Source: Polytrichum commune (Eukaryota > Streptophyta > Polytrichopsida > Polytrichales > Polytrichaceae). From it: a stretch of DNA of 64,000 nt. This document shows positions 1 to 64,000 of this stretch, piece after piece. The translations under genes and the position numbers were made by a program. The stretch is taken from assembly GCA_950295325.1 (NCBI GenBank), contig OX485804.1, positions 49,898,429-49,962,428 of the forward strand, given 5' to 3'. How positions within the stretch are numbered: the stretch's first letter is position 1; the number at the start of each line of letters is the position of its first letter. A model generated the notes under the pieces. That model was given only the letters and a program-made list of their open reading frames with translations. It was not told the DNA's origin and did not search any database.

Positions 1-497
1 ACAACCATGGAACAACTCTATGCACTCTTTGCCTTCTGCAGTTCTCGAGTACGTATTCTCTATTCATTTGTTGCTGCAGATTACTATCAGCTTCTTCTAT
101 TTAATGATTGTTTTGTATAAGTGAATTTATAACTCTTTGTAGTGAATAAGTTGAGTCCATCATGCCTCATTTACATTTTTTAGGGTTGCATACATATTCT
201 TGCTTGATTCTTAGTTCAATTAGAAGAAGAAGCTGTCAAGCTCTGGTATTCTATTTTCTAGCGGCTGTTCTTCTGGTTATGCTTTGTAGATACTAGCCTC
301 TTTAAGATTCACAAGGACATTGCTGAAGGTTTCTTCTTGGAATGTTGCTTGCATCATCTCTGAGAATCAGCTGCTACCACTTGAGGGTAACCCTGACGAG
401 CACAATTGTTGATCGTTTTGTGGGTTCAATCAATGTCTCTTAACCAACTTTTTGAGCATGGCATTGTATAATGTGTTGTACATGTTTGTTGATATAG

Positions 498-1675
498 ATA
501 GAAGCACTGGAAGCAGCTGATGCTGGACATAAAGACCCCTTGGTCTCTCCTGTGCTTATTGATACTACTGACTTGTCTGACAAGGACAATGCTTTGGCTG
601 CTGTGGAAGAAAATGTGGCTGCTAGTCAAGAACTTAGTGAGGAAACTCCTGCTGAAGAAGTGGGCACCAGTGGGGAGGAGGACTTTGGCGAGTTTATAGC
701 CAGTGAAACCACATTAGCAGGGAAAATGTTGCTTACATGGAGGAAGCGGAGGGAGGAAGTTGTGTATGCCCTCGTGGGCCATCATCTATACCAGAAGCAG
801 TTTATTGTGGCGCTGCAGTGGCTTAACCAGCTACTGGCCCGGTTAGTCGTGAGCTCATCTACAACTCTGTGCCCGAGTCCCTGTCTTGTACTGGGTGACC
901 TCTTTTACTACGATTGTCTGTTGGCCACTAACTCTGACTTCGTTTAATGTGCTGCAGGTCCCCCACAGATGCAGAGCTGCTATCAAAAGTTGGTTATGTT
1001 CAGCTCCAGCTCGGTGACCTGCTGGGAGCGCAGCAAACCTTCACCAAAGTAGACTCTCTTCTTGCAGACACATTGGACAATGATCTCCTAAACTTGGCGG
1101 GGCGCAATCGAGGTCTTCTTCACTTTGCTGAGAAAGAGTATGCGAAAGCCTTCAATGAGTTCACTGCTGTCTTGGGAAGAAATCCACAAGACATTGTTTC
1201 TGCAAATAATAAGGTGACTTATACTAATACTCAGATTCTTTTGCAATGTGAACAAAGGACAACGGTAGCTGTATGTTTGTTGTTGCCATATATAGAACCT
1301 TAGAAGATCAATAATCCAAAGGTGTGTAAGTTGATGTTTTATAGCTATTGTACCTGAAAATCATTGGTGATAAATTGGTGGTAAATGAGTTAGTTAGAAG
1401 GTGATCAAAGTGGGTACATTGGTCTGACTTCGATGTATTATACTTGGCAGGCACTGTGTTTGATGTACTCTCGGGAGCTTTTGGCAGCAACATCAGTACT
1501 GGAGGACAACTTGCAGTCCAGTCCTCGGTCGATACTGAATGAGACTATGGTCCTCAACTTGTGCAGCATGTATGAACTAGCATCCATGAATAGCGTGGAA
1601 TCAAAAAGAACTCTTAGCTCATGGCTCCTGAATCATGCTGCTGATGACTTTGACCCTTCCTGTACACGCTTGTAG
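498..1675 (+). CDS. TRAPPC12: TRAPPC12-like trafficking complex subunit, 3' exons
   Basis: C-terminal part of a TPR-like subunit of the TRAPP vesicle-tethering complex, acting in ER-Golgi traffic. Three exons: about 498-841, 958-1213 and 1451-1675 (TAG). Junctions have GT-AG ends and keep phase. The protein passes through WRKRREEVVYALVGHHL, a TPR-like stretch (VGYVQLQLGDLLGAQQTF), AGRNRGLLHFAEKEYAKAF and NNK/ALCLMYSRELL, and ends NLCSMYELASMN...DDFDPSCTRL. That ending closely matches, from memory, the Arabidopsis TRAPPC12-like protein. The N-terminal half of the family is missing. I saw no convincing coding exon in 1-490, so it lies upstream of the window or the copy is 5'-truncated. The start of the first exon listed (AG at 496-497) is approximate; the rest is firm. 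Confidence 0.85.
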
Positions 1676-3690
1676 ACACCTTTCGTCGATGTCTCTTCGA
1701 CCTCAGAAAAGAAGGTGCTTACTATTGTATTGTCCATAGACTGCCAATTCATGTTGTAGGAAATTCATAGGAAAAGCTTTTCATTGTGGCTCGCCTGCTC
1801 TTGAGCCTGGACCTCCACCTAAAGCAATTAACTGCTGCTAATTGGTTCTCATATGCATCCCTGTATTGGGAGGTGAGCTTTTACATTGTCAAGCAAAGGA
1901 TCTAGGAGCTTTGATGTTGTATATTCAGAAGGTGTTTTGGTCAAAGATTCTTCTTGTATTCAGGATGAAAATCTCAACAAAGGTTATATTTGAAACAATG
2001 TACTACAGTATACTGTGTAGATTGTATTTCTGTCATTCTATCAGAAGAGCTGCTCTGTCAGCTATGTTACTGCCCAGGGATAATGCAAGCAACATGTTTT
2101 GTGTGATTAGACCAAACAAAATTTATTTGACATGCTTTGAAAAGAAGAATGATGATTAGCGAACACCTCAAAGATCCATACAAGTTCTCAGATTTGTTGA
2201 ATTCAGAATATCTGAATTTATAGATGAATGTGGATTTTCATTGAAAGACAACACTAAACAACCAAACACCAGAGAACCACTTCCAGGCTTTGACAGGTGA
2301 GAGGTGGAAACAACAAACACATAACACCCTAACGCACACATTCTTAGTGCTAGGATTATCTCTATGCCAAGCCAAAAGAGCACCCATGTCATGACCATGC
2401 AAAACACACCATGCTCCACCTCAAATTGTTCCGAAAACCAATCATTCCTACTAGGGTTTTCCTATATATTCTGCTCAGTATTTAGCCAGATGTACTTCAA
2501 TACTTGTTGCCAAACAATGATCTCAGCCTTACTCAGGCCATGTATCCTATTTGGCAATCTTGTCCTTGTGGCTATTCCAGATAACCACATAGTAACGCTC
2601 AGGAGTAAGTGTTCTGTTCAGGATTGCCTTCTTGACGCATTGGATAAAATAAATGTGCCCAAAGTGGACACTTCCAGCATTCCAACAAATGTAGGGTTTG
2701 ACAATCCAAGAAATCTTACATGAACACATTAGCAAATCCAAACGAGGATTATGAGAGTTGATCTTGTTATGTTTGGAATGAAAGTGAGTATCTTATGAAT
2801 TCTTGAAGTGGTGCTCATATATGTACATTTCATACTTGAATATGTACTTATAGACTAGAAACCATTTAAGATCACATACCACTTTAGGGCCACATACTTT
2901 AAGTGGCCAACTAATAAAAAATATTTTGCACTGAAGATTGCTCAGTGTGACAATTTGGACATGCCCAATAAGGCAATTTGATAGGGGTTCTATGGTTCAC
3001 ATGCTTTGCTAGAATATGATTATGAAGATGTTTGTATCAAAAACGGATCACAAAAGCCACCTCTGCACTTCTAAAAGAGTTGATGTGCAAAAGAGAACCA
3101 AACACACGAGCATGAACCACTAGGTATTGGGAAGTGTTGTGTGCTATGTAAGGAACCTCCTCACGAGTATGGAATGATTGTTGTGCTATATTTGTCCCAT
3201 TCTTCAAGATTGCTGAATTAAAGGAAATGCATACATTGTGAGCAGGGCCAAAATCTAGTGCAAACCCACCCCTTTGGAACTATATATCATGCAAGAACCT
3301 TCATACCTAGGCAAAATTGCCTTGGTATCAACATGGTTTGGAATGTATTGACCAAAATAGAAACTTAGTATACAAAGATTCTCTCACCTTGAGATACCCA
3401 CCACATACCAATATTTGACTGGTATTAGAACTTCAGACCCACAGGTATATTCCATACCAATACTGATGTTGATTGTTAATACCATGCATTCACCTATACA
3501 CCAGACCAAGACAAAAGAAATTGTCAGTTTTGAAGGCATGCATTTTCAAGCCATTGTACAAGAGCAGGAGCAACATCTGGACCAATAATGAACATGACTA
3601 GAAAGTGCAAACAAGAATTAATAACCAGTAGGCTACCGTCGACTCATAACTGGTTAATGAAGAAAATCCAGCAAGTGATAAGTAGTGCTT
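1676..3690. other. Gene-free stretch
   Basis: About 2 kb downstream of the TRAPPC12-like gene. It should hold that gene's 3' UTR at its start. The open frames here are short, lack splice context and match nothing I recognise. No convincing repeat or RNA gene was seen. Confidence 0.5.
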
Positions 3691-3692
3691 AC

Positions 3693-3789
3693 CAGCTGCA
3701 AGGCTGTCAAGCATGTATGGAGATTGACAAAAGGAAATTATTGTAGCAGTGTCAGTGTGAGGGCAGTTCTCATATATCAAATCAAATAT
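3693..3789 (-). other. Possible orphan internal exon
   Basis: On the minus strand a good acceptor (pyrimidine tract then CAG) and a consensus donor (GTAAGC) bracket 97 bp. One frame is open, reading IFDLIYENCPHTDT...SPYMLDSLAA. It sits downstream of the stop of the AP2-like ORF on the same strand, so it is not part of that gene as modelled. A dispersed repeat follows at 3845-3935. I do not recognise the peptide. It could be a relic exon carried with the repeat or a chance open frame. Confidence 0.25.
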
Positions 3790-3844
3790 CTGAAAGTGAG
3801 CCTAGCAGGAAAAACATTATAAACAACAAATATTGTAGTAATCC

Positions 3845-3935
3845 TTGGCCAGCCAACTTATACATGGTACCATAAGGATCTACAATATGATATGTTTCTA
3901 CCCGTTTGTATAATTTTCACAGATTGATAACATTG
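3845..3935. repeat. Dispersed repeat R1, first fragment
   Basis: Shares an ordered set of words with 13775-13900: TGGCCAGCCAA, TACATGGTAC, AAGGATCTAC, then ACAGATTGATA. A neighbouring part of the same family (13645-13755) recurs at 28265-28385 inside an MSH2 intron. Family unknown. Confidence 0.5.
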
Positions 3936-4102
3936 CTAATCTCCTAGGCGCACAACACTGAGTAAACCAAGACCTCATTCAGCCCACTTCAAGTTGCAAA
4001 AAGCACCTTGTAGTGTCAACATACGAGGCCTTGTATAAAAGCACACTAACACCACAGGAAGTTCTGATTGGAATGTAAGCCTGATTGAACAAGTAGTACT
4101 TG

Positions 4103-4994
4103 CTATTCGAAGTCCTTGCCCAACCACGCATCACCCTCACGACTGATAAGTGGATAGTCCGTTGGTTTAATTTTGCAGGGTTTCAAACCGCTATCCACAT
4201 TCCCAGATGATTGGTTCATCAAAACTTGGTCGTCCATGTTTGCAGATGGTCCTGCCAAAGCTTCAGATGATGTGCTGTTCTGAGCATGATCAAAGCTTGC
4301 ATATCCCAAGTTCCTTTCTTGCAGATGCACAGGCATTTCGTGATGAGCATCACTGAGAATATCCTGCACTGATACTTCATTGCATAAGGTGAACATAATA
4401 TATCCTATCCCAACAATTCGCACAAACTGTTCAAGCAACACCCAGTCCTTGTCATCGATTTGTTTCAAAATTAGTGCTTTTGCTGCAGAGATGTTGTCTT
4501 CTTGAGGTGCAGATGTGGAATGATGACCATAACCTTGGTAATCATGCTCAAAGGAAAATCCTTCAGTGCAATACCTGGACAAAATGATGTTCATGAAATC
4601 CCCTTTTGGACAAATTTTCATAAACTCTCCTAGCAACACCCAATCCTTGTCAGCCAGTTGTTCCATCACGGTCAAGTGGGGCATCATCTCCTTTATACGT
4701 TTCCGAGCATTCATACAAAATTGAGCATGCTTTTCATCCTTGGACTTGCCCTTTCCACAGATGGGCTGCAAGCGCAGCTGCTTGTAAATTGGAACAAGTG
4801 CAGTATCTGGACAACACTCAAACTTCTTGAAGATAATAGGGGACATCGGATAGTGGTACTTGTCCTTCTCACTTCGAGGCAGGAAAGACAGTTTCAAAAA
4901 CAAACTGAAGTCCCTTGCAAAATTAGCTTCCGCCTCGTCTGGATATGATCCCAAGTGGTATTTCACGTGGTTGTGACGTGCCTCCACTTGAATT
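4103..4994 (-). CDS. Last-exon ORF with degenerate AP2-like start
   Basis: The ORF begins after a good minus-strand acceptor (CTCTGCTCTGTAG at about 4995-5007) and runs 296 residues to a stop. Its first part, IQVEARHNHVKYHLGSYPDE, followed by EAEANFARDF, resembles the second half of an AP2/ERF DNA-binding domain (basic strand, then HLGSY-x-DE-EA-A-x-D). The rest is unlike known AP2 proteins. It has two copies of a DKDWVLL motif (exon residues about 115 and 181), each followed by a hydrophobic EF/QF segment, and an acidic, Ser/Asn-rich C-terminus. No upstream exon with the missing first half of AP2 was found within the next kilobase, so this is a partial gene, a gene with a distant first exon, or a relic. 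The AP2 link is inferred from pattern only. Confidence 0.45.
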
Positions 4995-5240
4995 CTACAG
5001 AGCAGAGAGAATATCATTCGTTAGAATTGGTGCAAGTCTTTTACTATACAAAAAGGGGAAAAAGGGGAAAAAAGCAAGCCAATTCATGACAAAAGTGAAG
5101 TAATCCCCGGCTACATGTCTCAAGTGCAAACTTGTGATTGCAGGAAAGCATAAGAGAAGAGCCTTGAAGAAGGCTGCTCTCTTATATACGTGTGCAGACA
5201 ACAACCTTCCATTTCTCAAGCATCTATGTGTGGCAGTGAA

Positions 5241-5631
5241 GGGGCGTTTACACACAACTACCTTGTGTGGTTGTGGTTGTGATTCAGACCCACTTTAACC
5301 ACAACTAGACATTTTTTCATATACACACAAGGTGTAGTTGTAGTTGAAGAGTAAATTTGACCCAAATTATCATTCCTGATCCTATCGATGCATTCCGTGG
5401 AGCAAAGAAAACCAAATTATGGATTCTAGTGGAGTGTTTTGTCTAAGAGGACATGCCACAATGAAACCTCCCCCATGCTTTGGCCTTGAAGTTCTCTCCC
5501 CGTATCACAAAGTACCTACAAACAAAATAGCACCAAAGAAAGTAAACTAAAACCATCCCAACCACTCCCAACACCTTGTATTGTAGTAGGCACTTTAAGA
5601 GTAGTTATGGTGTGGTTGTCATAAATGCACC
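5241..5631. mobile_element. Probable MITE with imperfect terminal inverted repeats
   Basis: The left end GGGGCGTTTACACACAAC matches the reverse complement of the right end (GGTGCATTTATGACAAC) with a few differences. The interior is rich in GTGTGGTTGTGG and its complement. No coding capacity. I could not define a clean target-site duplication, so the superfamily is open. Confidence 0.5.
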
Positions 5632-5894
5632 TTATTTCTCAAAAACGGAGCCAAAGAAAGTAAAGTGCAACCACCAAACGCCTCTCAAGTCTACTTGTTC
5701 AGGCATGTAGCTATTAAGATAACTAACCTGCTTGGCATGAGAGTCATTTCCCCTACTCGCTACAAACAACTATCCACATGTAGGTTCAAGTTCAGCTACA
5801 AATAGTGCTTCCTCCCTGTGGTAAATCAGACGTTTAGATAAACCAGCGACCGATAGGTGATTGTTTCATTCTCCACTTCGAAAGCCCCATCTTA

Positions 5895-6760
5895 CATTGG
5901 GTGCTTGCTATATAAAAATTTGCTTCATGCCCTTCGAGGTTGCAATTTGAGGTTTCAAATTTGATATTGTGAAAACCAGAATTTCAGCCTCCACACAGCA
6001 GCAAAATCACACTAATTACACATCCGTCCACCACCTCTCGAGCAGTGCCAAGGACTGATAATCGATACACAAAATCCCCAGACTCTAAGCCTTCAATTGA
6101 CAGAATTGAAATTCACTTCTTCTTCTCCACATTGGGTGCTTGTTATATAAATATTGCTCCATGACCGTAGAGGCTGCAATTTGATTTCAAATTTGACACC
6201 TGCAAATCACATTTCAGCATCGACACAGCAGCCAAATAGCAGTAATCACACATCCCATCCACCGAGACTCGAGCCGTGAGCGAGAAACAACAACCGATAC
6301 ACAAAATCCCAAAACGAAATCACACATCCCATCCACCAAAACACGAGCAGTCGGCAAGGACTGACAATCGATACATAAAACCCTCAAACTCTAAGACTTC
6401 AATTGGCAGAGTTGAGATTCTCCTTGTTCTTCTTCACATTGGATGCTTGCTATATGAAAATTGCTCCATAACCTTCGAGACTGCAATTTGATTTCAAATT
6501 TTACACTGTGGAAATCAAATTTCAGCCTCAACACAGCAGCCATATAGCACTGATCACACATCCCATCCATCCGAGACCCGAGCCGTGAGCGAGACACAAC
6601 AATCGATACACAAAAACCCAAAATCCCAATCACACATCCCATCCACCGAGACTCGAGCAGTGGGCGGGGAACAACAGTCAATACACACAAAACCCCAAAC
6701 CCTAACCCTGCAATTGGCAAAGTTAAGATTCACCTCTTCCTTTTCCTCTTCCACTTGTTT
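5895..6760. repeat. Three-copy tandem repeat beside a small ORF
   Basis: Three diverged copies start with ACATTGGRTGCTTG at about 5894, 6128 and 6436, giving periods of about 234 and 308 bp. Each contains TTGCTCCAT-type, GCAATTTGATTTCAAAT, CACACAGCAGC and CACACATCCCATCCACC words and ends near CAATTGRCAGA. The two later copies carry an internal duplication of about 70 bp (the CACACATCCCATCCACC/CGATACACAAAA block), which explains the longer period. The last copy merges into the stop region of the minus-strand ORF at 6730-6948. Confidence 0.75.
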
Positions 6761-6948
6761 GTGTTCTTGTTCGACTCCTCATCCTCCCGCTGCAGAGGAG
6801 GAGCAGCAGGAACATCATCCTCCACCAGCTCCCTCCCCGCCTTCCTCCTCACATTCTCTTCCTCTTCCTCCTCCCGTTCCCACTGCTGAGGAGGAGCAGC
6901 AGAAGCAGGAACATCCGCCATGCCCTGCTTCCCTGGCCTCCTCGTCAT
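6730..6948 (-). CDS. Small charged ORF with basic C-terminus
   Basis: A 72-residue reading frame starting MTRRPGKQGMADVPASAAPP. It has an acidic run (WEREEEEEEN), a second similar block (DVPAAPPLQREDEES) and a nuclear-localisation-like tail (KWKRKRKR). The two DVPA...APP...E-rich blocks look like an internal duplication. A TATA-like CTATAAGG lies at about 7028-7036 on the same strand, some 80 bp upstream. The frame is also open a little further upstream, to about 6987. Low complexity and GC-rich flanks mean it may not be translated. Unrecognised. Confidence 0.3.
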   Translation of the reverse strand: MTRRPGKQGMADVPASAAPPQQWEREEEEEENVRRKAGRELVEDDVPAAPPLQREDEESNKNTNKWKRKRKR

Positions 6949-7419
6949 GGTGGCTACGGCTGCTAGCTGCTCCCTCAAATTCCACACCGTCCCATGTTAA
7001 AGAAGAATGTTCGACGGCGGCGGTGTCCTTATAGTACCACCATGGCCATTCAGGCCATCCCTCAGGGAGGCCGGCGTCGGCAAACAGAATCGGCATCCTG
7101 GCTGCTGTCTGCAACGGTGTTGGACGGCGCAGGCGTGGCTCCGGATCCTCCTCCCCGACTGACTCCACTAACTGACAATGATGAATTCCTGCTCCTCATC
7201 CCTTGCATTCTCTTCTCGCCTTGTCGTTGCTGCTGACTTTGCTCTTACGCCTCCTCCACCTCCCCATTTGACCCAATCCTTCCTCCCTCTCCTCCTCTTT
7301 TTGGCTCCTTCCTGCTCTCCTGTTTTGCGCCGTCCGGCCTCCTCCTCGGTCTCCTCCTCCCTCGGCAACTCCGCCTGCCAGCACCAGACGCAAAGTGGCC
7401 AAGTGCTACGTGGATGAAG

Positions 7420-9240
7420 GGGAAAGTGTAAACCTTAAAGGGCGCGGGGTCTCAAGCTTAGATAGACTACGGCCATAAATGCGCAATTCACGGGCTTCAC
7501 CAAGTTCACAATTCATATCTTCATATATTATGTGTTTCAAACCTTGTCACATACATTGTTTTATTTCAAGGAGAAGATAAACACAACATGGGATTTGGAG
7601 GTGGTTCACATGGGATCCCAAGTCCCAACGTGGAGGCAAAGTCCCAACTGTTGAGCCTCAAGAAACCATTATAATATGGCTAATCATCATCAAAGTCGTA
7701 TCTCGATTATTTTTATGCGAAATTATTCACGGGACTTATGCTCAGAGTTGGGTTTAGCTTATTTCTTGACCCAACTTTCAACACAAATCGCAAGCCTCAC
7801 CTCCAAAAAGTGTTGCCATGTCATACTGGGACTTAGGATTTGGGACCCTGTGCGAACCGGCCCTAAATACGCTAGATATTATGTTTTGTGTCATATAGTG
7901 TTTTATGCCATTGTGGTAATTTTTCTAATGACATATCTTGTGAATGAGTTTTTGGAGGTTAGAAGCCCTTAGTGTAAACACGAATTCCTACTGCACACTT
8001 TGCCATGCCCATTGCCTACCTTCAAGACTTGGACCAAAAAAATCCCCTACAATCCCGGTTTGGACATGTGGATTTTTCATCCCTGGAAAATGTTATGGGT
8101 TGCAGCCCAAAACCACTCACATGTAAATCCAAAGCGAGAGCTTGTGACACTCTCAACCAAAGAGAATTCAAAGACTCTCAAGAGCCAAGGTCTAACAACT
8201 TTCATTTAAACATGCCCTTAGAGCATCTCCACTCATAGAGCCTCAAATGAGTCATTACAATATTTTTTTTGCTCTTTAATAGCAAGATTGCATGATACAT
8301 TTGTCACAGTATGCGGCGTCGGCGGCCGCACCTTATCCGTTGGGTTTCATCCATTTAGGTTTGGATGAATGAATCTTAGATGTGGAGAGGAAGGCTCCTA
8401 AGTGAGGAGCCTCCTCCTTGGCTTGGCATTCTTGCCAAGTCAAGTCTTGTGAGTGAGTGTGTGGAGAGAGTTTGTATGAGGTGAAGATTGCATGTTTTTG
8501 CAATAAATCTTGAGTTCTTCTCCCCTTTCTTACACTCTTGGATTCTTCCGTGGTGAAAATAGAGATAGCTTGACTCATTGTGTGCATTTGAAGAGAGAAG
8601 TAGAGCTCTTGCAAGGGTTTGACTCTCTTCCTTCTCACTTGGCAAGAATGCTTCATTTTTTATGTTTTCTTATTCATTCTTAAAATAAAACACGCAAGGG
8701 AGGACGTGAGGACAAGGAGTGACGAAGCGGAGGACACCGCGGATTTGCGGAACAATAAGATGAAGAATGCTCGCTTGTGAACGCCACATCAAGGTGAATT
8801 TTGATGATGAATTATTGAATTGTCCACGGAATTTCGTGTCAATTGACCGCTTGCAAGCTTGAATCACGTCATTGAGCCGTGAAGAATCATTCTTGATTCC
8901 AATTTAGTGAGAAAATCATTTTTTTTAATTTAAAAAATTTAGGGGAAAGGCGGAGGAGCCGAAGCTCATGGCCGGCCCCTCTGCTGTGCCTCGGGTTCGG
9001 CGGCGGCTCGGCGGTGGGCCTCCCCCCCCTTCTTCCTCCTCCTCCTCCCCCTTCCTTCCCCCTTCCTACCTCCCACTCCCCTCCTTCCTCCCACCTTCCC
9101 CTCCTTACCCCAGCTAGCCTAACCCAGCTAGCCCCCACCCCCAACTAGCCTAGCTAGCCCCCCTAGGTCCACCTCCTAGATCCCCACTTTAGGTCCCTAG
9201 GTCAACCCTCCCGTAGTCATATGCTTCATTAAGCCATGCA
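7420..9240. other. Gene-free stretch with GC-rich block
   Basis: No supported gene. Open frames here lack splice context. 8220-8242 reads as a GAGCATCTCCACTC word of the sort often found at plant MITE ends, but no partner was found. 8390-8440 contains two short inverted repeats (AGGCTCCT/AGGAGCCT and CTTGGCA/TGCCAAG). 8945-9170 is a GC-rich, polypyrimidine-biased block with repeated CTAGCCTA. Confidence 0.4.
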
Positions 9241-9423
9241 CGTGTAAGGGCCACTTTATACTTGGGGCCGGATTGAGGGCCGGCCGGAACTCTCAAAATT
9301 TGGGCCAATAGGATCGCTTGATTTCATCAAATCGGGCCCAAGGGCTCTATACTTGGGGCCGGTCCGAACACTCACTTATCCCATGTGGCGTCCTAGGTGG
9401 CACAATTTTGGCGCCAAACCATT

Positions 9424-9483
9424 GGGCCCTAGATGAGAGTTCGGGACGAGCTTTTCCTCGTCCCGAACTCCCATCTAGGGCCC
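9424..9483. repeat. Long near-perfect hairpin
   Basis: The arm GGGCCCTAGATG-A-GAGTTCGG then GACGAG pairs with CTCGTC, CCGAACTC-C-CATCTAGGGCCC. The arms are about 27 nt and the loop is short (CTTTTC). Confidence 0.85.
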
Positions 9484-9570
9484 GATTGGGCTCCTCCGTT
9501 AGATTGAGCTCATCTTGTCCATCAATCACTACCGGGGTAAATTATTTTCCTCTCCTCTTCACTCCACTCT

Positions 9571-10267
9571 TCTAATAACACAACAATTAGCATAAATATG
9601 ATTGCATTAGACTAATAAGGCAACAATTAGGGCGTTAATCACACATTTAAGATAAAAATGAAACATTCAAGCATTTAATCAAGCATGTAGTATGGCTTAG
9701 GCTATAAGTTAGTCTAATAACGCATCAATTAGCTAAAATATGATAGCATTAGGCTAATAATACAACAATTAGGGTGCTAATCACACACTTAAGATAAAAA
9801 TGAAACATTGAAGCATTTAATCAAACACATGGTATGGCTTAGGCTATGGGTTGGTCTAATAAGGCAATAATTAATATAAGTATGTTACCAATAGGGTAAT
9901 AACACAACAATTAAGATGCTAATCATACACTTAAGATAAAAATAAAACATTTTAAGTTGTTAATCAAGAATTTGGCGTGCATTATTCAATGGGTTAGTCC
10001 ACTAACATGATAATTAGCACAAATATGGTAGCATTAGGCTAATAACACAACAATTAGGGTGCTAATCATACACTTAAGATAGTAATGAAACATTTAAGCA
10101 TTTAATCAAGCATATGGTATGGCTTAGGCTATGGATTATTCTAATAAGATAAAAATTAGTGTAAATATGATAGCATTAGGCTAATAACACAACAATTAAG
10201 GTGCTAATTATGCACTTAAGACAAAAATGAAACATTTAAGTTGTTAATCAAGAATATGGTGTGCTTT
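9571..10267. repeat. 142-bp tandem repeat, about five copies
   Basis: Copies begin with TCTAATAA-type words at 9571, 9713, 9855, 9998 (TCCACTAA) and 10140; the last is shortened to about 127 bp. Recurring words are AGCATTAGGCTAATAA, CAACAATTA, GTGCTAATCA, CACTTAAGAT, AAATGAAACATT and TATGGCTTAGGCTATG. Each unit seems to hold two related half-units, since both start with a TAATAA...CAATTA word. AT-rich and non-coding. Confidence 0.9.
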
Positions 10268-10906
10268 CTAAACCACACCCATTGGTCAATCCATTGAACA
10301 TGGTAGATAAATTTATAAGAGCATTTTGACGCCGGAATAGATTCAAAGGCCCCAATTTAGTCTAGTGGGACCCAATTTCGATTCGCTAACCACAACCCTA
10401 TAGATGTCATCCCTCATAGTAGTGAAACTTAATTGTCGAGAACACCAGGCATTGACCACGGTAAGTTCCATGAATCTTAACCCTCAAGACCATCGGGCCC
10501 CAGAATCGGGCCTCACCACTTTACATGTGACAAGGTTGGGTCGGAAAAAAGTTCATAAAGTGGGGCCGGATTGAGGCCTCAATTGGGCCGGTGCTCCGGC
10601 CGGCCCCAGGCCGTGTTTAAAGTGTACAAAAAATCCCATGCCCTTGGAAAAGTGTGCAAGATTTGTCAATGTTTGCATGCTTTTTGGTGCCCATATTGGT
10701 CTTTCGGACCGCTCCTCCATAACTTTCTCCATCCACCTCCTTGTTAGCTACAACACAACATGGTTTCTTGCTTTTCAATATTCATGGGTCATATAATTTG
10801 TGTCATTGTTGTTTTATTTTTTGTTTTACATGTCTAAGGATTGTGGATAATTTCTTCTATTTCATGTAAAAGAACATTACATAACAATAAAAGACTCAAG
10901 AGCACT

Positions 10907-10929
10907 ACACTAAATATTGCATTTAGTGT
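10907..10929. repeat. 23-bp quasi-palindrome, copy 1
   Basis: Perfect arms ACACTAAAT and ATTTAGTGT around five bases. Preceded by CACT, so the left side reads CACTACACTAAAT. Confidence 0.7.
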
Positions 10930-13465
10930 CACCATTTCTATTCGTCTTTCTCAATGCTAATTGTAAATCATCCATGTAATGCCACGAACACTAAATATAA
11001 ACCCAACATTATTTGCCATCCCTTGTAAAAAGAAATTGAGCATTATTGATTCACATTGTTATAAAAACTGTCACTTATTAAGTGATTTTCATCCAAACTT
11101 CAATCATCCATGACTATATTTCATTACAGATAAAATACAAGGATGCAAACTATACGAATCGTTGTTTCAAAACATTGGCGTGTAGATGAACTAAAAGTAA
11201 GCTGGGAAGACAATATTTGTATACTTAATCATGAGAAGTGCCACTTGAAAAGGTTACCACAGTGATATAATGTACCACTTGTTTTCTAATCAAAGTGGAA
11301 TTAACATGGGTCCTAAGACTTGGGTCAACCCCGAAAAGCCTCTGCCCACCTGACACTACGAGGAGGTTATTAGTGCCCAAAAACAACATTAGTTTAACAT
11401 GCATGCTTATCCATACGCATCTGCAGCAAAAATAACACTATGGCGACTCCAGGCCCAGCTTGAAACGTTGGTGTCGCTCCGCCACATGCATGCAACACTG
11501 GCATCAAGTCAGGTACATCTCACAAGAACTCGTTGATTTGTTGCATTTTCCAGAATAGTCATTTTGCTGTCTGAATCTATGATCGGGGAGAACCGACAGT
11601 TAGTTACAGATGAACCGGTCGAGTTTGAGAAATAAGCGGTTGAAGTTCAAGACTGCAGGAAAATTACCGATCAAATTAGAGGAATTTATAGAATATACCC
11701 CAATTTAATAAAGGAAAACCAGAGGATGTCAACATGTAACCGGTTGGACTTGCAAACACTAGGATCTCAACCGATTATGCCCAAAAATCTCTCCGATCAC
11801 TGGTCTGAATCCTAGCTAGGCTTCATAGCAATTCAAGCTACGTTTGGGCACTGAGTCTCACAGGTCTGACATCAGGAAGGTCGTGAAAATCTGTCTAGTT
11901 GAAAAAACATTTTTTGCAGACTATAAAACCAGTATGATGAAGCACCCTGATTGAGGTTGATTGAGGCCATCGAAAGTTCCCACTTGACATCGATGAAGAA
12001 CATCACACCGTAGGTGGAAACCCCCTCTGCTGTAAATGCTGTGTGATGGCAAACAACAAGGTCGTAAGGCAGATGCACCAACACAGTTGACCTGACTTTA
12101 ATAAACTTACATTGCTCAGTCGAGCCTGGTTGATTCCTCAGTTCATTCAATCTCTGCCCACCTGGTTAACCGGTCATTGTCTCAAACTTGCTGAATTTGT
12201 CTTCTGAAGTAAATCACTAGATAGCTTCTTGTAAGTTCAATCTATTCAACCCTTACATGAGGGCAAAGATGCTTGAGTGACAGGAACTCTTCAGCAGCAT
12301 GTACACATCCAAATTCAGGTAAAATGCTTTGGTGTAATCTTGCCTGACTACGAACGATAGCCGGGTAGGGCCAATTTCAGGTCGTTTTCCTACCGAATGT
12401 AGCCAGAGCCCACGTCTAGTGCGGATTGCATCCACCTCTGCAACTTCAAACAGGAATATCAGGAATATCAGGAATATCAGGAATAAGGCTTAGAATGAGG
12501 CCACTTTTGATCCTCATTCCCCACACAATGTGTTGTACTTGATGAAAGGCTTGGTTAGTGACTAAACATTGTATCAAAGAGGAAAAATGTTCCCGTTGCT
12601 GACCTTGCATCCAGTCATTAGATCGTACTATGATCGTTGATGCGAGCTCTCTTGTTGCAGACTTGGATTCTTTACAATTTGAGAAGATTGTGTAATCTAC
12701 TAAAGGGTGCTCAATCTTATATTTGATCTATTTACCGTCTATGACTCAAAACATTTGCCTGCCTGCTCTCTATGTTATCCAATGTCAACAGTTTCTGTCT
12801 ATTTTATGAATCGGTGGAGTGTGGTTTTGTAAGCAGCCACAAGGCGCGGTACTACTTGCCTTACTTTTAGGGGAAAATTGCAATTGTTTGTATGACTGGC
12901 TTTGTTGTAGAGTGCTATTTGTGTGGATAACTGATCGGTATTATTAGTGAAAGACTGGTCTGGTGTCTTTTGCTTTTATCTGTCTGAATTCCCTTGTTTC
13001 TGATCATCTGTCGACACCACTACTCTGCCACTCAAGTGACGTATATCCTTGGGTAAGTGGAAGTGTTTTTCTACCATATAGCTAGCACTGATAATACCAG
13101 AATAAAGCAACTGTTTACCAATTCATAGGTAGTGGTGTACGCAAACACAAGTTCTTCATGATATCTAGTCTTCTTACAAGGCCTATGACGGATGTTGATA
13201 AAACTCTCTAGTCTTCTGATGAGAATTGCACTTTCTAAATTCCCCTTACCTAACATGTCCGTAATAAAATATTGTCATGGAGGATTGAAATTAGGATGAA
13301 AATTCACAGTAATTGCAACATTGTAAATACACAATGCCCAAAACATTCTATAAAGATAGATTTTACAAAGACAAATAATTCTGTCTTTACATTTAGTGTC
13401 TTTGCACCTGTGACATTACACAGGTGGTTTGCAATCGGTATTCAGCAAGTCAAATAGAATTGGTG

Positions 13466-13488
13466 ACACTAAATACAATATTTAGTGT
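13466..13488. repeat. 23-bp quasi-palindrome, copy 2
   Basis: Perfect 10-bp arms, ACACTAAATA and TATTTAGTGT, around CAA. Confidence 0.75.
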
Positions 13489-13644
13489 GATATTACACAC
13501 AACAGTCACTACATTGGACTTCGCACAATGGCCTAGTGAATGTGGCCTCTCCGTCCTCTGTCCGGAAAGGGCACTTGGGGGATGCATGCTAGTCTTGAGA
13601 AATTTCGTCCACTTTTCAGAAAATGGTACGTAATCCTGAAATGC

Positions 13645-13900
13645 TGATTGAGGCTCAGGTGCATTGCAAATGTAAAACATCATTCTAGATTGCAGTAAAA
13701 AGGGGCGTTAAAAGTGGGGTGTTGCTCAAAAGAGGATGCTTTTTATAAATGACAAAAATTGCTGTAAGTCCATGGCCAGCCAAGAATGAGTGCTCTTAAT
13801 ACATGGTACAGTTTCGAAAGATGGATGGAACCACAAGGATCTACGATATAATACATTACTATCAGCATTTGTAGATTAATTACAGATTGATAGCACTAAA
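13645..13900. repeat. Dispersed repeat R1, longest copy
   Basis: The left part (TGAGGCTCA, AACATCATT, ATTGCAGTAAAAAGG, GAGGATGCTTT) matches 28265-28385. The right part (TGGCCAGCCAA, TACATGGTAC, CAAGGATCTAC, ACAGATTGATA) matches 3845-3935. It lies immediately 3' of the 147-aa protein gene. Confidence 0.55.
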
Positions 13901-13989
13901 CTAACTTCAGAGATTGCTCCACATCGGGCGGCAAAATATTAACCTCTCGCACAGCTCCTCTGTCTGAGCAAATGTCGCAGCCAGCTTGC

Positions 13990-15450
13990 TCATTTCCTGT
14001 GTACTCTGAACACGGTAGCAACACCAGCAGAAGCCAAGGCCTCTGGCTCTTGAACGAGACTCTGAAACGTGTTTTCCAAGGCCTGCAAGCATCGATATGA
14101 TCAATACCTTTGAATGTAAATCCAGCCCGAGTGTAACAACACACAATTGCAGAGTAGGCCCGCGTCTAATTAATAAGTGCTCTGTATACAAATGGCTAGA
14201 CTTTCGTCTATTTCGTCTATTTCGTCTATTTCCACAACGATGCCAAAATGTAAGGGTCCAACTCTGATGCTACAGTTGCTGACAACCTTAGATTCAATAA
14301 TTGCACAGTGTCCGAGAGTGAGGTCTTACTTTGGACGAACCCCAGGGGTTCAGCATTCTTAGAGGCCTGCGAGTCCTGGCCAACAAGCCCCTTGTGACTG
14401 GTGACAACACAGAATCAGTTGGACTCATATACCTGCAAAACCACGGACCCAAAGGTGAGGAACAAATGTATCAACAAGGTTAACAATGATATTAGTTCGC
14501 TAGTGATACTAGGGCCATTGCGTGATTGATTCGGCTACAAGTGTTCTGGCTCTTTGAGTAAACTACGAGGAATTTGGTAGAAACGGCATTTGCACAGTGC
14601 AAGCTGTAGCCAAAATGGACGTGACTGTAATCTTTATTGGAAATTATTAAGCAGTGTGGCTCTAAGAATACAACCATGGGATGCCCAACCTACTGCAGAA
14701 TCTGCACTGCACTCGCATGGTTATATTCTCAGGGTCCGCATGAACGAACGCATATCTATGTCAATATTGATATTATATGCTGAGCTTGGAGATGTAAGGC
14801 ACAATACGAAAACTAGTGCTGTGTCTTGATCTCTTTGTAATTATTCTTTTCGTAATGTGATTCAGCTAATGACGTGACGTGATGTGATGTAATATAGTAT
14901 TCAGGCTCTTTATACAAAGTACGAGGAATTTGTGTGACAAGTATAATTGTTGCGTAGCAAAAATAGCAAGCCATAGCCAAAATAAACATCACTATAATCC
15001 TTATTTGAAACTGTCCTTGATAGTTATTCTATCCTTGGGAAAATAAGGCACAACATCACGCAAAGGAGGCAAGAAAGATCACCACTCTGGTGTGTCTAGA
15101 CCTCTATATAACTAGTCTGGTCGTGTATGTGATTTTGAGGTATAAAACTAAAGGTATGTATGTCACAAAGAAGATATTGTAGGAAGAGGTCAGGGACCAA
15201 ACCTTTCGGAGTTGCAGCTCAAGAAGCTCTTAGGCGGAACTTTCACAGGATTAGGAGGCATTCCACGCTTCATCTCCTCTTTGTTGTTTTGCTGTAGCTC
15301 CCTCAGTATCACAGGCGGCGACGGCGCCTTGAATTTTTTCGCGTCTTCACGCTGCCTCTCTTTCGGAGTTGCCATGGCATTGCTGCGCTTGTTACCTGCG
15401 AGAAGGAGTGGCTTGTTTTCGAACTCCTCCGAGTGATCCAAGCTCTCCAT
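13990..15450 (-). CDS. Uncharacterised 147-aa protein with SP-rich motif
   Basis: Three exons on the minus strand: 15450-15203, 14432-14330 and 14082-13990 (TGA). All junctions are GT-AG and in phase, giving 147 codons. Exon 1 begins MESLDHSEEFENKPLLLAGN and continues with a Lys/Glu/Pro-rich stretch (KAPSPPVILRELQQ, PPNPVKVPPKSF). The join of exons 1 and 2 makes SERYMSPTDSVLSPVTRGLL followed by ARTRRP. Exon 3 reads ALENTFQSLVQEPEALASAG and ends VFRVHRK. Several SP or TP sites (SPTD, LSPVT, APSPP) look like proline-directed kinase targets, and the protein seems small, basic and soluble. It looks conserved but I cannot name the family. An in-frame ATG 39 bp further upstream (MSILSRNKK) is an alternative start; a 5' UTR exon near 15.9-16.0 kb is possible. 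Confidence 0.55.
14205..14231. repeat. 9-bp tandem repeat, three units
   Basis: GTCTATTTC repeated three times in tandem, inside the second intron of the 147-aa gene. Confidence 0.85.
14541..15015. repeat. Diverged duplication inside intron 1
   Basis: About 14541-14655 and 14905-15010 share GGCTCTTT, TACGAGGAATTTG, GCAAGC-TAGCCAAAAT and AC(G/A)T(G/C)ACT(G/A)TAATC in the same order and orientation. The pair makes up much of the intron between exons 1 and 2 of the 147-aa gene. Confidence 0.65.
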
Positions 15451-16404
15451 CACCACCTTCTTGTTTCTGGACAGAATTGACATAGTAGCGTAAAAAGGAC
15501 ACAAGTTCCTACACTGGAGATTTCGACGTGAACTTTCACGTCGCTGTGTTAATAGGACACCAAAGATCACGCTCAAGAAATAATGCACATAGAGATTAGT
15601 TTTTAAAAATAAGAAAATAAATAAAACAACACAATTCTTAGCTTAGGATCTCCCAACAATAGGCGTACGTAAGAAGCACTGATAGTCGCTGAGATCCAAA
15701 CAACGTCAGTATACAACAAACTACTGCAACAAAGGTTCCGTTCAGCAAGTCAAAAATTCAAGAACAGGATCGAAACACATCTACAAGAAGAGCAGACAAA
15801 ATTACAACAGGAAATCCGATAGCAAAAACCGATTCAACAAGGCGCCAGGAGGTTTAATTAGTGATGTCGCGACGATGAGAATGGTTGAGCCGTTCACAAC
15901 GATAGTGCAGAAGCTTGAGGCGACGAGAACACAGGATTAGATGAGACCGACAAGAGCAAAATGGTTAGTAGCTTGAGCGAGGCGAGCTTGTGTGAGGCGA
16001 GGTGAGGTCGAGGGCGAAAGGAATGAAGAGCAAGTGGAGGAGAGTGGTGGCTATGGAGGAGGACAGGGTGAACGTTGCAACGAAAGCCTCAACGTTCCAA
16101 CGGCTTTCACCCGTCACTTCGTCCGGTCACCCGGCGCCCACGTCGGGTGCCGCCCTCTAGGCTTCCGGGTCCACACGATGATGGGCCTTTCACATGTTAA
16201 TTACCCACGAAGGTTATCTTTGCTTTCAATAATGGAACTGCCTCCCACGCCCACCGTGATTAACATCCCCATAAATGTTCAGAAAAAGGAAATCTATAGA
16301 GGTGCCACATCATTCTTGGAAAGATCACTGCATTGACATAACAACACTACACTAAGTGGGTGCTTAACTAACTTTTTGGTCTACCTTTGGAGTCCGCATG
16401 GACT

Positions 16405-16427
16405 ACACTAAATATGATATTAAGTGT
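16405..16427. repeat. 23-bp quasi-palindrome, copy 3
   Basis: ACACTAAATATGATATTAAGTGT pattern: arms ACACTAAAT and ATTAAGTGT with one mismatch, preceded by GACT. Confidence 0.65.
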
Positions 16428-18705
16428 TTGGTACATTAAATACGAATGCATACATTAAATATCAATAACCCTATGACGGTAAGTAATATTAAAGGTAAAC
16501 TCAAACACTAAATATCAACTATGGTAGTGTGTGGATGTTACATGTTTGAATTGAGTATTAGTAAGGATATGAAGAAAAAAAATGATGATAAAAGGAGAAT
16601 TCTAGCATATCTTCTAGAAAATATCAAGGAGTTGAAAATTGGTGTTGAGCAGGGTAGGGTGGTAACAACATTGAGTATAATCAAACATTATATTTAAAGA
16701 TCATAACATTATTCAGATCCATAATAGTGTTATGTGGGACTGACAATATTTCATGGAATATTCCTAGATATTCCCAACATTCAGTTTGAATTCAGTTATG
16801 ATATGCATCATTGGTTTAGTAATTAATTGGCCTAAACATGTTTGTAATATAAAGAGAAAAAAATGCACATCATCTTATATACTATTTTTTTTCTTCCAAA
16901 AGTTGCTTGCCCCTACCTAAACCCACATTTTTCCCATTCCAAACTGGTTCATCAACACCGTTTCTATACTCAATCAAAATCACCCCTGTATTTTGTCCAA
17001 AATTAATCCCATTTTCTCTCAACCGTCCCTACACAAAAACCAACACTCCACCCAATAAAATATTTGAGCTCTTATAACTTTTGTATGCGGGACTCCAAAT
17101 AAAACATGTATGTACCCACCCCTAGCTATATCGCAACCTCACTCAAACCAACCCTGCATCCTCCAAAACTGCCCCTACTCATTACCCAAACTTGCCCCCA
17201 CTATGTGTTGTAGACATAAGGACAATTATAGGTGTCCTTCGGTCAAGGGTTTAGGAGGATTACATAGGGTGTGCTATTGGGGTAGGGACTGGATTAGCCA
17301 AGGGTTGGCCGATGTTTGCGTAAGGCCTTGGCCCAAACCTTGGCCTGACACAAATTTAGACCGCATGTTCCATATTATATTATAATCTCATGTCGTGATC
17401 CATGGCATGCAATTACGTAGTGTAAGGGCTTTATGCCTTTAGAATATGTTCCCAAGGCCCGAGAATAAGGCACAAGTTATGTTGTGATGATTCCATGTAC
17501 ATCTCCCTTATGCAAATTCAACATGGAATTTGTGGCTTGGGAGGGGCATGTTTCCGATTACTATCACATGCTATTGCTTTTCTTGATATGGAAAGACCTT
17601 TTTGCGAGTCCGTAGAGTAAAGTTAAGTAGCCTACCAACAATTTAAGATAAGATAATATAATATACAAATTTATAAACATTATACACACATACACACCAC
17701 ATATATATATCTACATGTACTTTTATACACACATACATTTGTGTGTGTTTGTTCCTTCTCTCCCCCATCCTCCTTTCCTTCCTCTCCTCCTCATACCTTG
17801 TACTTTTATCCCTCAACCTTCCTATCTTATACACTCTTTTGAGTATGCTTTTGTCCTTATATACATTGTGTTCAAGTAAGCTATTGGAAATTCTAAGATT
17901 ACGACTTTGTTCCAAGAAAAAATATAGGGATGTAAGAAGTGACCATGATATAAGCAGAAAAAATAGAAGAGATGTAACTTCTTGTGAAATCATGAAGTTG
18001 TTTTTATATAAAAGTCATCAAGTGTGCAAATAAAAATAAGCATACAAATACAAAAAAGCAATGCAATATCAAGAAATACTACATTGTCAACCTTGATAGT
18101 CCTCTCTACTTGCTTCAAATCCATCCAAGTGGTCGTGTTGTGCAAGGATGCATAGATAACTTTATATAGGTGCCTACTATCTACCATAAACCTTCTAAGT
18201 TGATACCTTGCCCTTTCTTCTCATGGGTTGCTTCAATTTAATTTCTAAATTTGAACTATTATCGAGTCACCCATATGGAACAAGACGCACATATTTACTC
18301 TTCAAGGTCTCAAGCTCGTCTCAGGCTACAATTGCATGTTCTATGTGACGATTTGTATTGACTCCAAACAAGCATGAAGACCTAATTTCACTTGGTTACA
18401 TGTTTGAAATTGTACTTAAAACAATCCATTGAAAGAAGAAGTGAAATAAACAGTTTTATGTGACAATCTTCGTGAAATGTATACAATATGTATCTATATT
18501 TAAGTAATTTGTACAAGACCAAATCTCTCTAAAGTTTTAAATCATACATGTATTGGTCCAATGGAATAGCGAGGGTGGGCTAATAATGCATGTGGAAACT
18601 CTCAATGCAAGCACTCTTCACTTTCTTAGTGTCAGGAAATGCCTTAAAAGTGAGTAGTGCTCAGTGAAAAGAAGATGAAAAGAGCCTCTTTGAGCTCACC
18701 AAACA

Positions 18706-18885
18706 AAAATATGCACCCTACAAACACCTCATAACACACACTAAATTTCTTAAATGTATGATACATGAGCACATATTCATGAGTTTCCTAACACTCGGTA
18801 AAAAAAATTCAGCCCTTTCTAATTTTGAGATTTGGCAATATAGTGCGTGTTTCAAGAATTAGTACCACATGCACTAAAAATGGGA
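18706..18885. repeat. Dispersed repeat R4, inverted relative to 43.8 kb copy
   Basis: CTAATTTTGAGATTTGG, TAGTGCGTGTTT and TTAGTACCACATGCACTA also occur, reverse-complemented and in the matching order, in 43820-43990. The CTACAAACACCT side is matched more weakly. Confidence 0.55.
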
Positions 18886-19301
18886 TAATCATTGTTTCGA
18901 ATATGAGGTTTAGAAGCTCAAAACCCATATGAATCATGTCACTCCTGACACAAATTTGGGTCTATTATGGGTCTATTATGTACTGAACTAGGATGTTGCT
19001 GAAACATAGAAGTACGTCATAGGTGCTAGTAAAGTGACATAATGTGCATATGGTGATTGGTATGTACTTTGAGGGTTGATTTATTACAGCATTTGCTTGC
19101 ACTTGCGATTCACCCGGTCCTTTGAAAAAACCATATCCGGTAATGAAGTGTGATGTTTGCAAACAATCTTGGGAGCTATCAATGGGCAAATAAATGATGT
19201 CCGTCCCCTTTTCATAACATTACTTTGGAGGGGAGATTTGTTCCATGGGACCCCTGGACATGTTCAAAGTATTTTGGAACAATTACGTCAGATACTGGCA
19301 T

Positions 19302-19575
19302 TTAAATAAGTTCAGGTGAAATCTGGACCGGGAAGAGGCCTGGCTACCATCATTTGTTTGTATTATTAATAATGTAATATCTACTTAGCCATGCCATGCT
19401 TAGCATTAGTAGGCCCCTGTCATTGCCTAGCCTGGGTGAGTGTACAACTAGGTTGCTTTTAGGTGCTAGGGTGTGTATATGTAGATGGGTATGGCCGCAC
19501 TTTCTCCAATGAAATGAAATTGATTTTGAAGTCCAGGAAGCCAAAAGGTCAAAGAGAACCTTGCTACCCTCCCAC
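19302..19575. repeat. Dispersed repeat R2, copy 1
   Basis: About 274 bp, clearly homologous to 50722-50992 in the same orientation. Shared words: TAAATAAGTTCAG, CATGCCATGCTTAGCATTA, CATTGCCTAGC, GGGTGAGTGTACAACTAGG, AGGTGCTAGGGTGT and GCTACCCTCCCAC. The right part (TTGATTTTGAAGTCCA then GAAGCCAAAAGG) also occurs near 22510-22560. Non-coding, origin unknown. Confidence 0.8.
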
Positions 19576-19766
19576 TCATGTTGGACCACTGCCTCCCAAG
19601 CATGGCTTGGAGCCAGTGATTTCTATGATGCATAGATTGTTCCAATGCGTATTAGTTTAGGCATGGGTTATCATTAGGTATTTAGTTGTTAGAAGCCTAT
19701 TCATTCAAATGTTGACCAACTTGATTATTGTTGGGGGTTCTACAAAAGGAACTGGGCAACACACCC

Positions 19767-19842
19767 GCCATAGACACTGGGACGGGTGGTGGGCCTCACC
19801 CAAGCCCATTATTTTCAAATGAACACACCCTATCAGCTGAGT
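19767..19842. repeat. Dispersed repeat R3, copy 1
   Basis: GCCATAGACAC, GGCGGGTGG-like, GCCTCAC, CCCATTATT, CAAATGAACACACC and ATCAGCTG occur in the same order at 57841-57918. Confidence 0.75.
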
Positions 19843-20759
19843 AATGTTATGTGGTAGAAACACCTGAAACTGTTTTTATAATCAAATAAGCACAATTCAT
19901 TTTAATGGAGCCTTCATAAAACTGCATCTTAACATGTATTATTTGGATAACATACGAAGAAGTTATGAATTCTCATATTGTTGACTATAGGTGTAAATAT
20001 GGATTCAACATGATAGATCAAATGCAAAACTTCATGCAAATGACAAATTTTATGAAAGAAGTTGTGAGGAGAGAGTCAAAGAACACATCCGCATGGTTGA
20101 TGCATGCATAGAATATTACACCCAATTGTTTAGTAGTTTAAAAGGGTTTTTGGTTTGAAAACCCATTAGAAATATAAAGCACATTAGTTACACTGATCTT
20201 TTGGGCATGTGCATATCATGATGTGTGTATCATGCCCTTCAACAGTTGTTACAGTTAGAGCTCATCATTTGCTTAGTTTCTTAGAGCATAAAGTCATATA
20301 TACCATAATCTTATTGGTTTTGCCAAAAACATCCGATTCTTTTAGATCTTTCTTGTACCATAATGTATATCCCTATTCTCAGCTCATGTGCAAAATTGAC
20401 AAAGATTAATAAAGTGGATAATAACTTTGATTGTAATCAACATTTAGGTTTTAGGGTTGTTCTTTGGTCAAATTCTAGGGGTTGTGTTTAGATCAAAATT
20501 CCAAACAACTTTCTTGAAGAGGGGTTGTGCAAGGTGATACAACCTAATCATATCTTAAATGGAAAAGACTTGTGGTATGTAAATCAAAAGAATCATTCAA
20601 AGTAGGTCTTATGAATTGTCAAAGTCGAAAGTACAACTCTCCAACATGCAAGTATCATAACTACTCGCTTATTCAAGTGGAGAGCTTTTCCAACAATTTT
20701 TCTTTTGGAATTTACACAATGAAAATGTTTTATCCATAACCTCTTATTTATGTCCACAA

Positions 20760-21842
20760 GTAGCGAACGAACAAGCAGATAAATTGGCAAAAGATGGTCT
20801 AGAACTAGAGCATAGAATTGCCATTCACCCATATGAGCATGCCCATGCTACCCCATACTATTACCAAAAGGACGTCTGGGCCTCAATGGCGAACGTCCCT
20901 GATAAAGGCCCCGTTAGATTCTTAGAAAAACAAATTATAAAATATGATAGAGAAAATAACTTGGAAAACATGGCTACACAAACCCCTAACACATACAAAT
21001 GGACAGGAAATGCAGATATAGACAAAGAACTTTCTAATGAATTATGGGAAAACCCGGAAATCACAGACAAACAAAAATTATGCCTCATCAAATTCCGAAC
21101 CGGAACTTATATGGGTAATGCTCGAAAACAACTGTTCTTTGGTAGGCAAATATATCCCTCTATTACATGCCCCATTTGTAGTTTGTACGAACCGGATACA
21201 TGGCTACATGTACTACTTACGTGTAAACAACAACATATACATTCACTTCACGTCAAAAGACACAACAAAGCAGTATGGGAAATTAGGAAACTACTTATCT
21301 CATCCGAAAAATCTCGATGTTATATTCTCATGAATGCTGGCACCTTCAATAATACACCCCAAGAAAACACCGTTCCCAACTGGCTACTCCCTTGCACATG
21401 CAGTACACAAAGATGCCATTGTAACTCCAGATTTAGACCTGACATCCTTTGTGTTAGAGGACTACCATACCAAAATGACCCCCCCACAAACACAGACCCC
21501 AACCTCACCATACAATTCATCGAATTCACATACTATAATGATAGATTCTCATTAGAAACACTTGAAGCAAAAAGTAGAAAATACAGACCATTAATCGATA
21601 GTATTGCTGCTAGAGGATGGAAAGTCGACCCCCTCATTATAATCACTGTAGGCGCCAGAGCCACTACACACATCCCATCAATGAAAGCACTCGAAAATAA
21701 ATTTAAAATACCCTTGCCAACCATTAAAAATACCTTTAAAAACATTAATACCATCGCTATAAAATATGCCATGTCTATCCTCCTCCACAAAAGAAGAATA
21801 GAAAACCACCAACCGCTACCCCAAACACTAGACCCCCCATAG
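20760..21842 (+). mobile_element. 5'-truncated LINE: RNase H end plus restriction-like endonuclease
   Basis: The 3' coding end of a non-LTR retrotransposon. The frame opens at about 20760 with VANEQADKLAKDG, the typical C-terminal helix of a LINE RNase H. It runs about 352 more residues to a stop at 21842. A CCHC knuckle (CPIC...H....C, residues about 129-147 counted from 20784) is followed by KRHNKAVWEI (RHN motif, about 159-161). Then come FRPD (219-220), QFIEF (E247) and EAKSRKY (K263), and GWKVDPLIIITVGAR. CCHC, K/RHN and PD...D/E in this order define the restriction-like endonuclease of R2/NeSL/Dualen-type LINEs. No reverse transcriptase is present upstream, so the copy is 5'-truncated and dead, although the remaining frame is open. 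The 3' UTR probably continues to about 22.1 kb. Confidence 0.8.
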
Positions 21843-22187
21843 ATAAAGTCATAAAGCCTTAACAACTAAGCCACTCCACTCCATCCGCTAACAATGCACT
21901 AGAGCCCTAGCAACCAAACTCACATTAATAACACCTGTAAACTAACCATTATGATTCTTGTTACTAGTGACTGGTGACTATAGTGTCTACTCTCGAAAGG
22001 GAGGAGTAGATATGTACTTTCATACCTTTGTCCTATGGGCATCGGATTGGAGGTGGATCGAACAAACACTTAATTCACATCGGTCTCCTCCGGAGACCGA
22101 AGTTTCTCTCTCTTTTTTCTCTCTCTGTCCACAAGTAGACACGTGGAGCCCCATTAAATAGCTTGAGCAAATGGGTGTTTTGCTACT

Positions 22188-22500
22188 CTTGTAACTTGTC
22201 ATCCACTCTCCTATTGTTGATTTAGTAGTCCATACGACACTAATTATTTAGTGGGAAGACCAAGGTCAAAGATAGTACTTATATAACTCCAACTGCAAAA
22301 AAAATGCTCACATTGGTGGGTGTTGGACAAAGAATCACATAAGGTTATTTACCCTTGAGACTCGCCATCCACTTTCCTATTGTCAATGTTGTAGTTCATA
22401 CCAAACTAATTGTTCAATGGGAAGGCCAAGGACAAGGTTCTCCTAATATAACTCCAATTGCAAAAAATCATTAACAATGTTGGGTGAGGATAGAAAGTAA
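22188..22500. repeat. Diverged tandem duplication
   Basis: Two copies (about 22188-22345 and 22355-22500) share CCATCCACT-TCCTATTGT, AGT-CATAC-A-ACTAATT, GGGAAG-CCAAGG, ATATAACTCCAA-TGCAAAAAA and TGGGTG in order. Non-coding. Confidence 0.7.
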
Positions 22501-24520
22501 CCATAATGAAATGAAATGGCAATTGATTTTGAAGTCCAAGAAGCCAAAAGGCATATGAGACTAGAACTACATCAAGATGGAGTCAAAAAAGCTAGTTCCA
22601 TAGAGTAACAAAGTGCAAGGCCTCAATATGGAGGCTAATATCAACTTGATGGTCCAATTGGAAGAAAGAGTTGAGACTATCCAACACTAAGGTCCATTTA
22701 ACCGCTCACTAGGGTCATGTAATGATGTCGTGGATGAGATCTATATTTATTAAACCAATGGAGTTAAGGTTTATGTTTCACTTGTGATTGACTACCCTCA
22801 TAAGAGTTTTGACAATTGTCGTAGCCAAGCATTAGCATTTAGATGAGTGGTATGGGTTAACCTATAGATCAACTATGTGTTACACCAACTTTACTGCTTC
22901 GAAATTTGTAGCAATTTCCATATTCATTAAAAAAAAAAAAAAACTCCTTAGAATTTTTTTCTCTTTGCAAGAAACAAATTAAAAAAAAATCCCACTATTA
23001 ATCCTAAACATATGCAAATTCTCTTATCTTATCGGTTATAGATGCCTCAACCTTACATTCTGAAATAGGAAAAGAAACTTACCTCTAATGGAGTTGTAGA
23101 GGGGACACTCCAACACAAAGTGTGCCTCATTTCACTATATTTTCAAAACAAAAATGGCATAATTCTTAGTCCCTAGATATTGGGATAGTTGACTACCAAC
23201 CAAGATCAATGGCTAGTCTATGGTTTGACGTATGGTTGGTAAGCAACAATGATTTTGCATTGGGGTGGTGTCAAGGTTGCTTCAAGTAGGATCCACATTC
23301 ATAATTAAGAAAACCCTTGAGGTGGAGGTAATCTAATTTCTTTCCCATGAAGTGGAAAGAGTTCTAGTCTTTAGCAGGAAAGACATGCAGGAAAGGCATT
23401 CTTTCATACGTTAGCATCAAATGTGATTTTTGGTGGTGTTGGGATGTCCTGAGTTGCCCAGAATTGGCACCCCAGAAAATCCAACATAGCAACTCACATT
23501 CAGCCCAAATCTGTTGTGATTGCTGCAATGATGCGGACCCACTTCATTTGCGGACTGACAGAAAAAGCCTCCATGGCTTGTATAATGTTATGAAGCCTTT
23601 TTACTACAGAATAACATGTGCTGGGTATTCCATACCATGAAATCGTGGCTTGCCTATTCACCCATCCATACAAGCAAGAAACTGGAGTTGGAATGGGAGC
23701 GAATGATGAGCAACATCAGTCTCAAACCTATCTCGCTTTGTACCTGGACAAGGTGGAGAGAGAAAGTACGATGAGTTCTCCTGTACGTAGTGCAGAAATG
23801 TGCACTCCACATGGAATTCAAGTGGGACTCGAGCAACGTAGGAAATTAGGAATAACATGGGGCAAGACTTTTTGGGATGAATACCTTGTTATATTTGCCA
23901 GCGTAGAGTATATAACATGTGGTTTTTGGGTAATACCTTGTTTATCCACATAAGTGTGTAGCTAAGAATGTACACCAAAAAGATACTTGCTACGAGGAGA
24001 TTGGACTATGTGCTCGAATTTCTATTAACCAATCTGGGTTCAACTGATATCATACTGGGAATGTGATCGCGCAAAGAGAGAATCTTCACTAAGATCTCCT
24101 ATAGCTTTAGCTATCTACTCTGATAATGAAACTGGCTCAATCAGTGAATCCTCCCAGCCCTTAAAGTTACCCCATCGAGTAAATGCCAATTATTTTCGTG
24201 ATGATACCAAGCATTTCATTAGACATCTACCAAGAGAATGCCAAAATGAATTCCGCACAGCAGAAAAAGAAAAGTTGCTTCAGAAACATGGTGATTGCAT
24301 GTGTAATGTGCCTCATACATGCTTGTAATATTGCAAGGACTAAAATTTTTTGGCACATGGCAATGTAGAATACAAATTGCAGTTACTAGGTATTTACAGT
24401 CTGCAGACCTGATGATGGAGGAGAAAGTGATGCCATTCCGTGCCAGCCGCATTCCTGGGAATGAAAATTTGGTTCCAGGCATCCTAGCCTTTGGTCGACC
24501 TTGCGGTTCGTGAAGTGAGC
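22500..24520. other. Gene-free stretch
   Basis: Downstream of MSH2. No supported gene. It holds the short R2 fragment (22510-22560), A-runs near 22930-22990 and a partial copy of the foldback arm at about 23990-24055. Confidence 0.4.
23990..24055. repeat. Fragment of the 42.8-kb foldback arm
   Basis: GAGATTGGACTA-TGCTC and GGTTCAA-TGA resemble the right arm of the foldback element near 43180-43233. Confidence 0.45.
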
Positions 24521-24527
24521 TTAAAAC

Positions 24528-27500
24528 CTAGAGTATCTGTTGAAGCCATGGGTTGGCTGCTCCATCTTTGTCAAGTTCACTCTTCATGACTTTAAGTTGG
24601 GCTAGTGATTCGTCACGACTCAGTTGGTCAACAGGTAGTGCTGCCAGATCTTGAAGAAATTTTCGTATGCGTGCTGCTCCTTGGATGTGGTCATCTGAGC
24701 CATCTTCTCTCTTGCGCTTTCCTGTAATCTGCTGATAATAAAAGAAAAACGAGATTGTGTCATTCAACTGCATTGTATCTGCCATCCACCAGTTCAATTA
24801 TAAGTGATTCCATTATTTGGATAGAACACACTGCTGGAACTCCCAGCAGGATCAACACACATAGTGCACTATAAGTTTGTGGGGAAACTCACTTTCAAAG
24901 CAGTGGCCCTTGTGATATATTAATTCCAATAGAATCTATACACACCAAAAAAATTGCCACTACCTGTTCCTTTGTACCATCTGCCGCCACGTCGAGTGTT
25001 GTGGGCGAGAAATCTTCTAACTCTGCTGCTTTTTCTCTTGCAAGCTCAACAACGCTTTCTGGAAAGTGAGCAAACTCTGCAACATGGATGCCAAAACTTT
25101 GGTCGCACGGACCTTCTTCAACCTGCATGAATGATCCTTGATGAGAAAATGGTTTGAGAGACCTTCTGAGAAGTGACAAGATCATGATAGTCAAGGCATG
25201 AAGTCCTTTCTTTGTTTGATGGATAGTTTCACCAATAGATATGAGATCTAGTATCTGGACAGGTTGATATTGAAACCACTAAACATCGGTAATTCACAAA
25301 GATGGTACTCACCTTGTAGAGCATGGCAAGTTTCCGAGATTTGGTGTCAATATGAGCACTGACATGATAGTTGGCAATGCCTACAGGAGGACCCCTTGGG
25401 GGTCCATGCACAGGTGGCGCTGTGGAGCTTGATAGGGCAGTGAGTTCATGAAAGTGAGTTGCAAAAAGTGTGGGTGCCCGTGTTACCTCCACTAAATACT
25501 CACAAATTGCCCACGCCAACCCTGTACACCATCCACTTGTTGTGACCATGGCATTCCAATGCAGAGAAACAATTGGGAGAAAAATTGACCTAGGACATTC
25601 ACTTACTTAAAGTACTTGAAAATATTAAGTTTCATACAAGGAAGTTGTCTTTTATTTAAAATAAGGAGGCACCTATGAGCACATCCATCCCAACATTCCC
25701 ATTGTACATGTACAGAAAATCTTTTGAGGACAAATGATGCACTCACCAAATCCATCATAAGTCGAAGTGCCCCGGCCAAGTTCATCAATGATGATCAAGG
25801 AACGATCTGTGGCAGACTTCAAGATAGCTGCAGTTTCCAGCATCTCAGCCATGAATGTTGAGACTCCTCGTAGCTGCAAAACACATGTACCCACAGAAAG
25901 TAAGAAAAAAATGGGTGAAATAGGTAATGGCATATGTTGGATAGCCTTGAGAACAATCAAGACTTTATCATTCAACTACATTCTACTTGCCAGCCTACAT
26001 TCACCACTACTACCTATACTGGTCAGAAACTGAGCAGGATTTGGAGTTGGTGGAAAACTGCATCACTTCATTATTTGGAGATGAATGTACCTGGCAATCT
26101 CCAGCACCAACCCGGGCAAAGATGCAGTCCCGCACACTGATCTCAGCATGGTCGCATGGTACAAAGCATCCGACTTGAGCCATCAACACATTCACACCCA
26201 CCTGTTCATTTGTGGTAAGAACTTTGTGTGTAGAAGAACACATATCCTAATAAGTATCTTGTAGACATAACTTAAAGATTACAGTAACCAGGGTATGAAA
26301 AGATATATGGTAGACATCACCATTCCAGATGGTGGCAACTCATCCGACCACTGGCTATTTAAAAGATTAGACCAAGTTATAAATATTTCACTCCCATTGA
26401 ATCATTATGACAATTGATTCATCAAACACATACTCTGAAGGACATGTAAGCAGATGATCAAACTGGAAGGACGAGGGTACCTGACGAATGAAAGTAGACT
26501 TTCCGCCCATATTAGGACCTGTGATGATCTGGAACCAGCTCTTGCCTCGGACCTGAAAATATTTGCAAGTTTACAGAAGTTACCTGACCTGATGCCTACA
26601 AGTGTGAGCATACCACTTGACATATCTGTGGCAGACATTTAAAACACATAGTTGTTTCTAGTGTGCTACAATCTACTTTCCTGCAGAGAGTAGCTTGAGT
26701 TGCTAGCTCTCATTTTAGTGATGGAAATATTATTTCAAAGTAGTAGAGAATATGCGGTGTGTATTTTGAGCGATTTTCTTTGCGCATTTTCAAGTAGTAG
26801 AGATAAACACACTATGAGGTTCTGCAGTTTGCAATACCAGGCGACAATCATTTGAAATGAAGTTGACGTCATCCTGAGCTTCAACACATGGGTGGCGACT
26901 GCCTTCCAGAACAATATCACCTTCATCCTGTAACAAACACCACAAGACGTGAAATTGGGTAAGCTTGCTGCCTTCTTGCTAAGAATTCAAAATCGCTCTC
27001 CAGATTGGTCTCCAGATATTTTGTAGGTTACCAAGACACAGTGAAAGACTCAACCAAGTTACAACAGATACTTTCAACCATATAGAAAAGCATTACAACA
27101 AAACACAGTGCACTGAGACCTTTGGATGGCTTTGCAGGGTTCTTAAGAAACTGAGAAAAGAGGATCCCTCCACAAATACCAGCGTAAAGAGGAAAGAACT
27201 TACTGAAGGAGTGATAGAAGGTCTAACATAAGGTGTTGGACTGGTACTAGAAAGATCAGCAAAACTCAGTAAGACATCCATGTCTGCCAGAAGTATTGCG
27301 AGTCCTGTGAACACCTGCAGGGGTAGGACAGGAACAATTATTAAGTTTACACCTCACAAGTGTCAAGAGAAAGTTGCTACACTTAAACAGCATCAATTAA
27401 AAATGACAATTAGCTGAGGTCTTGCCCGGAAAAACAAACACACTACTAGAATTTTTTTGTGGATGGAAGGATTGCATACCTCAGCAAATGTTGATGCAAC

Positions 27501-30500
27501 ATCCACAACCTTGGCAACAAGTTCCCTCTGTGTACTTGTATATTCTTCAGTCAGCTTAGTATACTGTTCACTCAACCTTCGAAGCTTTGCATTTGTGAAT
27601 TTTATGCCATCTTTCCTGGTCTCGAGGTTCATATACTGTGTTGTCAACTTTTTTCTAACCTTTGGTTCTTCTTTTTTGGTAATTCGAAATACATGCCCAT
27701 ACTGCGTATTCTTCTCCAACTTCAAGGCCTTGTCAGCAGGTAGTCCGAGGTCATCTGCTGCCTGTTGATGTATTTTGGCTATTTGCTTCTCTACACTATC
27801 ACGCTCAGTTTTGATCTCCTGAAGACTGTTGTCATAGTCTGCAGCAATTATGTACTCCCCATTTTGGAGTTGCTCAAGATCTACTGCAGCCTCTACTAAA
27901 CCATCAAACTTTCCTAAGTGGTCAGGTTGTGTCCATTCTTCAATATGGTTGCCATACTTCTCCTTCAAGAGCTCAGAGAATTCCCCTTCATATCGCAATA
28001 GGCAGGTTTTAATCAACGGAAGCCTCAAGCTAGCCTGTTCGCAAATGTGAAAAAAGAGTCAGTGAAACCTCTAAAAAGATACAAGCAAGTAATGTACTGA
28101 TTGAAGAGGACCCATGCTGGCTACAGGTTCTTAAAGATCTTGCACTCCAGCCATTGCTCCAGCAGGACTTATTTTGTGGTATTGAATAAATTTCTTGTAG
28201 TCTCAAGAATTTTCTTCCAGTGTCAGTCTTCATAATATTATACATAATCCTCAAATGTGTAGCTAGTTGATGCTTAGGCTCATCACAATTGCAGAACATC
28301 ATTTTAATTGCAGCAAAAAGGGCTACAAGGGGTTTGTAAAGTATGAGATGTTACTCAGCACAAGGATGCTTTCTTGCAGTAAATTATCTCAAGAGACCTG
28401 CCAGCATACTTCTTGGGGATAGATATATTAAGTGCGTGTCTGTACCTGATACAACTTCACAACATCTTGCAGACCAGCCTTGCGCTTCTCAAGTCTGCTC
28501 ACTAGCCGCTCTATGTCAGGCATCCGACGCAGATGTGAACGAAGATCCTGTCGGAGTTCAAGTCCCTCCACAAAAGCTTGCACAGTGTCCAACCTCTTTG
28601 TGATCTCTTGTACATCCAGAAGGGGTTGTTTCAACCATCGATTTAGCAACCTTTTGCCCATACCTTGTGTACATGTTCGGTTCATTAGACCAAATAGACT
28701 AAAGTTTTTATTTGCATCTGTCTTGCTTTCAGTGACATTAAGAGCTCGTAAAGCTGCTGCATCCAGGCGCATGTAAAGGTCAAGGCTATATGGCTGAATG
28801 ATGTACTTTCCATAATTTGTGTCATCAGAGAGAAGCTCTGTGTATGTGAGGAGTGCAGCTAGAGCAGCAGCTGCAACCTCAGAAGTTGCCACTAGTTCTT
28901 TGTGTTGCTCAGCTGGACCTTTCACTAAGCGACCTAGATCTTGTTCAACATCACGAGACCTGCACATAACAAATACCTTTTCATGAATCTCAAGAATCCA
29001 GTCTCCATTTATGACGCAGACAAAGCAAGTTACATAAGTTGGTACAACAAGTCTCACATCCAGAACTAAATGCCATATTTATACCTAAAATCGGTCTTCT
29101 TCTTCTCTGTGAGCAAGACATTACAGCGGGCCATCACATCACGGAGTTTTCGATCATCTGGAGACTTGGCAACTGTTGATTGTGGTATGACACATTCACG
29201 ACAGCCCAGGGCAACCATGGCAGATTCCAAGCTTGTAAATTGGTCATCGTCCAAGAACTCCGTCATTCCAAGCTGCCTCTTTGTCATATCCACAAAGGCC
29301 AACCCAACACAGCGCTCATTTTCACGAAGAACCACATGAACAGCCATCACCACAGGAGTATCCTGTGGCACACACAAAACATCATCAGTCAAGCCACCAA
29401 ACGCTGAGGGGTTCTCACATTCAAGTTTTAGAAACTCATGAAAGAGAAGGGCTGATGGAAAATTCAATCATGGTTATTTAAAAGAAGACTTGACTTAAAT
29501 GCCTCTTAAATTGAACATACATTTTCCCTTTCTGCAACAACTTAGCAGCCTTAAACCCTGAACCCTAAACTCCAAATACTAGGAGCCAATACCTGCATCT
29601 CATTGCTTGCAAATAGGACATCTTCAAAGCTACCAAGCTTGCCTGGAGTTCCACTCTTCACTAGCTGCCACTTTGATCCACTGCCCTCGTACAGCTCAAC
29701 TATGCAATCTGTTCTTTCCAGCAGTAAGTCACGCACAATGGTCTCAAACATGGTTCTGCTAATGGACACTCCAGACAGACTGTCAGAACCACTACCCAGT
29801 TGCCGCAGTGCTGTGAGGGTCTTGTAGTACGTCTTTGCAATAAATGTAGCATTGTCACCATGAGCAGTGTAATAATCCTGTGAAAGAGGAAGAGTTAATC
29901 AATGACGAGATGTGCAAGGCTCTGGGAAGAGATGAAAGCACTGAAGGTCTTAAAAGCCCAGTTCAAGGGAAACGAACACACACATTGTAATTAGAATGAA
30001 ATTTGCAAAACTCATTATATGTTGTACAAGCCATACTCCACAAAGATCTAGAGTCAATTATGGTCAGTGAGCCTAAAAAGCACACAAATTTATGGCAAGC
30101 AATAACAAATATGGACTTACTTTTCGGTCAAAGAAGCGTATGACTTGTTCAGTCTGCGATGTATCAGCCACAGAAACATAGAAAGTCACCTTGTTAATAA
30201 ACTTGTTAGAAAAATTTGCATTCGTCACATCTTGTGTGTTAGAATCACCTCATGATATTCAAATTCTATCTGCTTCCCTGGCTACTGGTGTAAATCTATC
30301 AGCACATCTATCACATTCCACCGTTGTCATCAGTTGAACGTACATTTAGACCCTGGCATAATTGAGGAGATTTATCCTACAGTGATACCTAAACAGCAGT
30401 ATGTGGACACAGACATATAGGTAGTTGGACAATTCTCCGAGCTGGTTACAAGTCGTTGCGTTAAGAATGTATACAGTTCGTGAATGACCAAGTTCAGCAC

Positions 30501-30910
30501 GAGCATGAGCAAAAGACAAACCTCAGGGAGCTTGCGGAAGAAGGAAATGAATCCTTGCGCCTGCTTTGCATCTGCATAGAACGTGGCGAGGCAAAAGTCA
30601 GTACGACGACTGACTATTCTTACGCAACCTTATCTGCACTTATAAATGAGAGCGAGTAATCTCTTTTGCACGGACATCGTGGTTCTCTGCGTATCCAGTT
30701 TAAAATTCGAACTCACACACAATGGAACAACCATCTTCACTGTCTTACTCCTGCCTACTGTTGTTCCAAAATTTGTCAGCCTGCCGGTTAACATACCGAT
30801 CAAAAGGAGAAGGGTTGAGAATTGCTTGTGAGACTTGGTGTAACATTCATACCTAGCTTAAACTCGGGCAGCTTCGGCTCATTCCCGTTCTCCAGCTCTT
30901 CCAAGTCCAT
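24528..30910 (-). CDS. MSH2: MSH2, DNA mismatch repair protein (complete)
   Basis: The shared subunit of MutS-alpha and MutS-beta; it recognises mismatches in the nucleus and has ATPase activity. Fifteen phase-consistent exons: 30910-30853, 30571-30522, 30153-30121, 29877-29593, 29362-29085, 28959-28446, 28034-27480, 27314-27204, 26927-26838, 26552-26481, 26201-26091, 25873-25747, 25521-25313, 25122-24964 and 24728-24528 (TAG). They give 950 residues, close to plant MSH2. Key parts: MutS-I start ([17 protein letters not shown]), connector, lever ([34 protein letters not shown]), clamp, then Walker [10 protein letters not shown] (about 670-678), signature STFMAEM, Walker [17 protein letters not shown] (D about 749) and THFHE. 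The start MDLEELENG is preferred from family length, although the frame is open upstream to 30997. A Pro/Gly-rich stretch ([13 protein letters not shown]) follows the HFHELTAL motif. No frameshift or stop: it looks functional. Confidence 0.96.
28265..28385. repeat. R1 repeat fragment inside an MSH2 intron
   Basis: Lies in the intron between MSH2 exons 6 and 7 (28035-28445). Shares AGGCTCA, AACATCATT, ATTGCAG-AAAAAGGG and GAGATGTT/AGGATGCTTT with 13645-13755 in order. Confidence 0.55.
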
Positions 30911-30999
30911 TTTCGAAGGAAGTAGAGAGAAGCTCAAAGCAAATTTCCCTTTCCCTTTCCAAACGCTTAGAACATGTTCACGGCAAGTGCCTGTCAATA

Positions 31000-32610
31000 G
31001 GCTCTGAGGCTGAGAAAACTACAAAATAAAAATGGTGAAAATGTGCATTTGCGGACCGATAGCAAGGTTATAAGACAAACAACAAACCTAGAACCTCTCG
31101 CTGTGGAAAAGCAAAGTCGAAAGAAAAGAGCCGGTTCATTCATTAGCCTGACTCTGTATCCAAGAAACCTTATAATCAACGCAACAATACGGTCAGATCT
31201 GTGAATCGTTCTTGCAGCGATATGTAATGTGCCAGTGCAAGAGAAACTCTCCAAACTACGGAGAATTTTAAAATTTTAAAAACTAGAATTCACAGGTTGC
31301 ATTAACCACTACAGTCAACCAAGTGAGATAGTCGTTTTTGCAACACAAGATACAAAAGCTGGAAGTTCGTGAACTCTGATCCCGTCGACAATTATCTTGG
31401 AATCAAACTACATGATATAACAATCGACCTCCCTACCTTGAATATCACAGCACTTGTGATGCAGAAATTCTTACCTTTAAAAACCACGAACTGTAATTCG
31501 GAAAAAATTCTTGTGCAGTTTTACAGATCGATTCCTAGAGACATCAAATGATATGGCTCAGAATAGGAATCTCGTTCAGAATGTGAAATTCGATCAAAAG
31601 CATCCGCCGAAACAAGCCCGATTGCGGCGTGACGGACTCCAACAGTAAAATGGCGGCACTGGGTTATGGGCTTCCCGCCCTCGGTCTTTGACCTGCGGTC
31701 GCTCAAGGAACTCCGGCGTACGTCCGCAAGATTATGTGAAAAATTATCCTACAACCGATGGTCGCCGTTTATGGTCCTCCTGTGACCAGCGGTTACAAGA
31801 CTCTAGCCAGTGGAGCTCTTCGCGCCACCGTGGAAGAACGAGAAACACTTTCATCCTTTTGCTCTCTACTTTACATCCAGTTAATGTTTGATCTATAAAG
31901 ATGAAACGATTAACATCCATTTAGGAGACACTGATTGGATGTCTCGTCATCCAATTTCAACGAATTCATCTTTTCTCGCAAGGGCTATCGTTCCAACGGG
32001 TGTGTGTAGCTTGGAGCTCCGTGGCTATGGAGTTGCCCGTCAATCTACTGCGAATTCGGAAGGTCTCATCCTCCGCACAAATTCTGGCACGATTAAAATT
32101 AAAGCCGAAATTCAGAAACGTTCGGTCGATATGTGTGTCCTTATGCAAGAGATGGAAGCGCAACGAACGAGAAGCAACGACGAGAAGAGGAATAGGGTGT
32201 TCAGACATCACGAATTGGTTTCTTTGACGAGTTTCTATGATAACAGACAGACAAATTAGAATACCTACGGTACATTGATAATTTCAGTTACATTCAGGAT
32301 TTTCCTCTGCGTGCGCCTACGGTTTTGTTTACTCACTAGAAATATTTCAGCTGGTCGGTGCTTGTCCGAGTTCAATTGAAGTTCTGTCTCTTGATAAATG
32401 TAGTGGCTATTGACACAGGTAGCCTTGGATTGCATCAAACAAAAGAAACTGGTCGTCCTCGACTTTTCCACACATCCTTTTCTTGTTCTCGACGAAATAA
32501 CGCTTCGTTTTGTCCTCAGAGGCTTATCCTAACAAGATCGAAGCAGAATCGTAGCAGGGGAGGTCGATTAAGATTGAGGAGGAGGACAATTGAAGAAATC
32601 GAGGCCGCTT
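31000..32610. other. Divergent promoter region between MSH2 and the 446-aa gene
   Basis: The two genes are head-to-head, with start codons about 1.7 kb apart. The region should hold both promoters and 5' UTRs. The longest open frame (31888-32259, +) has no recognisable domain. No clear TATA box could be assigned. Confidence 0.4.
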
Positions 32611-32615
32611 CAAAT

Positions 32616-35600
32616 ATGGCTCCACGCTTAACTCCCTCTTCCCTCTATTCAGACTCCACTATCATGTCACCCGCAAGCTCCTCTTGCACAACTTCACAAT
32701 CGTATTGCTCACATTCTTGTAGTTTCTTATCGGCATCCACTAGAATTAGTCCCTTCATCCAACTACAAAGATCCTCGGCACAAAGCGGGGCATCGAACCG
32801 CCTCTTATCTGGTCTTGAAGAGGGTTTAAGTTCGGGATTATTTCCGAGGAATAAGTCACAGTTGCGGAATACAGTTTGTGCAACTTCTCCAAATTGTGGT
32901 GAATTTTTGGTTAGGCAAAGAAAGAAGGATGAAGAGGGACATTTGTCGAACGCAAGAGGAGGCACGACGGATATGGTATTTTCATTGCAGAAGTTTACAT
33001 CTACATTCAAGTCCTCGAGGAAGGAGTGGAGAGTTGCGGCAGCGAGAGCTGGTATCGATGTCAGCTACCAATTTGAGGATACTTTTGGTTCATTATCTTT
33101 ACCTATAACTCCGGAGCCCGTGTTGTTTCCTCGCAAGACTCTGAACCTGAAATTCGCTGTACTCTTGATGCGATCAGCTTATGAAGCTGTGGATGCTTTG
33201 GACTTTATCCCCATGGATAAGTTTCAGATCAGAGTAAGCACAATCTTTCTTGCATTCACTGGATTGTCTATTATGAACTTGAAGCTGTAATGGAGAACAC
33301 AAGACCTCAATGGAATTCTGTAGAGAGGGAGCCCAAGGATATTTTTCACTCGTGTCCTTCCGATGATCAGAAGATCCATGTGACTGGAGTGCCACTCCCT
33401 CTTTTCATTTCAACCTCATAGACAATAATCACAATCATAGGAGCAAAATATCAGCGCAAATCTTCTTTAGTAGATGTTCTAGACCTTTGTACATACTTTT
33501 TTTAGAATGGTGTATTAGCATTTCGGTGCTCATCGTTATTAGTCAAAAATTAGACAATTACGCCTATCTCCATGAATCTTGTGCACCTTTTGAATGCTCT
33601 CATTATCACTCGAGGATTAAATTCATGCAAGCTATTATACTCTCGTCATTGTAAGGTGTCTTTCTGTTCTTGAGGCTTCCTAGCTGAATCCGTGGTCGTT
33701 GATTTTCCTATTGTAGTGCAGTGTGAGAAGCCTTAGGCTAGTTACTCAAGTTAACTTTGATTTTTCATCAGTCCTTGCCGTTGGAGATTCCCATTGTTGA
33801 GCATTCTGCTAGTATTCTTCTACACGTTGTTGTCTGCGGCTCGTCCGTTTTCTTATCCATTTCTCGTCATGCGAGCAATGTTTGACGTACCTAGTTTCTG
33901 TATCAAGTGTGGTGAATTCTTGGCCACAGGTTATTATACTCACTCAGGTATACTTTGTGTGCAGTTTTGGAAGCTGAGACAAAGCGAAGTGGAGCCATAC
34001 ACATTACAGTGTCGGCCATTACGAGTTAAATACGGAGATTTGACTGACCCTGTCTGTGCCTTCCCTTCTTCCCCTCTCGGTCTGTCATCACCCGTTTCAT
34101 ATTCCTTTCTGCCCAGCCATCGTTCTGCCATACAGTTATTCTAGAGGAGCAACCTTCTAGAAATGTTGAGAAAGACTGAGCATCGAATATCGCGTTAAGG
34201 TTTCTCTTCTTACATGAAGGCAGCTGTGCCAAGTTGTTGTGGGCCAGCCGATGTGGCCAAGTAATGATGATGGCGTACGCATATATTTGTTGTTCGTTTA
34301 AAGATTCTACGGATTTTGTCCTCTTTGAAGTCTATTAAGTAAGATCCCCAAGTTCTTTCATCGCTCCTAGTGCACCTTCATGAAACCCGTAATCATCTTC
34401 TCTTTCTTTTTACTGTTCTGTCTCTTAGTTACCCTCCTAGTCTCCTAGCAAAGAGGTTGTGTTTTCAAGAGCTTGACCCAGTGAGGTATCGCTAAGGACT
34501 TCGCCAAAGATGGTCCTTAGATAGTCAAGTATATTGCAGCATTGATACTTATCATTTTGTCATTTCTGATGCGCTTCTCTTGACAAGCATTTGCTGCGGT
34601 TGACTTACTACGCATGTAATCAATTTTGCAGTTGTACTTCGACTTCATCAGCTTTTCACAGTTTGCAACGATATCAAATGAGATGAAGACTGGCGAGGTT
34701 GTCTTTCAGGTAGAATTCTCTACATTCTCTCGTACTCTCTGTAGGAGACCACTACCTGTGAAGTGCATGCATGCATTTCTCGTAGGTCTTGACAAAGAAC
34801 TGGCTGCGTGGTTGGCAAGTGTTCAATGCCGTTGATGAGCTTCACAAGCTGCTTATACAGGAAAAGTTGGGGTCTGATGGGGAGCTTCGGACTGTAAGAA
34901 GAGATGAAAGGATAAAAGACAACGCTATGCTACCAGCAGCCTTCATTGATACGGCAGGGAAGATGTTATATACGAAGCTGCTGGAAGGATTTGAAGGTGA
35001 AATGTTTGACGCTCCTCCACCGTGTAATTCGCCATCGGACTTTTCCTCTGTAAGCCTACAGCCTCAAAATGCTTACGATAGAATTAAAGTCGAAAAACTT
35101 CCATGCACCACAGTTTGGTGGATTAAGTTGGAAGTAAAGTACTTTCAAACTTAATTTCTTTTTTCCTTTCAACACACTCGGTCACAGCTTCTAGCCTTAC
35201 AGTTACATTCACAAATCCCTGCACAAAGCCCCTCCCCCTCCCAATCTATATTGAAGTTCCATTTAGATGTATGCATGTAGTTATGTAGACATTGACTGCA
35301 GGTGACATCCTATCTCTTTAGTGAAACTCAACAACAAGTACCTTTCATTGAATTTTGGTTAAGGTGTGGTCTTTACGATTCTCAAGGCCATAAGCTTATG
35401 TGATGTAGGTTTATGTATGCTGTTCGTGCAGGTTATAAATGGGGTGAAAAAGCTGCTTCGGGTTTTTGAAGATAAAGGCTACGTCATTAAAGCCAGTGTT
35501 GAGCCAGTGCAATTTTCAGCTGACAAACTGGGAGGAAAGCTAAGAGTAAGTTCGTCACTTAGCACTGCATATTGGACATAAACATTTCAATAACATGCTG

Positions 35601-35926
35601 GAATCAAGTGCAACTAGACCTACTAGTTTAAGAGAAGTATGTTCTGAGTATAATCGATGTATTAGTAGGTATCGGTTCTAGAGTTATTTCTCAAGGATTG
35701 GAGCACCAATGCTGACTCACCAATGGAGACTTCACAAATGCAGGTGAAACTGGACGGAAGTGCTACACAGTGGGGTGTACGAGCTCTTGCAAGTCGACGT
35801 GCACTTCTTCTGACCGACTTTGCGGCCTTGGCAGTAGGTGCATTCTTGCAGGCCAGCGGTTTCCAGGCTTCTCAAAAAGTGCGGTACACTGATACTTCCA
35901 CTGAGCAGCTTTGGACGATTGTGTAA
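32616..35926 (+). CDS. Conserved-looking 446-aa protein, likely plastid-targeted
   Basis: Five exons: 32616-33233, 34632-34709, 34786-35133, 35432-35545 and 35744-35926 (TAA). All introns are GT-AG and phase 0. Residues 1 to about 110 are Ser/Thr- and Arg-rich with few acidic residues (MAPRLTPSSLYSDSTIMSPA...), as in chloroplast transit peptides; this is the first ATG in the frame. Landmarks of the mature part: DALDFIPMDKFQIR/LYFDFI (junction 1-2), NEMKTGEVVFQ/VLTKNWLRGWQ (2-3), FNAVDELHKLLIQEKL, ERIKDNAMLPAAFIDTAGKM, KKLLRVFEDKGYVIKASVEP and a hydrophobic C-terminal segment (ALASRRALLLTDFAALAVGA). I cannot name the family. The last segment might associate with a membrane, but I see no clear multi-span pattern. 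Residues around the TPR-free middle are well ordered, so I judge it a real gene. Confidence 0.7.
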
Positions 35927-36222
35927 TCCCTAACTTGGATGGTGTAGACTACCATTACGTGCTGAAAAATGGAACCTGGTCTTTTCACTCTTTGAAAAGA
36001 CTGATCCAGATTAGTACTGGCTTGCAATTCACATTTGTTCAATTGTCAATCTGTTTGGTGACGCCAGTTTACAATGGCCTGTTTTTGTGTTTCCCACAAT
36101 AGGTGCACCCAAATGCATTAATATCACTCTCAAGGGCAGGTCTTTAACCAAGAAGAGACCCTTATCGTGATGAGAGGGGGAACTTTATCTTTCATATTAG
36201 TATGCAAGCTACAAGTGACTCT

Positions 36223-36420
36223 AAAAACCGAGTCTATGCAAGGAACTTGAAACTTCAAATGACGATGCTGGAAACAAGAGTGATCGAAATCGAAAGCTAT
36301 AAAAACAAAAATTGTAGATTATAAAGTTCTACACACTCCTGTAATGATAAAATCATGATTTCAATTACAACAAAGTAGATAAAGATGTTGAAGAAAAGTA
36401 TGTACATAGACTCGGTTTTT
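36223..36420. repeat. Inverted repeat pair flanking about 165 bp
   Basis: AAAAACCGAGTCTATG at 36223-36238 is exactly inverted at 36405-36420 (CATAGACTCGGTTTTT). The right copy continues GCACTACAGTG, recalling CAGTG ends of Tc1/mariner elements. It overlaps the 3' side of the adjacent transposase remnant, so it may be that element's terminal region or a small derivative. Confidence 0.6.
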
Positions 36421-37006
36421 GCACTACAGTGTAGAAGACACTTAAAAATTTGTTCATCGCCCTTTTGCAACTAAAACTACTCAATGGTTGCTTCCCAAAC
36501 CATTCTTGAACAATCTTGGTTGTATATTGTGCAATATATGACCCCAATCCTCTACAAGTCCAACAACCCCAAAGCATTATAGAGCCTCCACCATGCTTCA
36601 CAGTTTGGTTCACAGCACACACATGGATGTTTTCTTTGTCCTCTATCCAACACCAAGTCCTCCCATCTGAATTGAAACAACATATTTTAGTTTCATCACT
36701 AAACACCACCCGCTCCCGATCACTCACAGTCCAATCTTTGTACATTTGAGCAAAGCGAAATCTATCTTTGATGTTCTTCCAACTCAAAGCAAGCTTCTTA
36801 ACCTTCGTAAAAGAATACAATTCTTGTTCTCTCAACGCATTCCTCACGGTATTGTCGCACATCTTTACACCCATCTTTCTTCGAAGCATTTTTGATGCCT
36901 CTGTTGCAATTTCTAAACCGCCAATAGTAACTAGCTGTGAAGTATAACACCTCTCCCACTCTGTTAGGACCTTAGGACGACCTCCTTTAGAATTGTTGTT
37001 CAGCAT
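36365..37006 (-). pseudogene. Tc1/mariner-type transposase remnant
   Basis: A 213-residue open frame. The N-terminal part has the linker and helix-turn-helix signature GGRPKVLTEWER followed by MLRRKMGV...TVRNALRE. The catalytic core shows VVFSDETKICCF (first Asp), DGRTWCW and VKHGGGSIMLWGCW, as in Tc1-like transposases. Just after this it jumps to YTTKIVQEWF, a segment that in the family follows the second catalytic Asp (QDNAPxHT), so an internal deletion has removed that Asp. The final Glu region (SPDLNPIE) is absent too. Upstream the frame continues with one stop (at about 37044) before the IANGIEKNTQWPLARM segment. Non-functional. The VKHGGGS spacing fits DD34E Tc1 elements rather than the DD39D mariners usual in flowering plants. 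Confidence 0.85.
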
Positions 37007-38575
37007 CCTGGCTAACGGCCATTGAGTGTTTTTCTCTATACCATTTGCAATTCATGGCCAGATTCTTGCCTCCAGATCGCATGCCTGAAATTCAGGGTGT
37101 GAGCGAAGAATGCTGACATCCTGCTCTACTCCTCCTTAAGAAAACCTACATTGGGTTTCATAGTGTTCCTTAACACTAATGCCAAGCCATTGTGGGCAGC
37201 TCAGCACCATATCACTTGCCTAATTCTTTGCCAACCCCAGGTCTCTTAAAGCGCTAACCCTCAAAGAAGTTGCTGTTGAGCAGCGCATTCATTGCAGGCA
37301 GCAAACTTTAATTTTGTGATTGAAAATTTCACAAAAGTTCTTTGAGATAGATCGAGAACTTGAATTGGACAAATGATTGAGGAATTTGTGTACGAGCCTA
37401 ATGTCCTGGAGGTATGGTGTGGTTTGTCGAACCAGGGCTCTTTATGACGTCCTAGAGGACGGCAGAATTGTCACTGCCGCTGCACATGCGATTCGACTGC
37501 AGAGGAAACTGCGGTCAAACTAATCCTTTTTGCAGGGCCTCAGGAGCAGAGGAAAGGAGGAAGGTAGATTCAGTCTGTTGAGAGGCGCCACATCTTAGAC
37601 CGCAAAAAAGGAGAATTCACTCCTCGTTTCTTCAGCCTAGCCGAAGAACTTCAGTGCAATCGAACTATAAATGCCAATGCATCATGAATATAACTGTGAA
37701 TTGAACAGAGTTGGGTGGATGCCATTTAACAATCATGTGTGAGGTATTTTCCTGCAAACTCCCCACCACTGCTGTATACATAAACCAGGGATACTTCTAC
37801 CAGAACATTCCAGAACTCTCTCACAAACTTGTGGAAAACGGCATTTATAAGGCCATAGATTTTTCAAAGAACTAAAGGGTGCATTCAAATTGACCATGTT
37901 TCGATGTCCAGTTAGTAGCTGGCCGGGAAGTCTTGTGATGCCCATCAGGGGAACTCAACAGGAGAGTATGAACGCCTAGCTTCCACAGATGACACCTTCA
38001 AGCCTTCCAGTGTTTGACACACTCCTAGTTTGTACAATGCGATGTGCTGAAGTACATCACAAATTTAGTTTGAAGGAATCCATGACAAGAATCCACTGCT
38101 GTGAAACTGATTCACGCTACAGTTCATGTGTCTGGAGCTTGCCATTTGCACCAGTGGGAGCAATGCCCTTATTAGGATTTGGTGGGGGAGGCCTGCCGTC
38201 ATCCTTCACATTTGAGTACGCCGAGTCTCCCGATCCATCCACAGGAGGTAACCTCCCGTTCTCAGGTGCTTGCACGGGTGTGGATACTGTCCCTGCAGAT
38301 TAATGCCACTAATGAAAAATCACTTGCATATTCATCATGGACAATTTCTAATTCTTGGTGCAAATCTAATCATCTGTTGCTAGCCTTTCAGTCCCCTTTC
38401 ATTGTTGAAGCTAACTTACTGAAATAGAGTTTCCACTCTTATGTTTCCATAGACTGGCATTCGAAGCACTTCACGTGGTTCGAAATCTTATGAGTTCTTC
38501 GCACGATCATACTACCCAAGGCTTATTGTGACTGGCATCAAAGAATGGCTCATTGTGTAATTCCAAATATAAGTG

Positions 38576-38598
38576 ACACTAAATACCATAAATGGTGT
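38576..38598. repeat. 23-bp quasi-palindrome, copy 4
   Basis: Arms ACACTAAAT and AAATGGTGT with a five-base centre; imperfect. Confidence 0.55.
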
Positions 38599-39582
38599 AG
38601 TCCTTATTACATTTTAGATCCATACACACTTTTATTGGGGGGGGACTATAACTGAACGACAAATTGGGGAGTCCTAATTTGAAAATTTATTTCCAAAATG
38701 AGGATTGCAACAGGGGAGAAGTGAATTGGTCTTCAATTCATCTAAGGAGAAGGGAGCGCCATTTGCAGGTGAACTTCCATTGACATGGGGGTAGTTGTCC
38801 ATAGTGAGTTATTGGGAATTGAATGACTTCAAGGTAAGTTAGTTATCACAACATTAGATTAAAATAAATGGGCCACCATGATATATCCACCTCCTTCCCT
38901 AAGATTGAAAGTCTTCCAAATGTGCACTCCTTTTAATTAACATGCAACATCGATCTTTGTTAAATTTTGGGGATTGGTAAATAGTGTGCACCCAGATTAT
39001 TATCTTAAATGCTTATGGTGTGGGCATAAGCTCAATTATTAAATCACATTACTTACCATAATCAATGTATAAGTGTAGGGTACCATGTGTTCAAGTCCAA
39101 TTGGCCATGTGTTTTACCTAATATTTAGTTTGTGGACCTCACTAACCGAGTCAACTTGACATTTTGAAATATCTACAAATTTGGACACATGAACCTTGCA
39201 TAGAATACGTACTCTTTGAAAATGATGAAATCTTGCACATTGTGAGCATATGCATTGGAAAAGTATGAATTGTTTGAGGGCAAGTTGGTAGGGACATGTA
39301 GTCTTTTACATGTATTTAAATGTCGTCAAGTGTTTCATACATGTATTGTAATTCAAACATTTCAGGGATATTTGTTCATGTACACAAAATTCTCATTATT
39401 AGGATGATTTCTTATGTAATTTCCTCCAAATTAAAATATGTTTGGAAATTGCCCCGTAATTTCAACATTAAAGAAACAACTAATCTACATGCATAAACCT
39501 CACATTTTTTTTTCTTTCCCTATGTTATATGGGGGCCATTTCCCCAAAACCCACTCCATACAAGTATTCAATTTGCCTCTAT

Positions 39583-39978
39583 AACTACACTAAATAGTCT
39601 TATTGGTGTGGATGGAAAATTAGTGTGGAAACAATTAACGTGAGTCACACTAAATAATACTATCACTATGGGCCACACTAATTTTATAGTCAAGGTGAAT
39701 TAAAGTGGGTCCAAAACCCAAGTCTTCCCGTAGCCCTTCAAAAAGATTTCCCGACAACACATTTAATAATATTTCAACGACAAAAGTAGCACCAAATCAA
39801 AAAATTATCTACGTTAATTTCCTAGTTAAACAAATTAATCCAGCCCACACTAATTTCCTACTTGAGATTTAGCGTGGGTTGAAAATGAATGTGCCCCACA
39901 TTAATTTTTACTATGAAAATTAGCATGGGCTCTAGAAAATTACCATGGCCCACAGTAATAGGACTATTTAGTGTAGTT
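39583..39978. mobile_element. MITE with perfect 17-bp terminal inverted repeats
   Basis: AACTACACTAAATAGTC at 39583-39599 is exactly inverted at 39962-39978. The ends contain CACTA...TAGTG but extend past it, and no target duplication is clear. The interior is rich in GCCACACTAATTTT-type words. Two members of the 23-bp quasi-palindrome family (39587-39609 and 39952-39974) lie at its two ends. The inner words TCAAGGTGAATTAAAGTGGG and CAAGTCTT recur near 11290-11330 in diverged form. Confidence 0.7.
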
Positions 39979-40332
39979 GAGTCTCCCCAACTTGATACTT
40001 TAATTCCGGATATGGTTATAGCAAATCTTCAAAAAAGCTTTGAAGTTTCCACGAATCAATTTTGCTTGGGATTTCCTTGGTTCTCGCTTCCAGCATTCAG
40101 GCTCCGCCCCCATGCAAAGGAACCTCAAACACAAGGCGATCCCTCGGTAGGTGCCAAAGGGACTTACAGCCCATCAGTGAACGATTCCTACCATGAGGGA
40201 CCACTTTTAAAGTTGGTTTAACCAATGAGAGCCACTAATTGCAACTAGTGTTGATACGCACTGTCACTGGTAGCATGCACCAATAAATGTGGGTGGGCTA
40301 TTATCCAACATGTAATAATGCAATTTATGCGC

Positions 40333-40746
40333 CTAGGGTATGGTATGGTATGGTATATGGCCCCATTTGTGAAGAGTTATGCGAAGATGGAGGTTACCGG
40401 GATTGCCCGTGTAGGTAGCGGGGCCTGCGTCGCTAAAGTGCTGGTGATAGTCGTGGGCGTGTCCCATGTTGCCCCCCTTGGCCGCCTCTCGCTGGCTCGC
40501 CGCTTCCTGCGCCCCCGCTGCGCGGACGCTCCCCTCCCTGTCCCCCGTCGCCGCCTTGGTCGCGCGGGCGTGGGAGTCCGCGCCTTCCTTCTCGCCCTTG
40601 CTGAACGGGTGCAACATTTTGGTGGCCGCCGCTTGCGTGTCCGCTTTCGCCCCGCCCACTTTCTGCCGAGCCCCCGACGCCAGGTTCGTCACGCTCTCCT
40701 GCACTACGGCTTTCTTCTCCGCCTCTCCTCCTGTCGATGTCGTCAT
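40333..40746 (-). CDS. LEA-like hydrophilic protein
   Basis: A single-exon frame of 137 residues starting MTTSTGGEAEKKAVVQESVT. It is rich in Ala, Gly, Lys, Gln and Glu and lacks hydrophobic segments through most of its length (AGARQKVGGAKADTQAAATK-type composition, then HPFSKGEKEG, ATKAATGDREGSV, QREAAKGGNMGHAHDYHQHF). This composition, with GC-rich coding sequence unlike the AT-rich surroundings, is typical of late-embryogenesis-abundant or dehydration proteins, but no defined LEA family motif is certain. The final 25 residues or so (GNLHLRITLHKWGHIPYHTIP type) are less hydrophilic. An in-frame ATG lies 93 bp upstream (40839); I prefer the internal start by composition. A GACACGTGTC box lies about 950 bp upstream. 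Overlapping frames on the other strand are treated as shadows. Confidence 0.5.
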   Translation of the reverse strand: MTTSTGGEAEKKAVVQESVTNLASGARQKVGGAKADTQAAATKMLHPFSKGEKEGADSHARATKAATGDREGSVRAAGAQEAASQREAAKGGNMGHAHDYHQHFSDAGPATYTGNPGNLHLRITLHKWGHIPYHTIP

Positions 40747-41691
40747 TGCAACCAATGAATGGATGGGTTGAAACTTCTCCCGGCCCCCCAAGTATTTCCT
40801 CTTCCACCGGTTTAAAGAGAACGTCGTATCAATCGGCAATTCGATCGATCACACCACAAAGCAGCTGCTGCTATCCAGGGGCACCTTGAATGCACTTCTC
40901 ACTGCAATAGCTAGATTGGACTCGCGCTTCAGTGGCCCTTTACTGAGTTCATCGACGTTGTCTTCCACCGCTTCAGAGAGTAGGGATTACTCGGCAGTGT
41001 GAACGACCACACCACGACATGAGCAGCGATTCCTGTAATTGGGCTAATTCCCTCAATGCAATATCTAGAGTCGCACTTCGCTGAGCCTTGCTTACAAATC
41101 AAGTGCCTGGATGCACTCGCAACAAGTTAATTGACGCCCCGAAAGTCCCCCGGTCTGAGCGAAGGGATGAATCAGCTTCGATGGGGATGGGCTTCTTAGA
41201 TGCGCTTATCAATGCAATTGCTAAAATCGCATTACACTGATCCTTTTAGTAAAGTCAAAATTACAACAAACCCAAGGGAGCAGTTTAACACACTTGCAAA
41301 ATCCGACCACAGCAAGCGGCGGGCCAGCATTTAGGAGGTGAGAGAATCGTGCGTACGCTTGCCTTGGGCACAGCATGCAATTGGTGATGACCCCAATCTG
41401 CACCGCTATCGACACCGACTCAGTTACTAACAGACGTGAGCAGCATTCATTGCATGAGATTCCAGACTTTTCGGTTTCAAACTAAGTAACTTCCACACAG
41501 CTCTGTGATGATGTTCCTAAGTTTGATGGACGACACGGTGCGACACGGTGCGACATTTGTATTCGAGCGGTGTCGGGTACCCACTGTCGCGGCAGGCTCC
41601 GTCGAGAAGGAACCGGGCGAGATGGACGTTAAGTTAGGTGGCGAGCTGCCACGCTGTGGCATCACACTTGGCATAAATGCCAAGAGAAGTT

Positions 41692-41701
41692 GACACGTGT
41701 C
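41692..41701. promoter_or_regulatory. ABRE/G-box palindrome
   Basis: GACACGTGTC, a perfect palindrome containing the ACGTG core bound by bZIP factors in abscisic-acid responses. It is about 950 bp upstream of the LEA-like ORF. A single site could be chance. Confidence 0.35.
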
Positions 41702-41844
41702 TTTCTCTCTCTGTTCCCTGGCACAAAAACAGGAATCCTTTTGTGCGAATCGGATCACAGATTCCGACGTCCCACCGAACCCAACCGGTCACTGCATCAA
41801 AGGCCTTAGGTATATGGGTCTTAAATGGTTACTAATTTCCAACT

Positions 41845-42370
41845 AGAGTAGAGGCGCCCATAACCGATCACTCAAGAGATTTTGCGTCAAATATGGAGAA
41901 GTATAAGGCGGTGCAATTTTTTTCCCATGTAGGAAGATAGAAAATCAGGAGGATTGCTAAATTTTTGGTAATTTTATTCCTTATAATGAAATTATTTTTT
42001 AAAGCTAAAAGTTGGCCCGAACACATTACCCATGTCTAGAGTTTGCCATAACCGCTCGTCTTGAGACGAATTCCTCCTCACTTTAGCACTCGTAACCGGG
42101 GACATGTGTCATGGCACTATCAATTCCGTGGTGATACCATAACTGAAGTTGGAGACTTAGGGTTAGTTTCCATGTAGGCCGTTTCGCCCACCAGATTCTA
42201 ATGGAAATGTAGATTCCACCTAGTGGCATCTACATTTCCACTAGAATTTGGTGGGCAAAGCGGCCTACGTGGAAACCAACCTTCGAAATTGTGAAACGTG
42301 GAACCTTTTTTAAGCCACCCACGAAAAGAAATCATTAAAATCAAACCGAGCTTGATCATGGCACCCTATA
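41845..42370. repeat. Segmental repeat, copy 1
   Basis: Homologous in the same orientation to 45574-46447. Shared words: AGAGTAGAGG, CACTCAAGAGATT, AAGGCGGTGCAATTTTT, CATTACC-ATGTCTAGAGT, CCGGGGACATGTGTCATGGC, TGGAGACTTAGGG and GAACCTT. Contains the 122-bp MITE (42160-42281). The other copy is longer only because of an extra 354-bp insertion. Confidence 0.9.
42160..42281. mobile_element. 122-bp Tourist-like MITE, copy 1
   Basis: A hairpin-forming element. The left GGGTTAGTTTCCATGTAGGC pairs with the right GCCTACGTGGAAACCAACC, and the pairing continues inward through CCCACCA and TGGAAATGTAGAT. It is flanked by TTA on the left and TTC on the right (TTA/TTA in the other copy). The 3-bp TTA target fits PIF/Harbinger MITEs. 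Confidence 0.8.
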
Positions 42371-42825
42371 GATTGTCCCGTGGGGTCCTAATCGGGAATG
42401 GGCGCTTCTACTCTATACATTTTCTGTCTAATTAGTGCAGGTTACCATGTGGAGTTACGCATTGCTATAACATTTTATAGACAATATCCTTTTTACTCAA
42501 ATAACATAAGTAGTTAGTATGCACATCAAAGAATATGGATTTAACTAAGTTAATGGAAAATGATAATTTTAGTACAATGTCCTAGCAACAAGTAACTTTG
42601 AATGTTAACCCACACTAATTAGACAAACAAAAAGTAGCCCACTTCTCCTAGGATATGAACACATGGTTAATAGAAGATAGTTAACAAATCCAAATCGAGG
42701 TTGTAGTCACTTTCCTCGTAATTTTAAGAGCTTGTATGATTACCTTATTCACTATCAAAGTGAAGTTTTTCGTGTTCATTAACTGGTCAAAAGCCCCCCC
42801 CCCTCCCACACACACACACAATTAT

Positions 42826-43233
42826 GTTGATTATTGAGGTTAGAATGGTTATTATGTTTGAGCAAGTGGTCTAATCTCTTTCACGCACGTGTCTTTTTGG
42901 TATCCATTCTTGGATCCACACCTAACCATATACCACTCAAATATAATACGTGTCCAATTGAGTTTAATGATTGAATTAGGCATGTCTACCTTACAACGGA
43001 CACTTTGAGCACTTGAGGCCCTCAATGTGCTTGAGAAGACACTGACACATCTAAAAAATTAAATTACGGTAGACATACCCGATTCCAACATACTAGCAAT
43101 ATTTTGGACACTTATATTTGATTGGTATGTGGTTAGGTGTGGGTCAAAGAACAAACACCGAAAAGGCGTATGATTAGAAGAGATTGGACTACATGCTCAA
43201 AATATGCTAGTCATTCTAAGTTCAATAGTCAAC
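42826..43233. mobile_element. Foldback element with long arms
   Basis: The left arm (GTTGATTATTGAGGTTAGAA, TTGAGCAAGTGGTCTAATCT, CACACCTAACCATATACC, AAATATAATACGTGTCCA, GGCATGTCTACCTTA) pairs in order with the right arm (TACGGTAGACATACC, TGGACACTTATATTTG, GGTATGTGGTTAGGTGTG, AGATTGGACTACATGCTCAA, TTCAATAGTCAAC). The arms are about 170 bp with a short middle. No coding capacity. A C-run and CA repeat sit just left of it. Confidence 0.8.
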
Positions 43234-43600
43234 ATGCTTGAGGGGACCTACATATATATGGTCACTTGCTAAACACAATAACCTTTACTTTCATAATGAA
43301 TAAGATATCAAGGTGAGCTCCAAAAATTATGATGCACATGGCTATGGACATGATCTGGACTTGCTAATCATCTTGCTTTAATTGTGTGTTTTCATATTCT
43401 ACGAGAAGCGGGATCAGTGCAGACTTTAGAAAACTATCCGAGAAGATATATATATATGTTTTAGCAAATCTACACAGAGTTAATGCAATTGTGTTCATGA
43501 TAGTTTAACATTATATGATTTGAATATTTTAATTCCAAGTTTCGTTGCAATTTACATATCTTCTTTCCTCCCTCCCAAAGGGTTAGTGTTAAGCTGTAAT

Positions 43601-43661
<61 letters not shown>

Positions 43662-43680
43662 GTGTGCGTGTGTGTGTGTT
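43601..43680. repeat. (TTG)n then (GT)n microsatellite
   Basis: About twenty uninterrupted TTG units up to 43660, followed by an impure GT run. It creates a poly-leucine open frame that I take to be non-coding. Confidence 0.95.
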
Positions 43681-43819
43681 TTCTTGGTCTATCTTTACCC
43701 CTAAATACAATTGGGGTAATAAATGTCCCCAAGTTGCTCTAAAACCTTGATTGGGGGGCTAAACTTTTCCCAAATAGAGCAATTTTTCCCTCAAAGTTCC
43801 TTACTGAAGCTCCACCAAT

Positions 43820-43990
43820 TATATATCTTGATTAGTGCATGTGGTACTGAATTTCCAAAACACACACTATTGTACCAAGTCTCAAAATTAGTGAGGACTA
43901 AAGTTTATACTAAGTGACACTAAATTCATGATTACATGCTCATTCACCAAACATTGCAAGAAAATGAATGTGTCCTCTAAGGTGCTTGTA
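43820..43990. repeat. Dispersed repeat R4, second copy
   Basis: Reverse-complement match of 18706-18885 (TAGTGCATGTGGTACT, AAACACACACTA, CCAAGTCTCAAAATTAG). Confidence 0.55.
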
Positions 43991-44983
43991 GAGTGATTAA
44001 AAAAAATTACAAAAACATATACTTGTCAATTTATAGTGACAAAATGAATAGAGCCAATACTTTTCATGAATAATGTTGCTATGAACAATATTCTTAGTGA
44101 ATGGTGATGAGTTGAACAATGCTTCCTAAATCTTTTGGTGGCAATAATTTCATAGCATAGAGAAATGTAGCACCACCTCCACTGATGTCCCACACACAAG
44201 TTATTATGCCTCCCTCAATACTTGGAATAATTAGTGTAGTTTCATAGACATGATTGTAATTAATGGAGTTGAAATTTTTGGGGGAATGTCCTTCAAGACA
44301 TATATCGAAGCAATTTTGAGTATTCTATTTTATTTATGAGTGAAGAACCCTTTACATCAATTTTTGGACCATTTGAAGTAAACATTTCAGGTTAGAACAT
44401 TGCAAGCATCAAGGAAAATCCACCTTTTGGTGAATTGAGTCAAACTTTTATTTGATGTATTGGTATTAAGTTCATGAAGAAATTTCCCATATCTTTTTGC
44501 AAAATTCTAGATTCTTGATATGGAAATCATCATTTTTCTTACTTTGAAATAGGTTTTAAAATGCAGCCCCCTCATACCATGTCTTATTTAGGCATTATAA
44601 TCTTCTATATTATGACACGCGAACAGTCAAGAAAAAACCCATAAACTATTCAAACTATAGTGTGCTCACATCCATACAGTTAAAACTTTGTTAAATGTAT
44701 TGCGATATGTTCTCATAATTTTCCAAATGCATGTAACTAATCTCAACCAATTTCACTCCAAAATGCTCAAGTGCATTTAGGGGTCAAACAATGAGATGCA
44801 TTTTTTGTCAAAATCATAAGAATGATATTGTTAGCATTCATCTTGTGGTACGTCGTTGACTGGTATGGGACAACAAATAGGTGTTGGACTTGGGCCACCA
44901 ACAAATTGGGTGCTTCTACCTAATCTAACGTAAGCCACAAGCAAACCTAATTTGGTAACTTATTTGAATCGGACATGCATATT

Positions 44984-45009
44984 TGAGTGTGTGTGTGTGT
45001 GTGTGTGTA
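44984..45009. repeat. (GT)n microsatellite
   Basis: About twelve GT units. Confidence 0.9.
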
Positions 45010-45876
45010 TTTTATTTTTATTTTTGTTTCTTGCAGAGCCAACTCCAATAACTAAACCCCATCTCTTGGTTTGCCCATGTAGAATGAACAATACCCTCGT
45101 TGACAATTGTTCAACTAACAATACTCTAGTGGCCCAACATAAGCAAGGTGTTATTCTTTGAGAGTTCCCAAAACTCTCATCACTAGGGGTGGGGCACGCA
45201 CCTTAGTGTTGAGTAATGTTATGGCCATGCAAATCCAAATCAAGGGACAAAACATGAATTCTAACAAAAAAAAAGGGAGGTCCAAGATGACCCTAAAGTA
45301 CTGGATGATAGTGAGGAGGTACCCTAAACCAAATGGAGTGATTGGCGGTTTGATTCCCAACCGTGAAATCTTCAATTTACTTGTTGGGAAAAAAATCCAA
45401 TATAAATATAGTTTATTGAAAGGATAAGTCTAGCCATAGTATATGATTTGCATAAAAGTGAATAATAACAACGGAACGTGGCTTTGCAACGAGAGGCTTT
45501 GTCCTAAAATAACATTATGGAAGTATTTATTTTGAATTACTAGTTGTTTCCATATTAAAATGGTGACGATGATAGAGTAGAGGTGCCCACAACATATCAC
45601 TCAAGAGATTATGATATAAGGCGGTGCAATTTTTCCCCGTGGAGGAAGATAGAAATAAGGAGGATTGCAATTTTTTTGCTAATTTAATTCCTTAAAATGA
45701 AATTAATGTGATTTTTTGAAGCCAAAAGTTGGACCAAACACATTACCAATGTCTAGAGTGTGCCATAACCACTTATTTTGAGACTAATTCCTTCTCACTT
45801 TAGCACTCAAAACCGGGGACATGTGTCATGGCACTATTGATTCTCTGGTGATACCGTAACTGGAGTTGGAGACTTA

Positions 45877-46230
45877 GGGCCGGTTTACACTACGGTGGAG
45901 AAGGCCTCCGGTCGGTCAAGAATGCTTGGCCAAGACATGGTTATATGAGGCAAATGGTGGATGTGCCGGAGAAGAATTAAAGGCAATAAAATATTTCTAT
46001 TGAGTTGGGCTTCTCCGGCCTCTTGAGGCCGGAGAAGCCCAACTCCAAAAAGTGCCGCCATGTAGGCGGCCATGTCATTTTATCATCCATGAGAAAAGTT
46101 CACCACCATTGTTTTCTTCACCTAGTGTAAACACCCACCGGTCAAGAGTTGCATTTTCGACCAATCACAATTGAGAAACGCCCTTCTTTTCATGACCTGT
46201 GGACTTCTCCACCGTAGTGTAAACCGGCCC
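45877..46230. mobile_element. 354-bp Tourist-like MITE
   Basis: Terminal inverted repeats GGGCCGGTTTACACTACGGT (then GGAGAAG) and their complement at 46204-46230, flanked on both sides by TTA (45874-45876 and 46231-46233). The GGGCC start and 3-bp TTA target are typical of PIF/Harbinger MITEs. An internal hairpin (GGGCTTCTCCGGCCTC/GAGGCCGGAGAAGCCC) lies at about 46005-46042. Confidence 0.88.
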
Positions 46231-46233
46231 TTA

Positions 46234-46355
46234 GGGTTAGTTTCCATGTAGGCCGCTTCGCCCACCAAATTCAAATGGAAATGTAAATTCCACTTGGTGG
46301 CATCTACACTTCCACTAGATTTTGGTGGGTAACCGGCCTTCATGGAAACTAACTC
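46234..46355. mobile_element. 122-bp Tourist-like MITE, copy 2
   Basis: Same length and ends as 42160-42281 (GGGTTAGTTTCCATGTAGGC ... GGAAACTAACTC). TTA occurs on both sides (46231-46233 and 46356-46358). The left TTA is shared with the adjacent 354-bp MITE. Confidence 0.85.
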
Positions 46356-46693
46356 TTAGAAACCGTGATACCTGGAACCTTATTTTAACCACCTACAAAA
46401 AAAAATGATTGAAATCAGAGTGAGCGTGATTGAAATTATGGCACCTAAGTTATTGATAAGGAACTTGTAGTTTTACTCTACTGCACTTCAATTGAGCTTC
46501 ACCAAACCTTATATATTAAATTTTAACATGCATTACCCAAGCCCTATGACTACTCAAAGGCAATCTCCACAATGCCTCTATCTCATGATATGGAACAGAG
46601 CCACCAAACAAAAAACTTCTCCACGCACGCGTTCCCATGTTGCAAACGAGCGTTCCCTATAGACTAACTTGGACGGGAACATATGCCTCTCTC

Positions 46694-46709
46694 AAACCCT
46701 AAACCCTAG
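46694..46709 (+). promoter_or_regulatory. Double telo box upstream of ZNHIT3
   Basis: AAACCCTAAACCCTAG holds two AAACCCTA units in tandem. Telo boxes are known in promoters of plant ribosome-biogenesis and translation genes. It lies about 500 bp before the ZNHIT3 start codon. Confidence 0.5.
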
Positions 46710-47203
46710 TCACACCGCTGCCCGCTCCCCTGTCTGTGACGGAATCGGTTGTTGAAATAATACGGTCGTTGCTTCCTCGCAATATTTCAGCGTTCCGAAA
46801 TTCCCAGCATTAAGCATGATTTGCTTGGCTGAGTCATCTTGAGGTGAAATTATTAGCTATATTCAACAACTTTCACTTTTGAAAACAGAATCGAATGGAC
46901 TGCTTAATCCCCGTGCATCGTGTATTCATGCTTGCAATGAGGGTCCGTTTCTGCTCGTCTGAACATATATATCTCGAGATATCGAACAAAATTCTATAGG
47001 AACAAACTGGCTATATTTCTCGAAGACGTGTGTGCTACTTCGCCTTTGTAACGTGAGCAAATAATAGAGTCCTTCCTTTGGCGAGGTCACAATGAGCCTT
47101 GCCGATGGGTATGCAAACATGTGAAACCAATTGTATTGGTTTCTGATCAAGAGTAAACTCCTTTCAAAATCCTCTCTAAACCTCTGTTATTGGCAGTCTA
47201 GCG

Positions 47204-49845
47204 ATGGGGAAGCAGTGTGAAGTATGCAAGGATGCTGAATCCAAGTACAAGTGCCCCACCTGCTTGACACCCTAGTAAGTGGTTATCTTTCTACTCAGCA
47301 TTCATGAAACGCACTACTAGCAGTATTTGGTTGGCTTCTCCGAGGTCAGGGTATATCTGTTGGTGCAATACTGGAGATAGAATTTGTAGCGTTGGCTGTT
47401 AGTTCTAGCTTAGATTGTCTTTAGATTGCAATGTGACTACAGTTCCTTGTCACTCTGGGAAAGGAATTAGTAAGGATGTCAGAGATATGGTTCATGTCAA
47501 TTCCAAGGCAGGACATGTACAGTATATTATGTTGAAAGAAACTTTAGTTTGCAGCTGCTCAAGGCTTGTTGTGGCAATGCTTGACAAATTTTTTGAGTCT
47601 TTTCTGTGGGAGAATGTTTTTTTGCAGCTGCTCTCTCGTCTGCTATAAGAAGCACAAAGGTAGGTGCCTATTTTCTCTTTTGTAGACCGCTCTCTTTCAG
47701 ACATTCTTTATCTGTTCTGTATACTTGATGATGCCTCACCAGTCAATATCTAGCGTGGTTCATAAAACAATCATCAGTTAAGCTGAAGTTTTTTAAACAT
47801 ATAGTATTGCATTTTATTGTTTATGCATGGTTTTGTATTTCAAACAAGTCGATAGCATATTTGTAAATCAGGTGTATCTACCCTCTTTGGGATGCTTCCT
47901 GCATTGCATCTTATTATTTCTCAACAAATTCTAAAGCGAAAGACTCAGAACTCCCATTTCCCCTCCATCTGTACCTCGAGGCCAACCGTACTGCCTCACA
48001 ATTGTATTTTTTTATGCTGAACAGAAATACCTTGCTCAAAGTCAGATGCAAATGGGAGTGAAGCTGGTGAGCTCTGCCACCCAAACTGGTTTTCTTATTT
48101 TGTGATTACTTTAATATTGGGATATAGAGTCAATGTATGTGCTCCTGATTCTATTCAACAATTGTGAAGTGTTGTCGCAACTCACTTCTCGTTATAGTTA
48201 ATGATGCCCAAAGAGTCTACTCAACAGAAACATCACTTGAGAAATAGCTATCGCAATCTTGCAATGCGATTTATTGTTTGTGGTGAAAGTTTTTCACACC
48301 TGCAATGTTGGAATTTTTAGACCACTGACATTCTTTTTATACTCCCAAGACTCCCATGATATATAAAGAGATTCAATCAAAGTTGCTGTCCAGTGACTTT
48401 GCTGCCCCCATCTGCTGTGTATCACTACACCTGTCGTTTGTCTTCATGGTCTTCTGTCAACATGAAGCATGTGTGCACATATAAATCTACCTATTTTGCA
48501 TAGGCCAACCTCAATAATGCATTTGATGGTAATTGTAGTAAAGAAAGTCGAAGAGCCACCTCCACTGGAACCAGAGGAGACAGACGAGTCAAGTCACCGT
48601 TTGAAGAGGGCGCAGCTTGAGGCTGTTGGTATGTATTGTTTCTTATTGTTTTATCCTAGTGCCATGCCTGTTGGCAAGGGTATACATATATATATTTTGA
48701 TTCAGACATGGGGAGCCCTTCTTTGAGAGATTGGAACCTATTAATAAGCGGTAAATGGGCTTCCTGGACACACAATTTCTGCTTCAAATCTGGCTTTAGC
48801 ATGTGGACATACAAGTGTGTTCAGTGGACGATCTGCTTGATGCCTTCACTGGCTTACTTTATTGCGTCCTATTGCTTGATGATATGCACAGATTGGTGGC
48901 AGTAGCTTATTATAACTTTCCGATAGATTCTCACTAGTGTAAAATTACATCTTGCAGCTGCATCAGAGGAAATTAGACGTGCGCTCAGGGACTCTGATCT
49001 TCAGGATCTCATCTCAAAAATTGATGCCTCTCGGAATCCAAAAGTGGTATAGTCAGGAAGCCTGTCTTTCTTCCATGTTTTCTAACTCCTGAAACAAAAT
49101 ACCTTCTTTGGTAACGACAACCTAACTAAAAAGGCTTAGCCAATTGTCAGGAACTGATGCATTCAGTTGGTGATGATTTGGATAGTGCCTATTTCCATGC
49201 AGATTGTTGTGGACGGCCTCCTGTCATATGTTTTGCTCCATTTTTTTTATTACTGCATGTTTGATTTCATTTACTATTCAATTTTTTTATTTCTTTTGTG
49301 TTCTCTGCTTTATCCCTCGACTTTCAGTGAAGTATGTAACTCTCTGATTTTTGGATTGGACGTATCTCCTGGTGTACTTTTGCTCCTTGGTTAGAGTATC
49401 AGTTATACTCTCAAGCAGTTTGAAGGCTTCATGAAAACTTTCTCACCATTATCAAATCATGAATTGACCACCTAACTGATGTCGGATCCGCAGCTTGTGT
49501 CCTCAGTAATGGTTATGTCTGCTGTTCCTCATTGAAAGCAACTAATTTAATGTAACCACCCAGGATCTCGAAAAGGCTATGGAAGGACCTGCATTTCGAG
49601 GATTTACAGACAAGGTATGGTCTCTGGCGTGTTATAATATTCTTAAATAGGTTGCTGGACCATTTAAATTTTATACCTTGGTGAGAGGTACAGTAATCTG
49701 AGAATGTGTGAAATGGAATGTTTGATCCTTAGGTAGTGGGATGAATATTGGCATTAGCATGTATACAGATCTCACAACAATGATTGGTTGTTCTATTTGG
49801 TTGTCGTTTCAGCTTCTGTCAATTATCAGCCCTGAAGATGTTTGA
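47204..49845 (+). CDS. ZNHIT3: ZNHIT3-like zinc finger HIT protein (complete)
   Basis: A small HIT-type zinc finger protein, the plant counterpart of yeast Hit1, which helps assemble box C/D snoRNPs with NUFIP/Rsa1. Seven phase-consistent exons: 47204-47274, 47628-47659, 48025-48066, 48539-48628, 48958-49046, 49564-49614 and 49813-49845 (TGA). They total 408 bp, 135 residues. The finger spans exons 1 and 2: MGKQCEVCKDAESKYKCPTC followed by LTPYCSLVCYKKHK, with the paired Cys and terminal His/Cys ligands. A linker rich in Glu/Pro (EEPPPLEPEETDE) precedes a helical C-terminus (SEEIRRALRDSDLQDLISKI, then AMEGPAFRGFTDKLLSIISP), as in the family. Small exons and full phase agreement support the model. 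No defects. Confidence 0.92.
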
Positions 49846-49849
49846 GATG

Positions 49850-51560
49850 CTGGGGAGCTGTAAGGCATTGTCACTGCATCCTCAAGCAATTAGTGAACCA
49901 CCTGAGTGTCATCTGTGAAGGTGGAGAAAGGATACAAAAATCAGCTTGAATCGATGTGATGTTATGATTGGATATTTGTTTTAAAAACACGAGCAAATTA
50001 TTTTAGATTTGAGGATGCAGAACCAAATCTGGGAAGAAATTTTGTAGTGACTACTCTAGAATGGAATATACTATGGTGGAGGTGTATTCATTGCACAGGT
50101 TGGTACCTGTACACCCAGGCTCCTGTAATGTGGGGCATCTTTTTACAAGCATTTGTCTCGAGTCTGCCAAAGTTTTCCATTATTGAATGCAGACTCCAGG
50201 GGAAAAGAATAGTAAAGAAGATCTAGCAACATCATATTGCAGGGAGTTGCACTTGAGAGCGTGCTGAAAGCAACTTGTCTGTGTCACCTGGTATGCCAGG
50301 AATTTTGTTCATCAATTTTTGCTGTAAGGGGCACCTCAACGGAAATTTAACATCAGAGTCAAAAGTGTGTGTTGTAAAGGCAGCCAATATCTTTTGAGAT
50401 TTTTTAAACTATGATGAAAAGAGAAGGTTGATAAATGGGTACATTCAATACATGTATATAAATTCCTTGCGAACCCCTTGCTTATCATCAATTTGATATA
50501 TTATCTGATGCAGACATGGCTGATAAATGTACACATTCAAATCAGCAATATTGAGGAGGATCGGCTAATGTCTTAGTATTCATGCAACCCCAATACTTTC
50601 TGGGAGACATGCAATTGCACTGATGGAAATCTTCGTTGCTCACTATTGAAATTTAGAAAATGAAGGCATTAACTTCTAAAATCATTGAACATTACTTAGG
50701 AGGAACCATGGTGTCCTACATCTAAATAAGTTCAGTTTGAATCTGGGCTGGGGCTGGGTCTGGTTACCATCATCTGCCTGTTAATAATTTAATACCTACT
50801 TATCCATGCCATGCTTAGCATTAGGAGGCCCCGGGTCATTGCCTAGCATGGGTGAGTGTACAACTAGGTTGCTTCTAGGTGCTAGGGTGTACACCTATAT
50901 GGGTGTGGTTCTACTCCTGTAATGAAATAAAATTGATTTTAAAGTTTGGGAAGTCAAACGGCCAATCAAAGCCAACTCTGCTACCCTCCCACGGAAGATG
51001 CTAAAGAGACCCCAACAAGCTCTGTCTGGCGTGACAGATGTGTGTGGGGCACACCATCGCATTTGCCCCCCAAAAAATTTTGCGTCCCTACCTAGGCTGC
51101 CCGACATCTCTTCTCAAACGCCTCTCTTATCCGATGCCCCCCACTTCAACAGAATAACAATTGCCATTTAGCAAGATTTGTTCAATACCATGGTGTTGTC
51201 CTTCATAAGTCTTGTCCGTCACCGCGATTGTCCTTCAGGGCTCAATTTTGTCCTTCATGCCTATTGTCTTTCACCATGATTTTCAAATTTGATTGGCCAT
51301 TGCAGTTAAGGGTTAGTGGGAGTCCTAAACATTCTCCCAACATGAAGTTGTGATTTGTGTGGATTGAGTTCAAACAACTTTTAAAATCTTTCAAAGTGTG
51401 TCATTTGGAGTGCCCGCCTTTGATCTTTCTTCTATGTCATGACATGCCATTTCATGTCCTAAATTCTATGTGTTGAGCAATTGATGCATTGTCTTTCAAG
51501 GGTACACATTTATTCTCGCAATTGTTAGTACATGTGTGAATGATTGTGTGTGTCTGTACT
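49850..51560. other. Gene-free stretch
   Basis: Probable 3' UTR of ZNHIT3 at the start, then the R2 copy at 50722-50992. No other gene seen. Confidence 0.4.
50722..50992. repeat. Dispersed repeat R2, copy 2
   Basis: About 271 bp matching 19302-19575 end to end in the same orientation. Confidence 0.8.
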
Positions 51561-51879
51561 AATAGTCACTCTACACTAAAATCAAAAAAATGTAATAGTT
51601 GTATCATCTACTCCATGAAGCACATCCACCTCATGACAACCTCCAAGAAGTGAATAGATTCTCATATGAATGCGTCACTTCAAGTTGTGTAGAAGACTGT
51701 TGAGAAGAATCCACTTGTGTTGGGCCAAAAAACTATGTCTGTTGCAGGTGAAGATACTCTTCTATATGATCCAGGAGCTTTTCAAGCTCACTAAAAAGAC
51801 CTCATTGAGAGACTTTGTGAAATGACACAATATCCACCCTCTGGTCCTTTTAGATTTCAAGATTTGGTATAGACACCAC

Positions 51880-54689
51880 ATGTTTCGTCTGGAAATGGTA
51901 GATACAACACCCATTATTATGTTGTGATCCAGTGGAAAAGACTAGATGATTTTGTGGTTGGAGAACAAACCAATGAGGTTTTTCCTTGCAAATTCACGAA
52001 GGACATCATCCGCCAAAACCGCCCTAATTCTTTGAGCAATCCACGAGCCAATAGTGTTGCTATAGCCATAAGGTAACTTTCATATGCATAGTTTTCATAT
52101 TCAAATTATACATCTTCATTCTGTTCAAATTTGTTCTTGTTTGAACTATCTTTGTTTTGTAATGTCCCACATTCTACATAAATGCATTGCATTCACGTCT
52201 TTCAACATGTAATCTACCTCTAATTTGGATACTTTTATTTGTGCCAGATATAGCTATAATTTTGGACCAAAAGACAAAACTGACATTGTCCCCCAAGACA
52301 TGCAAAGATTTTTGAAGTCAACTAAAAAGAAATGCAAAAAGAAGACAAGGTAGGCAATGGTAAAAAAAGATCGTAAGACAATACCTGAATATAATGCATT
52401 TTCAGTGCATCGCTCAAATGGACAGGTTGTAAAGAGAATTAGGAAGACACTTGTAGGGATGTCAATTAAGCATGGTTGTCAATGCTCGTTCATGGCAAAA
52501 CACTTGTACATCAATGTTTCTTTATGTCAACTCATATATGAACATATTGAGCATGCCAACAAGTCTGGGATCCTTGCCATGGGAGCATGGTTGCGGGCTT
52601 TCGTCATGTGTTTGGCTCCAACTTATCCGATGAGATGAAACTGCATATTGAACAAATGCATGCAATTGGTCTTTTACCGGCACAAATCATGTCTCTACAC
52701 AAGCAAGAGGTTCGGGATATGGCAATGAATAACCAACCTGTCACCCGCGACACGTTTTTGTTGCCATCCGATGTTCGCAATATATGTCGTAAACGAGCGG
52801 ACGAATTGTGGGATAAATATGCATCGGACTCCATTAGTGTACCTATGTGGGTATATGAAAATCCAAATTTTGTTTTTTACTATCAAGAGCATGGTCTTCC
52901 GGATTTAAACAAAAATGACCAACAAGACGCACCATTCACTCTTGGTATTCAATCCAAATGGCAACAACAAATAATGGCATGATTTGGTCATAATTGTGCA
53001 ATTGCAATTGACGCAATATTCGGCACCACTCAAACAAGGGTACGCCTCATTTATATTCTCATCATTTGCAATTATTGTTGATCATTTATATCCTTATCAT
53101 TCAACTTCATGTTTTTCTTGATTTGGGCTAATCGGTTCGTATTCGTATAATTGTAGTATCCATTGTACACGATCATGACATTTTGATGATTGGCATAATG
53201 GTATCCTAGTTGTTTTTTTTGTTGTATCAAGGACGCGGGTCTTTTCAGTGCAGTCTGGGCATCTTCCCAATTTTTCTTATGTTTGTGGCATGTTAGAAAG
53301 TCTTGGGCAGAGAATGATGTAAAGAAGATAAAAAACAAAGACAAAAAAACTACCATCCTTCAACTTCTAGGGAACATTATGTACGGGAAAGGTTGTGGAA
53401 TCGATGATGACCCTATATTATGGCTGGGGATTCGTGGCACTCACTAAAAATCATCCATCCAAGATATCGTGGATGAAGTGGCTCCAATAAAAAAAGCCCC
53501 CCTATGGGGTTGAGGGCCGATTCATTTGAATGTGACGTCACTAGACTAATTCGGGGCCTTTGACTCTATTTCCAGAATCAAATTGCCCAAAAAAAGCCAT
53601 TTAGATGATTCCTGTGTTTTTTTCATCCGCGCGGATGATTTTTAGTGAGTGCCACGAATCCCCGGCCCTATATTATGGGCTACTACGCAATTGGACCAAA
53701 TACAAGCATCTCGTCCGGAAGCAATGGCCTTCATGCAATACATACAAGAGGTGTGGAGGGCGAAAACCCCAATGTGGTGTGTGGGAGCGAGGAAAATACC
53801 CCATGCTGGCCAACATACAAATGCGGTTATCGAGTCTTAGCATTTCAACTTGAAGAGTATCATGAACTCAACCAAGGAAAGGTTTGTTGGTCGTTGTATG
53901 GATTGGCTAATCTATCACCTCACAGGTGAAATACTCACCCATTATTGGTATGGGGTACAATGCAAAACCTTTGGATACGTCCGGAATCGCAAGCACGAGG
54001 GGATTGTTGCTTCGGCTATAATTCATGCATCCACTATCCCGGATACCAATGTTTTGATTTGCTTGGAGGACAATGTTGCCTACATTGGCTTTGTGGATAA
54101 TTGTCCAAAGGTATGGACATTTCACTTCCCAGATTTCGAATAGACCCAATGTAATTGTCCGATTACGTTGCAGAGTATGATTTGTAAAAACACTATAAAG
54201 GTATTTAAAATGTTGCACCCCGATATAGAGGACGGTGTGATTGTTCGTGAGGCTGGTATTCTCCACAGTGTTGAAAGGACGGTGCCAATGTCCCAAACAT
54301 GGATGAAAGGACGTACCGAGTTTGCAGGGAAAACATTGGACAATGTCATTGACTTGGAGAATTGTCTGTCTAACTTTGGGAACACTGGAAATCCGATCAA
54401 AATTGACTTAGAAGAGTCGGAAGACATGTTCTCGTAAATCTCCATTCACAAGGCATACTCAGGTCCTGCATGACAACCCACTATCCTTTTGCATGATACG
54501 AATGACTCAACATCTGTAAGAATTCATAAAAGTGTTAGGTTGTTATACGAGTCTTTGGCCAAAACAACCATAGCATATCCTGAGCTCCAGGATTTCCTTG
54601 TTGCAGATCTTAAGTACATTAAAGGAAAACAAAAAGATCTTATTGCTCGTGGAGTGGTAAACCCTGCTAAGCATGAGGGCCTCTTATAA
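51880..54689 (+). pseudogene. Decayed MULE/FAR1-like transposase
   Basis: Successive fragments in one order. A possible leader (RYNTHYYVVIQWKRLDDFVV) is joined across a possible intron near 52074-52249 to a Lys-rich segment. Then a FAR1-like N-terminal part (HGCQCSFMAKHLY, YEHIEHANKSG), a middle part (RDTFLLPSDVRNICRKRADE, FGHNCAIAIDAIFGTTQ) with the position of a DDE first Asp, and MWCVGARKIPHAGQHTNAVI. A SWIM-like finger follows at about 54150: CNC...CKN, where the expected final His is Asn. The frame is broken by stops (TAG near 52352, TGA near 52980, TAG at 54141-54143), by a frameshift near 52590, and by the MITE at 53422-53667. The C-terminal piece is 54489-54689. Dead copy. Confidence 0.75.
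53422..53667. mobile_element. 246-bp MULE-type MITE inserted in the transposase
   Basis: Terminal inverted repeats of about 36 bp, beginning GGCTGGGGATTCGTGGCACT on the left and mirrored on the right with one mismatch. A 9-bp duplication, CTATATTAT, flanks it (53413-53421 and 53668-53676). A 9-bp duplication is the mark of Mutator-like elements. The host reading frame resumes across the duplicated site (DPIL / WATTQ), so the insertion site is exact. Confidence 0.93.
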
Positions 54690-55059
54690 TGACATGAGAT
54701 AGTGGGAGATAGATCGTTAAAGCGACATCGTAGTTTCTTAGAAGGAAGTGCTTCAAGGTTCATAAAATGCCCAGGAACTTATGCATGCATATCGGATATT
54801 CAAAGGCTACAAATAGTTTTTAGCTAGAGTTTAGGATTGCGATTGGCATTTCTTATTGATTATTATATTTTACATGGTTGTAATAAATGTTTGCCTCTTT
54901 AATAAAATCTACTATGTGTGGTTTGTTGACATGAGTCAATGTGAGAGTGTGTTAAGGATGTAGAGTTACAATGTAATTTAATTGAATCACACTCATATTA
55001 ATAAGGTGGTTATGTTGAATAACACATATTTTGGAGGTCATTCAATTCAACTAGTGAAG

Positions 55060-55770
55060 GACAACGTGAAAGACATAAAAACATAATGAACATAATGAAG
55101 CACATTAAATCTCCGATGGATAAATTAAGTGACAAACTGTAGTACATTCATTTTGTTGTAGGACATAAAATTAGCAAATGATATAGTAAAAGTCATATCG
55201 TTTGTAGAGGACAAAGTGGATGACATGAAATCAACAAATGACATAGTGAATGACATTGCAACAACAAAGGACAATGTGAATGACATAAAGTTTTGAAATG
55301 CATAGTAAAAGACATTAAACCAAAGAAAACAATGTAAATGACCAAAATTTTCCATAAGTACAAAAAAACGACATAAAATTAGCAAATGATACAGTGAAGG
55401 ACATATTATTTATAGAGGATCAAGTGGATGACATAACATCAACAAATAACATAATCAATGTCATTGTAACAACAATGGACAATGAGAATGACATAAAATT
55501 TTTTAAGAATAAAATGAACAACATAAAGTTTTGAAATGCATAGTGAAAGATATTATAACCAAGAAAGCAATGTGAAGGATAAAAATTCCTACAAGAACAA
55601 AGTGGAAGACATAAATTTAGCAAATGATACAATGAAGGACATTGCAATAATGAAGGACAACATGAAGAACAAAGTGAACAATGTAAATTCAACAAATATC
55701 ATAGTGAAGGACAATGAGACAACAAAGGACAAAGTGGATGACATATTTTTTACAAATTACACAATAAATG
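55060..55770. repeat. Degenerate repeat array, KD-rich in one frame
   Basis: Short words (AAGGACAA-GTGAATGACAT, GACATAAAATTAGCAAATGA, AAGTGGATGACATA) recur about every 24 bp, with a higher-order period of roughly 210-240 bp (the ACATAAAATTAGCAAATGATA word near 55163, 55373 and 55610). One 90-residue frame (55536-55808) reads like repeated KDNVxDI units, which would form a charged helix or coiled coil. Other frames are broken by stops. It may be a decayed repeat-protein gene or a minisatellite. Confidence 0.6.
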
Positions 55771-57622
55771 CCAACGTTAAAGACAAACTATATAAGTATA
55801 TACATTGACAACAACTTTCATCACAAAAAATAATTGCTATATAAGTGGAGATAATTGATATACAATTGTCCAAATGGTAGTACATGTTGTTCAAGCCAAC
55901 TATGCATATATCAAACCATAATTTTATTTGGTCTTTGTATCGTACATATTTTCTAACATAATGGATAACATTGCTTGGAAATAATCCCATTACATATCTC
56001 GAAGGGATATCAACCCATCCGTTTACTACAACTTCAACATCCCATGCTTATTTCTTGTAAGCAATGCTATTTATGATATTATACAAAGCTGCTTGAAAGG
56101 TGGTGCGAATTGCCAATGCCTCGCTTCTTCCAAATTTTAGATCATGACCTTGCACAATACAATTACAGATTGATTGCATGAATAATTTTTGATGGCTATA
56201 ACATCTATGATAGCAATAAATAATACAAAAAACTAATATTCATCAACTCCTTATTCTTCTTTATGGAGCATTACTCCATAATGTATTTCAAAGAATAAAA
56301 TCTGTACTCCCAATTGGAATGATGTTGTGGTATACAAAGGTGTTCCCACATATCCGGGGAAGAGCAACTCTTCTATTCAACCGATCCAATCCGAAATCCT
56401 CTCCAAGTTACCCAAAATTTTGTAAAATATGTATAAAGATATTTATGTTCATGTAGCCCAATTGCCCACGTTGAATCAATGTGTATAAAACACTCCTTGC
56501 TCAATACAAAAACACTCCAATGTTTCACAAATAAGTAAGGGATGATCAACATTGGAATATTAAACCCTGGCAAATATTGTTTGTTTTTTTTTCTTTCAAA
56601 AATTGTGCAAAGCTTTGACCTCTTTCTCCATGTTTGTCTTATATCCATGCTTGCAATGTTTGAAGTATGTAAGGGCTAACCACATAATATTCGAGGTCTT
56701 TGATTTGAGGATTACACCATACTCTGAACCAATCCATCAAATGGTTTGAGAATTCTCCGGCCATTAGGGACATAATATCTGTTAGATAAGATATGCAACA
56801 TTATGTGCCATCTAAAGTAAAATTTAAATACGACAAAGTATTTCCACCTGCATTTCTGATGACTACATTAACTAAAATATTCAACCTGCACAAACAAAGA
56901 CTATGTCAATAAAATTGAAATACAAGTAATTAAAATAAAATAATAAATAACCACTCATCCTTGTGACTACTATGTAACAACCACATGTATAGCTTCAAAT
57001 TGGGATTAAAATTTTGCTCCAAAATTTGAGCTCCTAAATATTCAAATGAAGTATGAAATATGGAATCATGGAATCTACCTCACATTATGATACTCCCTAA
57101 AATCTAGCCTCCTCTCTCTATGAGTCCACTTTCACATCACTCGAATAGGGTATGTATGTGCGGGGGTTGTTGTCCGCGTTGAGGGAGAAATAGGTGTCGT
57201 GAGGGGTAGACTCACAGCCAACGAGTGGAAGTGGGCTACTACTGTACATGCCGTAGTATGCTTTGAAGAGCAAAAGTGGCTCAATGTACACGCTACCATC
57301 TACTTTAAAAGCACAAGGCCCCTACATTGGTCTTGATGCATGTTGCCAAACATTGAGCACAACTAGTTGACATGAATCACGCCGTCTGAATTCGTTGTTG
57401 ACTAATTTACTATCAAAGCAACAATACAATTGAGGGCCTCATCACACCAGCTACTTCTGGCACCATTCGTGAGCATCTCCGGCTGTAATAGTGCGAAAAG
57501 TGGTGGACCAACATCTATTTTTGAACATAATCTCCGACAATTTCACAGTTGGAACCGGATGGAAGGTTTGGTGCGATCGGGACACGAGAGAGAGAGACAA
57601 AACCAACTTTGGAAGACACTGA

Positions 57623-57682
57623 CTTATATGCCAACCACACCGGGGAGGGCCGGCTGGACCCCCGGTGTGAGTGGCATATAAG
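57623..57682. repeat. 60-bp hairpin
   Basis: CTTATATGCCA-ACCACACCGGGG pairs with CCCCCGGTGTGAGTGGCATATAAG around a GGCCGGC-rich loop. Confidence 0.8.
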
Positions 57683-57840
57683 AGAGAGAACCACCATGAA
57701 AGAAAACATGTACCGAATTACTTCCAAAGAGCACTTGCCAAACTATTTTTGCATTGTTAAACTTGGCGGGGTGATAGAATTTTTTCTCCTACCTACTACC
57801 ATGCCACCTGCCACTCATGAGGTGACTTGTTGCAAAACCA

Positions 57841-57918
57841 GCCATAGACACCGGGGCGGGTGGCGTGCCTCACGCAACCCCATTATTCTCAAATGAACAC
57901 ACCTCATCAGCTGCGTAG
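57841..57918. repeat. Dispersed repeat R3, copy 2
   Basis: Matches 19767-19842 in the same orientation. Confidence 0.75.
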
Positions 57919-58762
57919 TGTGAGGCTGTGCTGTAACTTTGAGAATTACGATGAATGAGACGGGCGATCGCTTTTTGTCGAACTTATTACAGCCGTCATG
58001 TCAGTCTCTTGCCTGTAGCAGAGGGTTGACGAGAATGTTAGAGTTTCCGTCAGTCGGCAGCCAGAGCCTGTGTGTCCTATTAAGAGCCTGCATGCACACC
58101 GTAGAATCTATTATTATCTCTCAATCGATTCTTCTTAGATCTATCACGTTTTAAAAGTTCTTGTGGAGTACCGTCGATTGTTTGGGAACCAGTAAAATTA
58201 GGTTATTAGGTAAGAGTAGGCTTGTTGGTTGGTGGAAAGGCCAAGATCACTTGCTTGAGCTTTCGGAGGGCTACTTTCGGGATAGCAGACAAATATGTGT
58301 CTGCAGTCTGCGAGATAAATGCAGAAGTTGCTCGCGCTTTGATCGTGGGATGCAAGTACCGGTGTAGGCTTTAGCGAAGCTTCCATTGATATGCAGGTAC
58401 TTTATGTCGATCCAATGATCTCGTTCTTGATGAGAGCTGCTTGATGATGTCAGCAATACGCGGGGGTCCAACCTTGCGGTTCTTGAATACGAGGTCTATT
58501 CTACAATCGCAAGCTACTGTATGTGCACACACTTGTCTTCGGACACGCTAGTGCCTGCCTCCGTTCCGTGTGGCTAATGATGTGTGTCTTGCAACATTGA
58601 GAAATAGGATGTCGTTTACAAGGGAGGAATCAGGGCGGGGAATTGAACACCATGTTATGCTAGCTATATTCCCTGTCGAAGACATGAGCTCCGGCGGCAG
58701 GACTTATAAGGAGTAAAGGAGATGATTGGCGAGTTGCAGGGAGCACTATTTCGACAGCGAAA

Positions 58763-61700
58763 ATGCTGTTGACCAAGAAAACCAAACGGTCCTTCTTTAC
58801 ATACATTTTGGTCTGCACAGGAGTGTTTGGAGTATGCATTTTGGCCGAATCCATCTTCGTGTTCGAGGATGGATTCGGCCGGGCGAATCTGCAAGGCTTT
58901 GCCTCGACAGTGTCCAATACAAGGTTCAGTGAGACCTATGAAATATTCAATCAGCGTTACTTTACAGGTGCTGTTCTTCGTCTTTTAATTACTGTATAAT
59001 GCTCCCTGCGCTCGGGGACTATACTGTTATGCATTACGCCTCCTGCCTGCAATACTTTGCCACCTTATTGATGCTCGTGATTGGATTGCATATTTTGGAG
59101 ATGCAGGATCGATATGTGCAATTCTACACTATTCATTCTCTTTAGAAGCATCGGTAAGTTTAGAGAACTTTGGCTACGAGGATTCATTCACCTCAGTAAA
59201 GAGTGTGGTCACTTGAATGCAGGATTTCGGCGCATGTTTGGCCCCAGATCTCAGCTTAGTAGTGCAAACATATTTGGTCACTTAGAATCGGAGAACGTCG
59301 CGGCAGCTGCACCAGAGCAACTGCAGTCTAACGTAACTGTTATGACGACTGCCGCTGCATTAGAGCAACTGCAGTCCAACGTAACTGTTATGACGACTGC
59401 CGCTGCATTAGAGCAACTGCAGTCCAACGTAGCTATTACGATCATTGCCGCTGCACAAGAGCAGCTGCAGTCCAACGTAACTGTTATGATCACTGCCGCT
59501 GCACCTGTTGAACAAAACTTGACAATTCCTATCAAGGAAGATGGAGTTTGCGTAGAATCTGCTCACGATTCCGAGAGGATAGGTAACTCGTTATTTGTTA
59601 AGAAATCGTGCGTCAAGAATGAGCTTCTCAGCTCTATGCCGGGGGGCATCTTTCTACCGTTAAAAGATGCAAGTCTTAAAGGTCTGACCGACACGGACAC
59701 CAACTGGTTCATGAGCGGGCTTCGAGGAAAGCAGGTCGCTGGCGAAGCCGAATCCTTCGACCTCCCTTGCGACGATCCCGATGGTCGAATTCTGTGCGTC
59801 CAGGGAAACGATATACGAGATGGAACCAGAAACAGCTACGGTTTCTTCCACGTGGCTGCGTTGCCTCCGAACTCTACTTTCTTGAATGGCACTACTTTTG
59901 TGAACGACAATTACTGGGTTTACGAAAACTTGTGGCACGGAATGAACTCCGTGGTGAACATTGCCTTGTGGCGCAAACGGAACGAATGCACGAAACCCGA
60001 CCGCATGCTGCTGTACCATTGGGGCGAGTTGCGCAACTCGTCAACCGACTGGCTCTCCAATTTGCTGCATGCTACCATGGGCACGGAGATGGCGGTCCTG
60101 GAGCCTCCACCCAAGTCCACTGTCCAAGGTAACAGCTCTTCTTTCTAAGAACAGCTCCTCATTACTCCCTTCTAATTCATCTAGTTTTTGATTTTCTGTG
60201 TGAAGACTTGCAACGTCTGTAGGAACATGAGGGCATTGAGAGGACTCCAATGACATCATAAGTGTCTAAATCATAGAAAAATTGGACACTTATAACCCCT
60301 GCAGGAGTTGCCACCTCAGAGTCTAATGCAATTTGCTTTGAACGAGCCGTCGTCCACCGCCGAGGTTTGGTTGGAATGGATGCGAAGGTGAAGCGGGAGC
60401 TTTTCGACATGGTGCGTTGCAAAGTGCGCAAGTACTGCCGCATCTCTGTCAAGGATGAAGTCCATAGAGATCGTTTAGCGAACAACAGCAACAACACTCT
60501 GCCCGCGGTGCGTGTGACGTTGCTGACAAGGAAGGGTGACAGGGCGTTTCAAAATGCAACAGCGGTTGCGGCAGTTGTGCAGAGGGAGTGCGCCATGGTC
60601 GGTGCCTGCCTCTTGAAGGTCGTGAGTATCAACGGTCTCAGCTTCTGCGAACAGGTAAGAGCTTACAGTGCTAATCTTGAAGTTCCCTAGTTGGTTTTTC
60701 ATTCTACACCTTGCTTACCGTAAGTTTTCGAAACCTGCGCCGCCATTTCTTCAGCTTTAAGGCATACTCTTACAAGTTTCTTCATCTGATCGTTGTTTGC
60801 ATATGCTTCCGAGCCTGACCGTTTAGTCTGATACACTCCTCGGCCAATTCTGACCAGCGACACTAACGTGAAGGATTCATTAGGCAATTCAGACCGCTAA
60901 TAAAATGTAGTATTCTTTGTGTTTTCAGCTAATGAATTCCACCATCTCTCATGTCGAATTGCATATTCGAACTATTGTGTGTCTCCAATGAGAGCAAGGG
61001 GCAGTGATGGGCATGGGGATAAGGCTAGGACAATTGAGGTCATGCGCCTCATTCTTTACACACGAGTGACAATTGAACTTTAACTGAAGGACTCACTGGA
61101 CAATCAAGGTTGGAATTGTGATATTTTTAATATTAACCAGTGCACTACTAAAATCTGACTTAGTGTGGCATTAAAATTAGTGGGCCATGTTAATTGATTT
61201 TCTGAACTAGTCATGTAGCTGTAAATGACATATGATACCCTCCTAATTTCCACCCACTAATAATTGCAAGATAATCAATTTGGGTTCATGATGAATAGTG
61301 TGGATCACATTTAATCAAATTTTTAGTGCAATAACTTGTATATCTTCTCTTGGTTATTTCATTGTCTTTTGCATGTCTTTGTTTTCTCCTTGGAAACATA
61401 GTCAAAATCTTGAAGAATTATGAAATTTGAATGAACAAGCAATTAGTTGCAAGATTGGCTTGCCCTATTACTATCTTGCACATGTGGTTAATTTTGGTCG
61501 GTTGTCTAATCAAGACCAAACTTTGGCTCATTTTAGAGACCATGTTACATTAACCCTCACTTAACTTGCAATTGAACTCCACTTGAAGAGAGAGTTACTA
61601 ACACCATAGAATCACAATACATATGTGATCAGTGAAGGTTGACTACCAAACTTTCACCCATTTTAGAGTCCATCCCTAGGTCTCTTCCATCAAGGCAAGA

Positions 61701-63917
61701 CCAATAAAATTTATGAGGGTATAAGAAGACCCAAGTAATGCATATAAAGGTAGGAAGGGAGAGAGAGGAGATAATTACAAAAAAGGAGAAGAGGAAGGAA
61801 GGATGGGAGGGAAGCCTGCATTTAATTTGTTTTTGTTAGATTACATGTAGCCATCTTTCCATTGATTTGGTACCTCTACGGAGTTTTCTTTCCCTAAACA
61901 TTGATGGGATATTGTTAAGGGGGTCCACTCATGGAAGAAAAGTTAAAACAAAAGTGCAGGTGATCGACTGAGATAATTGAACCAATACTATATGTCTCAA
62001 GACTGCAGCATTGTTCTCAGCAGCATCGGTTCATCGTGCTAGATTTATGAAATTTGTAAAACCGCATTAGTACCGTAACTTCAAATAATGTGCAAGAAGC
62101 AGAGATATATCTCACAGCGCCTGCACGCAATGATATCACAGTGGTCGCACGCAATTTTAGAGAGAAGTCGATCGTCAGAGTAATCTCATGACAGGTTGAA
62201 ATCTTTTGGTGGCGCAGGCGGCAGTCATGAGCGGCACCGATGTCCTTATTTCTGTACACGGGGCGGCAATGACCAACATGATCTTCATGACGCCGGGATC
62301 AAGGGTGATGGAGTTGCTTCCGAAAGGGTGGCTGAAGTATGCAGGATTGGGCCAGCAAGTCTTCGAATGGCTTTCGTCATGGCTGGGTCTCTTCCACGAG
62401 GGAAATTGGGAAGACGCCGAGGGCCCTCCGTGTCCCTTCCCAGACATTAAAGGCGACAGAAGATGTTGGAAATTCTTCAAGAACAGAGAGGTGGGGTTGA
62501 ACGCCACCCATCTCGGAGAGTGGACGCGCAATGTTTTGAGGAAATTTGTGCAGGACACTGAAGACCGGAAGAAGCAAAATGGGCGAGATGCCGGATCTGA
62601 TGAAAATCAAAAGTGTGCCTGTGATGCAGACAACGTGGTTTACAAAGACGTAAACCCAAATGAAAGAATAATCGCCTCTGACTTGGATTCAACCAATTTT
62701 ATGAAAGACGATGCCGGGCTTCCGTTGAGTAATGTATCCGCCGTTGAGAAGAATGTGAAGAACGATCTTCTCAGGTACATGCCAGGGGGTATATTTAAAC
62801 CGTTGAAGGATCCTCGCTTCCCAGGGCTGTCCGACACGGATATCAATTGGTTCATGAGTGGGCTACGAGGCCGGAAGGAGAGAGGCGGCCACCCGGAGGC
62901 TTTCGACCTACCCCGCGACGACCCAAGTGATCGAATTCTGTGCTTGCGGGGGAGGAGCATGGGAGACGGGACGAAGAACAGTTATGGCCTCTTTCATCCA
63001 TCTGCATTGCCTCCATACGCCACTCTCCTCAATGGCACCACATGGGTGAACGAAAATTACTGGGACTACAATAACCTGTGGCACGGCATGGGCGCCGTGG
63101 TGAACATTGGCATGTGGCACACGAGGAACGAGTGCATCAAACCTGATCGCATGGTGCTGTATCACCAGGGCGAGCTCCGGAACTCTTCTACGAAATGGCT
63201 CTTCAGCCTGTTGCACGCAATAGTGGGTTCTGAGATGGCTCTTCTCGAGCCGCCGTCCAATGAGTCCGGCCCCCGGGGTGAGAACTCTTCTTTCTAGGGT
63301 AGCTCCCTTCTAATGCACCTAAGAATTCATGATTTTTTATTACGTAAAGACTTGCAACATGTATACTAAAGACGATGTTGGGAGGAATCCAATGACACCA
63401 TTAGCGTCTAAAATTTGTGGACTTCCAAAAGTTCTGAAATTTTTATGCAGAACCCCTAGTTCTCCAGAAATTCTTCAAGAATATATTACAAGACAGTTTT
63501 AACGATATCCTATATTAAGAGTGTTTATCTTGAATCCCAGCTCTGAATTGACTTGTTAGGACGGTGACGCCTGCTTATTGTATAGGAGTTGCTACCCCGG
63601 GCCCCGTGTGTTTCGAGCGCGCCATCGTCCACCGGCGTGGATTACAAGGGATGAGCTCCGAGGTGAAGCGGGAGCTCTTTGATACTCTACGGTGTAGAGT
63701 GCGCAAATACTGTGGCATCGATCCAGATAGCAACATCAGCGGCGTGGAGAAAACTCGAACGTCGCCGGCAGTTCGTCTGGCGCTGTTGACTAGGAATGGT
63801 GATCGGGCGTTCCGAAATACATCGGCAGTTGCAGAAGTCGTGCAGGGGGAGTGCGATAAGGTCGATGGCTGCCACTTGGAGGTCGTCAACTTCGATGGTT
63901 TCAGCTTCTGCGAACAG
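58763..63917 (+). CDS. Tandem two-domain GT61 glycosyltransferase (3' end beyond window)
   Basis: A Golgi-type glycosyltransferase of family GT61, which in plants includes xylan arabinosyl- and N-glycan xylosyltransferases; the acceptor here is unknown. Exons 58763-58967, 59223-60128, 60305-60654, 62218-63277 and 63586-63917 are phase-consistent and give 951 codons before the last visible donor. A short basic tail and one membrane helix (residues about 11-30) indicate a type II protein. Domain 1: MPGGIF (about 207), DTDTNWFMSGLRG, YENLWHGM, LLYHWGELRNS, ICFERAVVHRRGL, RVTLLTRKGDRAF, and the GT61 motif VHGAAMTN (about 501-508). The same exon then restarts: MPGGIF (about 675), DTDINWFMSGLRG, YNNLWHGM, LYHQGELRNS, and the next exon CFERAIVHRRGL, LALLTRNGDRAF. 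Domain 2 should finish beyond 64000. Introns recur in the same phase after the PP-rich segment (phase 1) and after SFCEQ (phase 0). A possible 47-bp exon at 59107-59153 would break phase and is excluded. Confidence 0.88.
59303..59510 (+). repeat. 48-bp in-frame repeat with N-glycosylation sequons
   Basis: Four units start at about 59315, 59363, 59411 and 59459, encoding EQLQSNVTVMTTAAAL with small changes. Units 1, 2 and 4 keep the N-V-T sequon; unit 3 has N-V-A. It lies between the membrane helix and domain 1 of the GT61 protein, so in the luminal stem. Confidence 0.92.
60655..62217. other. Large intron inside GT61 domain 1
   Basis: 1563 bp with consensus GTAAGA and GCGCAG ends. It separates the ...SFCEQ exon from the HGAAMTN exon. 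It contains GTGTGG/ATTAGTGGGCC words near 61160-61200 like those in the 39.6-kb MITE, and a GA-rich run near 61760-61810. Minus-strand frames at 60699-60887 are not convincing. Confidence 0.7.
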
Positions 63918-64000
63918 GTGCTTGAAATGCGAAAATTTGGTTTAATTAACTTCTATTGGTGCAATCTTCGTTGTTGAATTTCTCCAAAGCCGATGTCGAG

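Follow-up and report, generated by a model that had tools for sequence, protein, structure and literature searches.

GT61 enzymes, which add side groups to plant xylans and glycoproteins, are described as single-headed; in plants the family includes xylan arabinosyl- and xylosyltransferases and the N-glycan beta-1,2-xylosyltransferase. A locus of Polytrichum commune, located in a 64,000-nucleotide stretch of DNA (the window, whose numbering we use throughout), raises the question of whether two such domains have been fused in one gene or whether two adjacent genes have been read as one. We consider it likely, though well short of certain, that a single gene here specifies one type II Golgi-type protein with two complete GT61 domains, which would have been born by tandem duplication and in-frame fusion.

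Two GT61 domains in one reading frame

The spliced frame runs from the ATG at 58763 to the TAA at 65321, which lies 1.3 kb beyond the window end on the same contig, and comprises six exons and 1,084 codons with no internal stops. The five in-window exons (58763-58967 + 59223-60128 + 60305-60654 + 62218-63277 + 63586-63917, with exon-end phases 1,1,0,1,0) yield 951 stop-free codons, and all five introns, four complete in the window and the fifth at 63918-64919, have GT..AG ends. The following features make up the gene.

58763..58967, + strand: exon 1, which opens with the start codon and encodes a type II signal anchor (hydrophobicity peaking at residues 15-33), from splicing and hydropathy; paralogue L008 has a similar anchor exon
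59223..60128, + strand: exon 2, coding for the luminal stem and the beginning of GT61 domain 1 (KNELL at 59615, N304 at 59927, H307)
59306..59504, + strand: 48-bp minisatellite, 4.1 copies, encoding a Thr/Asn-containing stem repeat
60129..60304, + strand: intron 2, phase 1, homologous in sequence to the intron at 63278-63585
60305..60654, + strand: exon 3, middle of GT61 domain 1 (R446/R450)
62218..62631, + strand: exon 4, 5' part, with the end of GT61 domain 1 (HGAAMTN at 62257) and a tail ending in CACDAD
62632..62757, + strand: exon 4, linker of 42 open codons, starting at the position that corresponds to the stop of domain 2
62758..63277, + strand: exon 4, 3' part, where GT61 domain 2 begins (KNDLLRYMPGGIF; N773 at 63073, H776)
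63278..63585, + strand: intron 4, phase 1, the homologue of intron 2
63586..63917, + strand: exon 5, middle of GT61 domain 2 (R910/R914)
64920-65321 in extended numbering (G000:C2:49963348-49963749), + strand: exon 6, HGAQMTN through the TAA stop, beyond the window

The original prediction, made from the window, placed the end of one GT61 domain and the start of another in the uninterrupted exon 62218-63277. This exon is indeed one open frame of 353 codons, with HGAAMTN at residue 501 of the spliced protein and the MPGGIF of the second domain 174 residues on, at residue 675. As foreseen, the next exon, 63586-63917, continues the second domain with its middle part, and extension of the sequence past 64000, which had been proposed as a check, supplies the missing exon at 64920-65321, from HGAQMTN to the TAA. 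The repeat spacing, put at about 468 residues, is exactly 468 both for MPGGIF (207 and 675) and for NWFMSGLRG (229 and 697).

A search with the Pfam GT61 model (PF04577), the other check proposed, matched the 951-residue protein in two stretches (E 1.9e-18, 67.5 bits, cut-off 27). Domain 1 alone scores 57 bits, and in a profile search of the genome the last exons of the two domains pass the cut-off individually, with 32.7 and 29.4 bits; all five rows of our alignment A1 are matched, with E up to 0.1. The in-window parts of the two domains are 62% identical (181/291 aligned positions; BLASTP 2e-133). An ordinary GT61 gene has one catalytic domain per frame; this one has two complete domains in 1,084 codons. 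At the level of the sequence, the two-domain frame is confirmed as real.

The predicted product has a single N-terminal anchor and two GT61 domains spaced 468 residues apart. The highest 19-residue hydropathy, 2.34, is found at residue 15, after K/R residues, and the maximum past residue 45 is 1.68; by this simple hydropathy measure, rather than a trained predictor, the predicted protein has the one N-terminal anchor of a type II protein, and tblastn detected no second anchor exon in the window. The suggestion that more copies might follow was not borne out: we found two, with no other match better than E 1.3 in the window and, in the 18.2 kb downstream (65331 to 83571), a sole match of 20 residues at E 0.31. 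Scans of the window for tRNAs and RNA families gave no matches.

The join between the domains

The GC content of the linker is 0.42, similar to nearby non-coding DNA, against 0.53 and 0.56 in its flanks. The coding score per codon is 0.105 in the fused frame and -0.246 and -0.343 in the other frames, but 11.8% of random open stretches score as coding-like or more so, and 12% of plus-strand positions in window 1-58700 are open for 45 codons; by itself, the linker is weak coding evidence. Between 62540 and 62775, GT and AG dinucleotides can be paired into 45 introns of 60 nt or longer, and 28 of these would disrupt the fused frame if spliced.

We think it unlikely that the locus consists of two tandem genes that, through a transcriptional or translational restart between the domains, yield two single-domain proteins. 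The weakly coding-like linker, which carries an in-frame ATG (FMKDD), would suit such a restart, as would the apparently single-domain nature of the other GT61 genes found in the genome. Against this, domain 1 has no in-frame stop ahead of domain 2, a separate domain 2 would be without a signal anchor and stem, and the equivalent of domain 2's stop lies only 126 bases ahead of the point where domain 2 homology sets in, a gap too short to accommodate, as we judge it, an intron and anchor exon together with a promoter. The continuous frame is more readily read as one that would be carried on one transcript.

Attempts to derive the linker from known parts of either copy gave little. As a preserved C-terminal tail it was rejected, its local DNA alignments being no better than those of mononucleotide shuffles (as good in 228/500 for the domain 1 linker against the domain 2 post-stop region, 417/500 for the linker against L008 and 261/500 for domain 2 against L008). 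On visual comparison, the tails of domain 1 and L008 look alike. The linker end shows weak similarity to the domain 1 stem (11/500 mononucleotide shuffles as good); a preserved stem was likewise rejected, with 379/500 shuffles as good for the linker end against the L008 stem and 355/500 for the complete linker against the region upstream of domain 1. In view of these alignments, we do not claim an exact joining base for the two copies.

Paralogues and the origin of the probable fusion

Matching intron phases in both copies were part of the original prediction, and introns 2 and 4 do share phase 1. Their likeness goes further: the two introns align locally with a score of 72, whereas 100 shuffles reached at most 27, indicating that the two domains share this intron by homology and not just by phase. 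The long introns 60655-62217 and 63918-64919 have no detectable shared sequence (score 21, shuffle mean 23.5). In paralogues L008, L009 and L041 the frame is continuous at the intron 2/4 site. The common intron favours grouping domains 1 and 2 together, or intron loss in L008.

The expectation that a double GT61 would be unusual holds within this genome, where we counted at least 11 GT61 loci, a lower bound, and only the gene at 58763-65321 is double among them. The closest paralogue found, L008 (G000:C2:14.27 Mb), is a complete single-domain type II GT61 with an anchor exon, a stem, one GT61 domain and the same phase-0 intron before the HG-motif exon; it shares 64% identity with domain 1 and 66% with domain 2. 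It differs in having one domain, 603 residues, its own stop and an extra stem intron, and in being without the intron common to domains 1 and 2.

In a protein tree of six rows, domain 2 groups with L008 (support 89/90; 84 with a simpler model), but forcing domains 1 and 2 together is not rejected (p-AU 0.138). When the long row L042 is removed, support for domain 2 with L008 drops to 61/67 and the p-AU for domains 1 and 2 climbs to 0.395; grouping domain 1 with L008 gives p-AU 0.048 with six rows and 0.084 without L042. Lobe-by-lobe trees left domain 1, domain 2 and L008 unresolved. The protein trees thus do not settle whether domain 1 or L008 is the sister of domain 2, nor the order of events.

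Duplication probably involved an entire gene, given that L008 is complete and has an anchor exon of its own, and that the trees do not decide on the sister of domain 2. The likeliest history is a whole-gene tandem duplication followed by in-frame fusion: a single-domain GT61 gene would have been duplicated whole, and the joining of the copies would have cost copy 1 its stop and 3' end and copy 2 its promoter and anchor exon; the final exon of copy 1 would thereby have become continuous with the catalytic exon of copy 2. The original prediction had the copy arise as an internal tandem duplication with the intervening stop and anchor lost. The absence of a stop after copy 1 and of an anchor on copy 2 agrees with it; the refinement concerns the unit, probably a whole gene that was fused later.

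Two putative catalytic sites and their known relatives

Under the fusion that we favour, a single chain of 1,084 residues would carry an N-terminal anchor, a repeat-bearing stem and two complete GT61 domains joined by a linker of about 42 residues, with both heads acting as transferases on the common anchor. Both domains retain an N-R-R triad and a His three residues after the Asn (N304/H307/R446/R450 and N773/H776/R910/R914), the reference being the POMGNT2 and EOGT residues given in PMC13123520; R-R was placed by HMMER alignment to POMGNT2, and N-x-x-H by spacing and invariance rather than by structure. These positions do not vary in A1, whose five rows include domains 1 and 2 themselves. 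They fit a UDP-binding triad and a proposed catalytic His in both domains. Between the domains, dN/dS is 0.19 over 415 codons (dS about 1.2), which is purifying selection, and both are probably active transferases.

That catalysis is confined to one domain of a fused protein, with the other serving as a structural or acceptor-binding partner, seems to us doubtful, to the same degree as two separate genes. Domain 2 carries Q at residue 804 (YHQGEL), a position that is W in domain 1 and in all four paralogues compared. Three single-domain paralogues (L008, L009 and the incomplete L042) agree at 107 sites, of which domain 1 retains 102 and domain 2 retains 101, deviating at 5 and 6; yet the N, R, R and His are kept in both, and the inter-domain dN/dS is low. 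Very improbable are an assembly artefact joining two separate GT61 genes, given that the join lies within an exon, in the correct frame, on a 70-Mb contig, that the 1,060-base exon has six genome matches with an end-to-end match at its own locus only, and that domains about 70 to 80% alike in DNA make collapsed alleles unlikely; and, just as remote, a fused but decaying pseudogene, which the domain 2 tail, shorter than that of L008, might suggest but which 1,084 stop-free codons and the selection estimate argue against.

Plant GT61 proteins are described in PMC6297846 as having a putative N-terminal transmembrane domain and a C-terminal DUF563 region, and the N-R-R triad is reported in plant members (PMC13123520). 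Compared by description, they share the anchor and triad with the fused protein, with one DUF563 region against two here. The solved proteins that match the family profile at E < 0.001 are POMGNT2 and EOGT (best E-values 1.3e-6 and 3.3e-5, in a region reaching approximately from R-R to HGA); these animal GT61 enzymes have one catalytic domain each, against two per chain here. EOGT has a GT-B fold (PMC13123520), and POMGNT2 dimerises, a composite acceptor site lying between the two protomers (PMC13411425). LARGE1 and K4CP, as presented in PMC13411425, are two-headed like the predicted fused protein, with two different activities alternating in polymer building, but the heads of the fused protein are same-family duplicates. 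Dictyostelium PgtB also places a GT61-like domain in a multi-transferase chain, beside GT1-, GT2- and GT4-like domains and with F-R-R replacing N-R-R (PMC13123520); as described there, it differs in that GT61 does not adjoin GT61.

No GT61-GT61 protein was found among the papers listed in the literature searches (by titles, abstract openings and phrase searches); the phrase 'two GT61' in PMC10534680 refers, where it occurs, to two genes rather than two domains. No relatives were confirmed among 82 pattern matches in bacterial and archaeal contigs or 72 in viral contigs, and a near-identity plasmid search returned none. Matches to chlorophyll-binding proteins, 58 in number, indicate a photosynthetic eukaryote as the source. 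Exon 4 alone gave a single match to solved structures, a chlorophyll-binding protein at E 0.43; its predicted structure (mean pLDDT 31.7) was not used.

A more speculative reading, which we think less likely than not, is that the protein is a covalently tethered GT61 pair whose heads have diverged in acceptor or position. Such a chain might carry out a pair of linked transfers on a single wall polysaccharide or glycoprotein, or form by itself a composite acceptor site like that of the POMGNT2 dimer. The W-to-Q change at YHWGEL in domain 2 is an example of possible divergence between the heads. As a natural tandem GT61 fusion in which both active sites are apparently kept, the protein offers a test of whether GT61 domains work in pairs and of whether two side-chain additions can be coupled. 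Its hybrid exon illustrates how tandem genes could give rise to a double-headed Golgi enzyme, and a single-domain relative remains for comparison.

Gene model and the one-protein case

The five exons of the double GT61 gene that lie in the window (58763-58967, 59223-60128, 60305-60654, 62218-63277 and 63586-63917) splice into 951 codons with no stop, and the spliced translation bears out the coordinates, exon, motifs and 468-residue repeat spacing of the original prediction. Extending past position 64000 and running the Pfam GT61 model (PF04577) on the spliced protein had both been proposed as checks. The extension located exon six at 64920-65321, which closes with TAA and brings the full protein to 1,084 residues; this exon was taken from the adjoining stretch of the same contig, identical to the window, base for base, over a 429-base overlap. 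The PF04577 match to the protein falls in two stretches. Domains 1 and 2 are 62% identical over 291 positions in their in-window parts, and 66% over 415 codons when complete.

What chiefly speaks for a single protein is that the right frame carries no stop, that a second anchor exon would have no room, and that all six exons are intact. The linker between the domains (62632-62757, 42 open codons within the hybrid exon 62218-63277) has a GC content of 0.42, against 0.53 and 0.56 in its flanks. Its fused frame scores as coding, with 0.105 per codon against -0.246 and -0.343 in the other two, but 11.8% of 28,229 random open stretches score at least as high. Across window 1-58700, a frame stays open for 45 codons from 12% of plus-strand positions, and in the third intron of the double gene from 1.3%. 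No significant likeness was found between the linker DNA and known tails.

The following features were also recorded, the first of them coding:
59306-59504, minisatellite of 48 bp, 4.1 copies, 89% matching, in the stem-coding part of the double GT61 gene
27393-29464, minus strand, MutS-type mismatch repair gene, three frames matching MutS domains II, III and IV
36365-37048, minus strand, Tc3-type transposase-like frame (PF01498, E 2.1e-9)
G000:C5:1751760-1846160, chlorophyll a/b-binding cluster, 14 equal-scoring matches over ~95 kb

Three minisatellite copies carry N-V-T sites, at residues 105, 121 and 153.

Competence of the two domains

With an E limit of 1, a profile of the five-row family alignment matched nine distinct sequences of solved structures: seven of POMGNT2 (best E 1.3e-6), one of EOGT (E 3.3e-5), both animal GT61 enzymes, and an iron-transport receptor (E 0.64), which we regard as chance. 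UDP binding in GT61 is described as involving an N-R-R triad, and a His three residues past the triad Asn is the proposed catalytic residue of POMGNT2 (PMC13123520). Residues N304/H307/R446/R450 of domain 1 and N773/H776/R910/R914 of domain 2 match these spacings, and none of the four positions varies across the five alignment rows, which include the two domains; the R-R pair was aligned to POMGNT2 by HMMER, and the N-x-x-H assignment is based on spacing and invariance.

Between the domains, a simple Nei-Gojobori count gives a dN/dS of 0.19 at a dS of 1.22, which is already large enough to be imprecise. At sites identical in three single-domain paralogues (L042 being incomplete), domain 1 keeps 102/107 and domain 2 keeps 101/107, the changes in domain 2 including W to Q in YHWGEL. 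From their sequences, the two domains do not appear to be dead copies.

Paralogues and origin of the fusion

The window lies at G000:C2:49898429-49962428 in a genome of 408 Mb in 64 contigs, which 58 matches to chlorophyll-binding proteins mark as probably that of a photosynthetic eukaryote. The genome holds at least 11 GT61 loci: nine from 11 PF04577 matches (the double gene being two of the 11), the double gene itself, and L008, which PF04577 alone missed, making the count a lower bound. Only the double gene has two neighbouring PF04577 matches among the loci counted, a call made from such matches, which a weak second domain beside six loci outside the subfamily could escape. A hand-made model of L008, the closest paralogue found, gives a type II gene with one domain and 603 residues, complete with anchor exon, stem and stop. 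The single-domain loci L009 (G000:C3:3.697 Mb) and L041 (G000:C3:5.205 Mb) lie ~1.5 Mb apart on opposite strands and share 93.9% identity across 3,975 aligned bases; L042 is a more distant paralogue than these. In L041, ~440 bases (5348-5791) flanked by two matching blocks are unmatched.

The matching intron phases reported earlier hold: introns 2 (60129-60304) and 4 (63278-63585) occupy the identical place and phase in their respective domains, and they are also homologous in sequence (local score 72; shuffle maximum 27, n=100). L008 has no counterpart to this intron, the corresponding stretch being coding and continuous in frame. That stretch contains the insert QEGSQNQTVRNSSAS; translation carried into the start of the shared intron gives NSSSF or ENSSF, by eye like the insert, a likeness that may hint at the origin of the intron.

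Domain 2 ends in CACGAD and a stop, whereas domain 1 has CACDAD at that place and reads on. In the hybrid exon a former last exon thus runs straight into a former catalytic exon, and no anchor exon lies between them. The L008 stop lies 25 codons beyond its own CACGTD. We favour a fusion of two whole genes that stood in tandem, since L008 is a single-domain gene with an anchor-like first exon, and so, judging by their frames, are L009 and L041. The internal tandem duplication originally proposed shares with this reading the missing stop after copy 1 and the missing copy-2 anchor exon, which are both borne out by the sequence; protein trees leave the affinity of domain 2, to domain 1 or to L008, undecided and so do not separate the two origins.

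Predicted product

GT61 proteins are described as having a single putative N-terminal transmembrane domain together with a single conserved region at the C-terminus (PMC6297846). No GT61-GT61 protein was found among the literature matches listed, and other examples may exist. The product of the double gene is most likely one type II membrane protein with two competent GT61 heads in the secretory-pathway lumen. POMGNT2 is reported to act as a rigid dimer whose acceptor site is composite, and LARGE1 and K4CP to be two-headed enzymes alternating two activities (PMC13411425); by analogy, the tethered GT61 pair could couple two transfers or serve as a built-in dimer.
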